NCBI GenBank assembly: GCA_902536555.1
Contig: CACAXR010000005.1
Coordinates: forward strand, 1-64,000
DNA: 64,000 nucleotides
Direction of reading: 5' to 3'
Source of the DNA: an uncultured Prochlorococcus sp.
GTDB lineage: Bacteria; Cyanobacteriota; Cyanobacteriia; PCC-6307; Cyanobiaceae
Shown: in pieces, positions 1 through 64,000 of the stretch
Numbering within the stretch: the stretch's first letter is position 1
Layout: every line of letters starts with the position of its first letter
Program-made: the position numbers and the translations under genes
Notes under the pieces: generated by a model
What the model was told of the DNA's origin: nothing
The model's database searches: none
What the model saw: only the letters and a program-made list of their open reading frames with translations

Positions 1-102
1 ATAGCAATGTCTGTTTTCTTATTCGGAACTTTTCTAACAATTTATCTTGGTATTGGCGCATGTTTGCCAATTGATAAATCATTAACCCTAGGGCTGTTTT
101 AA
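1..102 (+). CDS. C-terminal end of a small membrane protein (partial, runs off the window start)
   Basis: Open frame from base 1: [33 protein letters not shown], hydrophobic; stop overlaps the end of the minus-strand ORF at 99. Confidence 0.35.
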
Positions 103-1538
103 ATTTTAAACATATCTAGATCGTTATACTGATTTCTTAGGAAATGATTCATTAATAAAAATCCAACAATTGTCCAGGTTTGATATGTTCTTGATTGTTG
201 TCCAACCCAAGTACCTGTAGGTCCATCAAAATATTCTGCCCATTCTTGCTTAGGCAATTGATTAAGTTGACACCAATATGATTCCTCTATTAATGATTTC
301 ATTTCTTCCATGAGAATCACATCATCAGAACCATAATTTTTTTGATGCAATAAAACGGCTGCACCAAAAAACCAAAGTAAACTTGGCCAATGACCTCCGT
401 TATGGTAACTCCAAGGCCAATTCTTTGGATCGGATCCTGTTTTATTTTGCCATTCTTCGACATCCATATGAGGATGACAGATTCTCATGGGCATTTGAGC
501 CATTAAATGCTGTCTGTTATGTAAAACTAATCTAAATAAAGCTCTTTGTTCTTCAGGAGGCAGTACACCGAAGATACATGCTAAAGAATTACCTAAACTG
601 TAAAATCTAAAGTCAGGCCTTCCTGTCCTAATATTTCCTATTAAGTAACCTCCTCTATTTTCTAACCAATCTTGTAGCCATGAAGGAACTACTTGAGGTT
701 GAACATTAAATTCATTGAAGTGTTGATCATCTCCATACTGTTCAGTTGGCCTTCTTCTTAAGATTTGCATTGTTTGGCTGGTAACCCAATAGTGTTTTAG
801 AAGAAAACTTCCTAAATCCTTAACCCATTGATTTGTAAGAATAAGTCTTTGGTCTAAAAGTCTACTAACGTGATCTGCCCTACTTAATTCCATTAAGTTA
901 ATACAACTTTTTAAACATCCATGAAGTAAAACTTCAACTTCAAGAGGAGCTCCCCATACATCCATAGGTCTATCAATCATAAATGCGCAATCTGGAACAA
1001 AAAGTACTGGAGTACCCTCAAATGTTGGATGTAGAACTAAATCTAGTAGAAGTTGAATGCCTCTTTGAACGCTTTGACTTTTTCCGAAGGCATAATCGCC
1101 GCTTTTATTAACGTAATACCAACATAAAATGGGCCACCATAAACTTGCATCAGCTGAAGTAATCCGCCCTATCGACCTCTGACCATAGTCTCCAATGAGC
1201 TTTCCATTTTCTTCAACGAAACTAGTAGGAAATACGCCACGTGTTTGGTAATTAGCACTTTGTAATTCAAGACATACACTTAGGAACTTTTTGACAATTT
1301 CGTACCGTTTTTGCGTAATGAGGTAAATCATTACGGGAACGTTATCTCTTAAAAATATTTCTCCATAATTTAATTTTTTATTTTTTGTTGGGTGTTCAAG
1401 TGCTGCAACACTGCCAACTAGCTCGCCTGATATTTCAACCAAAGTCTTTTCGAAGTGTTTTTTTGCATTTGTTACAATTTTTTCTTCATCAGAACTTGGC
1501 CTTACTCTTAAATTTTTCTGACTAAATCTTTCTGCCAT
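99..1538 (-). CDS. Alkaline/neutral invertase-like glycoside hydrolase (GH100)
   Basis: 479 aa ORF with [34 protein letters not shown] and [18 protein letters not shown] motifs typical of neutral invertases. Confidence 0.85.
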
Positions 1539-2149
1539 TACATTTATATCCCTTTATTTAAGCCTAGTTGTTTATAGAGACTTTGAACAAATAAAAAAAT
1601 TAATAAAAAAATTATGTATTAATGGTTGCATAATTACGGTCAAATGGTTTAGTATTTTCTTCTGGGCAAAAAATTTTTTTTTTGTGCTATTCAGGCAATT
1701 ACCTTAAATCTGATTTTTGGTAAATAAATGAATTTTTTGAAGATTTGATTGCATCAATGTATTCAGCCAGATGAAGGGTTTTCCTTTCAAAATGGGTTAA
1801 TCACTTGTTGTTTAACTCTGCACCTAGAAAATTTAAAACTTAGGAACTGATGCTTTTATTGCGTCAAAACTTTATCAAATTTATATTTGGTAATTTTGAG
1901 ATGTATTTGCAATAAAGGTGTGAGGTCCCGTCAAGAATATATAAATTGTTTTCAATTGCTAACTTTTAGTTTTTTGAAAACCAACGGATCTGAGATCTTG
2001 GAAAGTCACTTTAAAATGTTTTAATGTGCACTCAAAGTAATCCTTAAATTACATAAGGAGGCTGAACCTAAATAACTTAAGACATTCTTATTTTTATTTG
2101 GAGAATGCAATTCATATTGAGTAGATTTATCTACAAAAGGATTTGAACA

Positions 2150-3633
<1,484 letters not shown>

Positions 3634-3756
3634 CAGGGAGACAACAAAATGTTAAATATTAATTTTGTCACCTTAGGTCGATCGGTATCTCACATTCTTG
3701 ATTTATTAAGAATTTCATTTCCTAAGTTTTTCTAGGTCACACCCATTACTTTCCCT

Positions 3757-3830
<74 letters not shown>

Positions 3831-3842
3831 TATCTCTATGTT

Positions 3843-3915
3843 GGGGGTATAGCTCAGTTGGTAGAGCGCCTGCTTTGCAAGCAGGATGTCAGCGGTTCGA
3901 GTCCGCTTACCTCCA
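3843..3915 (+). tRNA. trnA: tRNA-Ala (TGC)
   Basis: gggggtatagctcagttggtagagcgcctgctTTGCaagcagg...ggttcgagtccgcttacctcca in the 16S-23S spacer. Confidence 0.96.
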
Positions 3916-4173
3916 CTGATCACCACCTCTTCCATAATTTATAGAAGGGAAATGTTTTTGAGTTTTGATCAAATTCTGAACGAATCTAGCTTCCTAATTA
4001 ATACTATTAAGATGCTGGACTCATTGAATTTAATTCATTGTTTTCAGAGAACCTTGACAACTGCATAGATTATTTTTAAAGACAATAAGCATCTTTAATG
4101 ATGCAGATTTATTATTTGTGCAAATGCATTAATAACAATTCTATTAAGCTGATGCTTCAATTTTTGAAGTTAT

Positions 4174-7050
<2,877 letters not shown>

Positions 7051-7113
7051 ATAAACTTAATTTATTGTCTTGAATTTATATAATTTTCTATGCAGTTCTC
7101 AAGGTTCAAACTA

Positions 7114-7231
7114 TCCTGGTGTTCATGGCGATGTGGAACCACTCCGATCCATCTCGAACTCGGTTGTGAAACGCATCAGCGGCGAAAATATTTAGGGGGT
7201 AGCCCCTTGAGAAAATAGCTCAATGCCAGGT
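7114..7231 (+). rRNA. rrf: 5S ribosomal RNA
   Basis: tcctggtgttcatggcgatgtggaaccactccgatccatctcgaactcgg...caatgccagg with complementary ends. Confidence 0.95.
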
Positions 7232-7241
7232 AAAAATATTT

Positions 7242-7277
7242 AAAAGGGTTTATTCTTCTTGAGTAAGCCCTTTTTTA
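7242..7277 (+). terminator. Terminator of the rRNA operon
   Basis: aaaagggtttattc ttctt gagtaagccctttttt: GC stem with GU pairs followed by a T run; overlaps the mutM 3' end. Confidence 0.75.
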
Positions 7278-8153
7278 TTTTTGGCATTTGGGACACCAAT
7301 GTGTACTTCTTCCAGTAATTTTTTGTCTTTCAATTAAATTTCCACATTTATGACATTCTTTACCAGTTCTCCTATAGACATTTGTCTGTAAACCAAAATT
7401 TCCATTCTCTCCCTCTAGGTCTCTAAAATCGCTAAATGTAGTCCCACCAGAACCTATACTTTTTTTTAATACAGATACGATTGATTCCTTGAGCTTGATT
7501 AACTCATTTTTCTTTATTGTTCGAGCTTCTCTAAAAGGTGAGATTCCAGCAGAGTATAAACTTTCATCAGCATAAATATTACCTATGCCTGCCACTATTG
7601 TTTGATCTAATAAAATAGCTTTTATAGATTTTGTTCTTTTTGAAATTACTTTTTTAAGATAATTTGCATCAAAGTCTTTAGAAAATGGTTCTGGTCCTAA
7701 TGATCCTAATCCTTTAATTATTTTGTTAAGTGATAGGCCTTTATTAATCCACCACATTTGACCAAAACTTCTTACGTCAATGTACCTAAGCTCATTATTA
7801 TTTTTATCAAAAAATCTTATTCTTGTATGTTTACAAGGATGATTCGAGTGTTCGATAAATTTGAAATATCCAGTCATTCTTAGATGAACTACAAGAAATC
7901 CGTTATTTTGTGAATTTTCTAGAGGAAATTGAGTATTCTCATTTTGAACTTCTTTTAGTTGAGCTATTAAATATTTTCCTCTTCTATCCCATTTATAAAT
8001 AAGTGAGTTCCTAAGTCCTTTGATGAATTCTTCTTTGTTCTTTGGGAATGCAACAGTTGATTCCCTACATACTTCTACTTTTTTAATAATAAAGTTATTA
8101 AGTTTTTGCTCTAAACCTCTGCGAACAGTTTCTACTTCAGGTAATTCAGGCAA
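7275..8153 (-). CDS. mutM: Formamidopyrimidine-DNA glycosylase
   Basis: [15 protein letters not shown]-terminus; C-terminal zinc finger CHKCGN...HWCPKCQK. Confidence 0.96.
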
Positions 8154-8157
8154 TTAT

Positions 8158-8367
8158 TTAAGCTTTTTCTAATTCACTTTCAGCGAAATTATTCGTATTT
8201 GCTCCACCATCAGTTCCGCTTATCCCAGCATAATTTACTTTATCGAATCTGACTACACAGTTATATTTAATCCCTGATGTGTCAACTGAAGCAACTTTAC
8301 CTATTTCATTGTACCAATATGATTCTGGTCTTTTTACTCTTACTAAATCGCCTCTTGAAATTGCCAT
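8158..8367 (-). CDS. psaE: Photosystem I reaction centre subunit IV
   Basis: [51 protein letters not shown]. Confidence 0.95.
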
Positions 8368-8447
8368 TACTATTAATTTAACTTTTTGTAGAATAACCCA
8401 TCATTAATAATCTTAGACAAATTATTCACACATATTAATTAAAAGTT

Positions 8448-9215
8448 TTAACAAAAATCATTTATTAAATTATTTTCGAATTCTTCTTTGGCTGGCTTAT
8501 TTCCCATCCATTTCCTGCCAGGTATTCTCACATCTAATTCGTTTGTATCACAATTGATTGAAAGAATCAGTTTTTTATTTTCTTTATTAAGTACGTTTAA
8601 AACTTTTCTACCTTTAATATCTTTGTATGATTTACTTTGGATAATTATAGGACCATAAGATTTCTTATCTAACTCAAGTAAGTCATCATTTTTTTTATTT
8701 TCAGTTGCTTTATAATTTTCTGAAATCATTGTGTTCTGTTTTCTTATTTTGAGCTTTTGACCAACTTTTATTGAATCAGGATTATTGAGATTATTAATCT
8801 CTATCAGATCATTTATTTTCAAATTATATAAGTTTGATATCTCAGTAAGATTTTCACCAGTTTGAACGATATGGTAATTATTTATTAAATCTGATTGTTT
8901 TGTAAGATTTTCAGTAGATTCGAAGATAATAAGATTCTGGCCAATAAAGATATAATTTTCATCTTTTAAGTTATTCAATTTAATAATTAAATCTTTATTT
9001 ATTGAATAAAATTTTGAAATACTTGTTATTGTATCTCCACTTTTTACAATATGAATTTTATTTATTTCAGTTTTATCTTGATTAATTGATTCTTGTCTAG
9101 CAATATTCTCAATTTTATTTTTTGCTGAATCTATTTTTTCTTCGGACTTTATCAATGAGTGATTAAAAAAATTAATAAATATGGCAATTATTAAAAATGC
9201 AAATTTCATTAACAA
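8448..9215 (-). CDS. LysM domain protein, secreted or membrane-anchored
   Basis: Signal-like N-terminus; two LysM-like repeats (HIVKSGDTITSISKFY..., YHIVQTGENLTEISNLY...GQKLKI). Confidence 0.85.
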   Translation of the reverse strand: MLMKFAFLIIAIFINFFNHSLIKSEEKIDSAKNKIENIARQESINQDKTEINKIHIVKSGDTITSISKFYSINKDLIIKLNNLKDENYIFIGQNLIIFESTENLTKQSDLINNYHIVQTGENLTEISNLYNLKINDLIEINNLNNPDSIKVGQKLKIRKQNTMISENYKATENKKNDDLLELDKKSYGPIIIQSKSYKDIKGRKVLNVLNKENKKLILSINCDTNELDVRIPGRKWMGNKPAKEEFENNLINDFC

Positions 9216-9281
9216 CTCTGTTTATTTAAAGATAGTCCCTTAATAAAAAATCGCTAGGGTTTTGAAAATAATTTAAGTAAT

Positions 9282-10673
9282 TTAAACCTGAAAAATAAAC
9301 TTTAGAAATTTCTTTACCCTTTCGTAGGGAGGATACCGCAGATTTAAATCAAATAAAAAACCTTTAAAAGTAATAGATTTTTGATTTGAAAAATTTCGAA
9401 ACCCTTCTTCTCCATGAAATTTACCAATACCACTTTGCCCAACGCCTCCAAACGGTAAATTTGGAATAAGGACTGGTAACATCACATCATTTATACAAAT
9501 TGTTCCAGAGCTGGTTACTTTTGAAATGTGTTTATGGATTTTTTTATTGCCTCCAAATAAGTAGATTGCTAAGGGCTTTGATGTTTGACTAATCTGCTTT
9601 AAAGCTGATTCCTTATCATCAATTCCAATTATTGGAAGTAGTGAACTGAATAATTCTTTCTGCAAAATATCTGTTTCATTTAATTTAGTTCTCAAAATTG
9701 TAGGAGATATTTTCAACTTTTTTTTACTAAAAGTCCCCCCAAATAAAATTCTTTTTTCTTTTTCGTATTGTTTGAGAATTTCTACAGTTGATGTAAATTG
9801 TTTTTTCTCCAATTTTGATAGGTTTTCTGAAATAATTGGATTATCTCCGTAAAAACTTACTATGTATTTCTTTAATTTTTCTATAAAAATATTTTCAATT
9901 TCTTTATCTACAAAGATATGATTCGGAGCCATGCAGGATTGACCAGAATTAAAAAATTTACCCCAAACAATTCTTTTTGCAGCCACTTCTAAATTTGCAT
10001 TCTTGAAAACAATTACAGGATTTGTTCCGCTTAACTCAAGAGTTAATGGAGTTAAGTTTTTAGAAGCTAATTTCATTATAGATTTTCCAGTTTCAGTACT
10101 TCCTGTAAAAAAAATGTGGTCAAAATTTTGTTCAATTAATTTTATGGATTGTTTATTATCACCCTCTACTGTTATTAGGACATCTTTACGGAAATATTTG
10201 GAAGTAAGCTTTTTAATAAGTTTTGAGGTCGCAGGACATTTCTCTGATGGTTTTATAACTGCAGTATTTCCTGCTGAGAAAATATTTACCAATGGCTTTA
10301 AAATATAAAGTAATGGATAATTATAAGGACCAAGAATTAAGACACACCCAAGAGGTTCGTAAATAACTTTGGAGGATGATGGAAATAGATAAAAAGGGGT
10401 ATCAATCTTTTTTGGTCGCATCCAAGATTTGAGTTTCTTTTTTATAAGTGAAATTTCTTCTTTCACTAAAAGGATTTCTGAAAGCCCTTCAATTTCAGAT
10501 TTGCCGAGATCAACAAAAAGTGATTTAATAATCTCTTTTTTATTTTCATCCAAAAGTTTAGAAACTATATTGATATGAAGGATGCGCCATTTTATATCTT
10601 CAGTTTTACCAGTGAGAACTGTATCTTTTAATTTATTAATGTCTTCTAAATGAAATTTGTCAGAAATTTTCAT
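9282..10673 (-). CDS. Aldehyde dehydrogenase family protein
   Basis: LGPYNYPLLYILKPLVN, FTGSTETGKSIM, LTLELSGTNPVIV, GQSCMAPNHIFV, LPFGGVGQSGIGKFHGEEGFRNFS. Confidence 0.93.
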   Translation of the reverse strand: MKISDKFHLEDINKLKDTVLTGKTEDIKWRILHINIVSKLLDENKKEIIKSLFVDLGKSEIEGLSEILLVKEEISLIKKKLKSWMRPKKIDTPFYLFPSSSKVIYEPLGCVLILGPYNYPLLYILKPLVNIFSAGNTAVIKPSEKCPATSKLIKKLTSKYFRKDVLITVEGDNKQSIKLIEQNFDHIFFTGSTETGKSIMKLASKNLTPLTLELSGTNPVIVFKNANLEVAAKRIVWGKFFNSGQSCMAPNHIFVDKEIENIFIEKLKKYIVSFYGDNPIISENLSKLEKKQFTSTVEILKQYEKEKRILFGGTFSKKKLKISPTILRTKLNETDILQKELFSSLLPIIGIDDKESALKQISQTSKPLAIYLFGGNKKIHKHISKVTSSGTICINDVMLPVLIPNLPFGGVGQSGIGKFHGEEGFRNFSNQKSITFKGFLFDLNLRYPPYERVKKFLKFIFQV

Positions 10674-10829
10674 TTTTTACCTTTGAATAGTATTAAATAT
10701 ATCAGAGGATAAATTTTAAATAACTAAGGTTTTTAGGCAGTTAAATCAAAGCGAATGATTTACGAGAAATAATCAAATTTATTAATATTGCTTTTAAAAA
10801 TTCAAATTTTTCTTGGTTAGTATATTTCT

Positions 10830-11720
10830 ATGAGGGAAAATTTTTCAATTAGATTGATATCTATAAATGAAATACCAGAAGTCACAAACTGGGCAAGGTT
10901 AGAAGGATTTTCTCCTGGAATGGATGATTTATCAATTTATAGAAATACAGATAAACAAGGGGTATGGGTAGCTTGTCTAGACAATAATCCTATAGGCTCT
11001 ATTGCGTGTATAAAATATAATTCCTCGTATGGTTTTATAGGTTTATTTATCGTTAAAAAAGAATTCCGAAATAATGGATATGGAGTGAGATTATGGAAAC
11101 ATGCCCTCGAATATTTGAAAAATGTTGATTGTATTGGTCTTGAGGCTGCCCCAGATAGATTAAATGATTACGCAAAGTGGGGGTTTAGAAAATCTTCCAT
11201 TACAAATCGATGGAAATTAAATGGTTCTCAAGATTTGCCATTGAGAAATTTCTACAAAGATCAATTTCATTCTTTTAAAGTTGTCCCGGGTAATAAAATT
11301 TCTTCTGAAGCAGTCTTAATTTATGATGATCAAAGAGAACCTAGTCCCAGACCACATTTTCTAAATGACTGGTTGAAAAATTCTCATGGTAATGTCAGTG
11401 CAATTGTCGATAATAATGGGATGTGCCACGGATTTGGCAGGATAAGGCCTTGTGTATTGGAGGATAATGAGCAAGGCTGGAGAATTGGCCCTCTTTTAGC
11501 GGATACTCCACCACTTGCTGAATTATTAATAAGGGAGTTAGTTGGTGATTTAGATGCTCAAATCTTATTGGATTGCTCTAATCTGAACCCTTATTCAAAT
11601 TATCTTTTATCAAGTTTGGGATTTGAGGAAATATCAAAAACTTACAGAATGTATAAAGGCATTCAACCTCACTGCCCTATAAATCAAGTATACGGACTTG
11701 CCTGTTTGGAACTGGGGTGA
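10830..11720 (+). CDS. GNAT family N-acetyltransferase
   Basis: GFIGLFIVKKEFRNNGYGVRLWKHALEYL acetyl-CoA binding motif. Confidence 0.85.
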   Translation: MRENFSIRLISINEIPEVTNWARLEGFSPGMDDLSIYRNTDKQGVWVACLDNNPIGSIACIKYNSSYGFIGLFIVKKEFRNNGYGVRLWKHALEYLKNVDCIGLEAAPDRLNDYAKWGFRKSSITNRWKLNGSQDLPLRNFYKDQFHSFKVVPGNKISSEAVLIYDDQREPSPRPHFLNDWLKNSHGNVSAIVDNNGMCHGFGRIRPCVLEDNEQGWRIGPLLADTPPLAELLIRELVGDLDAQILLDCSNLNPYSNYLLSSLGFEEISKTYRMYKGIQPHCPINQVYGLACLELG

Positions 11721-11786
11721 TTTCCTTTAAAGCGTTCATTTCCCCTTTTGTTTCTGTAATACTGAAAGAAGTTTGTTTGATTAAGA

Positions 11787-12035
11787 TTAACTTCCAAAAG
11801 GTTTCAAAATTTTTTCTACAATATCGGCGTTGATTATAGTGATCTCTCCATTATCAATATTGGCAACTTGAAACAAGGTCCATGAATTTGGATTTCTAGC
11901 TCCTCCAATACAGTCGATAACTTGACCGACCCAATAATTTTTATTCTCTTCCTTAGTATTTTCGTAATTCTCTTTTTTAATTGCGACATAATCACCAGGT
12001 CTAACGAAAAGAAACTCAGGAGTTACTGGGCTCAC
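11787..12035 (-). CDS. Conserved small protein (DUF3104-like)
   Basis: VRPGDYVAIK...YWVGQVIDCIGGARNPNSWTLFQVANIDNGEITIINADIV. Confidence 0.6.
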   Translation of the reverse strand: MSPVTPEFLFVRPGDYVAIKKENYENTKEENKNYWVGQVIDCIGGARNPNSWTLFQVANIDNGEITIINADIVEKILKPFGS

Positions 12036-12131
12036 AATAAATAATTAATAGTATATACGTACTATATAAGTTATTAGTTTTGTTGTCTAACTTTTAATTA
12101 TTTAGCAAACTAGGGATAATTCAGAAATAAA

Positions 12132-12224
12132 ATGGAATCAACTGAAATAGCTATATTGTCAACAATGTTGGGGTTAATTCTAGCTTTAACTGACGCTTAT
12201 ATAGAAAGGAATATTCCTGGATAG
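12132..12224 (+). CDS. Very small putative membrane protein (30 aa)
   Basis: MESTEIAILSTMLGLILALTDAYIERNIPG*; short hydrophobic ORF. Confidence 0.35.
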   Translation: MESTEIAILSTMLGLILALTDAYIERNIPG

Positions 12225-12240
12225 TGTTTCCATTCGTCCG

Positions 12241-12396
12241 TTAAATTAAATAAGATTTAAGCTGGTCTAATATGTCGGCACGGTTGGAAACTAATTTTGT
12301 AAAAACTAAATATATCAACCCTCCCATTGCGAGTCTTCCGTTAATTTTTTCTAACTGCTTTAGTTTTCTCAAAAGATTAATTTTGTAGTTAAACAA
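12241..12396 (-). CDS. High-light-inducible (Hli/CAB-like) small protein, possible TTG start
   Basis: Read by hand: ...LKQLEKINGRLAMGGLIYLVFTKLVSNRADILDQLKSYLI*; EKINGRLAMGG matches the ExxNGRxAMxG Hli signature; absent from the supplied ORF track. Confidence 0.55.
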   Translation of the reverse strand: MFNYKINLLRKLKQLEKINGRLAMGGLIYLVFTKLVSNRADILDQLKSYLI

Positions 12397-12486
12397 AATT
12401 TAAGGGGTATAGAAAATAAAAAGGTATTGATTAATTCAAAATTAAAAAAAAAATTCAAGAAATATTATTTCAAACAAAAATTAGGT

Positions 12487-12624
12487 TTAAAGCCAAGCCT
12501 CTTTCATCTCAATATAAAGTCTCTCGCTCTCAGCAGAATTAATTTTGCTGTCCGAATAGGATTGCTGCTGCTGCTGTTGTTGCTGCTGAGTTGAGTTATT
12601 ATTAGGATTTTGGACTTCGCTCAT
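12487..12624 (-). CDS. Poly-glutamine microprotein (45 aa)
   Basis: MSEVQNPNNNSTQQQQQQQQQSYSDSKINSAESERLYIEMKEAWL*, read by hand from the minus strand. Confidence 0.55.
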   Translation of the reverse strand: MSEVQNPNNNSTQQQQQQQQQSYSDSKINSAESERLYIEMKEAWL

Positions 12625-12990
12625 TAGAGGAACCTCAATATTTGTGTTTATTCTCTCATATTAAGAGCTTTTTTTGTCAACTTGAATTCTTAAATTTTAT
12701 TTAAATTTTCTACGTTTTAATTTTCCTTCTTTGAGTGAATTCATTTCGCTACGGTGGTTTTAGTGTATAGAAATTTAACTTCCCAATATACAATTCCTAG
12801 AAAGATAGCACTTGCAATAATAATTTCAGAAATGGCTAACATTTTATTTTTCAATACTAAGTTTAATTTTGGTATCAATTTACACAGAATGCAATAGGTA
12901 CTAATTACATTTTAGATTTTTAAAAATCTTATTTAATAAAATAACGCGTCGAAATAATATAAAATTTTAAGTTAGATACATATTATTTTC

Positions 12991-13425
12991 GTGGGAAATT
13001 TCATAAATTCAACAACCCTTATACCTTTAATACCTTTAGTAACCTCTTTATTTATTCTTATTTTATTGGCAAGTTTTAACAGAACACTTAACAGGCTAAC
13101 AAAACCAGTTACTGCACTGGTTGCATTATCTTTATTAAGTTCTGCTTTTATAAGCTCATTTGACTATTTTAAGAAAATAGAAGAAGAAATAGTTTTATCT
13201 GAATTTCTAAAATTTTTTGAAGAAAAAAATTTAGTTATACATCTCAATTTATTAAATGAAAAAATTATAATTTTTTTCTCATTAATAATGATATTAATTA
13301 TTGGAATATCTTTTTATAAATTGCCTAGAAAAAAAGGTTATGTATCATTAATGATTAGCCTAGGATTAATTTCTTCTTCGGTGATACTCTCAATATTGCT
13401 AACAGATTTCTCAGCACTAATCTAA
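12991..13425 (+). CDS. Small multi-pass membrane protein, unknown function
   Basis: 144 aa ORF, GTG start, several hydrophobic stretches; converges on the PTOX-like gene. Confidence 0.6.
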   Translation: MGNFINSTTLIPLIPLVTSLFILILLASFNRTLNRLTKPVTALVALSLLSSAFISSFDYFKKIEEEIVLSEFLKFFEEKNLVIHLNLLNEKIIIFFSLIMILIIGISFYKLPRKKGYVSLMISLGLISSSVILSILLTDFSALI

Positions 13426-13931
13426 ACAGTTGTAAGCAATGACAAAGCTTCGTTAAGTTCTTTGACATGATTTAATTCATCTTGAGCAATTTCTTTTATT
13501 TTTTGATCATTTGGATTATCTATTAAATATTTGGAATAAGTTTCAAATGCATGCTCTTCGATTTTTATGTTGACATCATAAGCATTAGCTGGAGAGAGGA
13601 AATAATAAAAAACCATGATCCAGTAATAGACAAGGACAAGGTGTCTCGCAAAAAATCTATCAATCCAGAACCTATCTCCTCCTCTTTTCTCCATTTCTTT
13701 GAGATGCTCAGTTTCGTTAATAGCTTGATAAAAATGTTCTTTCATTAAAATCATTGTTTTCTCATTTTTAATTCCTAGGGATTCTTTAAAATGAAGAACT
13801 GAAAGAAATGCAAAATAAGGTGATCTAGCTATAACTTCTAAAACCCAAAATCTTTGTAAAGATCTACCAGAGTATATGAAGTCTAAGAAGTTAACTGTAG
13901 TATTCAAAATCAAAGAATTTAATTTCTTCAT
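13422..13931 (-). CDS. ptox: Plastoquinol terminal oxidase / alternative oxidase family (short form)
   Basis: LEVIARSPYFAFLSVLHFKESLG, NETEHLKEMEKRGGDRFWIDRFFARHLVLVYYW, EEHAFETY, DELNHVKELNE (diiron ligand motifs). Confidence 0.88.
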   Translation of the reverse strand: MKKLNSLILNTTVNFLDFIYSGRSLQRFWVLEVIARSPYFAFLSVLHFKESLGIKNEKTMILMKEHFYQAINETEHLKEMEKRGGDRFWIDRFFARHLVLVYYWIMVFYYFLSPANAYDVNIKIEEHAFETYSKYLIDNPNDQKIKEIAQDELNHVKELNEALSLLTTV

Positions 13932-14087
13932 GAATTTAGTTTTTCTTTAAGTATAATTACTCAGCCACTCGAGGACTATAATGTTTTGAAATAATTAACC
14001 AAAAATTAATATTTATAGTCTAAAAAATTGTTACTTCCATTGAAATATTTTTTTTTCATGCATTAATTGGATAGATAAAAATTTTAT

Positions 14088-14228
14088 ATGACAACTACTG
14101 AAAAAATTGCAAATGCCAAAAAGAGGATTGATGAATTAGAAAGACTTATAAAATTTTGGAATGATTCAGACCATGATGAGGCAAAAATAGTAAATTTTTC
14201 AAGGAATATTGAAAATAAAGTTGCTTAG
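14088..14228 (+). CDS. Small conserved-looking protein (46 aa)
   Basis: MTTTEKIANAKKRIDELERLIKFWNDSDHDEAKIVNFSRNIENKVA*. Confidence 0.45.
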   Translation: MTTTEKIANAKKRIDELERLIKFWNDSDHDEAKIVNFSRNIENKVA

Positions 14229-14501
14229 ATTGTGACTATTAAGGCTAATTAAGCTTATCTACTTAATGTGATTTAATATCTTTGAGGTTTCGAATATTGT
14301 TTAATTTTTAAATAGAGCAATTAAACCTATTCTCAAAAACGGTAAGGAAGAAATAATCTAAAAGAAAAATCTATATGAAAACCTTTTCAAAAAAATATTT
14401 AGTTCCTATTAAATTTATACCATGGGTTTTTTGGGTATTTATATCTTTTATGTGTATATATTTGTGTAAGATAGCCTGGGTAAGTTGAATGATTAATGAG
14501 T

Positions 14502-14810
14502 CTAGCTTCTCCTTAGCCAACCAGGAGCACCGCCAAACCAATCTGATATATCATCTTCATTTGGGTTGAAATGATTTTCTTTATCTAGTCCATCTATCCC
14601 AAATGATTGTAAGAGGTTATCAATCCCTCCATCTTTTTTTGTACCATTCCTTCTAAAGCTGTTAGCTTTTTTCAGCCAAAGAGAAATCGTTGAATTATGG
14701 TGTGCAAATTTCTCAACATATATCCTTTCTTCTAATGTAATTGTTTTATCTTGAGCAATTCTTTTAATTATTCCTTGGATCTTTAGTCTTTTTGCATTAC
14801 TTAGAAGCAT
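14502..14810 (-). CDS. Hypothetical protein
   Basis: 102 aa ORF MLLSNAKRLKIQGIIKRIAQDKTITLEERIYVEKFAHHN... Confidence 0.6.
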   Translation of the reverse strand: MLLSNAKRLKIQGIIKRIAQDKTITLEERIYVEKFAHHNSTISLWLKKANSFRRNGTKKDGGIDNLLQSFGIDGLDKENHFNPNEDDISDWFGGAPGWLRRS

Positions 14811-15105
14811 TTTTGATTAATTCATTATTCTTTTTTATAGGAAGAAATACCAAAAATATCTTGTCAATGTTAATTTCAACAAATTAACTATTTAAAGGGG
14901 TTTTTAAGAAAGAAAAGTCTTAAGACACTAAAAAAAGGAATCAATAAGTTACGGATAATACGTTTATTTATTTATTAAACTTATAAGTCCTATAAATTAG
15001 ATAAAAAAAATCAATCAATCATAGCTTGAAATTAAGTTAAGTGGATGAGGTTGTTGCAATATAGTAAAATTGTACTAATATTAGTACAGATGTATTATTA
15101 AAGAT

Positions 15106-15312
15106 ATGAAAGTGATTTCATCTTCTCCTTATGCCCCTTTTAATTCAAAAGAGTGGAATTCTCTAATAAGCAAAAATGCAAAGTTTGAAAATACTCCAAT
15201 AAAGATTCAAAAAAAAATTTATAGAACTTTTACTCTAAAAAAGATTGAAAAAGATGAACTTTTGCAAGAGAAGAATGAATTGCATCAACAAATGCAACTT
15301 TTATTCGGATAG
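15106..15312 (+). CDS. Hypothetical protein
   Basis: 68 aa ORF, charged C-terminus. Confidence 0.45.
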   Translation: MKVISSSPYAPFNSKEWNSLISKNAKFENTPIKIQKKIYRTFTLKKIEKDELLQEKNELHQQMQLLFG

Positions 15313-15404
15313 AAAAAAATATTAACTAACAATCTTTTTGTTGAATATTATTTTACGAGATCCAATTTTTTGTTAGATTAGTAGAAGTACAAGAAGGATT
15401 TAAT

Positions 15405-15695
15405 TTGGCTGTAGATCGAGAACTTTTAAAAGAAGTTACCCAAGAACTTTGGAATACCGTAAAAAAACTAAGACCTGAGATAGATCGACAAACTCGACTT
15501 CAATTAGTTTTAAAGGCCTTATTAACTATTGGAGATTTGCCAGATCAAATGCAAGCTGCCATGGTAGTTGGCGTCTGCGCAGAAATGGATAAGAGTGATG
15601 TTGATAATATTGAAACTAATTCACAAAATAAAGATTCAGGCGGATTTGATACTTCTACAGGCAGAAAAGTAGTTAGAAGAAGTTCAGCTAAATAA
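15405..15695 (+). CDS. Hypothetical protein
   Basis: 96 aa ORF MAVDRELLKEVTQELWNTVKKLRPEIDRQTRLQLVLKALLTIGDLPDQMQAAMVVGV. Confidence 0.6.
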   Translation: MAVDRELLKEVTQELWNTVKKLRPEIDRQTRLQLVLKALLTIGDLPDQMQAAMVVGVCAEMDKSDVDNIETNSQNKDSGGFDTSTGRKVVRRSSAK

Positions 15696-15706
15696 ACCTT
15701 AAATAA

Positions 15707-15910
15707 TCATCCTTTAATTTTCTTTGATTCGTTTTTATTAAGTCTATTTAATAGGTAATATGAAATTACAAGTAAGAGAGGAACGAATATTGAATGTAAA
15801 GTCATCATTAATTCTGTTTGGCCCATTCCTATAAGATTTGTCTCGTTTGGAAGTTGTTCTGACCAAGTGCCAACTAAATGCCAGGCTTGAGGAATTGATA
15901 AGAAAAACAT
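15707..15910 (-). CDS. Small membrane protein
   Basis: 67 aa ORF with one TM segment; QAWHLVGTWSEQLP...MMTLHSIFVPLLLVISYYLLNR. Confidence 0.5.
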   Translation of the reverse strand: MFFLSIPQAWHLVGTWSEQLPNETNLIGMGQTELMMTLHSIFVPLLLVISYYLLNRLNKNESKKIKG

Positions 15911-16027
15911 ATAAGAGCTATAAGTTAAGTTTATGTTCAGATAAAGATTATCATTATTGAACGTTTTTGCTTTCTTTATTCTTATTTCTTAACTAAGTAT
16001 TTGTAGAGTTATAAAAAAGAACTTGAT

Positions 16028-17557
16028 TTATAAATTTATTTTCTTAAGAAGAGTTTTAAATTCTTTTTTACCAATAATTTTTTCAGCTGCGTAAGCGCCA
16101 CTTGCTGAAACAGCAGGAATTCCAATACCTGGAAATGTACTTGCACCGCAAGTAAATAAATTTTTTACTGGAGTTTTGCAGCCTGGGAAAAGACCTTTTG
16201 CTGCAGATAATGCAGGGCCGTAACTACCGCAATAGGTATTGGTGAATTTTTCATGAGTGATTGGGGTTCCTAGCATCTTTAAATCAATTCTTTCATCTAT
16301 ATCAGGGATGAATTTTCGCACTGCATTAAGGAATATTGAACATCTTTCTTCTTTCAAATTTCTATATTCTAATTTCTTTGGATTTAGGTTTTCCCAAATT
16401 TCCCAAGGTTCATTTGCGGGAGTATATCCATGAAGAACATGTTTCCCTTCAGGGGCCATATTTTTATCTAAAACAGATGGGATTGAAAATACAGCTATAT
16501 TTCTTTCTGCGGTTATACCTTTTTCCCACTCATCAACATGTATCGCATGTATTGGCAAATTTTCAAGACCATCAGCATCAAAACCTAAATGTATATGAAG
16601 GAAAGAATCACATTTATTAGGATTTAAAACTTTTGTATTCCATTTTTTTGAAATTTCATTTGGAATTAACTTCTTTAAATTCCAAACATCAGTATTCGCG
16701 ACAACAGATTCACAACTATAACTAGAACCATTATTAAGAGTTATACCTGTGGCTAAATTTTTATTGAAGTTAATTGTCTTTACTCTGGAAGAAAGAATTA
16801 ATTCTCCTCCATTTTTTTTAAATCCATTAATTAAGGCTTTTACGATAGATTCACTACCTCCCTTTGGGTATTCAAGGTATGAATTTGGTTCAAACCATTC
16901 GTTAAATAAAGTAGCCATCGCAGCTGTATTTGTATCATGCATTGACATACCACTTATCAAAAAGCTCAATAAATCAACCCAATTCCTGAGAAAAGGATCC
17001 TCTAGATGATTATTTACTAAATTCCCAAAGCCTTTATTAATTTTTGGCATTTGATTGATATTAGGTAAAAATTTTGAGGTTAAATTTATTAGATCTAAGA
17101 AATTTATTGATTCGGGAGAAAATGATAGTAAAGGTATTTCATTTATTATTTGGCTAAGAGGTTTTATTCCGGAAATAAATGATTCCCATTCTTTAACAGA
17201 TTTCTCACCTCTTAAAGTTTTAATTGTTTGTTTAAATGGTTCTTCCCCCACATCAAGTTTAAAATTGCCCTCTGGAACAATTACTTGCCAACCTTTGTAT
17301 TGAAATAGTTCAACTTCTTCATCAAGTAATTTAAGAATTTGCCCTAGGGGATTAATTGTCGGCCATTTACCTATTCCACTCCATAATGAAGGGCCTGATT
17401 CGAAAGTGTAACCTTTTCTTTTGAAACCGTGAGCAACACCTCCCGGCTGGGTATGCGCTTCACATATAAGTACTGTTTTACCTGATAAAGCTAAAATTGA
17501 ACCACAGCATAATCCACCTATTCCACTACCGATTATTACAACATCATACTTGTCCAT
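16028..17557 (-). CDS. crtH: FAD-dependent oxidoreductase, carotenoid isomerase (CrtH)-like
   Basis: VVIIGSGIGGLCCGSILALSGKTVLICEAHTQPGGVAHGFKRKGYTFESGPSLW; C-terminal GASTFPGIGIPAVSASGAYAAEKI. Confidence 0.8.
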   Translation of the reverse strand: MDKYDVVIIGSGIGGLCCGSILALSGKTVLICEAHTQPGGVAHGFKRKGYTFESGPSLWSGIGKWPTINPLGQILKLLDEEVELFQYKGWQVIVPEGNFKLDVGEEPFKQTIKTLRGEKSVKEWESFISGIKPLSQIINEIPLLSFSPESINFLDLINLTSKFLPNINQMPKINKGFGNLVNNHLEDPFLRNWVDLLSFLISGMSMHDTNTAAMATLFNEWFEPNSYLEYPKGGSESIVKALINGFKKNGGELILSSRVKTINFNKNLATGITLNNGSSYSCESVVANTDVWNLKKLIPNEISKKWNTKVLNPNKCDSFLHIHLGFDADGLENLPIHAIHVDEWEKGITAERNIAVFSIPSVLDKNMAPEGKHVLHGYTPANEPWEIWENLNPKKLEYRNLKEERCSIFLNAVRKFIPDIDERIDLKMLGTPITHEKFTNTYCGSYGPALSAAKGLFPGCKTPVKNLFTCGASTFPGIGIPAVSASGAYAAEKIIGKKEFKTLLKKINL

Positions 17558-17860
17558 TAAATATTTATTTACTTTACTCTTCTAGTAAAACTAATGCGTT
17601 TTAGACAAATGTATTAGTTGAAGTTGTAATACTTAGAACAACAGCAAGGAAAAATATGTAAGGGACTGCTTTTAGAGGTATGTATCCTTGGCTTTTAGAG
17701 ATAAAATCCATTAACTTAGTTACTTTGTGTAAACATACTAACGAGATCTTGTTCCTTATGTGTGCCAAAAAATTATTTTTTTGGAAATATATTGAAACAA
17801 AGAAATCTTTTTGGAGAGATTTTTTAACTAAGAACATTTTTTATGAAGTTATCTTAGTAT

Positions 17861-18370
17861 TTGATTCTTAGTTTAAAATCTATTATGAAATACTTTCCTG
17901 ATATTAATGAGATAAAACTATTAGAAAAAAATTCCCAAAAAAATGGTAGCGGAATTTTATATGAGGAATTGTTAGGAATATGGAAGTTTAAGTATGTATG
18001 GGGAAAGGAGTCAGATGAAATCAAAAATATACCCAGTTCGATTCTCCAAGTTTTGTCGGCAAGACTCGAATTGAAAAGTAAAAATAAAGAGGATCAAATA
18101 AATTATGAAATAAAAAATTCAATTAATTTCGGATTATTAAATATTACTTTTATAGGCAGCGCAGAATTAAAAGGGATTAGACCTTTATTGGCTTTCTATT
18201 TTGAAGAATTGAAAATTAGTATAAGTAGTTTTCCTATATTTAATAAGGAATTAAAAAAACCAGAAGATAAAAAAATGCCTTTTTTCTCACTTGTAGGAAT
18301 TAGCACTAAAGATAATTGGTTATGTGCTCGAGGCAGGGGCGGAGGGCTTGCAATATGGGTTAAGTCTTAA
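17861..18370 (+). CDS. Conserved hypothetical protein
   Basis: 169 aa ORF ending FSLVGISTKDNWLCARGRGGGLAIWVKS. Confidence 0.6.
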   Translation: MILSLKSIMKYFPDINEIKLLEKNSQKNGSGILYEELLGIWKFKYVWGKESDEIKNIPSSILQVLSARLELKSKNKEDQINYEIKNSINFGLLNITFIGSAELKGIRPLLAFYFEELKISISSFPIFNKELKKPEDKKMPFFSLVGISTKDNWLCARGRGGGLAIWVKS

Positions 18371-18371
18371 T

Positions 18372-18587
18372 TTAGTGGTATTCTCCAGGGTGATCTACCT
18401 TTCTTACGGTAACTTTATCAACTTTTTGTCCATTAAATCTTAAGAGATCATCTCCTGAAAAGTCATAACCTAAGCGTTGACCTATAAGGGCTACATCATC
18501 TGCTGTAGAGGATGTAATAACCTGCTTTTTTAATTCTTCATCAGATTGCATCTTAATTAAAAATTTTCTTATTTCAGAAAAACTCAT
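18372..18587 (-). CDS. Nif11-domain-like small protein
   Basis: MSFSEIRKFLIKMQSDEELKKQVITSSTADDVALIGQRLGYDFSGDDLLRF. Confidence 0.65.
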   Translation of the reverse strand: MSFSEIRKFLIKMQSDEELKKQVITSSTADDVALIGQRLGYDFSGDDLLRFNGQKVDKVTVRKVDHPGEYH

Positions 18588-18678
18588 TACTAGAATTTGA
18601 TTGATTGATGTTAAAGAAATTTATAAAATCTTTTTCTTAGCAAGAACAAGATAAATAGATAATCATTATACTATTTTT

Positions 18679-18996
18679 ATGACTTACTTATTCCTCTATA
18701 TAGTTGGCATGATTTTAATATGGTGGATATATCGTGTTGGTTGGCTTGAGGCTCTCAAAACAGTAATTAAAGTTATAGTTCCCTCAGCGCTTATTATTTT
18801 ATTTAACTTAAAAGCCGGAAGATTACTTTTTAAAAGTCCTGTAGTCGGTTTATTAAGCGCTTTGCCTACCTCTATTTTTATTTTTAGAGGGTCATTGCCT
18901 TTAGTTAGTTATATAAATAACTGGATTGAAAATAAAATAAATAAGTATGATGATTCGGAAGTTATAGATACTGATTCTGTGCCTTTAGATGATTAA
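18679..18996 (+). CDS. Small membrane protein
   Basis: 105 aa ORF with 2-3 hydrophobic stretches. Confidence 0.6.
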   Translation: MTYLFLYIVGMILIWWIYRVGWLEALKTVIKVIVPSALIILFNLKAGRLLFKSPVVGLLSALPTSIFIFRGSLPLVSYINNWIENKINKYDDSEVIDTDSVPLDD

Positions 18997-18997
18997 T

Positions 18998-19390
18998 TTA
19001 ATCAAATCCAAGAAATAATTCTTTGTGTACAACAAGAACATCAAATAAAGTTGTTCCATTAATAGGACTTAATGGGATTTTGTCTATATTCAATGCTTCT
19101 GCGCAAATTAAATGAGCATCCCATTTTGTATCGTGATCACTTATTTCAATTGACCACTCAATTACTTTTTTGAAATGATCTGGCATCTCCGAACCAATTT
19201 TTCTGCAAATTTGACATAAAACTGACAAAAGAGGAGGTTTTGATGGCCTTTTTAAATCTTTAATAAGACTTGGTTGTGTAAAAACACTTGTATAGCGGAT
19301 ATAGTCTATCAATTCATATTCTTCTTTAGTAAGAGCTGCTTTATCTAATGCTCTTTCAAATTCGTCTATGGGGGTTATGGGCCTATCCAA
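18998..19390 (-). CDS. Hypothetical protein
   Basis: 130 aa ORF with LLSVLCQICRKIGSEMPDHFKKVIEWSIEISDHDTKWDAHLICAEAL. Confidence 0.6.
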   Translation of the reverse strand: MDRPITPIDEFERALDKAALTKEEYELIDYIRYTSVFTQPSLIKDLKRPSKPPLLSVLCQICRKIGSEMPDHFKKVIEWSIEISDHDTKWDAHLICAEALNIDKIPLSPINGTTLFDVLVVHKELFLGFD

Positions 19391-19394
19391 GATA

Positions 19395-19661
19395 TTATTT
19401 TTTGCTGTTTTCTGAATCTATTTTTTCTTGATTAATTTCATTGGTTTGATTGCTTTTTATAGATTTAGGAGATTCATCTTTATCTTCTTCGTTCATAACT
19501 TGATCGATTTCATTTTGAAATTCATTAGACGCTTTTTTAAGACTTTTCAAAGTTTTCCCAAGCTGTTTTCCTAATTCTGGAAGCTTTTTTGGACCAAAAA
19601 TTAAAAGAGCTAAGATAAGTATTACAGTAACTTCAGGCAAACCTACACCAAAAATATTCAT
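19395..19661 (-). CDS. tatA: Sec-independent translocase TatA/TatB family
   Basis: GVGLPEVTVILILALLIFGPKKLPELGKQLGKTLKSLKKASNEF. Confidence 0.92.
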   Translation of the reverse strand: MNIFGVGLPEVTVILILALLIFGPKKLPELGKQLGKTLKSLKKASNEFQNEIDQVMNEEDKDESPKSIKSNQTNEINQEKIDSENSKK

Positions 19662-20064
19662 AACTGATAACTATTTAACTAATTAGGAAATCTACTATTA
19701 AATATAGTCAAATCATGAGAAAATTTCATTCTCGGGACAGCTTTTTTAATATTAAAAAATTTTGAAAAATATTATTGTTATTAATACGCCTTTAAAGAAA
19801 ACTAACCAAAGTAATTGATAATCACTCAATTTGAATTTTTTTTGGTACCAATTTATAAGTGTTTTATGTTTATCTATTAATTTTCTCATTTTCACCAAGA
19901 TTATTTATTACTATCACTTATTTTATCTTAATTTCTTTTATTATTATTTAATAGAAATCCTAAATTCTACTCAAGTTAGTTTTTCTATTAAATTTAAATC
20001 TTTTTCTAAATTAATTTTTTTCTAAATTATTGAAACTATTCGCTGAATATTTACTATTTAAAAA

Positions 20065-20304
20065 ATGAAGTACTTATTTGTTGTTTTCCCCCTTTTTTTT
20101 CTAATTTATCCAGCTGAAGCCGTTACCACAAAAATGTTTAAAGTATTGGATACGTGTGCAAGATATAGGCTCGGTGAGATTAATGATATTGAGACTATAG
20201 AAAAACTAAAATTAAAATTAATAAATTCTTCCACTAGTCAGCCAAAGGACTTAGTAAAAAAATATTGTTCAGTATTTACTCCAAATGAAAAAATTGAATT
20301 TTAA
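20065..20304 (+). CDS. Small exported hypothetical protein
   Basis: 79 aa, signal-like N-terminus MKYLFVVFPLFFLIYPAEA. Confidence 0.5.
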   Translation: MKYLFVVFPLFFLIYPAEAVTTKMFKVLDTCARYRLGEINDIETIEKLKLKLINSSTSQPKDLVKKYCSVFTPNEKIEF

Positions 20305-20605
20305 TTTTAGCAATACATATTTAATTATTCTTTTTTGAATAATCTTTAGCTTTGTTTCGTATTCCTTTAACTTTTTTAAAATTGGTTATTTTTAAATTAA
20401 AAATAACTCCCAAAAAAAGAATAAGAAATAAAAAAATATAAATTATTAATTCCATATTATTGAATCAATAGATTCACCCTAGTTTATTTCAATAATTTTT
20501 TAGTATCTTTTAAGACAAAAAAACTGACTTTAATATCAGTTATTTTACTTTATGGCCACAAAAAAAACATATTAACCTCTAATATGGAACTTTATAAGAA
20601 TCATT

Positions 20606-21055
20606 GTGAAGATTGGAGATAAAATTCCAGAATTTTCTTTACTGGATCAAAATGGAATTAAAAGATCAAATAAGGGATTAAAAAATCCCCTCGTTCTGTT
20701 TTTTTATCCAAAAGATGATACCCCGGGCTGCACTATAGAAGTTTGCGGATTTAGAGATAAATATGACTTATTTAAAGTATTAGGTGCGCAAGTTTGGGGA
20801 GTGAGTAATGGAAGTACCTCAAGTCATTTAGCATTTGCCAATAAAAATAAATTACAATATCCACTACTTTGCGATACGAATGACTCTCTTAGGAAAACTT
20901 TTAAAGTTCCTAAAGTATTAGGTTTTATGGATGGGAGGGTAACTTACGTTATTGATCGCAAAGGAACAGTTAGGCATATTTTTAGAGATTTATTGAATGG
21001 TCCTGAACACATTAAAGAGTCTATTAGAGTACTTAAGGAAATTCAAAATCAATAA
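20606..21055 (+). CDS. bcp: Thioredoxin-dependent peroxiredoxin (Bcp/PrxQ)
   Basis: FFYPKDDTPGCTIEVCGFRDKYDLF active site. Confidence 0.94.
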   Translation: MKIGDKIPEFSLLDQNGIKRSNKGLKNPLVLFFYPKDDTPGCTIEVCGFRDKYDLFKVLGAQVWGVSNGSTSSHLAFANKNKLQYPLLCDTNDSLRKTFKVPKVLGFMDGRVTYVIDRKGTVRHIFRDLLNGPEHIKESIRVLKEIQNQ

Positions 21056-21118
21056 ATTATTTAAAGAACTTTAGATTAACGAGTTTTGTTTTATTATAGT
21101 TTTATATATTTTTAATAT

Positions 21119-21391
21119 ATGAAAAAAATTGGAATGCAGGCTGTTGATCTTGCTATTCAAAATGGAGTAGATCTTGACGGTACTCCAATCCCTCAAAAAA
21201 TGTTAGATCTATATAACAGAATTATGGATGAGGAGAATAAAAGACAAAGGAGTGGTGTTAAAAAATCAATGAGAAATAGATGTGTCAAAACGGGTTCTAA
21301 GCATTTTGATAAAGAAACATTGAATCAATTATTAATAGAATCAGGATGGGAAGGTCTTAAAGAAAAGGAAATTTTATTTTTTTATAACTAA
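21119..21391 (+). CDS. Hypothetical protein
   Basis: 90 aa ORF MKKIGMQAVDLAIQNGVDLDGTPIPQKMLDLYNRIMDEENKRQRSG. Confidence 0.55.
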   Translation: MKKIGMQAVDLAIQNGVDLDGTPIPQKMLDLYNRIMDEENKRQRSGVKKSMRNRCVKTGSKHFDKETLNQLLIESGWEGLKEKEILFFYN

Positions 21392-21491
21392 AAAATTTTT
21401 TAATTATCCTAAAAATCATTTATGGCAATTGATTATTTAAATTAAGAAACTGAGAACTAATTAAATATTTTTTTAGATCTAATTTTTTGAA

Positions 21492-21836
21492 TTATTTAAA
21501 CCATCCTTTTTTTTTAGAGGAGATTATTTTCTCTTTTTCAGCTTTTGTTTTATTACTTGCTTTTTTGAATGCCAAGTTGGCTTCTATAACTGTAACTATT
21601 GATATAAAAAAAAGACCGGAAATTCCAATTATTTGTTCACTTTGAGAGGGTTCTGAATCTCCTTGTAAAAAAAAACCTAAAGCGAACCATGCAGTACTAA
21701 CAGTGATGGTAAGAAAGTAGGGTTTCCATCTTCTTTGATATAAGTAACCCGATCCTAAACCAGGAAGAAAATTTAAAAAAGATGCTACCCATCCTTTTGA
21801 AGATGCAAGTATTTCGTCTCTCGAGGGATAAGACAT
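21492..21836 (-). CDS. Membrane protein
   Basis: 114 aa ORF with FLNFLPGLGSGYLYQRRWKPYFLTITVSTAWFALG. Confidence 0.6.
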   Translation of the reverse strand: MSYPSRDEILASSKGWVASFLNFLPGLGSGYLYQRRWKPYFLTITVSTAWFALGFFLQGDSEPSQSEQIIGISGLFFISIVTVIEANLAFKKASNKTKAEKEKIISSKKKGWFK

Positions 21837-22012
21837 CTATATTAGGTATTTATTAAATGTGAGTTTATATATGCAAAAGATATTGCTGCAGAAATTACCC
21901 AGCTAAAGGGTAAGAACATTCTTATTTTTTCTTTATTTTTGTTCATTCTTTAATTATGGAAAATATTTTTAAAATCTGTGGATTTAATGGATTCCTTAAG
22001 ATTAAAAGAATT

Positions 22013-22038
22013 AAAAAAGACGGTTTTTAACCGTCTTT
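22013..22038 (-). terminator. Rho-independent terminator downstream of the 22066-22302 minus-strand gene
   Basis: aaagacggtt ttt aaccgtcttt, 10 bp stem; T run on the minus strand. Confidence 0.7.
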
Positions 22039-22065
22039 GGAAAAAGTAATTTCTCTAAAAATAAA

Positions 22066-22302
22066 TTATTTATCTTTTGAGGCTGAGAGTACTTTAAGTT
22101 CTTTTTCTACTTCTTTTTCTCTCTCTTCAAGATGTTTTAGTTGAGCTTTAAAAGCATCTTCAAGTCTTACTTTCTGTTTTGTAATTTCATCAAGCTCTTC
22201 TTGATGTTGGTTTTTCTTTAACTCCTTCATTTCACTATCAGAAATAACATATACTGGGCGATATGAAGGCGTTTCAAAAAGAATATCAAAAATTGAATAC
22301 AT
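22066..22302 (-). CDS. Hypothetical protein with coiled-coil region
   Basis: 78 aa ORF, LEEREKEVEKELKVL C-terminus. Confidence 0.5.
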   Translation of the reverse strand: MYSIFDILFETPSYRPVYVISDSEMKELKKNQHQEELDEITKQKVRLEDAFKAQLKHLEEREKEVEKELKVLSASKDK

Positions 22303-22506
22303 AAGTGACCTTTGAATTAGTACAAATTCAATATCTGATAATTCTTTGAAATATGAAAGGATAAATACCGAAGATATTGATACGGCAAATACACCGAATT
22401 TCGGTTTACCTAACTTAACCGCCCAGTATTTACCGATCGAATTTTAAGGTATGCTTTAAAGTATACAGGAGATGATTCTAAAGATCTAAATCAAAAAGAA
22501 CTAAAA

Positions 22507-22935
22507 ATGGATATAAAAATTACTAAAACATTAGTAATCCCGTCCAATGAAATTAAGTGGCGATTTTCCAGATCCTCAGGCCCTGGAGGACAAAATGTAA
22601 ATAAAATTGAAAGTAGAGTAGAGATTATTTTTAATTTGGAAGATTCCAAAGTATTAAATGATTATCAGAAAGAAATTCTTAAGAGAAACTTGAAAAACAA
22701 ACTAGTGAATAATACCTTATGTTTAGCGGTTCAAGAGCACAGAAATCAATTATTAAATAGGCAGCTAGCTTTAATGAAATTAAGTTCAATCCTAAAAAAT
22801 GCTTTAAATAAACCATTTAAATTAAGAAAATCTACACAACCCACTAAAGCATCACAAAAGAAAAGAGTTGAGGTTAAGAAAAAACGTGGCGAATTGAAAA
22901 AAAGTAGACAAAAAGAAAAAATATATCAAATATGA
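22507..22935 (+). CDS. arfB: ArfB-like peptide chain release factor family
   Basis: RSSGPGGQNVNKIESRVEI GGQ motif; basic C-terminal tail. Confidence 0.88.
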   Translation: MDIKITKTLVIPSNEIKWRFSRSSGPGGQNVNKIESRVEIIFNLEDSKVLNDYQKEILKRNLKNKLVNNTLCLAVQEHRNQLLNRQLALMKLSSILKNALNKPFKLRKSTQPTKASQKKRVEVKKKRGELKKSRQKEKIYQI

Positions 22936-23006
22936 ATAAACTAAATAAATATTTTCCTCGCAGATTGTAATCAAACATGTGATAAATTAAATTTTATTTT
23001 GGTTTA

Positions 23007-23255
23007 TTGAATTCAACTAATGATTTCTGGTTAATTGACTCCAATTTTGTAGGGGTGATGCGTTTTTACAAAGATAAAGAACATTCTGATAAATCTATTG
23101 ATTATATGTTTATTGAAGAAGGAATTATTATGGGAATTCATGGAGAAAATCCTCCATTAATGAAAACTAGAAAAAAAATTGTTATAGAAGAAGCAAGATT
23201 ATTGTGGCAAAAATTGTTAAATGAAGGTTGGCAAAAAACTAATAAAAAATGGTGA
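23007..23255 (+). CDS. DUF1651 family small protein
   Basis: DFWLIDSNFVGVMRFYKD...MGIHGENPPLMKTRKKIVIEEARLLWQKLLNEGWQ; paralogue of 34741-35007. Confidence 0.65.
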   Translation: MNSTNDFWLIDSNFVGVMRFYKDKEHSDKSIDYMFIEEGIIMGIHGENPPLMKTRKKIVIEEARLLWQKLLNEGWQKTNKKW

Positions 23256-23539
23256 GGAAATTCTACAAAAACTTTTTTCATTTCAGAAAATAAATGAACC
23301 TTTAGGGTATAGCCAGTAAATTTTTTCCTGTTGTAATAATTTCTTTTTTTGGATGTCGTTTTCATATCTTCTTAACATCATTAGATAGTTTGTAACTCCA
23401 AAAATTACTAAAAAGACAATAAATCTTATTCCTGCCTCAAAGTTCATATGAGAATTAAGCTTTATTTTAATCTGACAATTACTAATTAAAAATCAATCAG
23501 TATTTATATCTAATTTTAAGGAACCTATATCTTATTTAA

Positions 23540-24403
23540 TTAAATTTTTGATTTTTTTTTCAGAATAAAAAAATATAAAAAACATAAAAAAAATAACAGT
23601 GAAATACCCCAAAAACCACCTAATGGATTTGAATTAATATTTCCTGGGCCTTTTAACCAAATTGGGACATCTTTTGATATTTTAAATAAACCATTATTTA
23701 CTAAAAACCAACCTCCCACAAGTCCTCCATGTAAACCTATACAACCCCATAATGAGTTATCATCTTTCAGTCTCACAAATGCTAAAAATATACCGAGTAA
23801 AAATAATCCAGATAGTATGCTTACCATTTGCCAAAGAGGCAAATTAAATCCAATATGTACAATGCTAAATATTAATGATTGAGAAATTAAGGCTTTTTTT
23901 AAACCAAATTGATTTTTTAATTCTTCTAGAAGCCAGCCTCTAAAGATAAGTTCTTCAGCAAATCCTACTCCGAAGATCAAAAGTAAGCTATTAATCAAAA
24001 TATCTATTGATATTTCGCCTAACCAAATACCATCTTTAAAAAGAATTATAGGGATTAAAATTGCTGATAATAAAATGATTGCTCCAAGGAAACCTTTTAA
24101 AAAATAAAAACATAGCTTAATATTTCTATTTGTTTTCTTTATTCCAACTAATTTCCAAACATTTTTTAATTTCCATCGTACTTCAAACCATTTTGGTAAT
24201 GAAATAACAAAAATTAAAAAAGTTATAATCGTGCCGATTAAAGAGATATTTTCTTTTTCAATTCCTACAAAAATAAGAGGAGTTGCTAAAATCCAACCCA
24301 GAAAATATAGAAAAGGAATGAATATAATAGTTGAAATTATTTTAGGTCTTAAAATAAAAATTTTAAGATATATGCATCTAATTCTCTGAAAAATAATATT
24401 CAT
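23540..24403 (-). CDS. CPBP-family intramembrane metalloprotease
   Basis: GFAEELIFRGWLLEEL and SLIFSIVHIGFN motifs, multiple TM segments. Confidence 0.85.
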   Translation of the reverse strand: MNIIFQRIRCIYLKIFILRPKIISTIIFIPFLYFLGWILATPLIFVGIEKENISLIGTIITFLIFVISLPKWFEVRWKLKNVWKLVGIKKTNRNIKLCFYFLKGFLGAIILLSAILIPIILFKDGIWLGEISIDILINSLLLIFGVGFAEELIFRGWLLEELKNQFGLKKALISQSLIFSIVHIGFNLPLWQMVSILSGLFLLGIFLAFVRLKDDNSLWGCIGLHGGLVGGWFLVNNGLFKISKDVPIWLKGPGNINSNPLGGFWGISLLFFLCFLYFFILKKKSKI

Positions 24404-24498
24404 TATGAAAATCGAATTCTCGTTAATTTCTTAAAAAGATAATATAATCTGACTTTATTAAACATTTGATTATTTGAATATTAACTTAAAAATATTCA

Positions 24499-25332
24499 TT
24501 AAACTATTAAAGTTTCATTTGGAAGAATAATTCTTTTTTCTTTTAAAGAGAAATTAGAAGGAACTAAGAATTCTTTTTTAGAATTCGACAAGAAAGATGC
24601 CCACCAAGAAAATGTACTATTGCTCAGTATAGCTAAACTTGAAGATCTTATAATATTAAAATCATTTTTTATAGAATTTGATTTAAGAATTGAAATTTTT
24701 AAATCTATAAAATATTTTTTCATCTCTTTTATAATTTCTTTACCATATTCTCGATCTTCAGAAATAACCTTGAAAGTATTAAATCCCTTTCTAAGTGCAT
24801 ATGCAATTGCTTTTTTATAATATAAATTATCACAAATATTAAGGTGTTTTATTTTAAGGAAGTCACCTCCCCTTACATGGATAATTACATTTTCATTACA
24901 AATTTTAATATGCTCTCTACTCAAGGAAATAGGTCTTAATTTTAATTGACTAAATAAATTATTTATTTCTTCATACTTCCAGTTGTAGATGAAATAACCA
25001 TCAAAAAATAATAATTTTTTATTAAAAAAATAAGAATTTTTTAAATAAAAGTTCCTATCATTTACACCTATGTATGGTACATAACTGCCAAATCTTAGTG
25101 CTGCAGAACTTCTTGCTAAAAATCTTGTAAATAAATTTATTTTTCTGGAATTATCATAATAAAGCCAATCAGGAATTTCAAAAATATAATTGAGGCAATT
25201 TTCTCTTTTGGGGATGTGAATATCTCCTAGGAAGGAAATTATTACTTTTTCGTTCTTATTACGATATTTCAAAAATGCTGCGGTTTGAAATAATTGATTA
25301 CCTAATCCTCCAAGCATTCTAGAAAAAAGCAT
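24499..25332 (-). CDS. GT11 alpha-1,2-fucosyltransferase-like glycosyltransferase
   Basis: MLGGLGNQLFQ N-terminus, VIIHVRGGDF, LAILSNSTFSWWASFLS. Confidence 0.85.
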   Translation of the reverse strand: MLFSRMLGGLGNQLFQTAAFLKYRNKNEKVIISFLGDIHIPKRENCLNYIFEIPDWLYYDNSRKINLFTRFLARSSAALRFGSYVPYIGVNDRNFYLKNSYFFNKKLLFFDGYFIYNWKYEEINNLFSQLKLRPISLSREHIKICNENVIIHVRGGDFLKIKHLNICDNLYYKKAIAYALRKGFNTFKVISEDREYGKEIIKEMKKYFIDLKISILKSNSIKNDFNIIRSSSLAILSNSTFSWWASFLSNSKKEFLVPSNFSLKEKRIILPNETLIV

Positions 25333-25431
25333 TTTTTAAATAAAAAATATAAAGTTAATAAAAAGATTCTTTAGATGGTTCTAAACTTATATTAAGTATA
25401 TAATTTTAAGTTAATGTTATTTAAATTCTAA

Positions 25432-26199
25432 TTGAAAAAATATCCAATTTATAAAAAAAATTCATCTTACTTATTTAATATAGTAGTCCCTTTATTCAAT
25501 GCTGAGAAATATATAGAAAAGTGCCTTAATTCTATTATTAAGCAATCTTATAAAAAATTTCATGTTCAAATAGTCGATGATTGTTCTACTGATTCTTCTT
25601 ATGAAGTCGCTTATTCAATATGTAAAAAGCATAAGAATTTTGAGATAATTAAAAATTCCAGGAGATTAGGAGCATTAAATAATATTTTTAATTTGCTTAA
25701 TAAAAAAATAGAAAAACCATCTCGGACCATTGATATTTTAATTGATGGAGATGATTACTTATATAGTGGTGATGTTTTAAATATTCTTAACGAAAAGTAT
25801 GCAGAAACAGATTGTTTAATTACATATGGTTCGCATTTATGCTCAAAAGGTGTGCGAGGTAAAAAATATCCAGGCTTAATAAGAAGATTTAACTTATATA
25901 GAGAATATTTTTGGTACGCCTCCCATTTAAGAACTTTTAGACATGATTTGTGGTTATCTGTTGATAAGAATGATTTATTAGATAAAAATAGAAAATACTA
26001 TTCTGTTGCTTGGGATCTGGCAATAATGTTCCCGATGTTAGAAATGGCAGGCTCACGTCAAGAGTTTGTTAAGGATGTTCTATATGTATATAACGATGAG
26101 AATCCCATCAGTGATCATAAAATAAGAAGAAAACAACAAATATTAGCTGCAAAAGAAATAAGAAAAAAAGTAAAATATTGTAAGAAAGATTTTATTTGA
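25432..26199 (+). CDS. GT2-family glycosyltransferase
   Basis: FNIVVPLFNAEKYIEKCLNSIIKQSYKKFHVQIVDDCSTDSS, ILIDGDDYL. Confidence 0.88.
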   Translation: MKKYPIYKKNSSYLFNIVVPLFNAEKYIEKCLNSIIKQSYKKFHVQIVDDCSTDSSYEVAYSICKKHKNFEIIKNSRRLGALNNIFNLLNKKIEKPSRTIDILIDGDDYLYSGDVLNILNEKYAETDCLITYGSHLCSKGVRGKKYPGLIRRFNLYREYFWYASHLRTFRHDLWLSVDKNDLLDKNRKYYSVAWDLAIMFPMLEMAGSRQEFVKDVLYVYNDENPISDHKIRRKQQILAAKEIRKKVKYCKKDFI

Positions 26200-26483
26200 A
26201 ATTCCTTTTGATATTTTATCTTTTTTTGAACTAACCCACATTAGTCTTATCCCTTTTTATATCTAAATTTATTCAAAATGTTTTTTTTTCGTAATACTTA
26301 AAAATTTAACTATTGAAAATGCTTAAAAGTGATGTTTATTGAATTTATATATTTATAAAAATTTATGGTTATTAATCTTTCAACTTTAATTTTTACATTA
26401 TTATCTCCATTGCTTATTTTTGCAGTAATAGTATCTGTTTACTTATTTCACTAGGAAGTATTTATCAAATAAGTTTAATTAAT

Positions 26484-26579
26484 TTAAGGGTGTATTATTC
26501 CTACTTTTTCTAATGCAAATGATAAAACTGCAATTAACGCCATCAATGTTAAGATCTTGTTCTTTTTGATGAAATCCAT
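26484..26579 (-). CDS. Very small membrane protein (31 aa)
   Basis: MDFIKKNKILTLMALIAVLSFALEKVGIIHP*, read by hand. Confidence 0.4.
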   Translation of the reverse strand: MDFIKKNKILTLMALIAVLSFALEKVGIIHP

Positions 26580-26797
26580 TTTGGATATTAATAATCTATT
26601 TATTAAATTCTTATATAAAATAATAAAGAATTATAGTCATTATAACAATTACGATGGAAACCATATATTTAGGAGATTTAGTTCCTTTAATAGCTTCTTA
26701 TAAAAAGATTATTGAAAAATATGATAAAGGCATAAAAGAAGGTTAATTTTATGAAGAATCTATTGGCGGAGACTTTTAATTACCCTGATTGGTAAAT

Positions 26798-26977
26798 ATG
26801 CTTACAACAAAAATAACTTTTACCTTGGCAGAGTGGATTAGATAGTGGCGTTAGTGCCGTGATAAGAATCCTTCTATTGATGATTGTGTAAAATTTGTTC
26901 AGTCTAAAATGGAAGATTATAAACTTTCTGAAAGTGATAAAAGAATAATAGAATCAATTCTGCTCTATGAATCTTAA
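26798..26977 (+). pseudogene. Small gene interrupted by two in-frame TAG codons
   Basis: MLTTKITFTLAEWIR*WR*CRDKNPSIDDCVKFVQSKMEDYKLSESDKRIIESILLYES*; frame intact apart from the stops. Confidence 0.5.
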
Positions 26978-27383
26978 TAACCAAAAATTATAGGCTTTAA
27001 TTTTTATATTTATCTTAAAAAAAAACAAAACATCATTAAAATCCTCTTACAAATTAAGAAAAAAGTAAATCAGCATATTTACGGATTTACTGAAAATGTA
27101 AAAAGGAGTAATTTATAAATGTTGAGTTCGGAGGCAATCTAAATGATTGATAGTCCGCCTGAAATTTAGCAAATTCCAAAATATAGGAAGCGTATTCCTG
27201 AGAATGGGATTATTCGAAAATTAAAGTTCAATCAATTAGTCTGATAAGACTTCGCTTTATAATTACTTGCGACAATAGGGACTAAAATTATCGAGATAAA
27301 TCCCCGAATTCACGTATTTTAGGTTTATGAGTAAATAGACTTAAAAGTATGTAATTTTATATCCTTTAAGAAGGAAATGAGAT

Positions 27384-27418
27384 ATTAAAAAGGACTGTTC
27401 AAACAGTCCTTTTTTAAT
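27384..27418 (+). terminator. Strong bidirectional terminator-like hairpin
   Basis: attaaaaaggactgtt ca aacagtccttttttaat, near-perfect inverted repeat with flanking A and T runs. Confidence 0.8.
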
Positions 27419-27494
27419 GTTTAAGAAATTTCTTCTAAACTATGAAGTCTTTTTGGATAATATAGATTTATAAAGTGATTAAAAATATTTAAAA

Positions 27495-28445
27495 ATGAAA
27501 GATCAAGTTTTGTTTCCGAAGATTGAAGTGCGTGAAAAGGGTTTTTTAAAGGTTAGTGATATTCATTCTATTTATTGGGAAAGATCTGGAAATCCAAATG
27601 GAAAAAAAATACTTGTTATTCATGGAGGTCCAGGCGGAGGAAGTCAACCAAGATATAGAAGATACTTTGATCCAGATAAATTCGATATTATTCAATTTGA
27701 CCAAAGAGGATGCGGTTCCTCAACTCCTTTCTCCGAATTAAAAGAAAATACGACTAATCATTTAGTTGATGATATTGAGAAATTAAGGATTCTTTTAAAA
27801 ATAGATACTTGGCATTTGTTTGGAGGATCTTGGGGGTCAACACTTTCACTTATATATGCAATTAAATATCCCTTAAGAGTTATGAGCTTAACTTTGCGAG
27901 GTATATTTTTATGTAGAAAGTTTGAATTATTATGGTTCTATCAATATGGTGCAAGTGAGATATTCCCTGATAAATTTGAAGAATATATTTCTGTAATACC
28001 AAAAGAAGAAAGAAATGATTTGATAAGTTCTTTTTATAAATATCTAACATCTTCAGATGCGAATCTTAGATCAAAAGCAGCAGCAGCTTGGACAAAATGG
28101 GAACTCTCAACTAGTCATTTAATAAATAAAAAATTTGATTTTGATAAGTCCCAAGTTAATTCTTTTTCAGATGCCTTTGCAAGGATAGAATGTCATTATT
28201 TTATTAATAATATTTTCTTAGAAGATGATTTTATTTTGAAAAATATTAAAACAATAGAATCGATTCCGACAAAAATAATTCAAGGTAGGTATGACATTGT
28301 ATGTCCTGTTAGGAGTGCTTGGGATCTAAATAAGAAATTAAAAAATTCTGAATTAATTATTGTTAATGACGCTGGTCATTCAATGAGTGAAAAAGGTATT
28401 AGTATCGAATTAATAAAAGCTGTAAAAGGAATTCAAAATCTCTAA
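27495..28445 (+). CDS. pip: Proline iminopeptidase
   Basis: ILVIHGGPGGGSQPRYRRYFDPDKFDIIQFDQRGCGSSTP; FGGSWGSTLSL. Confidence 0.94.
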   Translation: MKDQVLFPKIEVREKGFLKVSDIHSIYWERSGNPNGKKILVIHGGPGGGSQPRYRRYFDPDKFDIIQFDQRGCGSSTPFSELKENTTNHLVDDIEKLRILLKIDTWHLFGGSWGSTLSLIYAIKYPLRVMSLTLRGIFLCRKFELLWFYQYGASEIFPDKFEEYISVIPKEERNDLISSFYKYLTSSDANLRSKAAAAWTKWELSTSHLINKKFDFDKSQVNSFSDAFARIECHYFINNIFLEDDFILKNIKTIESIPTKIIQGRYDIVCPVRSAWDLNKKLKNSELIIVNDAGHSMSEKGISIELIKAVKGIQNL

Positions 28446-28468
28446 AAGAGAGAATATTTCTTTGAAAA

Positions 28469-28642
28469 TTAAAGGCCATTATCTTCAATATTTTGTGCAA
28501 TACTCCTAAGAAGTTCGACGATATCAGAATCTTCGCATTGAGTATCTTCTTTAAGCAAAATGCACTCGTCTCTAATACTTACATTAGTACTCCACCATAT
28601 ACCTGAACTATTGGTATCGTCCCATTCAAATCTTTCAGACAT
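28469..28642 (-). CDS. Small hypothetical protein (57 aa)
   Basis: MSERFEWDDTNSSGIWWSTNVSIRDECILLKEDTQCEDSDIVELLRSIAQNIEDNGL*, read by hand. Confidence 0.5.
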   Translation of the reverse strand: MSERFEWDDTNSSGIWWSTNVSIRDECILLKEDTQCEDSDIVELLRSIAQNIEDNGL

Positions 28643-28786
28643 AATTAATAAAATCTAATAAATACTTTAAAGCTTGCATTAATTCATCGTGAATTTATAT
28701 TTTGAAGTTCAAAATTTAAAAAACTTTTCTATTCAGTAAATTTTCTATGCAGTAAAAAGGAATCTGGAAATTTCTGACAATAAAAT

Positions 28787-30298
28787 TTAGAAATCTAATT
28801 TCAGTTCATATTGTACTTCCTTTTCCTTAGAAACAATTTTTTTATTATTTATATTTTTTCTAAGCCTTTTTCTAGAACCATGTTTTAAATAAATTTCTTT
28901 TGAGATATCCCAATATCCATCCTTTTTAGTGATTTCCTGAATTTTCTTCCTTGCAGTTTTAGTGCTATTTGAGATGTCAATTATTGGTTTTATGTAATTA
29001 ACTTGTTCATATTCTTCTTTATTAAATTTTGATAATAGCCATGGTTCATGAATGAAATTAAGTGATATATCCTTTAATTCTGGTATCCATTTTTTTATAA
29101 ATTTTCCTTGAGGATCATGATCTTTTCCCTGCTTAATAGGATTATAAATTCTATTGGTATTGATAGAAGTAGTTCCAGATTGCATTTGGCATTGGTTCCA
29201 GTGTATTCCAGGCTCATAATCTACAAATTTATTTGCTAATTCTGTACCTGAATCTTGCCATGGTAGCCATAAATTATAGCTAGCAAACGATATTAACATG
29301 GCTCGCATCCTGAAGTTAATCCATCCATTGAAATTTAATGAGCGCATACATGCATCTAAAAAAGGGAAGCCCGTATTCCCTGCACTCCATAAATAAAGTA
29401 ATTCATTATTTTTTTCTCTAATATTTTTAAAAAAAGGATGGAATTCCCTAAACTCTATTTCTGGTTCACTTTCAAGTTTCTGAATAAAATGACAATGCCA
29501 AGTTAATCTACTTTTTAACATCCTGGAATTATTTTTTTTTGATATATTTGCCTTATTAAAAACTTCTTTCAATGAAATGCATCCCCAACAAATATATGGA
29601 GATAGTCTTGTACAACTATCAAATGATTTTTCTGGGCTAGAAATATCTTTTGAATAAGAATCTAATTTATTACTAAAGAAGTATTGCATTCTTTCTAAAC
29701 CTTTCTTTCTTCCTCCTTGCATTCTTCCTGGACACATTTCTTTTTTAAAGGAAAAAATTATGTCTGAGGGTATTTCTCCAATATCAAAGTTAATGGAATT
29801 AATTCTCAAAGGAGCCTTAAAAAAGTTTTTTTCGGAATTTTTTTGCCACTTTTTAGACCAATTATTCCTATCAAAATTTTCTCTAAAAACTGAAAATTGT
29901 AGAAATTCCTTCCAAATAATATTTTTGCTTAAAGCCCATTCTCTTACTTTTTGATCTCTTTTATAAGTAAGCCAATCTCCTGTTTCTTGATGGCTATATA
30001 TGCCCTTGATTTTAAATTTTGAACTAATTTCATCAAAAATACTAATAACATTTCCAGTCCTAATAATTAGTGGTTGTCCAATATCAGCAAGTGCATTTCT
30101 TAAATCTATTAGACTTTCTTTGCAAAATTGCCATTGTCTATATGAATGAGTATTTTGGCTCCAAATATCTAACTCAATAATGTAAATAGGTAAAATATCA
30201 TCATCTTTTTTAGCCTCACAAAGAGCTTCGTTATCAAAGATTCTTAAATCTTTCTTAAACCATAAGATATTTATTTCTTTCATAATTTTTTCTTTCAA
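28787..30298 (-). CDS. Cryptochrome/photolyase family protein
   Basis: INILWFKKDLRIFDNEAL; FLDACMRSLNFNGWINFRMRAMLISFASYNLWLPW; YEPGIHWNQCQMQSGT. Confidence 0.9.
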   Translation of the reverse strand: MKEKIMKEINILWFKKDLRIFDNEALCEAKKDDDILPIYIIELDIWSQNTHSYRQWQFCKESLIDLRNALADIGQPLIIRTGNVISIFDEISSKFKIKGIYSHQETGDWLTYKRDQKVREWALSKNIIWKEFLQFSVFRENFDRNNWSKKWQKNSEKNFFKAPLRINSINFDIGEIPSDIIFSFKKEMCPGRMQGGRKKGLERMQYFFSNKLDSYSKDISSPEKSFDSCTRLSPYICWGCISLKEVFNKANISKKNNSRMLKSRLTWHCHFIQKLESEPEIEFREFHPFFKNIREKNNELLYLWSAGNTGFPFLDACMRSLNFNGWINFRMRAMLISFASYNLWLPWQDSGTELANKFVDYEPGIHWNQCQMQSGTTSINTNRIYNPIKQGKDHDPQGKFIKKWIPELKDISLNFIHEPWLLSKFNKEEYEQVNYIKPIIDISNSTKTARKKIQEITKKDGYWDISKEIYLKHGSRKRLRKNINNKKIVSKEKEVQYELKLDF

Positions 30299-30369
30299 TC
30301 CTAGAAAAATAAGATTAAGTTTGTAGGTAAAAAATATAAAAAATTTTAGAATAAATAAAAATCAAAAAA

Positions 30370-30993
30370 ATGAAAATAACAAAAAAACTTTGGGAGGATA
30401 ATTATGAGGTTGCTTTACTAAGTTTAAATACAAAATTTGTTCAAGGTTTAAAGAACGGAAATCTTCCAAAAAAGATATTTCAAGAATATTTAGCTCAAGA
30501 TTATTTCTTTTTAGAGACTTTCGCTAAGGCATATGGTCTTGCAGTTTCTAAATCAAAAGATAAATACTCAATAAGGAAGTTGAGTGAACTTTTAATGGGC
30601 GTTTCGGAGGAGTTAATACTTCATGAAACTTATGCAAAAGAATGGGATATTGATTTATCTAAAAACTATATAAAAAAAGCTACTAAAAATTATACAGATT
30701 TCCTTGATGATACTTCCAAAAGACTTAGCTCTGTTGAAATAATGTTTGCCATGACTCCATGTATGCGACTTTATTCTTGGATAGGTAAAAGTTTGTATAA
30801 GGAGGATTTTGGCATTAAATATAAAGAATGGATAATTACTTATTCTGATGAGAGCTTTGAAAAGCTAGCAGATTCACTTGAAAATCTTATTGAGACTAAT
30901 AAAGAAACATATGATATTAATCAGGCCAAATATTTATACAGAAGAGCTATGGAATTGGAGTTAGATTTTTTTAATGCATATTCAGATTTCTGA
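30370..30993 (+). CDS. tenA: TenA-family thiaminase / thiamine salvage protein
   Basis: EYLAQDYFFLETFAKAYGLAVSKSKD; AMTPCMRLYSWIGKSL; YSDESFEKLADSLENLIE. Confidence 0.88.
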   Translation: MKITKKLWEDNYEVALLSLNTKFVQGLKNGNLPKKIFQEYLAQDYFFLETFAKAYGLAVSKSKDKYSIRKLSELLMGVSEELILHETYAKEWDIDLSKNYIKKATKNYTDFLDDTSKRLSSVEIMFAMTPCMRLYSWIGKSLYKEDFGIKYKEWIITYSDESFEKLADSLENLIETNKETYDINQAKYLYRRAMELELDFFNAYSDF

Positions 30994-31042
30994 TTTAAAT
31001 TAAAATTTACTTATAGTGCTTTCAAAAACGAGTTAAAAAATT

Positions 31043-31822
31043 ATGTATTCTAAAATTGCACTTTCAATAGGCGGAAGTGACTCCGGTGGTGGAGCAGGCA
31101 TACAGGCCGACTTGAGAACTTTCATGGCCCTTAAAGTACATGGATGTTCTGTTATTACTTGTATTACCGCACAAAATAGTATAGAGGTTACATGCGTTCA
31201 ACCAGTAGAGAAGAAAACTTTATTAAATCAGTTAGATACTTTATTTGCTGATTTTGGTATTGATGCCTTAAAAACTGGAATGTTATTAAATGAAAGGATA
31301 ATTAATGATACTGCTTCAAAATTAAATAAATACAAAATAACCAAAATTATTGACCCAGTTATGGTTACAAGAACTGGTTCTAAATTATTGGAAGATTCTG
31401 CTATTAATGCTTATAAAAAACTCTTAATACCAATTGCTGATTTGGTAACTCCTAATATTTATGAAGCAAATCTACTTTCTGGTTTAGAAATAAGGAGTAA
31501 AGAAGATATCGAAAATTCAGCAAGAAAAATTGTTGGTCTTGGAGCTAAATCGGTACTTATAAAAGGTGGCGGTTTAAAAGATATGAAAGGGAAGGATTTT
31601 TTTCTTGACTTAAATGGTAGAAAAGAGTGGCTATTTAATAATTTTATAAATACAAAAAATACCCACGGTAGCGGCTGTACTTTGAGCGCTGCTATTTGTG
31701 GTTACAAGGCTTTAGGTTTTGATCTATTTGATTCCATACAAAAAGCGAAATTTTTTGTTGAGAAATCTTTAGAAAATTCTTATAAAATAGGAACTGGCCC
31801 TGGTCCCTTAGGGCATCATTAA
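31043..31822 (+). CDS. thiD: Hydroxymethylpyrimidine/phosphomethylpyrimidine kinase
   Basis: ALSIGGSDSGGGAGIQADLRTFMALKVHGCSVITCITAQN; NTHGSGCTLSAAI. Confidence 0.95.
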   Translation: MYSKIALSIGGSDSGGGAGIQADLRTFMALKVHGCSVITCITAQNSIEVTCVQPVEKKTLLNQLDTLFADFGIDALKTGMLLNERIINDTASKLNKYKITKIIDPVMVTRTGSKLLEDSAINAYKKLLIPIADLVTPNIYEANLLSGLEIRSKEDIENSARKIVGLGAKSVLIKGGGLKDMKGKDFFLDLNGRKEWLFNNFINTKNTHGSGCTLSAAICGYKALGFDLFDSIQKAKFFVEKSLENSYKIGTGPGPLGHH

Positions 31823-31840
31823 TTATTTAAAGAAGTGGAG

Positions 31841-32026
31841 TTAGAACCACCATTTTCTGTAGGGCTTTTTTAAAAATAAGATTTCTTCAGTCTCCCATCC
31901 TCCCTCCAACCACTCAAGATGCTCAAGTAATAAAGACTCACTTTCCCTTTTGCTTAATTGCCCAATTCTATTGGCAATACCATCGAACCTTACTTTCATC
32001 AATTCCTCAATCTTGATGTTATTCAT
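31841..32026 (-). CDS. Small hypothetical protein
   Basis: 61 aa ORF MNNIKIEELMKVRFDGIANRIGQLSKRESESLLLEHLEWLEGGWETEE. Confidence 0.5.
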   Translation of the reverse strand: MNNIKIEELMKVRFDGIANRIGQLSKRESESLLLEHLEWLEGGWETEEILFLKKPYRKWWF

Positions 32027-32208
32027 AGGTTAAAAAATAAATTTTTTCTACTCTTACTTGTATACATTTTCTTGTCAACGATTTAATTTTATTTATTTAC
32101 TATCATTTCTTAAATATGTATTAAATACAACTTTTTAAAATAGATAGTAATTAAGACTTATTCACATAGATTTAATTAAAGACTAATTTATATAAAAATA
32201 CTTTAACT

Positions 32209-32352
32209 ATGAATAAAGAAGAAACAGCAAATCAAAAAACTATTTTAAATGTAGGTTATTGTGAAACAACCTCTGAATGGCTCAATAGAATCATTACTGA
32301 ACTGGCAGATGAAAATAAAAATTTTGTAGATTTGTCAGTTATTTGTGCTTAA
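32209..32352 (+). CDS. Small hypothetical protein (47 aa)
   Basis: MNKEETANQKTILNVGYCETTSEWLNRIITELADENKNFVDLSVICA*. Confidence 0.4.
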   Translation: MNKEETANQKTILNVGYCETTSEWLNRIITELADENKNFVDLSVICA

Positions 32353-32432
32353 TTTTTTAGAAAATATAGTTTTTAAATTTATTTTCAGTTAATTTTTAAA
32401 TATAATAGAAATTTAAAAGAAAATTTTGTGAT

Positions 32433-32900
32433 GTGAATCCTAATAAAAAAAATATAGAAATAATTAAACAATTAAATTTATCTCCTCATCCTGAGGGTGG
32501 ATGGTTTAGAGAGATAGTAAGGAGTGATAATTCTCTAATAAGGGAAGATGGCCAAAGTAGAAACTTTATTACAGGAATTTATTATCTTTTGGAGAGAGAT
32601 GCAAAAAGTGCTTGGCACAGAGTAAAAAATGCTGATGAAATTTGGATTTATCTAAGGGGCGATCCTCTGAATTTATGGTGCTTAGATAATGATAATAATT
32701 TAATAAGAAATTTAATTTTAGATTCCAATAATCTAGTAGAAATGATCCCATCTGGATATTGGCAAGCTGCAAAAAGTACAGGAGAATTTACTTTAGTGAG
32801 TTGTTGTGTTGGCCCAGGATTTGATTTTAAGGATTTTGAATTACTCAGAAATACAAATCATACTTCTAGATTAGATAAAGCAATTAATGATCTTATTTGA
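32433..32900 (+). CDS. Cupin domain protein (DUF985)
   Basis: LSPHPEGGWFREIVRSD...GIYYLLERDAKSAWHRVKNADEIWIYLRGDPL. Confidence 0.87.
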   Translation: MNPNKKNIEIIKQLNLSPHPEGGWFREIVRSDNSLIREDGQSRNFITGIYYLLERDAKSAWHRVKNADEIWIYLRGDPLNLWCLDNDNNLIRNLILDSNNLVEMIPSGYWQAAKSTGEFTLVSCCVGPGFDFKDFELLRNTNHTSRLDKAINDLI

Positions 32901-32969
32901 GGCATTTTTTGTTTATATTTTTGAAATTATCCTCTAGATTTATAAGGCTACTAAATAAATCTATATTTA

Positions 32970-33347
32970 ATGAATCAAAATTCTGTCAAAACAATTGGTA
33001 TTAATGATGAGCCAAGAAAAGATTCATACTTAGTATATGTAAATCAGGCTGATGGATTAAAAGGCATCCTTAATAGGGATTTTGATGAATGGTCGAATTT
33101 TGATAGTTGGGAAAGTATTTCAGTTCAGCAATGGATTTTTTCAAGGGCTTTGGAAGTTTATAGAGGTATGAAAATTGATATTAAATGCGATTGTTGTGAA
33201 TATAATGATTTAATCTCAAATAATTTTAAGAGCATTAAAAAAGAAAAATGCTTTGGCAAAAAAAGTGCTTACATGATTGAAAAAGTTGTAGATGAAATTG
33301 TATTAGCTAAGGCAAGAAGAGAAAGCGATGGAACATATTCTGCGTAA
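32970..33347 (+). CDS. Hypothetical protein
   Basis: 125 aa ORF. Confidence 0.55.
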   Translation: MNQNSVKTIGINDEPRKDSYLVYVNQADGLKGILNRDFDEWSNFDSWESISVQQWIFSRALEVYRGMKIDIKCDCCEYNDLISNNFKSIKKEKCFGKKSAYMIEKVVDEIVLAKARRESDGTYSA

Positions 33348-33382
33348 GTTTGATAAATATCTATGGAGTGAAATTCTTTTTC

Positions 33383-33571
33383 TTACCAGTGAAAATTGTT
33401 AGAAGAACCAATTGTTAAATTTCTAGTGGACATCTTATGGAACTTAAAGTGTACCGAATCACTGAACTCCTTTTCATCTGAGTAATTTAAAAGATCCACT
33501 GGGTCGATGTTTTCATCGAACCATGCATCATATTCAATATGGTTAGGTTCAGCAAAATAACTCATAGCCAA
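33383..33571 (-). CDS. Small hypothetical protein
   Basis: 62 aa ORF MAMSYFAEPNHIEYDAWFDENIDPVDLLNYSDE. Confidence 0.4.
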   Translation of the reverse strand: MAMSYFAEPNHIEYDAWFDENIDPVDLLNYSDEKEFSDSVHFKFHKMSTRNLTIGSSNNFHW

Positions 33572-33736
33572 TTAATAGCTAAAAAAAAATTTATAAACGG
33601 TACATGCGATACCAAATAAAAATTTTTTTTGCGCGAATACATATTGAAAAAGGCTTAAAAATCTAAATTTAAAGATAATTCAAATGCTTTTTAGAATATG
33701 GTTTTTAAATTGAAATTACATTCATGATTTTTATTT

Positions 33737-34057
33737 ATGGCTTATTATCACGTTCATGGACTTATTCCAGACGGAATTTCACAGTCCGAAGGTTACAAGA
33801 TGTTTGAGCAATATATTGCTTCCGGTGCACCTATGGATAATTTTGATGGATTTGAATTGGTAAGTAGATTCCATGCGCCAGAAACAGGAGAGGTTTTTGT
33901 AACTTTCAAGGCTGATAATCACTTAGCAATATCTCAACATTTTGGAGTGTGGAGAGCGAAATTTGGTCTTGATTGGAATATCACTGCTGTTTTAAATGAT
34001 GATGAGGTTATTCAAAGAAACAAACAAGTCGCTGATGCTGTTGCCGCAATGGGATAA
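33737..34057 (+). CDS. DUF3303-like small protein
   Basis: MAYYHVHGLIPDGISQSEGYKMFEQYIASGAPMDNFDGFELVSRFHAPETGEVFVTFKADN. Confidence 0.65.
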   Translation: MAYYHVHGLIPDGISQSEGYKMFEQYIASGAPMDNFDGFELVSRFHAPETGEVFVTFKADNHLAISQHFGVWRAKFGLDWNITAVLNDDEVIQRNKQVADAVAAMG

Positions 34058-34085
34058 TTCAATTGATTGACAGTCGATCTAGAAT

Positions 34086-34109
34086 AAGGAGCAAATAGCT
34101 CCTTTTTTT
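34086..34109 (+). terminator. Terminator immediately upstream of the next start codon
   Basis: aaggagc aaata gctcctt followed by a T run. Confidence 0.65.
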
Positions 34110-34388
34110 ATGTCTCTTGAAACTACTGTTTTTACATTCAAAATAAGTGTTCCCTTTGAGGAATGGGCTGCAGTTTATGACAGCCAAGAAAATATACAAA
34201 TGAATAAAGAACGTGGAATTGTTTGCTTATATAAAGGTGTAAAGAAAGAAGATCCAAGGTCTGTAATTCTTATTGAACAGGGTGAAGAAGGTAAATCAAT
34301 AGCTATGTTTGAAGATCCAGCAGTTAAACCATTAATTGAGAGTGCAGGTCATATTTATGATTCTACTGCCATATCAAGTTACTTTTAA
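34110..34388 (+). CDS. DUF3764-like small protein
   Basis: FTFKISVPFEEWAAVYDSQENIQMNKERGIVCLYKGVKKEDPRSVILIEQGEEG. Confidence 0.6.
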   Translation: MSLETTVFTFKISVPFEEWAAVYDSQENIQMNKERGIVCLYKGVKKEDPRSVILIEQGEEGKSIAMFEDPAVKPLIESAGHIYDSTAISSYF

Positions 34389-34427
34389 ATTTAGACTCTT
34401 AAAGTAAGTTTTGATTATTATTTATTT

Positions 34428-34709
34428 ATGCTTTTTTTAATTTCCTATAAATTTACTGATGCAAACGCCCAAGATAAGGGATCAAAAATGTTAAAAGAAT
34501 GGTACGACAAAGGAGGGCCACAAAATAGACCAGAGGGTTATGACGTTCAATCTTGGATTTTCTTACCTCAACATGGCAAAGGGTACTCTGTTGTAGAAGC
34601 TGATTCTTTAGAAACTATTTGGAAACAGTGGAGTCCTTGGAGAGAATTATTGGAATTTACTATTGAACCTTGTGCAGATTTAGATCAAACAGTAGCTCTA
34701 TATTGTTAA
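34428..34709 (+). CDS. DUF3303-like small protein
   Basis: MLFLISYKFTDANAQDKGSKMLKEWYDKGGPQNRPEGYDVQSWIFLPQHGKGYSVVEADS. Confidence 0.65.
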   Translation: MLFLISYKFTDANAQDKGSKMLKEWYDKGGPQNRPEGYDVQSWIFLPQHGKGYSVVEADSLETIWKQWSPWRELLEFTIEPCADLDQTVALYC

Positions 34710-34740
34710 TGAAAGGCTTACTACTTATACCTTCTAATTA

Positions 34741-35007
34741 ATGACTAAATCTTATTGGTTGATTAATCCAAAAAGAACAGAAGTAAAAAGGTTTATAAAA
34801 AACGATAAGAGCATAGATGGTGTTTTTGAGTATATGTTTGTAGATACTGGAAAAATAGTTGGTTTGTTTGGAAAAGAACCACCTTTAATGACAACAACAA
34901 TTTCTGTAGATATAGATTTAGCTAGAGAAATTTATGAAAGGTTAATCTCTCATGGTTGGAGTAAAACTGAGGAATTTTGGAAAAAAGAGGGAGATAAGAA
35001 TGTTTGA
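34741..35007 (+). CDS. DUF1651 family small protein
   Basis: SYWLINPKRTEVKRFIKND...VGLFGKEPPLMTTTISVDIDLAREIYERLISHGWSKTEEFW. Confidence 0.65.
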   Translation: MTKSYWLINPKRTEVKRFIKNDKSIDGVFEYMFVDTGKIVGLFGKEPPLMTTTISVDIDLAREIYERLISHGWSKTEEFWKKEGDKNV

Positions 35008-35223
35008 ACAATTTAGCAAATATAAAAAATGAGAAGTTTACTATAGACTCCTATATTTAAATTTTTTTAAAAAAAGTGCTTTTTTCTCATCACTTAATCA
35101 GAATACTTGTCCCGTATATGAGCTGCAGAAATAAAAAAAACGAAAAAAAAACTATTAAAAAGTTGTACCCATAAAAAAAGGTCTTTAAAATTAAACGATA
35201 AGAGTATTAACTAATTAATTCGA

Positions 35224-35343
35224 CTAAATTATTAATAAGAATCTGAGTGCTAGAGGTAACCATAGACATAGAAGAAGCATTAGTAAAATAGTAATAGCAC
35301 GGATATTTGGAATGTAATGCTCTTTTAAAATTTGTGTTTTCAT
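35224..35343 (-). CDS. Very small membrane protein (39 aa)
   Basis: MKTQILKEHYIPNIRAITILLMLLLCLWLPLALRFLLII*, read by hand. Confidence 0.45.
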   Translation of the reverse strand: MKTQILKEHYIPNIRAITILLMLLLCLWLPLALRFLLII

Positions 35344-35346
35344 AAT

Positions 35347-35436
35347 TTATCTCGCCTTCTTAAGTTTGATTTCTCTTCTGATAAGCAATGCTATAACTAC
35401 AACACACATGTTCATTAGAAATACGTCTAATGGCAT
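35347..35436 (-). CDS. Very small membrane protein (29 aa)
   Basis: MPLDVFLMNMCVVVIALLIRREIKLKKAR*; ends 4 nt upstream of the next minus-strand ORF. Confidence 0.45.
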   Translation of the reverse strand: MPLDVFLMNMCVVVIALLIRREIKLKKAR

Positions 35437-35577
35437 TTAATAAAAAAGTCTCTACTTAATTAATAGCAAGATTTTTGATATACGAATCGAGAAATGATTA
35501 CTAATATTTATTGGCTTAATAAAAAGAATTTAAAAATTAAATTTATGCTTAAATATCTCAGAACTTTTAACTATTAA

Positions 35578-35880
35578 ATGGCTTATTCAGAAACAAGAAT
35601 AGTAATAGGTGGTCTAGCCCATATACCTGTTCTTATTTTTATAGCCAATTTTATAAAAGGTAAGTTTGGAATTAAAAAAGAAGAGAAAAAAGATACTTTA
35701 GCCATAAAAGAGCCTGTTAAAATTATTGAGCTAAAAAATACCATAGTTAAAGAAGGAAAAGTAGAAATTTTAAAGGAACTTTCAAATAAGCTAGATAATA
35801 TTGAGCAGAAAGCTGATGAGGTTTATGAAAAGGTAAAGAAGAAAAAAAAGGATAAGAAGAAGAAAAAAAAGAATAGCTAA
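35578..35880 (+). CDS. Hypothetical protein with poly-lysine C-terminus
   Basis: 100 aa ORF ending KVKKKKKDKKKKKKNS. Confidence 0.55.
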   Translation: MAYSETRIVIGGLAHIPVLIFIANFIKGKFGIKKEEKKDTLAIKEPVKIIELKNTIVKEGKVEILKELSNKLDNIEQKADEVYEKVKKKKKDKKKKKKNS

Positions 35881-36062
35881 ATTGAGATCCTATCAAGCAT
35901 CAATATATCTTGAGCTTGGATTGTATCTCTCTTATATTCATCTTCGGGATCTTTAAAAGATTCAATTTCAGCTTGAATTTTTCTCTTATAAACTCCTTTG
36001 ATATAGTCAATTTCTCTAATCTCTTTACTCAAGATTGAGAATGGTGATCTTTTAAAGTTCAT
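35877..36062 (-). CDS. Small hypothetical protein
   Basis: 61 aa ORF. Confidence 0.4.
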   Translation of the reverse strand: MNFKRSPFSILSKEIREIDYIKGVYKRKIQAEIESFKDPEDEYKRDTIQAQDILMLDRISI

Positions 36063-36504
36063 AACTTTCTCCTAATAAATAAGTTTTGATCAGCTCCAGT
36101 TCTTATCAGATTCAACAAAGCTATCTAATGTTTGCTGATTCCTGATTGCTTCCTCAAGAAGTTCTTCTTCTGATCTTTCCTCAATCTCAGATTTATGATC
36201 TTCTTTTAGGGTGGATTTGGTAGACATTTGTTTATGTCAATTACAATTAAGTTCTAACTAGTCAGGCAAGCTATTCGACTAATAAATATGTACGGTTTGA
36301 GGAACTCCCTTATACGGATAAAGGATCAACAATTGAATTTGAATATGGTTAAAATCTTGTATGTTTTTTAGATTATTTTTTCCCTTTAAAAATCATCAGT
36401 AAAGGCAGACTAATAAGCATAAGACTTCCATCAATTAATAAAAAAGTATTTAGATTCATTTATGTATTTCTTCGGGGTTATCCCAATTAAGAGGTATCCC
36501 TCTT

Positions 36505-36645
36505 TTAAAAGGTTTTTTTTATATCATCCATCTCTTTTCTGATTTTGTTGTAGTAGGCCAATTCTTTGGGGTTATTAGAACCAAGACCATAATGCATGGT
36601 CGCTGCAAGATAAATTCTGTGCATACGATATGACGATAGCGACAT
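36505..36645 (-). CDS. Small hypothetical protein (46 aa)
   Basis: MSLSSYRMHRIYLAATMHYGLGSNNPKELAYYNKIRKEMDDIKKTF*, read by hand. Confidence 0.4.
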   Translation of the reverse strand: MSLSSYRMHRIYLAATMHYGLGSNNPKELAYYNKIRKEMDDIKKTF

Positions 36646-36811
36646 TACTGAATACAAGTTTTATCAAATATATCTGAATTTTTGATAAAATGCTGATCTG
36701 CGAGATCCCATTTATATTGATCAATTTTGGAAGGACCCCTTTCGAATCAAATAAACAATATTTATACTTTTTTATTACTTACCTTTTTCCTCGTAGCAAT
36801 GCTTTTGGCCA

Positions 36812-36883
<72 letters not shown>

Positions 36884-36893
36884 AATTTTAAAG

Positions 36894-36975
36894 TGGGCCG
36901 GGTTGGATTTGAACCAACGTAGGCAGAGCCAGCGGATTTACAGTCCGCCCCCTTTAACCACTCGGGCACCGACCC
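36894..36975 (-). tRNA. trnY: tRNA-Tyr (GTA)
   Basis: Reverse complement gggtcggtgcccgagtggttaaagggggcggactGTAaatccgctggctctgcctacgttggttcaaatccaacccggccca; long variable arm. Confidence 0.95.
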
Positions 36976-37077
36976 CCACTATTTGAACTTATCAGTTAAT
37001 GGACACTTTGTGTGAAATTGTTTTGGTTTTTTTGTTTCTTTCTAGATAGCATTTGTAAAGAAAAGACTTTATTGATG

Positions 37078-37518
37078 ATGAATATTTTATTGATAAATGG
37101 ACCAAATCTAAATCTTTTGGGCACTAGAGAACCTGAAATATATGGTAATAAAACATTGAGTGATATAGAAAAAGATTTAATTAAAATTGCTAAAGAAAAA
37201 AGTATTAATCTTGAATGTTTTCAAAGTAATCACGAAGGAGAAATAGTAGATAAAATTCAGGAGTCTGTAAAAAGTATCCAAGGTATTCTTATAAATGCTG
37301 GCGCTTTTACTCATACCTCGATTGCTATTCGTGATGCTTTAATTGGATCTAAAATTCCTTTTGTGGAGTTACATATTTCAAATATTTTTAGTAGAGAAGA
37401 TTTTCGTAAAGAATCTTTTCTTACAGATAAAGCTATAGGAATTATTAGTGGATTTGGCATATCAAGTTATTCCTTAGCTCTTGAAGGAATCATTGGATAT
37501 TTAATTAGTAAAGATTAA
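37078..37518 (+). CDS. aroQ: 3-dehydroquinate dehydratase type II
   Basis: [39 protein letters not shown]. Confidence 0.95.
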
Positions 37519-38127
37519 ATGCTAGTCGATTTTAAAAGGCCCACTTCTCATATTAAATATTTATCGTCATTTACCTCAGAGGAGTGGATCAAACTCGCAT
37601 TATCTAATCCAATAGATATTCTTATTGACCATGCTCATTGTGAGAGAAAAGCAGCAGGAGTAGCTATTCAATTGATGTTCAGATATCCATCAGAACCAAA
37701 TCTGGCAGAAGTTCTAAGTCCAATAGCAAGAGAAGAATTAGAGCATTTTGAAAAAATACTTTATTTTTTAAAGGATCTTGGACATTCTCTTGAGACCTTA
37801 AAACCGCCTCCATATGGAGCTGAATTGTCCAAAAATATAAGAAAGGAAGAGCCCAATAGAATGCTTGATAGTTTCTTAATAGCAGGACTTATTGAAGCAA
37901 GAAGTCATGAAAGATTAAGCTTGCTTGCTCTGAATTCTGAAGATAAATCGTTTAAATCCCTTTATGAGTCTCTGCTTGAGAGTGAGGCAAGACATTTTGG
38001 CGTTTACTGGAAACTAGCGCAAACTAAATTCTCTAAAAATCAAACTTTCAAAAGGTTAAAGGAATTGTCTGAAATTGAGTCAGCAATACTAGCTGAAACT
38101 TTTATGATGCCAAGGGTACATAGCTAA
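37519..38127 (+). CDS. miaE: tRNA-(ms2io6A)-hydroxylase
   Basis: DHAHCERKAAGVAIQLMFRYP...ISPIAREELEHFEKILYFL-type diiron motifs. Confidence 0.88.
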   Translation: MLVDFKRPTSHIKYLSSFTSEEWIKLALSNPIDILIDHAHCERKAAGVAIQLMFRYPSEPNLAEVLSPIAREELEHFEKILYFLKDLGHSLETLKPPPYGAELSKNIRKEEPNRMLDSFLIAGLIEARSHERLSLLALNSEDKSFKSLYESLLESEARHFGVYWKLAQTKFSKNQTFKRLKELSEIESAILAETFMMPRVHS

Positions 38128-38143
38128 AGTTAATCAAATAAAA

Positions 38144-38899
38144 ATGATAATAAACAAGTTCTTAATTTTACTTAATCGATATAAAACTGATTTACCAACA
38201 TTCACCATCGTTGGTGTTGGCCCCGGAGATCCATCGCTTTTAACAATTGCTGCTGCAGATGCAATAAAAAAAGCAAAAGTTATAGTTTTTCCAATATCAG
38301 ATGATAATAAAAAGAGTTTCGCTGCAGAAATAGTCAAGAAATACACCAAATTTAAAAAAAATATACCTATCATTTTCCCAATGGCTAGGAAGGATTTTGA
38401 TCCTGATGAAATATGGTCTAAAGCAGTAGAAAAAATTGTGAAATTTATAAAAAATGGTGAATCAGTTGTTTTACTTTGTCTCGGAGATACCTCAATATTT
38501 GCAAGTTCTTCTAATATTTTGAGGATAATAAAGCATAATTATCCAGAAATTATTACCAAAACCATACCTGGTATTTCTTCTTTTTCAGCAGCAGCAGCTT
38601 TGAATGATTTTGATTTAGTTAAAAAAGGCGAGACTTTAATAATCAAAGAGTGCCCCTCATCCAATTCAGAATTAACATCCCTAATTAAGGAAAGTAGAGA
38701 TAATAAAACGGTCCTGGCTATTATGAAAATTGGGAAAAGATGGAATTTAGTTAGGGAAACTTTAAAAAAAGAGGATATTATCAAAAAATCATTAATTGCT
38801 TTGAATGTTGGGACGCCTGATCAAATTATTCAATATGCATCCCAATATAATAAGGACGTTATGCCATATTTTTCTTTGATTTTGATAAGGTTCGATTAA
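38144..38899 (+). CDS. cobI: Precorrin-2 C20-methyltransferase
   Basis: FTIVGVGPGDPSLLTIAAADAIKKAKVIVFP; VVLLCLGDTSIFASSSNI; IPGISSFSAAAAL. Confidence 0.92.
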   Translation: MIINKFLILLNRYKTDLPTFTIVGVGPGDPSLLTIAAADAIKKAKVIVFPISDDNKKSFAAEIVKKYTKFKKNIPIIFPMARKDFDPDEIWSKAVEKIVKFIKNGESVVLLCLGDTSIFASSSNILRIIKHNYPEIITKTIPGISSFSAAAALNDFDLVKKGETLIIKECPSSNSELTSLIKESRDNKTVLAIMKIGKRWNLVRETLKKEDIIKKSLIALNVGTPDQIIQYASQYNKDVMPYFSLILIRFD

Positions 38900-39384
38900 T
38901 GCATAAAAAAGAAAAATTTGTCGAAAATCAATTTACATGGCCAATATGTAAAAAACTATTATTTCTTATTCTTGAAGATAAGGTTAGTGATGTTTTTGTT
39001 TGTGAATTAGTGTGGGAAAGACTTTTTTATACTAAAGAACTATCTATAAATGATTGGACCTTTAGCGCATTAACTCCTTCTTATTGGTCAGAAAAATATG
39101 AAAAAGCTCCTCAAATCATTTCAGAGCGACCAGCCTCAGTACATTTGACTCGATCAATTCCAAAAAACTATAAGCAGGGATTGAAAAATTTTCTTAATTT
39201 TAAAGGTTATAGGATTAATGAACTCTATCCAAGAAGAACTAGAAGAGCGACGGCAGTAAATTGGTTGATTTATTGGGCGATTGAAAATGATTGTTTTTCA
39301 AAAGATAATGGATTAATTCCAAGTCCTAGTTCACCACCTGTTAATCCAGTTAAAGGACATTTTGGCGATCCAGAAATCAAATAA
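38899..39384 (+). CDS. DUF1823 family protein
   Basis: VCELVWERLFY...WTFSALTPSYWSEKYEKAPQIISERPASVHLTRSIPKNYKQGLK. Confidence 0.7.
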   Translation: MHKKEKFVENQFTWPICKKLLFLILEDKVSDVFVCELVWERLFYTKELSINDWTFSALTPSYWSEKYEKAPQIISERPASVHLTRSIPKNYKQGLKNFLNFKGYRINELYPRRTRRATAVNWLIYWAIENDCFSKDNGLIPSPSSPPVNPVKGHFGDPEIK

Positions 39385-39458
39385 GTTTTTTTGAATAAGG
39401 TAAATGATTCTATTAAAGGTATAGTTGTAATGAATACTACTTTCTTTGGAGAGAAGAA

Positions 39459-40832
39459 TTGATTCTTCCTACAATAGCAATTATCGGAAGACCTAACGTT
39501 GGGAAATCTACCTTAGTTAATCGTCTTTGCCAAAGTAATGATGCAATAGTATTTGATAAACCCGGTGTTACAAGAGATAGAACTTATCAAAATGCTTCAT
39601 GGGGAGGTAAAGAATTTCAAATAGTTGATACTGGAGGTTTAGTTTTTGATGATGATAGTGAATTTCTCCCAGAGATAAGGACACAAGTTTTCTTGGCTCT
39701 AGAAGAGGCTTCACTAGCGTTACTAGTGGTAGATGGGAATCAAGGCGTTACTGATGGTGATTTATCAATAGCAAAATGGTTAAGAAACTCAAGCTGTAAA
39801 ACAATTGTTGCTGTTAACAAATGCGAATCGACTACTCTAGGAATATCTCTAGCTTCAGAGTTCTGGAAATTAGGTTTGGGGGAACCTAACCCTGTTTCGG
39901 CTATACATGGTTCAGGTACTGGAGATCTTTTAGATCTCGTTATTGGCGAACTTCCTGAAAATAATATCCATGATGATGAAGAAAAGATAATGATGTCAAT
40001 TATTGGTAGGCCTAATGTTGGTAAATCTAGTTTGTTAAATTCAATCTGTGGAGAAAAAAGAGCAATAGTTAGTGACATTAGTGGTACGACAACTGATTCC
40101 ATAGATACGCTTATTAAAAAAGGTGATAATAATTGGAAAATTATTGATACTGCAGGGATTAGAAGAAAGAAAAATGTTAAATATGGCACTGAATTCTTTG
40201 GTATTAATAGAGCTTTTAAATCTATAGATAGAAGTGATGTTTGTGTGTTGGTTATAGATGCGGTTGACGGAGTAACTGATCAAGACCAGAAGCTGGCTGG
40301 GCGCATAGAAGAACAAGGCAGAGCTTGCATAATTGCTGTTAATAAATGGGATCTGGTAGAAAAAAATAGTTCAACAATTTATCAAGTAGAAAAAGAACTT
40401 AGATCTAAACTTTATTTTTTACACTGGTCAAAAATGATTTTTACATCTGCCTTAACTGGTCAAAGAGTTGATAATATTTTTGAGCATGCTCTTAATGCTG
40501 TAAATCAACATAGAAGAAGAGTTACAACATCTGTATTTAATGAAGTACTTAAAGAATCAATAAGTTGGAAAAGTCCTCCAACGAAGAGAAGCGGCAAACA
40601 AGGTAGGCTTTATTACGGTACTCAAGTAAAGAATAAACCTCCCACTTTTACTCTTTTTGTAAATGAACCTAAATTATTCGGAATAACTTATAGAAGATAT
40701 ATTGAGAGACAAATTAGAGTAAATTTAGGCTTTGAAGGCACACCCCTCATTTTACTTTGGAGAGGAAAACAGCAAAGAGCTTTAAATAAAGAAGTCGAAA
40801 GAGAAAATATTGAGTTAATTCAAAAAGATTAA
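39459..40832 (+). CDS. der: Ribosome-associated GTPase Der (EngA)
   Basis: Two GTPase domains: [17 protein letters not shown] and [17 protein letters not shown]. Confidence 0.97.
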
Positions 40833-41746
40833 TGAATTTGCTAACCAAATTTTCTATTGGTCAATACGTTCATGGTAATAGAAGTTGGCTAAGAATTATA
40901 GATAGTAGATTAAAAATAATTATCGTAATGATATTTTTAATCACTCCAATTTGGGCAGGTCCAATATGGAGATTGAGTTTAGTTGGTTTCTTACTATTAA
41001 TTACTTTTTTAAGTTTATTGCCATCTAGAGTATGGTGGCGATCATTATTTTTTCTCTCATGTTTGTCACTATTAATTGGATGTATATCAATACTTGCCTC
41101 GTCTGATATTCAATCTCTTGATGGCTACTTAAGAAATCCCAATGAGTTGCAAGTAGTACTGGAAAGCCAAAAAGAATGGAATATTTTGCAAATTCCTTCG
41201 CAGAAGATAGGGTTTATTAATTTTGGTCCCTACAACTTATCAAGAAAAGCTTTTGAACTAGGAATAAAAACCTCAACTTTGATATTTACAGTTATTCATA
41301 GTGTGAATTTGATGCTTTTAACAACATTGCAGGAAGACATTGTATGGGGATTAAGTTGGTTTATGTATCCATTAAGAAAGATTGGATTGCCAACTAGTAA
41401 GTGGCTTTTTCAGTTGTTAATTGCATTACGTTTTATTCCTCTTGTACAGGAAGAACTTCAAAATATCATTAAATCAGTGTCAGTTAGATCAATAAATTTT
41501 CGAAATTTAGGACTAAAGAAATCCTTTAGTGTTTTATTAATCTTAGTGGAAAGGTTATTTCAAAATATATTTCTGAGAATTGATCATGGAGCAGAATCAC
41601 TACTCTCAAAGAAAAAAATTATTATAAAAACCAACAGATTTAGAACTCTTTATCCTTCAAAATCTCTCAATGTAATTGTTAATACATTATCGATTTGTTT
41701 TATTTGCATAGCAATTTTTCTAAGAAAACTGTATGGTGCATTATAA
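40832..41746 (+). CDS. Energy-coupling factor transporter transmembrane protein (CbiQ/EcfT family)
   Basis: SWLRIIDSRLKIIIVMIFLITPIW; LIALRFIPLVQEELQNIIKSVSVRSINF. Confidence 0.85.
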   Translation: MNLLTKFSIGQYVHGNRSWLRIIDSRLKIIIVMIFLITPIWAGPIWRLSLVGFLLLITFLSLLPSRVWWRSLFFLSCLSLLIGCISILASSDIQSLDGYLRNPNELQVVLESQKEWNILQIPSQKIGFINFGPYNLSRKAFELGIKTSTLIFTVIHSVNLMLLTTLQEDIVWGLSWFMYPLRKIGLPTSKWLFQLLIALRFIPLVQEELQNIIKSVSVRSINFRNLGLKKSFSVLLILVERLFQNIFLRIDHGAESLLSKKKIIIKTNRFRTLYPSKSLNVIVNTLSICFICIAIFLRKLYGAL

Positions 41747-41765
41747 ATAACACAATATTTTAGGT

Positions 41766-42032
41766 TTGAGTTCTGAGCGTTATTTAAACCATCCAACATT
41801 TGGCATGTTATACCAAGTTTCTCCTGGAAATGATGGGAGAGATATTTATGCGACTTTATACGCTCAAAAAATGTTTTTTTTGGTAGAAGTTCGACAGAGA
41901 GAAGTTTTTTTTGAAGTTATACCTTATTTAGATGCCCGTAATCAGGCCGAATTAAACCTTCAAAAAGCTAGGAGAAAAGGATCTGAAGAACTATCTAAAT
42001 GGGAGAATTTATTTACGCAAACTTTCTTATAA
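41766..42032 (+). CDS. pipX: PII-interacting protein PipX
   Basis: YLNHPTFGMLYQVSPGNDGRDIYATLYAQKMFFLVEVR. Confidence 0.88.
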   Translation: MSSERYLNHPTFGMLYQVSPGNDGRDIYATLYAQKMFFLVEVRQREVFFEVIPYLDARNQAELNLQKARRKGSEELSKWENLFTQTFL

Positions 42033-42035
42033 AAG

Positions 42036-42671
42036 GTGAACCCTGCAAATTATTTAAAAATAAAAAATAAAATACCATCAAATGTAAATATTCTTGCGGT
42101 AAGTAAAGGATTTAAAAGTCAAGAAATCAAGACTATTCAAAATATAGGTCAGAACGATTTTGGTGAAAGTAAGGTTCAAGAGGCGTTTGAAAAACAATTA
42201 ACCTTAAAAGATCTTAAACAAATAAATTGGCATTTTATTGGAAGAATACAAAGTAATAAAATTAGAAAGATAGTTCAAAATTTTAAATATATTCATTCAG
42301 TAGATTCATTTGAAAAGTTGCAAAAGATTTCTAATATTTCACGTGAAGAGAAGAAAAATCCATTAATAATGTTGCAGGTTAAGTTGAGTGATGACCCAAC
42401 TAAAGGAGGATTTAATCCCGAATTTTTAATTTTGAAATGGAGAGAAATTCAAGAGTTGAAAAATATTTCATTAACCGGTTTGATGACTATCAATCCTAAA
42501 GGACTTAGCTCTAAAGAAAATTCAGGGTTGTTCAAAAAATGTCGTGATCTCGCTGATTCTCTGCAACTACCAGATTGTTCCATGGGGATGTCAGGTGATT
42601 GGGAGGAAGCTATTGACGCTGGATCAACTTGGTTAAGATTAGGATCCTTGATTTTTGGAGGTAGATCCTAA
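42036..42671 (+). CDS. yggS: YggS-family PLP homeostasis protein
   Basis: ILAVSKGFKSQEI, FGESKVQEAFEK, WHFIGRIQSNKIRKI, CSMGMSGDWEEAIDAGSTWLRLGSLIFG. Confidence 0.93.
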   Translation: MNPANYLKIKNKIPSNVNILAVSKGFKSQEIKTIQNIGQNDFGESKVQEAFEKQLTLKDLKQINWHFIGRIQSNKIRKIVQNFKYIHSVDSFEKLQKISNISREEKKNPLIMLQVKLSDDPTKGGFNPEFLILKWREIQELKNISLTGLMTINPKGLSSKENSGLFKKCRDLADSLQLPDCSMGMSGDWEEAIDAGSTWLRLGSLIFGGRS

Positions 42672-42821
42672 TTAGTTATTTTTTTATAAAAATCTTATCT
42701 ATTAACTTGCAGTAAAGTTCAACTAACGTTATTTAAGTATAGGTAGTTTATTCATTTAAAAAATGAATCTATTACTCAAGGTTCTTAAACCTTAGTAATC
42801 AATTTCAAGAGGATTTAAAAG

Positions 42822-43397
42822 GTGTCACTAATTTCTAGATTAAAGGCAGTGGTTGCAGGGGATGAGTATCTCGATGATGATTTTGATGAGTTGGATTATG
42901 CTTCAGAGGATGAATTAAATGATATTAATAATTTCAAACAAAATCCAAAGAATGCAAATGCCCTTGCAAATTCAAACCCCTTCGATTTTATGAATAACAA
43001 TAGATCATCTAAAGTGGTTGGTATGCCTGGAATCTCAAATTCATCCTCAGAAGTTAGTTTAATGGAACCAAGAAGTTTTGATGAGATGCCTCAAGCTATA
43101 CAAGCATTAAGAGAGAGAAAAACTGTAATTCTCAATTTAACTATGATGGATCCTGATCAAGCTCAAAGAGCGGTTGATTTTATTGCTGGGGGCACATATG
43201 CAATTGATGGACATCAAGAAAGAGTCGGTGAAAGTATTTTTCTATTTGCTCCAAGTTGTGTAAATGTAACTAGTTCCTCTCCAGAAGAAGCTTCTCCTTC
43301 TTCTGTATCTACAGAAAACACACCAAAATATAGTTTGGGCAAAAATACTACTCCTGAACCAGCATGGGGGGATTCTAAATTAAGTGCTTATTCATGA
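42822..43397 (+). CDS. sepF: Cell division protein SepF
   Basis: [57 protein letters not shown]. Confidence 0.95.
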
Positions 43398-43404
43398 TTA
43401 ATCT

Positions 43405-44217
43405 GTGACAGATAAAATTGCGATTATTGGTTTTGGAAATATTGCAAGTGCTATTGTTACCCCTTTATTAGATAACAAATTAATTCAGCCAGAGAACGTT
43501 TTTTGTGTTGTAAATACAGAAAAAAGTTTAGAAAACATAAAAAAAAATTATAAACATAATATAAACGTTTATAAATCAGGTTCTAAAGAGTCAAAAATAA
43601 TTTGGGATTGTAAATATAAACTTCTTTCGATAAAACCCCAACAATTAAGTTATGTAAGTGAGGCCCATCATATAAAAAATAAGGACAATTTAATAGTTTC
43701 AATTCTTGCAGGGGTTTCAATAAATAGACTTATTCAAAAGTTCCCTAATCATAAATGTGTGAGGGTGGTTACAAATATTCCAATAACTATTGGAAAAGGT
43801 TTAACAGGGATTTCTTGGGGAGAAGAAATTACAGAAGATCAAAAACAATTTACAAAAAAATTATTTGAAAATACTAGTAAAATTTATGAATTTACTGAAG
43901 ATTACCTTGATATATTTTTAGCTTTAACTTCATCCGGACCTGCAATTATTGCTTTAATTATTGAAGCATTAAGTGATGGAGGATTAAGCGGGGGATTACC
44001 AAAAATAATTTCAGAAGAACTTGTTATGGAAATGATACTAGGGACTATTTGTCTAATAAAGGAAAATAAACTTACTACTTCTGAGCTTAAAAATTTGGTA
44101 ACCTCTCCAGGTGGAACAACTATTTCTGCATTAAGGGTTTTAGAAAAAAAGAGTGTAAGGTCAGCATTAATTGAATCAATAGTTTCTGCAAGTAATCGAA
44201 GTAAAGAGTTTCGTTAG
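43405..44217 (+). CDS. proC: Pyrroline-5-carboxylate reductase
   Basis: KIAIIGFGNIASAIV; SSGPAIIALIIEALSDGG; LVTSPGGTTISALRVLE. Confidence 0.94.
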   Translation: MTDKIAIIGFGNIASAIVTPLLDNKLIQPENVFCVVNTEKSLENIKKNYKHNINVYKSGSKESKIIWDCKYKLLSIKPQQLSYVSEAHHIKNKDNLIVSILAGVSINRLIQKFPNHKCVRVVTNIPITIGKGLTGISWGEEITEDQKQFTKKLFENTSKIYEFTEDYLDIFLALTSSGPAIIALIIEALSDGGLSGGLPKIISEELVMEMILGTICLIKENKLTTSELKNLVTSPGGTTISALRVLEKKSVRSALIESIVSASNRSKEFR

Positions 44218-44221
44218 GTTT

Positions 44222-45379
44222 TCAATTATCTTTTAAGTTCATATAGACCTTTTCAAGTGAATTTATATTTTTAGCAATTGTGTATCTCTCAAGTATACGT
44301 TCTCTAGCTTTTTCCCCAAGATCTTTTGTAAATGATGGGTGCTGCACAAGAATTGGGATTATAGTTTTTAATTGTGTAGCTACATTATCAGTTGAAATTA
44401 CTATTCCTGCTCCGTTATCTAAAACTTCACCATCAGCTCCGGCATCTGTAGCTACACAAGCAGTACCAGCAGACATTGCCTCTAAAAGTGATAATGATAA
44501 ACCTTCTACTAAGCTTGGTAAGAAAAACACTTCTGATATTTGCATTATTGCTATCCTAGTTTCTAAATCTAATTCAGCACCCCACCAAATTAATTTCTCA
44601 TTACCAAGGTTAGAAAAACTATTTTCAAGTGTTGGCTTCATTGGTCCATCTCCAACAATTACTAATTTGCAATTTTGAGTTTTTGTTTGGCGCCAAGAAC
44701 GTAAAAGTGCCTCGATATTTTTCTCATTTGCAATCCTACCCATATATAAAAAGATTCTTTCATTTCCAAGTTTGTTTTTTACCTGATCATATTTTTTACT
44801 TTTCTCGCAAAAAGGTTTCCAAATATTTTCATCAACGCCGTTTGGAATAATTATTTGTTTTTCTTTAGGTACTCCTAATTTCTCAAGAACATTTTTTTGA
44901 GGTTCAGAAAAGATAATTATTTTATCGAATTTTGCTAAAGATGGAGCATAAAGTTGATACGTTAATTGTTGAGTGCTCGCAGTTAGATTTCTATTTTTTG
45001 CATCAAATGGTGGATGAAATGTTCCTATAAGAGGAACATTAATTTCATTACAAAGCTCTGGAAGTCTAAAGTCTAAAGGAGATAAGGTTAGGCTTGCATG
45101 TACTATGTCAGGCTTTAATCTTTCCAATGATAGTCTTAGCTCTTTTTCTGCCCTTGGCGAGGGTATTGTATAAACTTGAGATTTAATTAAATATGGGAGA
45201 CTTACGTCAGGATCGTTTGCAAGAAATAATGGTTTTGATGCATTTGAACTAGAGGGATTGTCGAAATGAATAAAACTGATTTTATGCCCCCTGGCCTTCA
45301 ATTCCTTAGTAGTTGAATCACCATAAGTTACATTTCCGCAAAAAGGGGATTTTTTACCCAACCAGGCAATATGAACCAC
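44222..45379 (-). CDS. GT4-family glycosyltransferase
   Basis: IIPNGVDENIWKPF; FLYMGRIANEKNIEALLRSW; FFLPSLVEGLSLSLLEAMSAGTACVATDAGADGEVL. Confidence 0.9.
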   Translation of the reverse strand: MVHIAWLGKKSPFCGNVTYGDSTTKELKARGHKISFIHFDNPSSSNASKPLFLANDPDVSLPYLIKSQVYTIPSPRAEKELRLSLERLKPDIVHASLTLSPLDFRLPELCNEINVPLIGTFHPPFDAKNRNLTASTQQLTYQLYAPSLAKFDKIIIFSEPQKNVLEKLGVPKEKQIIIPNGVDENIWKPFCEKSKKYDQVKNKLGNERIFLYMGRIANEKNIEALLRSWRQTKTQNCKLVIVGDGPMKPTLENSFSNLGNEKLIWWGAELDLETRIAIMQISEVFFLPSLVEGLSLSLLEAMSAGTACVATDAGADGEVLDNGAGIVISTDNVATQLKTIIPILVQHPSFTKDLGEKARERILERYTIAKNINSLEKVYMNLKDN

Positions 45380-45464
45380 ATTAATTGATTTAGCTATTTA
45401 TAAAGTTAACAGTCAGAGTCGCCATGATCATAATTTTTAAATTTATTAATGATTTATGAAAATC

Positions 45465-46250
45465 TTAACTATATATTTCTCTCAACATTTTTAGTGAAGA
45501 AAGATCTTTCTCTAGTTGAGCAGAGATCCAAGTCTCAATAATAAATAATATTTTCAGCCAGACTTTTTTGGGTCCCAATAACTCTCCATTAGATTTTATT
45601 GGTAATTCGGGGAAAAGAAGTCTCTGTAAAAGGGCAACTTCAGATGCATTTATTTTTAGATTACTTTGAGGATCTTCCATGGACGAAAACCCTTCACTTG
45701 GCAAATAATAACAATTCCATTCCCAATTTCCTAAAGGCGGAATAATAGGTTCTCCAGTTTTACAGCAATGATGAATAGGTAAATTTATACCTCCAATGGC
45801 TAATAGATGGATTAAAGATTGAATACTCATTGAGAGCATTTTAATATCCTCTTCTTTGGATTCTTCATACAAATAAATCCTATCTAGATGTGCAAGAACA
45901 CAAGATAAATAGTTTTGTTGCTTGTCATTATTACCTACTAATAAAAAAGTTAATTCAGTTATTGCTTGCGCGGCTGCAAGACATTCAATATTTTTCCCTA
46001 GACCAGAATAGCTTTTTAATATTTTAATTTGACGTACAGATTTAAGATTTCTTTTCCCAAAAATCTGCAGACTTAAATATGTTAATGGAGTAGCTGCGGC
46101 AAGACTACTTTTAGGACGTCTAGCACCAGGTACCGCTAGTCGAATAATCCCTTGCTCATCAGTAAGAATAGTTATTAATCTATCATTCTCACCTAATGGA
46201 GAAGCTTTAATGCAGAGACCTTCTAGTCTGCACTCGCCAGAACCAGACAT
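45465..46250 (-). CDS. recO: DNA repair protein RecO
   Basis: LEGLCIKASPLGENDRLITILTDEQGIIRLAVPGARRPKSSLAAATPLTYLSL. Confidence 0.92.
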   Translation of the reverse strand: MSGSGECRLEGLCIKASPLGENDRLITILTDEQGIIRLAVPGARRPKSSLAAATPLTYLSLQIFGKRNLKSVRQIKILKSYSGLGKNIECLAAAQAITELTFLLVGNNDKQQNYLSCVLAHLDRIYLYEESKEEDIKMLSMSIQSLIHLLAIGGINLPIHHCCKTGEPIIPPLGNWEWNCYYLPSEGFSSMEDPQSNLKINASEVALLQRLLFPELPIKSNGELLGPKKVWLKILFIIETWISAQLEKDLSSLKMLREIYS

Positions 46251-46910
46251 TTAAATAACCTTTAATTCTTGAAAAATCTCACAAAAATTTGAAGTTCCTA
46301 CGCAACTAATTCCATTATCAAGCAAATCAATAACTTGCGTCAGTTTTTCTATACCACCTATAACTTTGATGTGATTTTGAGAGCCCGTTATTTTTAAAAT
46401 TTCCGCTACATCATTTAATGTAATAGGGGGCCCAAACCCGTCCCCGAATTGAAAATTTTTTATTCCTAATTCCAAAGATATTTCTATCGCATTGTACAAA
46501 ACTTCTTTTTGTAGTTTTGATTTATTTATGATTATTGAAACTGGTAATCCAGATAACTTCACTTGCTCAATTTCAGCAGCGAAAGTTTCTAAGTTTCTTT
46601 TGGATAAATTGATAAAGTTTGGGATATATTCAATTCCGTTTGCACCTTTATCTTTTGCAAAATTAACCAATTCTTCAATAAATGTAACTGGCAAATCTGC
46701 TAAAGGGTAAGAAATAAGTGCGTTTATCTTCGCACTGTAATTACCCAAACAGTTTTTAAGATCAGTTAAATAATTTAGTGAAGTAGAAATATTCTTGATA
46801 TTATATTTTTTTATTAAATCGCAATTCGCGCAAAAATCTTCCCAAGTTAAATACGGGTTAATAATGATTGCATGAATTTTTTCGTTTAATTCATATTCAA
46901 TATTAGGCAT
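46251..46910 (-). CDS. deoC: Deoxyribose-phosphate aldolase
   Basis: ALISYPLADLPVTFIEELVNFAKDKGANGIEYIPNF; HIKVIGGIEKLTQVIDLLDNG. Confidence 0.85.
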   Translation of the reverse strand: MPNIEYELNEKIHAIIINPYLTWEDFCANCDLIKKYNIKNISTSLNYLTDLKNCLGNYSAKINALISYPLADLPVTFIEELVNFAKDKGANGIEYIPNFINLSKRNLETFAAEIEQVKLSGLPVSIIINKSKLQKEVLYNAIEISLELGIKNFQFGDGFGPPITLNDVAEILKITGSQNHIKVIGGIEKLTQVIDLLDNGISCVGTSNFCEIFQELKVI

Positions 46911-46917
46911 TTAAAAG

Positions 46918-47502
46918 TTATTTGGATTGAATCAGTCCATAACCTCCATGATTCCTCTTGTAAATAACTTGAAGTTCATTATTTTTTTGATTTCGAAAAA
47001 CATAAAAATCATGATCAATTAGATCTAATTGTTTTCTTGCTTCTTCTGATGAAATTGGATTCATTTCAAAGTATTTATTTTTTATAGATGGCTCAGGAAG
47101 ACTTGCTTCAATTCCTTCTTTAAGTAAAGATTCATCTAAAAATCTTGATTCTGTATTTTCAATTGGGAAAGACTCTTTATTTTTAAATTGATTATTATGG
47201 ATCGTTTTATTGTTTCTTTCTTTGTATTTACGTAATTTTCTACAAAGTTTATTTGAAACTAAATCAATGCTTGAGTATAGATTTTCAGTTTTCTCTTCGG
47301 CTCTAATTACAGTACCATTTGCAAAAATAGTAACTTCTGCAGTCTGGAAGGAGACTCTTGGATTTTTTTCTATTGAAAGGTGTATGTCGGCTTCTTTAAC
47401 GATATCCTTATAGTGATGTGTTGCTTTTTCTATCTTTGCTTCAGTATATTCTTTTAATGCTCCAGTGAGCTCAAGATTTTTCCCATGGATTAGAATTTTC
47501 AT
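46918..47502 (-). CDS. hpf: Ribosome hibernation promoting factor (long HPF / LrtA)
   Basis: KILIHGKNLELTGALKEYTEAKIEKATHHYKDIVKEADIHLSIEKNPR; C-terminal EEARKQLDLIDHDFYVFRNQKNNELQVIYKRNHGGYGLIQ. Confidence 0.95.
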   Translation of the reverse strand: MKILIHGKNLELTGALKEYTEAKIEKATHHYKDIVKEADIHLSIEKNPRVSFQTAEVTIFANGTVIRAEEKTENLYSSIDLVSNKLCRKLRKYKERNNKTIHNNQFKNKESFPIENTESRFLDESLLKEGIEASLPEPSIKNKYFEMNPISSEEARKQLDLIDHDFYVFRNQKNNELQVIYKRNHGGYGLIQSK

Positions 47503-47546
47503 AACAAATCTAAAAATATTTACTTACTTTCTAAATCTACTTAAAT

Positions 47547-48197
47547 ATGGTTAATAGAACAGCAATAATTAAACAACCTGATAATATTTCTTTTTTCAAT
47601 GATGTTTACAAATTACAAAAAGAATATCAGGATGCATTGATTGTAGATAACTCTAACCCTGATTTTATTTGGATAGGTGAGCATCAACTCTGTTATACGT
47701 TGGGTAGAGGTTCTAATTATGATAATTTATTATTTTCTTTGAATGATCATAATTATGATGTTTTTAAGATTGATAGAGGCGGTGAGGTTACTTGTCATAT
47801 GCCAGGACAATTAGTAACTTACTTGGTGTTAGATTTGAAAAATTTTAATAAAGATTTAAATTGGTATTTAAGAAAAATTGAAGAAATTATTATAAAAATT
47901 CTTGGAACTTTTAACATAGATTGTCATTTAAGAGAGGGCTTCACTGGTGTTTGGATAGGAAATAAGAAAATTGCTTCAATTGGAATTGGTTGTAAAAGAT
48001 GGATTACAATAAATGGATTTTCAATTAATATTGACTGCGAATTAGAAAACTTTAATAAAATTGTTCCTTGCGGAATAGAAAATTGTCTTATGGCAAATAT
48101 GATTGATTACAATAAAAATTTAAATATTCAAGAAGTTAAGAGAATTGTTAAAAAAATCATTAAGGAAGAATTTAATTTTGATTTTGTATCAAAATAG
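47547..48197 (+). CDS. lipB: Octanoyltransferase
   Basis: [60 protein letters not shown]. Confidence 0.95.
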
Positions 48198-48224
48198 AAA
48201 TTAAAATTTTAAAATCAATTTAAT

Positions 48225-50168
48225 ATGCGTGATTTAGCATACTGGCCTTCAGCCAAACCTCTTTCTAAAAAAGATAAATTTGCTAAAAATAGAGATTTTA
48301 TTAAGAGCCTTCATCACATAGATCAAATTTGGGAAAAATTAAAATTTAAATGTGGTGATACTTTAGCTGTTTGCGATTTGAGAGGGAAATACAAAGAAAA
48401 ATTTTCTTATTCTGAGCTGGCTGATTTAATAACAAACGTCTCTTTTTCTTTTAAAAATTATGGTTTAGTAAAGGGCGATGTAGTTACTGTAATATCTGAA
48501 AATTCTCCAAGATGGCTAGTAGTTGATCAAGGCTTAATGCGTTTAGGAGCTATAAATGCAGTGAGAGGTATTAATTCTCCTTCAGTAGAGTTAGACTATA
48601 TTATTCAGCACTCTAATTCAGTAGGGCTAATAGTTCAATCTAAGGAGATTTGGCAAAAGTTAAACAACAAAGAAGAATTAAAAAAAAGACTGAAATTTAT
48701 AATCAATTTAGAAGATGAACAATTTGAAAGTTTAATAAGTTGGGATCAATTTATAAGTGAGGGAGAAAAAGAAAATTCACAAACTAATAATATTGAAAAA
48801 TTTAATCCAAAAATTGATGATGTTGCTACTATCCTTTACACTTCTGGGACGACAGGAAAACCTAAAGGTGTCCCTTTGACTCATGCAAATTTTTTGCATC
48901 AAATAATCAATTTAGCCTATATTGCTGATCCAGAACCTGGGACCTCTGTATTAAGTGTGTTACCTATCTGGCATTCTTATGAGAGGAGTGCTGAATACTT
49001 CTTTTTTTCATGTGGTTGTTCTCAATACTATACAATTCCCAAATTCTTGAAAGATGATATTACACAAATAAAACCTGTTGTCATGGCTACTGTTCCAAGA
49101 CTATGGGAGGCAATACATGATGGTTTTTTTCAGGCGTTGAAAAAAATGCCTTCCAAAAAGCAAAGACTTATTAAGTTTCTGATAAGTAATAGTTCAGTTT
49201 TCAAAAGAAATCTAAGAAAGATAAGAAATTTAGATATCAACCAAATAACTTTTAAATCAAAAGTCCCCTTACTAGGTTCTCTTTTAGGCCGATATCCTTT
49301 GCATAAATTGTCTAGTACTTTTTTATGGCCGAATATTCTTAGACAATTATGCGGAGAAAAACTGAAATTTCCTATTAACGGCGGAGGTGCATTGCCAGAA
49401 CATGTGGATCTTTTTTTTGAATCTTTAGGTGTAGATGTTTTGGTGGGATATGGACTCACAGAAACTAGTCCAGTACTAACTTGTAGGAGAAGAGAATTAA
49501 ATGTTAGAGGATCATCCGGTCAGCCTCTAGCATATACCGAAATCAAAATAGTGAATGATGATAAAAAAAAGATTCTGAAGTTCAGAGAAGTCGGAAAAAT
49601 TCTTGTTAAGGGACCACAAGTAATGAAAGGTTATCTTAATAATGAATTAGCTACAAAACAAGTTTTATCCAAGGATGGTTGGTTTGATACTGGTGATTTA
49701 GGTTTTTTAATACCAAATGGTTCCCTTTTTATAACAGGAAGAGCCAAGGATACGATAGTGTTATCAAGTGGTGAAAATATAGAACCCAATCCGCTAGAGA
49801 CCGAAATCCTTAGTTCCGAATTTATTAATCAGATTCAAATAGTAGGACAAGATAAGAAATGTTTAACTGCCCTTGTAGTGCCAAATGTCGAATTAGTTAA
49901 AAACAAGTTTTTGGAAGAAGACCTATCAAAATTAAACCTGGATAAGAATATTGGTATATTTTTTAAATCACAAATTAATAATTTGCTTAAAAGTCGATTA
50001 GGAGCAAGATTAGAAGAACAAATATTAGATTGTTATTTTGTTGATGCCTTTACTTTAGAAAATGGGTTGTTAACACAAACTCTTAAACAAAAAAGAAAAG
50101 AAATAGAAAAAACGTATTCATTACAAATAGAAAATATGTATGAACAGAAATTTAGTAAGAAAAATTGA
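48225..50168 (+). CDS. Long-chain acyl-CoA synthetase / AMP-binding enzyme
   Basis: ATILYTSGTTGKPKGVPLTHANFLHQI; VGYGLTETSPVL; GWFDTGDLGFLIPNGSLFITGRAKDTIVLSSGENIEP. Confidence 0.94.
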   Translation: MRDLAYWPSAKPLSKKDKFAKNRDFIKSLHHIDQIWEKLKFKCGDTLAVCDLRGKYKEKFSYSELADLITNVSFSFKNYGLVKGDVVTVISENSPRWLVVDQGLMRLGAINAVRGINSPSVELDYIIQHSNSVGLIVQSKEIWQKLNNKEELKKRLKFIINLEDEQFESLISWDQFISEGEKENSQTNNIEKFNPKIDDVATILYTSGTTGKPKGVPLTHANFLHQIINLAYIADPEPGTSVLSVLPIWHSYERSAEYFFFSCGCSQYYTIPKFLKDDITQIKPVVMATVPRLWEAIHDGFFQALKKMPSKKQRLIKFLISNSSVFKRNLRKIRNLDINQITFKSKVPLLGSLLGRYPLHKLSSTFLWPNILRQLCGEKLKFPINGGGALPEHVDLFFESLGVDVLVGYGLTETSPVLTCRRRELNVRGSSGQPLAYTEIKIVNDDKKKILKFREVGKILVKGPQVMKGYLNNELATKQVLSKDGWFDTGDLGFLIPNGSLFITGRAKDTIVLSSGENIEPNPLETEILSSEFINQIQIVGQDKKCLTALVVPNVELVKNKFLEEDLSKLNLDKNIGIFFKSQINNLLKSRLGARLEEQILDCYFVDAFTLENGLLTQTLKQKRKEIEKTYSLQIENMYEQKFSKKN

Positions 50169-50206
50169 TTTGTTCTTTCTATATTGTAAAGGTAATTTAA
50201 TTTTTT

Positions 50207-50650
50207 ATGGAAACAAAAAACTCAATATCTATAAAGCGTTCGATAGCTATTAAAGCTGTAGTCACTCCAACATGGAAGGAAGATGCTGAAAAAGAATTAA
50301 GTAAAGCAATTTCAAATATTGATCAGCAATTATCTCAACTTGAGCAGGAGGGGCAACAAATAGTAAATAATATTAGATCCCAATCGGTTAACCCTCTAGA
50401 TCCAAGAGTTCAAGAACAGGTTAGTCAGGTGCAACAACAAGTCGCAGCAAAACGAAATGAAATTGAAGAACAAAAAAGAAATTTACTTCAACAACAGAGT
50501 CAAGTTCGCGAATTAAAAATGGACGAAATTGTTGATCAAGGACAAGTGGATAGTTTCTGTGATGTCACTGTTGGCGACAATCTTATTGAAAAAATGCAAG
50601 TCTCGATAATTGTTAAAGATGGAGTTATTCAATCTATAGATAATAATTAA
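50207..50650 (+). CDS. YlqD-family protein
   Basis: SIAIKAVVTPTWKEDAEKEL, central coiled coil, C-terminal VDSFCDVTVGDNLIEKMQVSIIVKDGVIQSID. Confidence 0.8.
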   Translation: METKNSISIKRSIAIKAVVTPTWKEDAEKELSKAISNIDQQLSQLEQEGQQIVNNIRSQSVNPLDPRVQEQVSQVQQQVAAKRNEIEEQKRNLLQQQSQVRELKMDEIVDQGQVDSFCDVTVGDNLIEKMQVSIIVKDGVIQSIDNN

Positions 50651-50727
50651 AGAGAAGATTTAGTTATTGATAAAAATAAGTAAATCATAATTGGCGAAAA
50701 GTTTTAAATTCTAATCGATCTAAATTA

Positions 50728-50880
50728 TTACTTTCTTAAGTTTTAAGAGTTTCCACTGAGAACATGATTTCGTATAATAATAACAAGTGTTTAAAAGGCG
50801 TCTAACCTCATAAATAGTAGACACTTTGGTAGACAGTCCTTGAAAACCATTGCTATAACTAATTTCCTATGTCTCACGAA
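50728..50880 (+). promoter_or_regulatory. Left copy of the pdhC promoter/start region (attL side)
   Basis: Aligns with 60065-60230: ttactttcttaa, aacatgattt[c/t]gtataata, agtagacactttggtagacag, ccattgctataacta, ctatgtctcacgaa. Confidence 0.8.
50867..50880 (+). repeat. Direct repeat ctatgtctcacgaa, left att core
   Basis: Identical 14-mer at 60217-60230; includes the pdhC start codon and codons 2-4. Confidence 0.82.
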
Positions 50881-50912
50881 GTATCAATGGTGTAGTGACA
50901 GACAGCGAAGTG

Positions 50913-50936
50913 GTGGTTAGACAGTGGTTAGACAGT
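50913..50936 (+). repeat. Tandem gtggttagacagt motifs, candidate recombinase arm sites
   Basis: Two overlapping copies with 11-nt period; related copies at 50828-50837, 50986-50995, 60164-60173 and 60174-60185. Confidence 0.6.
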
Positions 50937-51016
50937 AAAAATCGATTATATTGTAATCAGTAACCATCATGGATCTTAGTTCTTAAGTTAGACAGAGATT
51001 CAGACATTTTTTAATC

Positions 51017-52393
51017 ATGCCCACCCTTGATTTCCTTGAACCAATCCTTGAAGGAAGGGCATCCATTTGCAAATACAAAGATAGAAAATATTTCAACCTA
51101 AGAGTTAAAAGAGATGGTAAAAACTATACCCATATTTCGCTTAATACCGATGACATTGAACAGGCCAAGAAGAATGCAATCGATGCCTATGTAAAAGTTG
51201 TATCTCAACCTCGTCGTTCTAGTAAGTCAACCATGACTATCCAAAGGATATTTGAGAAGTTCATGGAAGAGAAGCATAGAGATGTTGAAAGAGGTCAGAC
51301 TAAACCTTTAACTGCAAAATTGTATGGTCAAAGAATTGAACAAAGATACCTCCCTTATCTGAAATATAAAAATCTCAGTAATATCAAGGATATTCGGAAA
51401 GATAGTTTTAAAGAATATGCTGGATTCCAATTAGATAAGAAACAAAGAGGCAGATGGGCAAATGCATGCAAAGGTCTCTCTCCCACTACCATAAACACCG
51501 ATATATCCACTCTGAATGTGATGTTCACATGGATGGTAAACAATAATCATCTTGATCCAGTTCACAAACCAGTAATCCAGAGAATTAAGAACAGAACAAA
51601 GTTTAGAGATGAAGCGAACCCTGCCTTCCTTCCTGATGACTGGAAAGCATTTAAGGATGTTCTATACAAGTTTGATCAAGGCCATGACAATGAATATGAG
51701 ACATGGCGAAGAAGGTGGATGATCAACTATGTCAGGTTCATGTATCAAGGTGGATTCAGACCACATGAAGCAAGAAAGATTAGGTTCGGGGATGTTGAAA
51801 TTAGTAAGAATAGAAAGGATGGTAAACCTGTCGCCATTATTCAGATTGATGCTGATACTAAAACTGGTAGGAGAGATGCAGTTATGAACGGAAATACCTT
51901 CCTTAATGTTAAATCTCATCTGAACAAAGGTATAAAGATTCGTAATAAGCAAATCAGTTTAATGAATGAGAAATTGTTGAAAGGTGATAGGGTCGTAGAT
52001 TTTCATAACCGTGGATATAAAGAACCACATGAATCTCTTCATAATGCTGATAAGGATGATCTAGTTCTTATGAATCCATTCCTTACTGGAACTAATAACG
52101 ATCATACGAGGCGAATGTATCATGACTCCCATATTCGTGATTGGTGGAACTTATTAATTGGAGAGTGTAATTTCAAGAATAGATATACCCTTTACTCACT
52201 TAGGTCAACACATATCTCTTATCAATTACTTCAGGGAATATCCGTTAACAAAGTGGCAAAGAATGTCGGAACAAGCATGGCCATGATCCAAATGACCTAT
52301 GACAGATTGAGTTCACGATACTCAATAGATGAATTGGGATTTTTCAAAGATACTCAAGTTCCAAGTCAAGGAGAAGATGAACTAATAAAATGA
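51017..52393 (+). CDS. int: Tyrosine recombinase / phage-type integrase
   Basis: 458 aa; catalytic-domain motifs GGFRPHEARKIRFGDVE, YTLYSLRSTHISYQLLQGISVNKVAKNVGTSMAMIQMTYDRLS; adjacent to att. Confidence 0.93.
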   Translation: MPTLDFLEPILEGRASICKYKDRKYFNLRVKRDGKNYTHISLNTDDIEQAKKNAIDAYVKVVSQPRRSSKSTMTIQRIFEKFMEEKHRDVERGQTKPLTAKLYGQRIEQRYLPYLKYKNLSNIKDIRKDSFKEYAGFQLDKKQRGRWANACKGLSPTTINTDISTLNVMFTWMVNNNHLDPVHKPVIQRIKNRTKFRDEANPAFLPDDWKAFKDVLYKFDQGHDNEYETWRRRWMINYVRFMYQGGFRPHEARKIRFGDVEISKNRKDGKPVAIIQIDADTKTGRRDAVMNGNTFLNVKSHLNKGIKIRNKQISLMNEKLLKGDRVVDFHNRGYKEPHESLHNADKDDLVLMNPFLTGTNNDHTRRMYHDSHIRDWWNLLIGECNFKNRYTLYSLRSTHISYQLLQGISVNKVAKNVGTSMAMIQMTYDRLSSRYSIDELGFFKDTQVPSQGEDELIK

Positions 52394-52517
52394 ACAACCA
52401 AGAATCAACAGATTGGATAAAACAAGTAGAAGTGGCAGATTATGGATAAATTCCAGGATTTGATCCACTCACAATGACCTAGAAGGTCGATGAAATCTAA
52501 CTTGAGGGTATTACATC

Positions 52518-52670
52518 ATGCGAAATTGGGAGATTAGGTATCGCTTACAACCCATTGGTGGTAAGTATTTTTTCAGAAGAGTTGAAGCGAAATATCAACA
52601 TGAGGCAAATGCAATTTTCGATGCAGAGATGCCAAGTGCAACAAGATGCGGATCAGCAAGGCCTGTTTAA
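52518..52670 (+). CDS. Small protein (50 aa), unknown
   Basis: MRNWEIRYRLQPIGGKYFFRRVEAKYQHEANAIFDAEMPSATRCGSARPV*, read by hand. Confidence 0.5.
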   Translation: MRNWEIRYRLQPIGGKYFFRRVEAKYQHEANAIFDAEMPSATRCGSARPV

Positions 52671-52733
52671 GATTATTTGTTGTTGCTTTTAACTACACTC
52701 ACACGCAACACTAAAATATGAAGAAAATATGTG

Positions 52734-52800
52734 GTTTATAGGTATTTTTGATGCCAAATACAACAATATTGTGGTATAATAAGTTTAACCACCTATAAAC
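52734..52800 (+). promoter_or_regulatory. Inverted repeat flanking the resolvase promoter (candidate res site or operator)
   Basis: gtttataggt (52734-52743) and acctataaac (52791-52800) flank ggTATAATaag. Confidence 0.55.
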
Positions 52801-52814
52801 AACACTTTAAGATA

Positions 52815-53357
52815 ATGAAAATCGGTCTAGCAAGAGTATCATCAGTAGGCCAGAATCTTGAAAGACAGATTATTGCTCTGAAAGAATATGGATGTGAAAA
52901 AATATTTGAAGAAAAGCAATCAGGAACTAAAGCAGAAGGTAGGAAAGTTTTAAGAGAATGGATTGATTTCTTAAGAGAGAATGATGAAGCAGTCGTAACT
53001 AGGATTGATCGCTGTAGCAGATCAGTATTAGATCTTCAGTTGATAGTTAAAGAATTAGAAAGTAAAGGAGTCACATTCGCAGCAACAGAACAATCAATAG
53101 ACACCAAGACACCAGAAGGAAAATGCTTCCTTAATATGCTTTCAGTTTTTTCAGAATTTGAGACCTCCATCAGGCATGAGAGACAGATGAGTGGAATTAA
53201 GGCCAATGCTCACAAGTTCAAAGGAAGAGGGCAGACTATAGACATTGAAAGGATTAAAGAATTAAAAGAGGAAGGTCTAGGAGCAACTGCAATAGGGAAA
53301 AAGATGGGTATTGATAGAACATCTGTTTACAGACTCCTCAAGAAGGTAGAAGCATGA
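52815..53357 (+). CDS. Serine recombinase, resolvase/invertase family
   Basis: KIGLARVSSVGQNLERQIIAL; VVTRIDRCSRSVLDL; C-terminal HTH LGATAIGKKMGIDRTSVYRLLKK. Confidence 0.94.
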   Translation: MKIGLARVSSVGQNLERQIIALKEYGCEKIFEEKQSGTKAEGRKVLREWIDFLRENDEAVVTRIDRCSRSVLDLQLIVKELESKGVTFAATEQSIDTKTPEGKCFLNMLSVFSEFETSIRHERQMSGIKANAHKFKGRGQTIDIERIKELKEEGLGATAIGKKMGIDRTSVYRLLKKVEA

Positions 53358-53503
53358 ATAATCCATTTACCCTCTATGAGAGAGAAGTCATGTCTGCACT
53401 CTATAAATCCCTCAATTACTGCGAAGAATATGATCTACCTACAACTGATATCACTAACGCATTGAACATCATAGAAAGTAAGATAAAAGAGGAGATTTCG
53501 TAG
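53354..53503 (+). CDS. Small protein (49 aa), translationally coupled to the resolvase
   Basis: ATGA overlap; MNNPFTLYEREVMSALYKSLNYCEEYDLPTTDITNALNIIESKIKEEIS*. Confidence 0.55.
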   Translation: MNNPFTLYEREVMSALYKSLNYCEEYDLPTTDITNALNIIESKIKEEIS

Positions 53504-53505
53504 CC

Positions 53506-53748
53506 ATGACCAAAGAATTTGATGACACAAACTGGAAACAAGAAATTTTAGGAAGTCTTGAATTTAATCAATCTAAATTTGCATCGAAATTATTAAAAAA
53601 TGGAGCAAAATCATATATGCAAGGAATTTATCTTGGATATCTTTACTCCAGATGGAAAAAATTGAAAGGTTATGACAAATACGATCCCAAACCTAATGAA
53701 GGGCAGTTACAGAGTTCTTTTCTTGAGTTTGAAAGTAAGTTGAGATAA
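53506..53748 (+). CDS. Hypothetical protein
   Basis: 80 aa ORF 2 nt after the previous stop. Confidence 0.6.
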   Translation: MTKEFDDTNWKQEILGSLEFNQSKFASKLLKNGAKSYMQGIYLGYLYSRWKKLKGYDKYDPKPNEGQLQSSFLEFESKLR

Positions 53749-54025
53749 ATCGATCAACAGGATGAAGACCTTTACAAGCACAGGTAGGTTGACCCTTACA
53801 GAGATAAAACCACTTCTTTGGATATTCTCCTTTCCAATCTTCTTTTCTTTTAGGAAATATAGATGCATTCCTTTTCTTTGAATCAGGAGAACATATCGGG
53901 CAAGCAAAACGAAAGGCCTTGAAACCATCGATGGTTACATAGGTGTAATCCTTTTCACATGTTGTATCAGTAAAGGATTTTACTAAGAAATTAATATTTT
54001 GATAATCACTATTTGTGGAGTTCAT
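53693..54025 (-). CDS. Stand-alone primase-type (CHC2-like) zinc finger protein
   Basis: FACPICSPDSKKRNASIFPKRKEDW...KKWFYLCKGQPTCACKGLHPVDRFI. Confidence 0.5.
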   Translation of the reverse strand: MNSTNSDYQNINFLVKSFTDTTCEKDYTYVTIDGFKAFRFACPICSPDSKKRNASIFPKRKEDWKGEYPKKWFYLCKGQPTCACKGLHPVDRFISTYFQTQEKNSVTALH

Positions 54026-54186
54026 TGTAAATTAACGATTTATCTATGTATAAAGAAAACGCCCTGTATCCTAGTTATGTAGGCATTTCATAACAATTGA
54101 GGATGTTTTGAGGATGTGTAAATGTTCCAGATACTAAATATTTTTGTGCTTTTCAGATTGAATAAAGATTAAAAACACCAGAATCC

Positions 54187-54218
54187 GATCACGAAGTGAT
54201 CCAAATGCGAAGCATTTG
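54187..54218 (+). repeat. Two abutting perfect hairpins with GAA loops
   Basis: GATCAC-gaa-GTGATC (54187-54201) followed directly by CAAATGC-gaa-GCATTTG (54202-54218); flanked by attaaaaa (54168-54175) and tttttaat (54231-54238). Confidence 0.85.
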
Positions 54219-54343
54219 ACTCTAGAAACATTTTTAATTCCCTTTAGAAATATAGGCCTCCAATGTATCTAAGAGGATGAGTCATAAGGAAAAGTTAGTT
54301 CGCTAAATAGTTACATATATCCTCAAAAGCACCTTATTAACAC

Positions 54344-54529
54344 ATGAGTATTCAAACCCCAGTAAGAAAGCAAAGGCATGTCTGCTACAAGACGAGAGAG
54401 GTAGATATCTATGCACCAATAGAGGAAACTCTCATGAAAGAGCATGGCCTTACTTACAGCGATCTTATGAAGAAAGGAGTCAGACACCTATGGAATCAGA
54501 GACAAACACATAAAGATCTATTGCTATGA
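54344..54529 (+). CDS. Small RHH-like protein
   Basis: 61 aa; VDIYAPIEETLMKEHGLTYSDLMKKGVRHLWNQ. Confidence 0.45.
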   Translation: MSIQTPVRKQRHVCYKTREVDIYAPIEETLMKEHGLTYSDLMKKGVRHLWNQRQTHKDLLL

Positions 54530-54657
54530 AAACAATCAAGATATCAGCAGTTCACTATGAGATGCTCAAAGGCATCATGAAGAAAAGAGGGATCAGGAAA
54601 GAAGATGAATGCATTGAAGAAATCATTCAAGAACTTTACAACACCAAAAAGAGATAG
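54526..54657 (+). CDS. Small RHH-like protein (43 aa)
   Basis: ATGA overlap with the preceding ORF; MKTIKISAVHYEMLKGIMKKRGIRKEDECIEEIIQELYNTKKR*. Confidence 0.5.
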   Translation: MKTIKISAVHYEMLKGIMKKRGIRKEDECIEEIIQELYNTKKR

Positions 54658-54659
54658 GT

Positions 54660-54878
54660 ATGACTACACAAATCGGAAAAATATATGCAGTTCAATGTGG
54701 TGACGATTCAAGGTATTACAAGACAGTGAGAATAGTTAGGAACGCAATGACAGGTAATTTGCAGAGCCAGATAAGTAATCCAGTTTATGGTGAAATTCCT
54801 CCTAATATTCCAATCATGCCTGAGTTGATGAGAAACAGATTGATGAGTATGAACAATTCACTCCCATTTAACGCATGA
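54660..54878 (+). CDS. Hypothetical protein
   Basis: 72 aa ORF 2 nt after the previous stop. Confidence 0.5.
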   Translation: MTTQIGKIYAVQCGDDSRYYKTVRIVRNAMTGNLQSQISNPVYGEIPPNIPIMPELMRNRLMSMNNSLPFNA

Positions 54879-54881
54879 CGC

Positions 54882-55064
54882 ATGAACAGATCCATTCATC
54901 AATCATCAAGGTATCGGGCAGCACTTAGGGAACTACACGAGACAGTTGAACTAAATTGTCGCCTGATACGCTTAAATGCAGAGTTTAAAAATATAGATAA
55001 TAAAATCAAAAATTTAAAAAAAAGGATAGATTCAGATTTAGGAATAACACGAATACAGAATTAG
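54882..55064 (+). CDS. Small coiled-coil-like protein
   Basis: 60 aa ORF; LNAEFKNIDNKIKNLKKRIDSDL. Confidence 0.4.
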   Translation: MNRSIHQSSRYRAALRELHETVELNCRLIRLNAEFKNIDNKIKNLKKRIDSDLGITRIQN

Positions 55065-55295
55065 ACGAGATTGCAATTGGTGTTTAAGTTTTTTGAAACA
55101 ACTAAACCTACACTGTATGTCTTTTTCGACCTTGAGTTACCATTCGATTCAAAATTTTTTTCATGGCCTAGATCCACCTATAGGATTTGATAAATAATTA
55201 ATGGAATTGCTGATATCATGATTTATTGAGAACTAAACAGTTCCTCACTTCATTCTTTGCACTAATTAGTGTTTAATTTCTGACTACCTTATAAG

Positions 55296-55326
55296 AGGAG
55301 ATAATTAATTTTATCTCCTTTTTTTA
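55296..55326 (+). terminator. Terminator or attenuator immediately 5' of the DruA-like gene
   Basis: aggagataa ttaatt ttatctcct then a T run; 9 bp perfect stem. Confidence 0.75.
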
Positions 55327-55330
55327 ATGC

Positions 55331-56311
55331 TTGATTAATAACAAAAAAGAGAAATTACATTCAAAAAAGTGTAATATTCAAACCGAACCACCCATTCGGA
55401 ATTTGAGTCAACAATCTAGACACGAAACAAGGAGTAAAAATGGTCGATTTTCTGAAGGAATAAATCCACCATGCAAACAGATAAATGTATCTCTCCCTGC
55501 ACCCCTCATAGACTCGCTTGATGAGTATGGAAGAGAACATGGAACTGGTAGAGGTAAATCTCTTCAAAGACTGTTAGAGGGGATCCTAGAGGTCAAAGAA
55601 ATGAAGATGGTTGATGAAGTCGCTGATAAGACAAAAGTTCGATTGGAGTTAGTAAAAACAAGTCATCCGCTATATGTCGAATTTAGGAAAAAACACTATA
55701 TCCCTAATCGAGGAGTAGTAGGCCAACAAATGCAATATCTGATCTTCTATGGAGAGAAAGTTGTTGGAGTAATTGGAGGAGCATCGGCAGTTTTCAAGAC
55801 AGAAGAAAGAGATAATTATTTTGGTCTATCTACAGAAAAGGATATTAAAACTCGACAACTGAATAGCATCATCAACAACAATATTTTCAAGTTAGATTTC
55901 CCTGCACGAAATCTTGCAACCATTGTTTTGGGAATGTGGAGAAAACAGATTGCTAAAGATTGGGAGAAGTTATATGGAGTCGAAGTTGCAGCCTTTGAAA
56001 CCTTTGTTGTTGAAGAAAGATTATGGAATGGCAAGACAAGAAACGGTGCTTGCTATCGAGCAGATAATTGGAAGTTAGTAGGCCTTACTAAGGGATATGG
56101 AAAAACAAATACAAGAGGAAGAACTCACAATAATAAATTACTAAAATCTCAAAAATTGATTTATTGTTTGCGATTAAAAAATAAAGAATTTTGCACAGAA
56201 TATACAACTTGTTGGAATGATCCTGTTAAGCAAAAAGAGATCACTCGAAAGAGGAAAGAAATGATCTCTGATAACTTGGATCTCTTATTAGAAGAGATCA
56301 AGGCCTCATAA
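55331..56311 (+). CDS. DruA-like DUF4338 protein with N-terminal RHH-like segment
   Basis: NVSLPAPLIDSLDEYGREHGTGRGKSLQRLLEGI; HPLYVEFRKKHYIPNRGVVGQQMQYLIFYGEKVVGVIGGASAVFKTEERDNYFG; NNNIFKLDFPARNLATIVLGM; YGVEVAAFETFVVEERLWNGKTRNGACYRADNWKLVGLTKGYG. Confidence 0.75.
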   Translation: MINNKKEKLHSKKCNIQTEPPIRNLSQQSRHETRSKNGRFSEGINPPCKQINVSLPAPLIDSLDEYGREHGTGRGKSLQRLLEGILEVKEMKMVDEVADKTKVRLELVKTSHPLYVEFRKKHYIPNRGVVGQQMQYLIFYGEKVVGVIGGASAVFKTEERDNYFGLSTEKDIKTRQLNSIINNNIFKLDFPARNLATIVLGMWRKQIAKDWEKLYGVEVAAFETFVVEERLWNGKTRNGACYRADNWKLVGLTKGYGKTNTRGRTHNNKLLKSQKLIYCLRLKNKEFCTEYTTCWNDPVKQKEITRKRKEMISDNLDLLLEEIKAS

Positions 56312-56312
56312 A

Positions 56313-57782
56313 TTATCCAAATAGAAATTTATCAGGATTATATTCTTCATCGTCAAATTTTGAATCAGGTTTTTCTTCAAAAAATTTCATAATATCCTCC
56401 TGAGTTTCCATAGAATTTCCATATAGTTCTTCATAGTTTTTTTCATCAATTTCATCCTTGATTCTTTGTGCCTTTTTTAGTTTTTCTGTAGCAAGATCCC
56501 TTTCATCTTGACCAGTTGCATATTTCCAATCAGCAAATGTTGAATTGTTTTTTTGTCTTAATTTTTGTTTGACACGATTCAATAAATTGCGTTCAACTCT
56601 CTCCTTGATATTGGAATCTAATTTGTCAAAAGTTTCTGAAAGTTTCTTTGATAAAAGATCTATTTCGTCATAACAATCTTCAATAACTTCAAGGTGAGAA
56701 ATTACTTCACTATCACTCCTGGAATTTTTTTGATGAATACCATTTTTTACTTTTATGGTTTGATCAAATTTAAACTCAAGAGGTTCGTGACCTATCTGAT
56801 GAGAGATAGTTCTAATAAAAACATCAGTTGTTTCTTTTAGATCAGTTTGACTACTAGAAAGAACTAATCTTTCAATGACAAAATAATCAGATTTATTGAA
56901 CATTTCATCAGATTTTTTTTCAATTAACTTGATCGGATTTAGGAGTGAATCTTTTGGATCAAATTCAACAAATCTTTGAACATTCTTCCAATAATGAGTT
57001 AATTCTTTTTCAAGATGATAATCTTCATTCCTCAAATGTTTACCAACATAAAACTTAATTTGTCGAATTTTTGCATGTTTAGTTTCAATAAAACCTTGAA
57101 GAGAAAGTATCTCATCTTCAGTTCTCAATGCGGTAATAAGTTCAGGATATTTTTTGACATAACCTGTATGTTTTATGAGATCCAAATCAACAACATTTGG
57201 ATATCTATGAGAAGCAACAAGAAAGGCCATGTTCCTTGTTTTCATTCCATATGAATGACCCATACCTCCACATTTTTTTCCACCATCACGAACATTCTTA
57301 ATCCCTGCGATTAGATACTGTTCCTCAGTTAGATCGATGACATATTTGTTTTTTGCAAACTTACTTTCTATCCACCAATGTTTATCTTTATCTCCCTTTA
57401 TTGCGAGTGGGCATTTGACTGCATAAAGATCAACATCTCTAAAAAATAATCGATGTAAAACACCTGAAGCAAGATAACACCAACCCCTTGTTAAATTAGA
57501 TTTTGATCTTTTAGGAGGGCGAGTTCCATCAGAGAATTTTTTAACAACATCCATAGTGATATATCCTCTCCACTTCTTATCCTGATCTAATTTGACTCCC
57601 TGTGGCCTTATGAATAATTCCAATATTGATTCACAGGCAGAAAGGATATTTTCATGGAGATATTCAGTTGATAAATCTCCTTCCTCATATGGTTTAGTTG
57701 GTTGGAATAAATCTGGTTTTACAAATTCACCATTTACAACTAATTTCCCATTTTTTGAGGTGATAAAAAATGTATTGTTCAT
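56313..57782 (-). CDS. Large protein with putative Cys-His-Asp (papain/transglutaminase-like) domain
   Basis: SNLTRGWCYLASGVLHRLFF...DKHWWIESKFAKNKYVIDLTEEQY; likely start MNNTFF at 57782 within the longer supplied ORF. Confidence 0.6.
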   Translation of the reverse strand: MNNTFFITSKNGKLVVNGEFVKPDLFQPTKPYEEGDLSTEYLHENILSACESILELFIRPQGVKLDQDKKWRGYITMDVVKKFSDGTRPPKRSKSNLTRGWCYLASGVLHRLFFRDVDLYAVKCPLAIKGDKDKHWWIESKFAKNKYVIDLTEEQYLIAGIKNVRDGGKKCGGMGHSYGMKTRNMAFLVASHRYPNVVDLDLIKHTGYVKKYPELITALRTEDEILSLQGFIETKHAKIRQIKFYVGKHLRNEDYHLEKELTHYWKNVQRFVEFDPKDSLLNPIKLIEKKSDEMFNKSDYFVIERLVLSSSQTDLKETTDVFIRTISHQIGHEPLEFKFDQTIKVKNGIHQKNSRSDSEVISHLEVIEDCYDEIDLLSKKLSETFDKLDSNIKERVERNLLNRVKQKLRQKNNSTFADWKYATGQDERDLATEKLKKAQRIKDEIDEKNYEELYGNSMETQEDIMKFFEEKPDSKFDDEEYNPDKFLFG

Positions 57783-57795
57783 TGTGATAAACCCC

Positions 57796-58053
57796 CTATT
57801 TGAAATAAGGGGATGTATCACATTCGATGTTCAAAGATCTTAGAAATCTTCTTACATACGAAGTCACATTCTTTTCATAATTGCGACTTTTTGGAGAAGG
57901 CGAAATAACACAAGTTCTCTTCTCTCCTCCAAACATTCCAACTACTTTGATGTGTCTAGATTGAATAACCTCAACATGATTATCATCAGTTATTTTTTTC
58001 AAAAATTTGATGATTTCTTCATTGATTTTTTTACACTTCATGAGACACCTCAA
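57796..58053 (-). CDS. HicA-like (dsRBD-fold) small protein
   Basis: NHVEVIQSRHIKVVGMFGGEKRTCVISPSPKSRNYEKNVTSYVRRFLRSLNI. Confidence 0.45.
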   Translation of the reverse strand: MRCLMKCKKINEEIIKFLKKITDDNHVEVIQSRHIKVVGMFGGEKRTCVISPSPKSRNYEKNVTSYVRRFLRSLNIECDTSPYFK

Positions 58054-58351
58054 GATTGAGATCTTTCTCTTCGATTACAGATAAGAATCTTTCTTGATGA
58101 AGAGGAATCACATTATCAAGAGCATCTGGATCAACAAAAAGAGTGAAGAGATCTTCCTCTTTTAAGATCAATGATTCTGCATCAACTAATGATTCATCCT
58201 TGATAGGTTCACAGTTACATCTACACCAATCAACAATTGATTTTCTGGCGACTGAATACTGTTGATAATCGTGGCCTATCTTCTTACATATACGAGTGAT
58301 GGTTTTTCGACATCTAGGGCAGATTCGAGTTTCCTTCCAAGAAAATGGCAT
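58031..58351 (-). CDS. Small Cys-rich, likely zinc-binding protein
   Basis: RICPRCRKTITRICKKIGHDYQQYSVARKSIVDWCRCNCEPI. Confidence 0.6.
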   Translation of the reverse strand: MPFSWKETRICPRCRKTITRICKKIGHDYQQYSVARKSIVDWCRCNCEPIKDESLVDAESLILKEEDLFTLFVDPDALDNVIPLHQERFLSVIEEKDLNLEVSHEV

Positions 58352-58665
58352 TACTCTTCCTCCTCACTTCTAGTGCGATCAAGATATTCATCTACCTTCT
58401 TTCTGTAGTCGATCTCTCCCTTATCAGGAATAAAAGGAAGTTCATTTCCATCACCATCTTTGATAAGTGCAATATCTTCAAAATCTTCCCAATTCTTTTG
58501 GAAATCAGATGGAGTAAACATTGCAGTTGACTTCTCAAGAATTGAAAAATCAGAGTTGATGATACTTCTAACTTCTTTGTTTGTTAGACCTTTCTTGGCC
58601 TTGACTCCGAACCATAATTCACCTGTAAAAGGTATTAGAACGGAATACTCATGATCATGTTTCAT
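58351..58665 (-). CDS. Hypothetical protein
   Basis: 104 aa ORF preceded by leader repeat copy 1. Confidence 0.65.
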   Translation of the reverse strand: MKHDHEYSVLIPFTGELWFGVKAKKGLTNKEVRSIINSDFSILEKSTAMFTPSDFQKNWEDFEDIALIKDGDGNELPFIPDKGEIDYRKKVDEYLDRTRSEEEE

Positions 58666-58693
58666 AATGAATAATTCAATAATTTAAAAAAAT

Positions 58694-58742
58694 GCTGCAT
58701 CGGTAAAACCATTAAGGGTTTAGAGACGGTCAACTGTCGTCT
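58694..58742 (-). repeat. Leader repeat copy 1
   Basis: gctgcatcggtaaaaccattaagggtttagagacggtcaactgtcgtct; 28 nt upstream of the minus-strand start at 58665. Confidence 0.85.
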
Positions 58743-58751
58743 TTATGTGAT

Positions 58752-58946
58752 TTACAAGTCGAAGAAATATCTTTTCTTAGAGATTTTTACTCCTCTAGAT
58801 TTTCTGATGTGTCTTGTTTTCTCACGACCACTCATTGGTGAATAGTGGCCTCCACAAGCGATGTTTCTATACATCGGATTTCGGTAAGAACCCCCTGATC
58901 CAAAACTGGAATCTCTAGGAGCAAACTCTTTTGCAATTGAAGTCAT
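58752..58946 (-). CDS. Small basic Gly/Ser-rich protein
   Basis: 64 aa ORF preceded by leader repeat copy 2. Confidence 0.6.
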   Translation of the reverse strand: MTSIAKEFAPRDSSFGSGGSYRNPMYRNIACGGHYSPMSGREKTRHIRKSRGVKISKKRYFFDL

Positions 58947-58973
58947 AATTCAAAATTCAAATATTGTTTGTTA

Positions 58974-59021
58974 CTGCATCGGCAAGGCCATTAAGGGTTT
59001 AGAGACGGTCAGCAATCGTCT
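58974..59021 (-). repeat. Leader repeat copy 2
   Basis: ctgcatcggcaaggccattaagggtttagagacggtcagcaatcgtct; 27 nt upstream of the start at 58946. Confidence 0.85.
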
Positions 59022-59042
59022 AAAAATTCTTAGAAATTAAAC

Positions 59043-59450
59043 TTATTTCTTGGATTGATAATTAAATATTTTTTCCAACGAATATCTAGTGAGACGGAAA
59101 GTAACCATCTCAATGAATTGTCTATCGTTATCACTCATCTCTTCCTCATCATCTGGATCCTGTGCATCTAAAAAGTCACTCAAGACATTCCATTTGATTC
59201 TGTCAAATCTGTCACGAGGTTCAAATTCCATGAACTCAGATATCAGATAGTCATTGTGGCCATTAAGAAGAAGATCGGTGTAATTCTGAAATGCGATGGT
59301 TAACTGTCTAATCCACTTAGATGGTTCTTGAGTTATCGGAAAGGAAAGAGACTCAGGATTATATGTTTCATCGATTTTTTTGAATGGTTTAACTAGATTT
59401 ACACTCTCATTTACAAGTTCAGTAAGTGATGCGAATTGATTTAAGTTCAT
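59043..59450 (-). CDS. Hypothetical acidic protein, paralogue of 59498-59812
   Basis: FPITQEPSKWIRQLTIAFQNYTDLLLNGHNDYLISEFMEFEPRDRFDRIKWNVLSDFLDAQDPDD. Confidence 0.65.
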   Translation of the reverse strand: MNLNQFASLTELVNESVNLVKPFKKIDETYNPESLSFPITQEPSKWIRQLTIAFQNYTDLLLNGHNDYLISEFMEFEPRDRFDRIKWNVLSDFLDAQDPDDEEEMSDNDRQFIEMVTFRLTRYSLEKIFNYQSKK

Positions 59451-59497
59451 GGATTTGAAAAAAATTGGTAATTTTGGATAAATGATTGAAATGAATA

Positions 59498-59812
59498 CTA
59501 TTTTTTGAAACCGATTTGAGAACAGACATCGTAAGCAAGTTCATCAGTAATGTTGTCGATGATGTCTTCACACACTTCAGTTTTCAAATGATTGTGATTA
59601 GTTGTCTCTAGGAAATTGCTGATACCATCCCATTTGATGCCATCCCATACTTCACAATGTTCGCCAGTAAGAATATCTGCTTTATCTTCTTCGCTTAAAC
59701 CCAAGTAATAGTCTTGAAATGTTTCCTTTAGACTTGCTTCCCATAGGTCTATTTGATTCTCTTGAATAGGGAAGGCAAGAAGTTTTTTTGTCTCAGTAGC
59801 AGTAGTAGTCAT
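59498..59812 (-). CDS. Hypothetical acidic protein, paralogue of 59043-59450
   Basis: MTTTATETKKLLAFPIQENQIDLWEASLKETFQDYYLGLSEEDKADILTGEHCEVWDGIKWDGISNFLETTNHNH; start reassigned from 59881. Confidence 0.65.
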   Translation of the reverse strand: MTTTATETKKLLAFPIQENQIDLWEASLKETFQDYYLGLSEEDKADILTGEHCEVWDGIKWDGISNFLETTNHNHLKTEVCEDIIDNITDELAYDVCSQIGFKK

Positions 59813-59838
59813 GTTGAAATTAGAAATTTTGGATAAGT

Positions 59839-59887
59839 GCTGCATCGGATCGACCTTTAAGGGTTTTGAGACGGTCAGCAATCGTCT
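59839..59887 (-). repeat. Leader repeat copy 3
   Basis: gctgcatcggatcgacctttaagggttttgagacggtcagcaatcgtct; 26 nt upstream of the start at 59812. Confidence 0.85.
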
Positions 59888-60064
59888 GTATACCAGTGAG
59901 ACAATTTAGAGGGCTCAGTTCTTGTTAGAAAAAAAAGAAAGTTAATCAATAAAAATGTAGCCTTTAAAAAATTATTAATTAACATTTTTTTATTAATATT
60001 TTTTCAACGCATCCAACAGACACAAAATATCGATATTGATACCCACTTTTTGGATCCTTTCTTT

Positions 60065-60230
60065 GTTACTTTCTTAATCTTTTATTAGTTCCCAACGGAA
60101 CATGATTTTGTATAATAAGACTATCGGTATTTGCTGTTGAAATTACTGTTCAAGCGTCAAGAAAGTTAGACACTTGGTTAGACAGCACTATCAAATCCAT
60201 TGCAATAACTACTGCACTATGTCTCACGAA
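60065..60230 (+). promoter_or_regulatory. Right copy of the pdhC promoter/start region (attR side)
   Basis: gttactttcttaat...aacatgattttgTATAATaag...agttagacacttggttagacag...ccattgcaataacta...ctATGtctcacgaa. Confidence 0.78.
60217..60230 (+). repeat. Direct repeat ctatgtctcacgaa, right att core
   Basis: Identical to 50867-50880. Confidence 0.82.
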
Positions 60231-61586
60231 ATATTCATGCCTGCCTTGAGTTCTACTATGACGGAGGGCAAGATTGTGGAATGGTTGAAAAATCCGGGAG
60301 ATAAGGTTGAAAGAGGAGAATCTGTCTTGGTTGTTGAATCTGATAAGGCAGATATGGATGTTGAATCTTTTCAAGATGGATATCTTGCGGCTGTTTTAAT
60401 GCCAGCTGGCAGCACTGCACCTGTTGGAGAAACTATCGGTCTCATTGTCGAAAATGAGGATGAGATAGCTTCTGTCCAAGAACATAATAAAGGAAATCAA
60501 CCCGAAGTCTCAACTTCAGACCAACTTGAACTGGTAAGCAATAAAACTGAAGAAAAACCAGTAGTCCAGACTGAAAATATCAAGAAAGAAGCTGAAGAAG
60601 TTGTCTTAAAGAGTGAAAAGCCTGTCCCATCTTTTAATGTTGATCAAATTAATGCCGCAACAAGTAATGTTTCTTCGAGGATAATTGCATCTCCAAGAGC
60701 TAAAAAACTAGCCTCTCAAATGGGTGTTGATTTAGCAAAGGTTCATGGATCTGGCCCTCACGGAAGGATTCAAGCCGATGATATTTTAAAAGCTAATGGC
60801 CAACCTGTTTCTATACCATGGATAGGAGAAGGTGATTCTCCTGCAAGTATTCATGGTGCAAATTTGGGAGTTGAAAGTAAACCAGAAACTTCAGGAAATA
60901 GTTTTGGTAATCCTGGAGAAACAGTTCAATTTAATACTCTTCAAAAAGCGGTAAATAAAAATATGGAATCTAGTTTAGATGTTCCATGTTTTAGGGTGGG
61001 TTACTCTATCCATACAGATAAATTAGATAATTTCTACAAAAAGGTAAAACAGAACGGAGTTACTATGACTGCTTTACTTGTAAAGGCAGTTGCAAAGACA
61101 CTAAAGAAACATCCTCAAGTTAACTCAAGCTTTTCAGAAAATGGAATTTCTTATCCAGAAAATATAAATATTGCTGTTGCTGTTGCAATGGAAGATGGGG
61201 GATTAATAACTCCAGTATTAAAAGAACCATGCAATACTGATTTATTTGAATTATCTAGGGAATGGAAAGATCTCGTAAAAAGATCGAGATCAAAACAATT
61301 AGAACCAGATGAATACTCAACGGGAACATTTACCTTATCTAACCTTGGAATGTTTGGTGTTGATAGATTTGACGCAATACTACCCCCAGGGACCGGTGCG
61401 ATCTTAGCTATAGCGTCATCGAAACCAACAGTTGTAGCTAATAGTGATGGTTCAATATCTGTTAAAAAAATAATGCAAGTAAATCTTACAGCTGATCACA
61501 GAGTGATCTATGGAGCTGATGGTGCTTCATTCTTGAAAGACTTAGCTAACCTGATTGAAAATGAGCCAGAGACACTTGTATCTTAA
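60219..61586 (+). CDS. pdhC: Dihydrolipoamide acetyltransferase (pyruvate dehydrogenase E2)
   Basis: MSHEIFMPALSSTMTEGKIVEWLKNPGDKVERGESVLVVESDKADMDVESF; SPRAKKLASQMGVDLAKVHGSGPHGRI; LTADHRVIYGADGASFL. Confidence 0.96.
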   Translation: MSHEIFMPALSSTMTEGKIVEWLKNPGDKVERGESVLVVESDKADMDVESFQDGYLAAVLMPAGSTAPVGETIGLIVENEDEIASVQEHNKGNQPEVSTSDQLELVSNKTEEKPVVQTENIKKEAEEVVLKSEKPVPSFNVDQINAATSNVSSRIIASPRAKKLASQMGVDLAKVHGSGPHGRIQADDILKANGQPVSIPWIGEGDSPASIHGANLGVESKPETSGNSFGNPGETVQFNTLQKAVNKNMESSLDVPCFRVGYSIHTDKLDNFYKKVKQNGVTMTALLVKAVAKTLKKHPQVNSSFSENGISYPENINIAVAVAMEDGGLITPVLKEPCNTDLFELSREWKDLVKRSRSKQLEPDEYSTGTFTLSNLGMFGVDRFDAILPPGTGAILAIASSKPTVVANSDGSISVKKIMQVNLTADHRVIYGADGASFLKDLANLIENEPETLVS

Positions 61587-61592
61587 ATTTAA

Positions 61593-62723
61593 TTGATTTA
61601 TCAAATTAATAAAGAAGAAAGAGATTATAGGCTTGAATCTTATGATTATTTACTTGATCCTTCATTAATTGCTAGTAAACCTTCTGCAATTAGGCATGAA
61701 TCAAGATTAATGATAGTTAGAAATAGTGTTTTAGAAGAAGACTGCTTAACTAATAAATATACCAAGAATCTTTTAGATGAATTTAGAGAAGGCGATCTTG
61801 TAGTTGTAAACAATACTAAAGTAATGAAAGCTAGGTTAAAGATTGAATTAGAAAATAAGACATTAGTAGAATTATTAGTTTTAGAAAGATCCCATGAATG
61901 TGTTTGGTTATGTTTGGCAAAGCCAGCGAAAAAGTTAAAAATAAATAGAAAATTAAAATTAAAATCTCCTTTAGCACAAGATATTAATTTGATTGTTGAT
62001 GGGGTTGATGAAGAAACTGGAGGGAGATTTATTAAATTTCCGGAAAATATAACTTGCCTCACTTCAATGAATGACCTTCTTGATAAATACGGGGAAATCC
62101 CACTCCCTCCTTATATAAAAAATTCCGAAGAAGAATCTTTTCATGAGAAAAGTTATCAAACTGAGTATGCAACTAATCCGGGGGCAGTTGCTGCACCGAC
62201 AGCTGGTTTACACTTAAGCAAAAGTCTTATTTCCAATCTAAAAAAAAAAGGAGTAATAATCTTACCGATAACTTTGCACGTGGGTTATGGAACATTCAAA
62301 CCAATTGATCAAGAAGATTTAAGTAACTTAAAACTTCATAAAGAATGGGTAAGTGTTAATAAGAAAGTAGTGGAGGAAATAAAAAAAATAAAGAAAACAG
62401 ATAGAAGAATAATTGCTATTGGGACAACTAGCGTGAGAGCTCTTGAAAGTTGTTATTCTCACGAAATTAATGACTTTGTTCCCATAGCTAAATACGTAGA
62501 TTTAGTAATTAAGCCAGGTTATAAATTTAAGGTAGTTGATGGATTATTAACTAATTTTCATCTTCCTAAAAGTTCATTATTACTTCTAGTAAGTGCAATG
62601 ATTGGTAGAGAAAGATTATTAGATTTGTATAAGAAAGCCATAAAAGAAAAATTTAGATTTTTCTCTTATGGCGATGCGATGTATATTTCACCAGATTCAC
62701 TACTGGATAAAAAACAGATTTAG
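61593..62723 (+). CDS. queA: S-adenosylmethionine:tRNA ribosyltransferase-isomerase
   Basis: [73 protein letters not shown]. Confidence 0.96.
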
Positions 62724-63706
62724 GCTTTGACTGGTTCTTGAATGATTCCGCTTGGAACTTCAGTAAACATAATTGATGATAAATACCTCTCTGCTAAATC
62801 AGGTAGAACAACTACAATTGTCTTCCCAGCATAATCATCTTGTTCAGCTAATCTAACGGCAGCAGCAGCAGCAGCTCCACAAGATATTCCTACTAATAGA
62901 CCTTCCTCTTTAGCTAGTCTAAGAGCCATCTCTATAGACTCGTCATTTGTTACTTGTTCAACCTTGTCAACAATTGATAAGTCAAGGTTCTTAGGAATAA
63001 ATCCTGCTCCAATTCCTTGGATTTTATGTGGTCCGGATTTAACCTCTTCTCCATTCATTGTCTGTGTAATAACAGGACTATGTGATGGTTCTACAGCTAC
63101 AGAAGTAATATTCTTGCCCTTCTCTTGCTTAATGTATCTTGAAACTCCTGTAATTGTGCCGCCAGTTCCAACCCCTGCAACTAGGACATCAATTTCACCA
63201 TCGCAATCATCCCAGATTTCTGGCCCAGTGGTTTTGAAATGAATTTCAGGATTTGCTGGATTATCAAATTGACCTGGCATGAAATATTGAGAAGGATTAC
63301 TTTCTGCAATTTCTTTAGCTTTAGCTATTGCTCCAGGCATACCTTTAGATGCTTCTGTTAAAACAATTTCAGCACCTAACACTGCCATAACCCTTCTTCT
63401 TTCAATAGACATGGATTCTGGCATTGTAAGGATGAGTTTATAACCTCTTGCTGAAGCAGTAAAAGCTAGAGCAATTCCTGTATTTCCAGAAGTTGGTTCA
63501 ACAATAGTTTTGTCTTTTGTAAGTTTTCCACTTTTCTCTGCATCCCAGATCATGTTTGCGCCAATCCTACATTTGACACTATAAGCGGGGTTTCTACCTT
63601 CAATTTTTGCAAGTACTGTAGCTTTCGCGTTTTTAGTAACTGATTTTAATTTTACTAATGGAGTGTTTCCAATAGCAAAACTGTTGTCCTCATAAATTTT
63701 TGCCAT
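62720..63706 (-). CDS. cysK: Cysteine synthase A
   Basis: [60 protein letters not shown]. Confidence 0.96.
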
Positions 63707-63790
63707 TTATATATTTAGAAAATATATATTAATACTAACTATTATTTAGAAAAAGAGTATAAAAGTTTCTATACGGTAAATACTAGGAAT

Positions 63791-64000
63791 TTAGAAATTA
63801 TTTAGTGCTTCTGAAAAGGTTTTCCATAATTGATCTTGGTCTTCTAATCCAACTGATACTCTAATAAGGTGCGAGGGTATACCAAAACTTTCAGCCCAAT
63901 CCAACTCGTCATAATGAGCTAGTAAAACATAAGGACAAACTAGAGTAAATTTTGTACCTAAACTAGGACCTTTAGATACTTTTAGAGAATCATAAAATTT
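63791..64000 (-). CDS. Cys/Met metabolism PLP-dependent enzyme (cystathionine gamma-synthase-like), C-terminal part
   Basis: Minus-strand frame KFYDSLKVSKGPSLGTKFTLVCPYVLLAHYDELDWAESFGIPSHLIRVSVGLEDQDQLWKTFSEALNNF*. Confidence 0.85.
   Translation of the reverse strand, partial: KFYDSLKVSKGPSLGTKFTLVCPYVLLAHYDELDWAESFGIPSHLIRVSVGLEDQDQLWKTFSEALNNF

Follow-up and report, generated by a model that had tools for sequence, protein, structure and literature searches.

A probable family of site-specific integrative elements dedicated to the 5′ end of pdhC in marine picocyanobacteria

The DNA lying between ylqD and pdhC in the Prochlorococcus contig analysed here (a stretch of 64,000 nucleotides, hereafter the window) is very probably an integrative element with site-specific insertion, belonging to an old picocyanobacterial family of elements that specialise in pdhC. 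This reading draws, at the level of sequence, on the comparison of empty and filled sites, the crossover interval, the replacement of the pdhC promoter and start codon, the geometry of arm-type sites, and the fidelity of one integrase clade to the locus. A preliminary description of the window had recognised the insertion, which stands, but did not extend to the replacement promoter, the arm-type sites, the relatives lacking an integrase or the occurrence outside Prochlorococcus.

Results

The pdhC insertion site

The preliminary description reported a pair of identical 14-mers bounding the element, and a sequence search found exact CTATGTCTCACGAA at 50867-50880 (attL core, plus strand) and 60217-60230 (attR core, plus strand) and nowhere else in the window, further similar matches having three mismatches each, in the number expected by chance. 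These two copies are the true attL/attR pair and lie 9350 bp (~9.35 kb) apart, core to core. The right copy is, as had been proposed, the real start of pdhC, with the ATG at 60219 and the reading M-S-H-E. The target gene itself (60219-61586, plus strand; pyruvate dehydrogenase E2) is conserved in relatives, and the other flank is formed, also as described, by a core host gene, ylqD (50207-50650, plus strand), whose junction with pdhC is kept in empty genomes. The extent given for the repeat has to be revised, since the duplication reaches beyond the 14-mers and is imperfect: similarity continues for ~150 bp upstream of each core, in blocks of 56, 36 and 47 nt with 72-81% identity and a spacing of 9338-9350, and this duplicated stretch is promoter-bearing.

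We sampled 266 Prochlorococcus genomes, of which the 222 with ylqD and pdhC on one contig were evaluable; many are incomplete single-cell assemblies, and completeness is 58% for the genome that contains the window. Of the 266, 148 fitted a strict pattern requiring the ylqD stop, TATAAT and the pdhC start close together in that order, and for genomes outside it with both genes on one contig the locus was fetched and the gap measured. The comparison with empty sites that had been suggested for this locus gave a clear result, most relatives (214/222) having no insert between the two genes and 8/222 having one. The empty sites of the close relatives L018, L015 and L017 follow the left flank of the window nearly base-for-base through the core. 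The left flank therefore represents the native promoter region of pdhC, and an insertion accounts for the 9350 bp from one core to the other. This native promoter and 5′ UTR, left behind at attL, occupies 50725-50866 (plus strand), with TATAAT at 50773-50778.

Integrase homologues are found in two more Prochlorococcus genomes, AG-355-P16 (L038, ~85% identity) and AG-426-L07 (L039, 62%), where elements of 7.6 and 6.8 kb, respectively, lie between ylqD and pdhC at the same base as in the window; a profile of the three integrases retrieved no additional copy from the 266 genomes. The closed genome G015 (L079; 1,657,990 bp) carries a one-sided remnant, in which the right end and core are kept and the left core is gone.

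Gene content of the element

The tyrosine recombinase placed by the preliminary description about 140 bp inside the left repeat is a 458-aa integrase (51017-52393, plus strand; phrog_1 integrase, E 7e-23) whose ORF begins 137 bp past the repeat. It adjoins one end of the element and has the R-K-R-H-Y set of tyrosine recombinases, its catalytic residues R248, K282, R396, H399 and Y428 being conserved across 12 homologues. Against these integrases the Pfam Phage_integrase model stayed below cut-off, and a search of the PDB with the integrase profile gave no sequence match. The serine resolvase reported to follow was found at 52815-53357 (plus strand; small resolvase/invertase of 180 aa, PF00239, 2.7e-35), and a serine recombinase is present in all three integrase-bearing Prochlorococcus elements and in six of the nine islands from other genera described below (L164-L169).

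The remaining ORFs between the cores are mostly unnamed. They include a small ORF of a function-less family (53506-53748, plus strand; phrog_16908, E 1.3e-17) and a DruA-like protein (55331-56311, plus strand; PF14236, E 7.7e-21), which has a 59%-identical homologue in the pdhC island L165 and a further match in L166; PADLOC found no confident defence system, the DruA-like protein being a weak match only. A 502-aa cargo protein (56313-57821, minus strand; phrog_12251, 3.3e-7) matches, over residues 100-169, a YunG-like protein (PF24585) of L038 with 41% identity, and it is followed by a cluster of short cargo ORFs on the minus strand within 57796-59881 (57796-58053, 58031-58351, 58351-58665, 58752-58946, 59043-59450 and 59498-59881), for which a Pfam scan of those ORFs scanned gave nothing above cut-off. 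We identified no excisionase and recognised no conjugation genes in the element.

A size of 7-9 kb, small ORFs and PHROG families of unknown function would fit a phage satellite or a defective prophage with pdhC as its chance target. Against this, the ORFs scanned with Pfam and PHROGs include no capsid, packaging or phage-derived replication gene, and neither two scans of IMG/VR nor the GenBank phages contain a relative of the integrase, and so we regard this origin as unlikely.

An integrase clade found at one locus

A wider search, with the integrase profile against 250 genomes drawn from the order, recovered nine strong matches, all with E below 1e-100, from other genera within the family. 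Eight of these integrases adjoin ylqD directly, and the ninth, in L164, begins at a contig end with pdhC downstream; in L161-L163 and L168 pdhC is absent from the fetched stretch and the right ends lie outside view. The preliminary description had proposed to look for integrase homologues at unrelated sites, and none was found: 3/3 in Prochlorococcus and 9/9 in the other genera are located between ylqD and pdhC, directly after ylqD or, in L164, upstream of pdhC. In the tree all 12 form one clade with support 0.985, apart from the other Prochlorococcus integrases sampled. Three weak integrase matches (G048, G031, G054) were rejected, as they belong to other lineages of the tree.

In the four islands of this set for which both ends are readable (L165-L167, L169) the native TTG start, GGAGACGGTTTTGGC, survives at the left end, and ATG comes from the right end; an ATG is likewise found at the right end of L164. 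Among 91 genomes sampled from the order, 11, all Synechococcus-like, have the uninterrupted TTG start.

These results bear on the relation to the tycheposons of Prochlorococcus, which, in the summary given in PMC10872708, target tRNAs (Hackl et al. 2023). A tycheposon with an unusual target would explain the shared genus, the tyrosine recombinase and the cargo-bearing island. However, the target here is the 5′ end of a protein-coding gene, and no tRNA-gene integration is seen: the absence of a tRNA fragment at either end, noted earlier, was borne out, with the tRNAs of the window only at 3.8 kb and 36.8-37.0 kb, and none in the fetched loci L038, L039 and L161-L169. A search with Rfam gave only sub-threshold matches between 48 and 62 kb of the window. 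The integrase clade is moreover separate from the other sampled Prochlorococcus integrases, including tRNA-adjacent ones. The tycheposon reading thus appears as doubtful as that of a phage satellite, and the suggestion of a related or distinct family with a protein-coding target is supported, the target setting it apart from the tycheposons so far as these are described in that summary.

Crossover and replacement of the pdhC promoter

In L038 and L039, attR reads ATG-AGT-CAC-GAA and attL ATG-TCT-CAC-GAA, AGT and TCT both being serine codons. This difference indicates that the element supplies its own start codon and codon 2, with the exchange taking place 3′ of codon 2. In the window, the left and right sequences part directly after GAA. 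The crossover interval thus maps to the seven bases TCACGAA, in pdhC codons 2-4, which places the putative strand-exchange segment of attL at 50874-50880. Seven bases is a usual size of the exchange segment for a tyrosine recombinase. At attR, the element gives the promoter, the ATG and codon 2, and host pdhC continues from there, so that the insertion, at the 5′ end of the gene, leaves the reading frame intact, with the start codon and first codons coming from the right end.

Every two-ended element terminates in a start codon preceded by a diverged version of the pdhC 5′ region, which indicates that pdhC is probably read from element-borne signals, its transcription starting in the right end of the element. 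In the window, the candidate replacement promoter, TTCCCA-N16-TATAAT (60089-60116, plus strand), groups with the other right ends. A tree of the 130-bp upstream sequences places the left flanks with the empty host sites and the right ends together, apart from these, with the exception of the right end of G107, which is host-like. A -10/-35-like sequence is conserved at most right ends; that of L039 is without clear promoter homology.

A promoter of the right-end type is also present in G015, beside its one-sided remnant, and in three element-free genomes (G178, G192, G218), in two of which (G192 and G218) the native sequence changes to the right-end type at a shared stretch, TTATTACTTTCTTAA. 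We infer that in these three genomes recombination between the two promoter copies deleted an element, whose promoter stayed. Alternatively, their promoters may be ordinary host alleles, from which the elements acquired their ends.

Arm-type sites

The ends of the element carry short repeats on the plus strand: two outer left sites, both GTTAGACA (50916-50934; copies at 50916-50923 and 50927-50934), two inner left sites (50987-51006; GTTAGACA at 50987-50994 and TTCAGACA at 50999-51006), and two right sites, both GTTAGACA and conserved in position (60165-60184; copies at 60165-60172 and 60177-60184). Six copies of GTTAGACA are present in the window, where 1.46 would be expected, and five of the six belong to the element ends. 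Measured from codon E4/D5, TAGACA or a one-base variant is found at about +40, +51, +111 and +123 and at -61 and -49, and these offsets are kept within 1 bp in 7/7 two-ended Prochlorococcus elements, with or without integrase. This layout, a core between two arms with repeated sites at fixed spacing, matches an attP of the lambda type. The right-arm pair, GTTAGACA-N4-GTTAGACA, occurs in five of the 266 genomes, four times upstream of pdhC; the fifth (G191) was dismissed as a chance match, since it falls within a protein-coding gene distant from pdhC. Each of the three integrase-bearing elements has TATAAT or a near match in the space between its left arm pairs, which may serve the integrase as a promoter that it controls itself; transcripts reading through from the native pdhC promoter are another possibility.

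In the Synechococcus-like islands the arm motifs are mostly TTGGACA or TTGGAACA (TGGACA / TGGAACA), in place of the TAGACA of Prochlorococcus, and despite the changed letters most of the Prochlorococcus arm positions are filled within 1-2 bp. Some of these islands have an additional right site ~72 bp before the core, and the full set was not found in every one of them.

The same motifs could instead be sites of a host pdhC regulator, the element just carrying a copied promoter. Some host promoters do have a TAGACA pair at the right-arm position, among them native promoters of element-free clades (L018, L049, L110), which leaves no sharp line between arm sites and host regulatory sites. However, four more copies are located at the left end, beside the integrase and outside the pdhC promoter, their offsets are shared by the other genera, and the letters change in step with the integrase lineage, all of which makes a purely host-regulatory role improbable, somewhat more so than the two origins considered above.

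Elements without integrase

Four further genomes (G176, G053, G017 and G107) carry inserts of 1.1-1.8 kb between copies of the same core. None contains an ORF resembling the integrase of the pdhC elements, and a profile search found no matching integrase elsewhere in these (incomplete) genomes. The cargo consists of an exo/endonuclease-family protein and a T5orf172 protein in G176, a T5orf172-like protein in G053, an exo/endonuclease-family protein in G017, and a protein reading by eye as TPR repeats in G107. Their geometry is that of the integrase-bearing elements, with slightly different arm letters, and on the basis of this shared geometry we infer that they are mobilised in trans by a related integrase.

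Discussion

In the mechanism that we propose, the integrase would act on the excised circle, binding the paired arm sites to the left and right of its core, with lambda-like arms of ~125 bp on the left and ~60 bp on the right, and strands would be exchanged inside TCACGAA, in pdhC codons 2-4. Upon integration, the left end would retain the host pdhC promoter and first codons, which then lead into a short dead-end frame, and the body of pdhC would be joined to the right end, from which it receives a pdhC-type promoter, a start codon and codon 2, so that pdhC would remain intact and probably expressed. An active integrase, excision, transcription from the right end and loss by recombination between promoter copies are all predictions from the genomic comparison. 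That the DNA merely piled up between ylqD and pdhC as an inherited immobile island or in a passive hotspot, the repeats being remnants, would suit the rarity of the inserts (8/222) and the decayed, one-sided state of G015, but is very improbable, the least likely of the readings considered, given element lengths and gene contents that differ at one exact base, intact integrases with their catalytic residues, two-sided cores, and an attL that matches local host alleles where attR does not.

Insertion at the 5′ end of a housekeeping gene has precedents. The dusA-specific integrative elements, such as IMEVchUSA3 (PMC8409611, PMC4482086), share this mode of insertion, but differ in target, host phylum and gene content; in addition, the pdhC element exchanges no more coding sequence than the start codon and the 2-4 codons after it, leaving the N-terminus nearly unchanged, and its family has integrase-less mini-elements with a shared att layout. 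The SXT/R391 ICEs in prfC, as related in PMC8409611, also have a 5′-end target and provide a new promoter and N-terminus (Hochhut and Waldor 1999), but these are large conjugative elements, whereas no conjugation genes were recognised here. Closer in host are the elements with the cluster158946 integrase, found in Prochlorococcus and Synechococcus upstream of tRNA-Phe or tRNA-Cys and reported to be missed by PHROG profiles, whose tyrosine integrase is often near a small serine recombinase (PMC10187409). The pdhC elements likewise have a small serine recombinase nearby, but they are not at tRNA-Phe or tRNA-Cys, they match phrog_1, and IMG/VR yielded no relative.

Integrase-less elements flanked by att sites are known as CIMEs. 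The 1.1-1.8-kb elements similarly have both att ends and cargo; compared with the CIMEs reviewed in PMC5704250, they are very small, with one or two recognisable genes, and their mobilisation is deduced from layout. The literature searched, to which the original tycheposon study (Hackl et al. 2023) did not belong, yielded no report of elements that integrate at pdhC in Prochlorococcus or Synechococcus. We view the pdhC family as a variant of the known 5′-end insertion mode (SXT/prfC, dusA), possibly with prior notice among the 'cryptic elements' of Hackl et al. 2023 that are mentioned in PMC10187409.

A broader picture, to which we give an even chance, is that of a system found throughout the marine picocyanobacterial family, in which a single att layout at pdhC is common to autonomous elements and integrase-less mini-cassettes, one integrase shuffles cassettes of one or two genes there, and pdhC receives a new promoter and start codon again and again as elements come and go, the closed genome G015 included. 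The pdhC elements would represent a route for mobile elements in picocyanobacteria that is independent of tRNA genes, with a target kept across genera. Their arm sites, in which the letters change while the spacing holds, offer a natural series for the co-evolution of integrase and site, and the mini-elements suggest a compact way of swapping cargo that may suit streamlined genomes. It is also predicted that pdhC, which encodes the E2 subunit at the step from glycolysis to acetyl-CoA, would run from element-derived promoters in some strains.

The ylqD-pdhC locus of the closed genome G015 (L079; G015:C1, about 382180-383700) holds a decayed pdhC element together with an element-type promoter, of the kind borne by the right ends of pdhC elements, which differs from the native promoter of relatives with an equally short gap. 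At attL in the window, the host pdhC start codon, stranded by integration, opens a frame of eight codons, MSHEVSMV, followed by a stop (50869-50895), and this frame precedes the integrase gene.

Among the cargo ORFs, sequence comparison identified three minus-strand copies of a 74-nt repeat (58673-58746, 58952-59025 and 59818-59891), with 68-76% identity to the first and a conserved core that reads, on the minus strand, AGACG..CGTCTC..AAACCCTTAA..CGATGCAG. An Rfam scan of window positions 48-62 kb gave no match for the repeat. Shortly downstream of every copy (3/3) begins a minus-strand ORF, and the repeat resembles a leader or a regulator site common to these ORFs.

Outside the pdhC-element integrase clade, PF00589 integrases at L170, L171 and L172 lie close to a tRNA-Thr/tRNA-Tyr pair that is also present in the window (36811-36975), and others at L174, L175 and L177 share their locus with tRNA-Ser(gct), these last loci possibly being tycheposon-type islands.

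Paired TAGACA sites occupy the right-arm position, upstream of the attR core in the element, in several clades that lack the element but have it in their native pdhC promoter (L018, L049, L110 are examples of such promoters); the commonest allele has lost this pair. The pairs in element-free promoters may be old scars of past elements.
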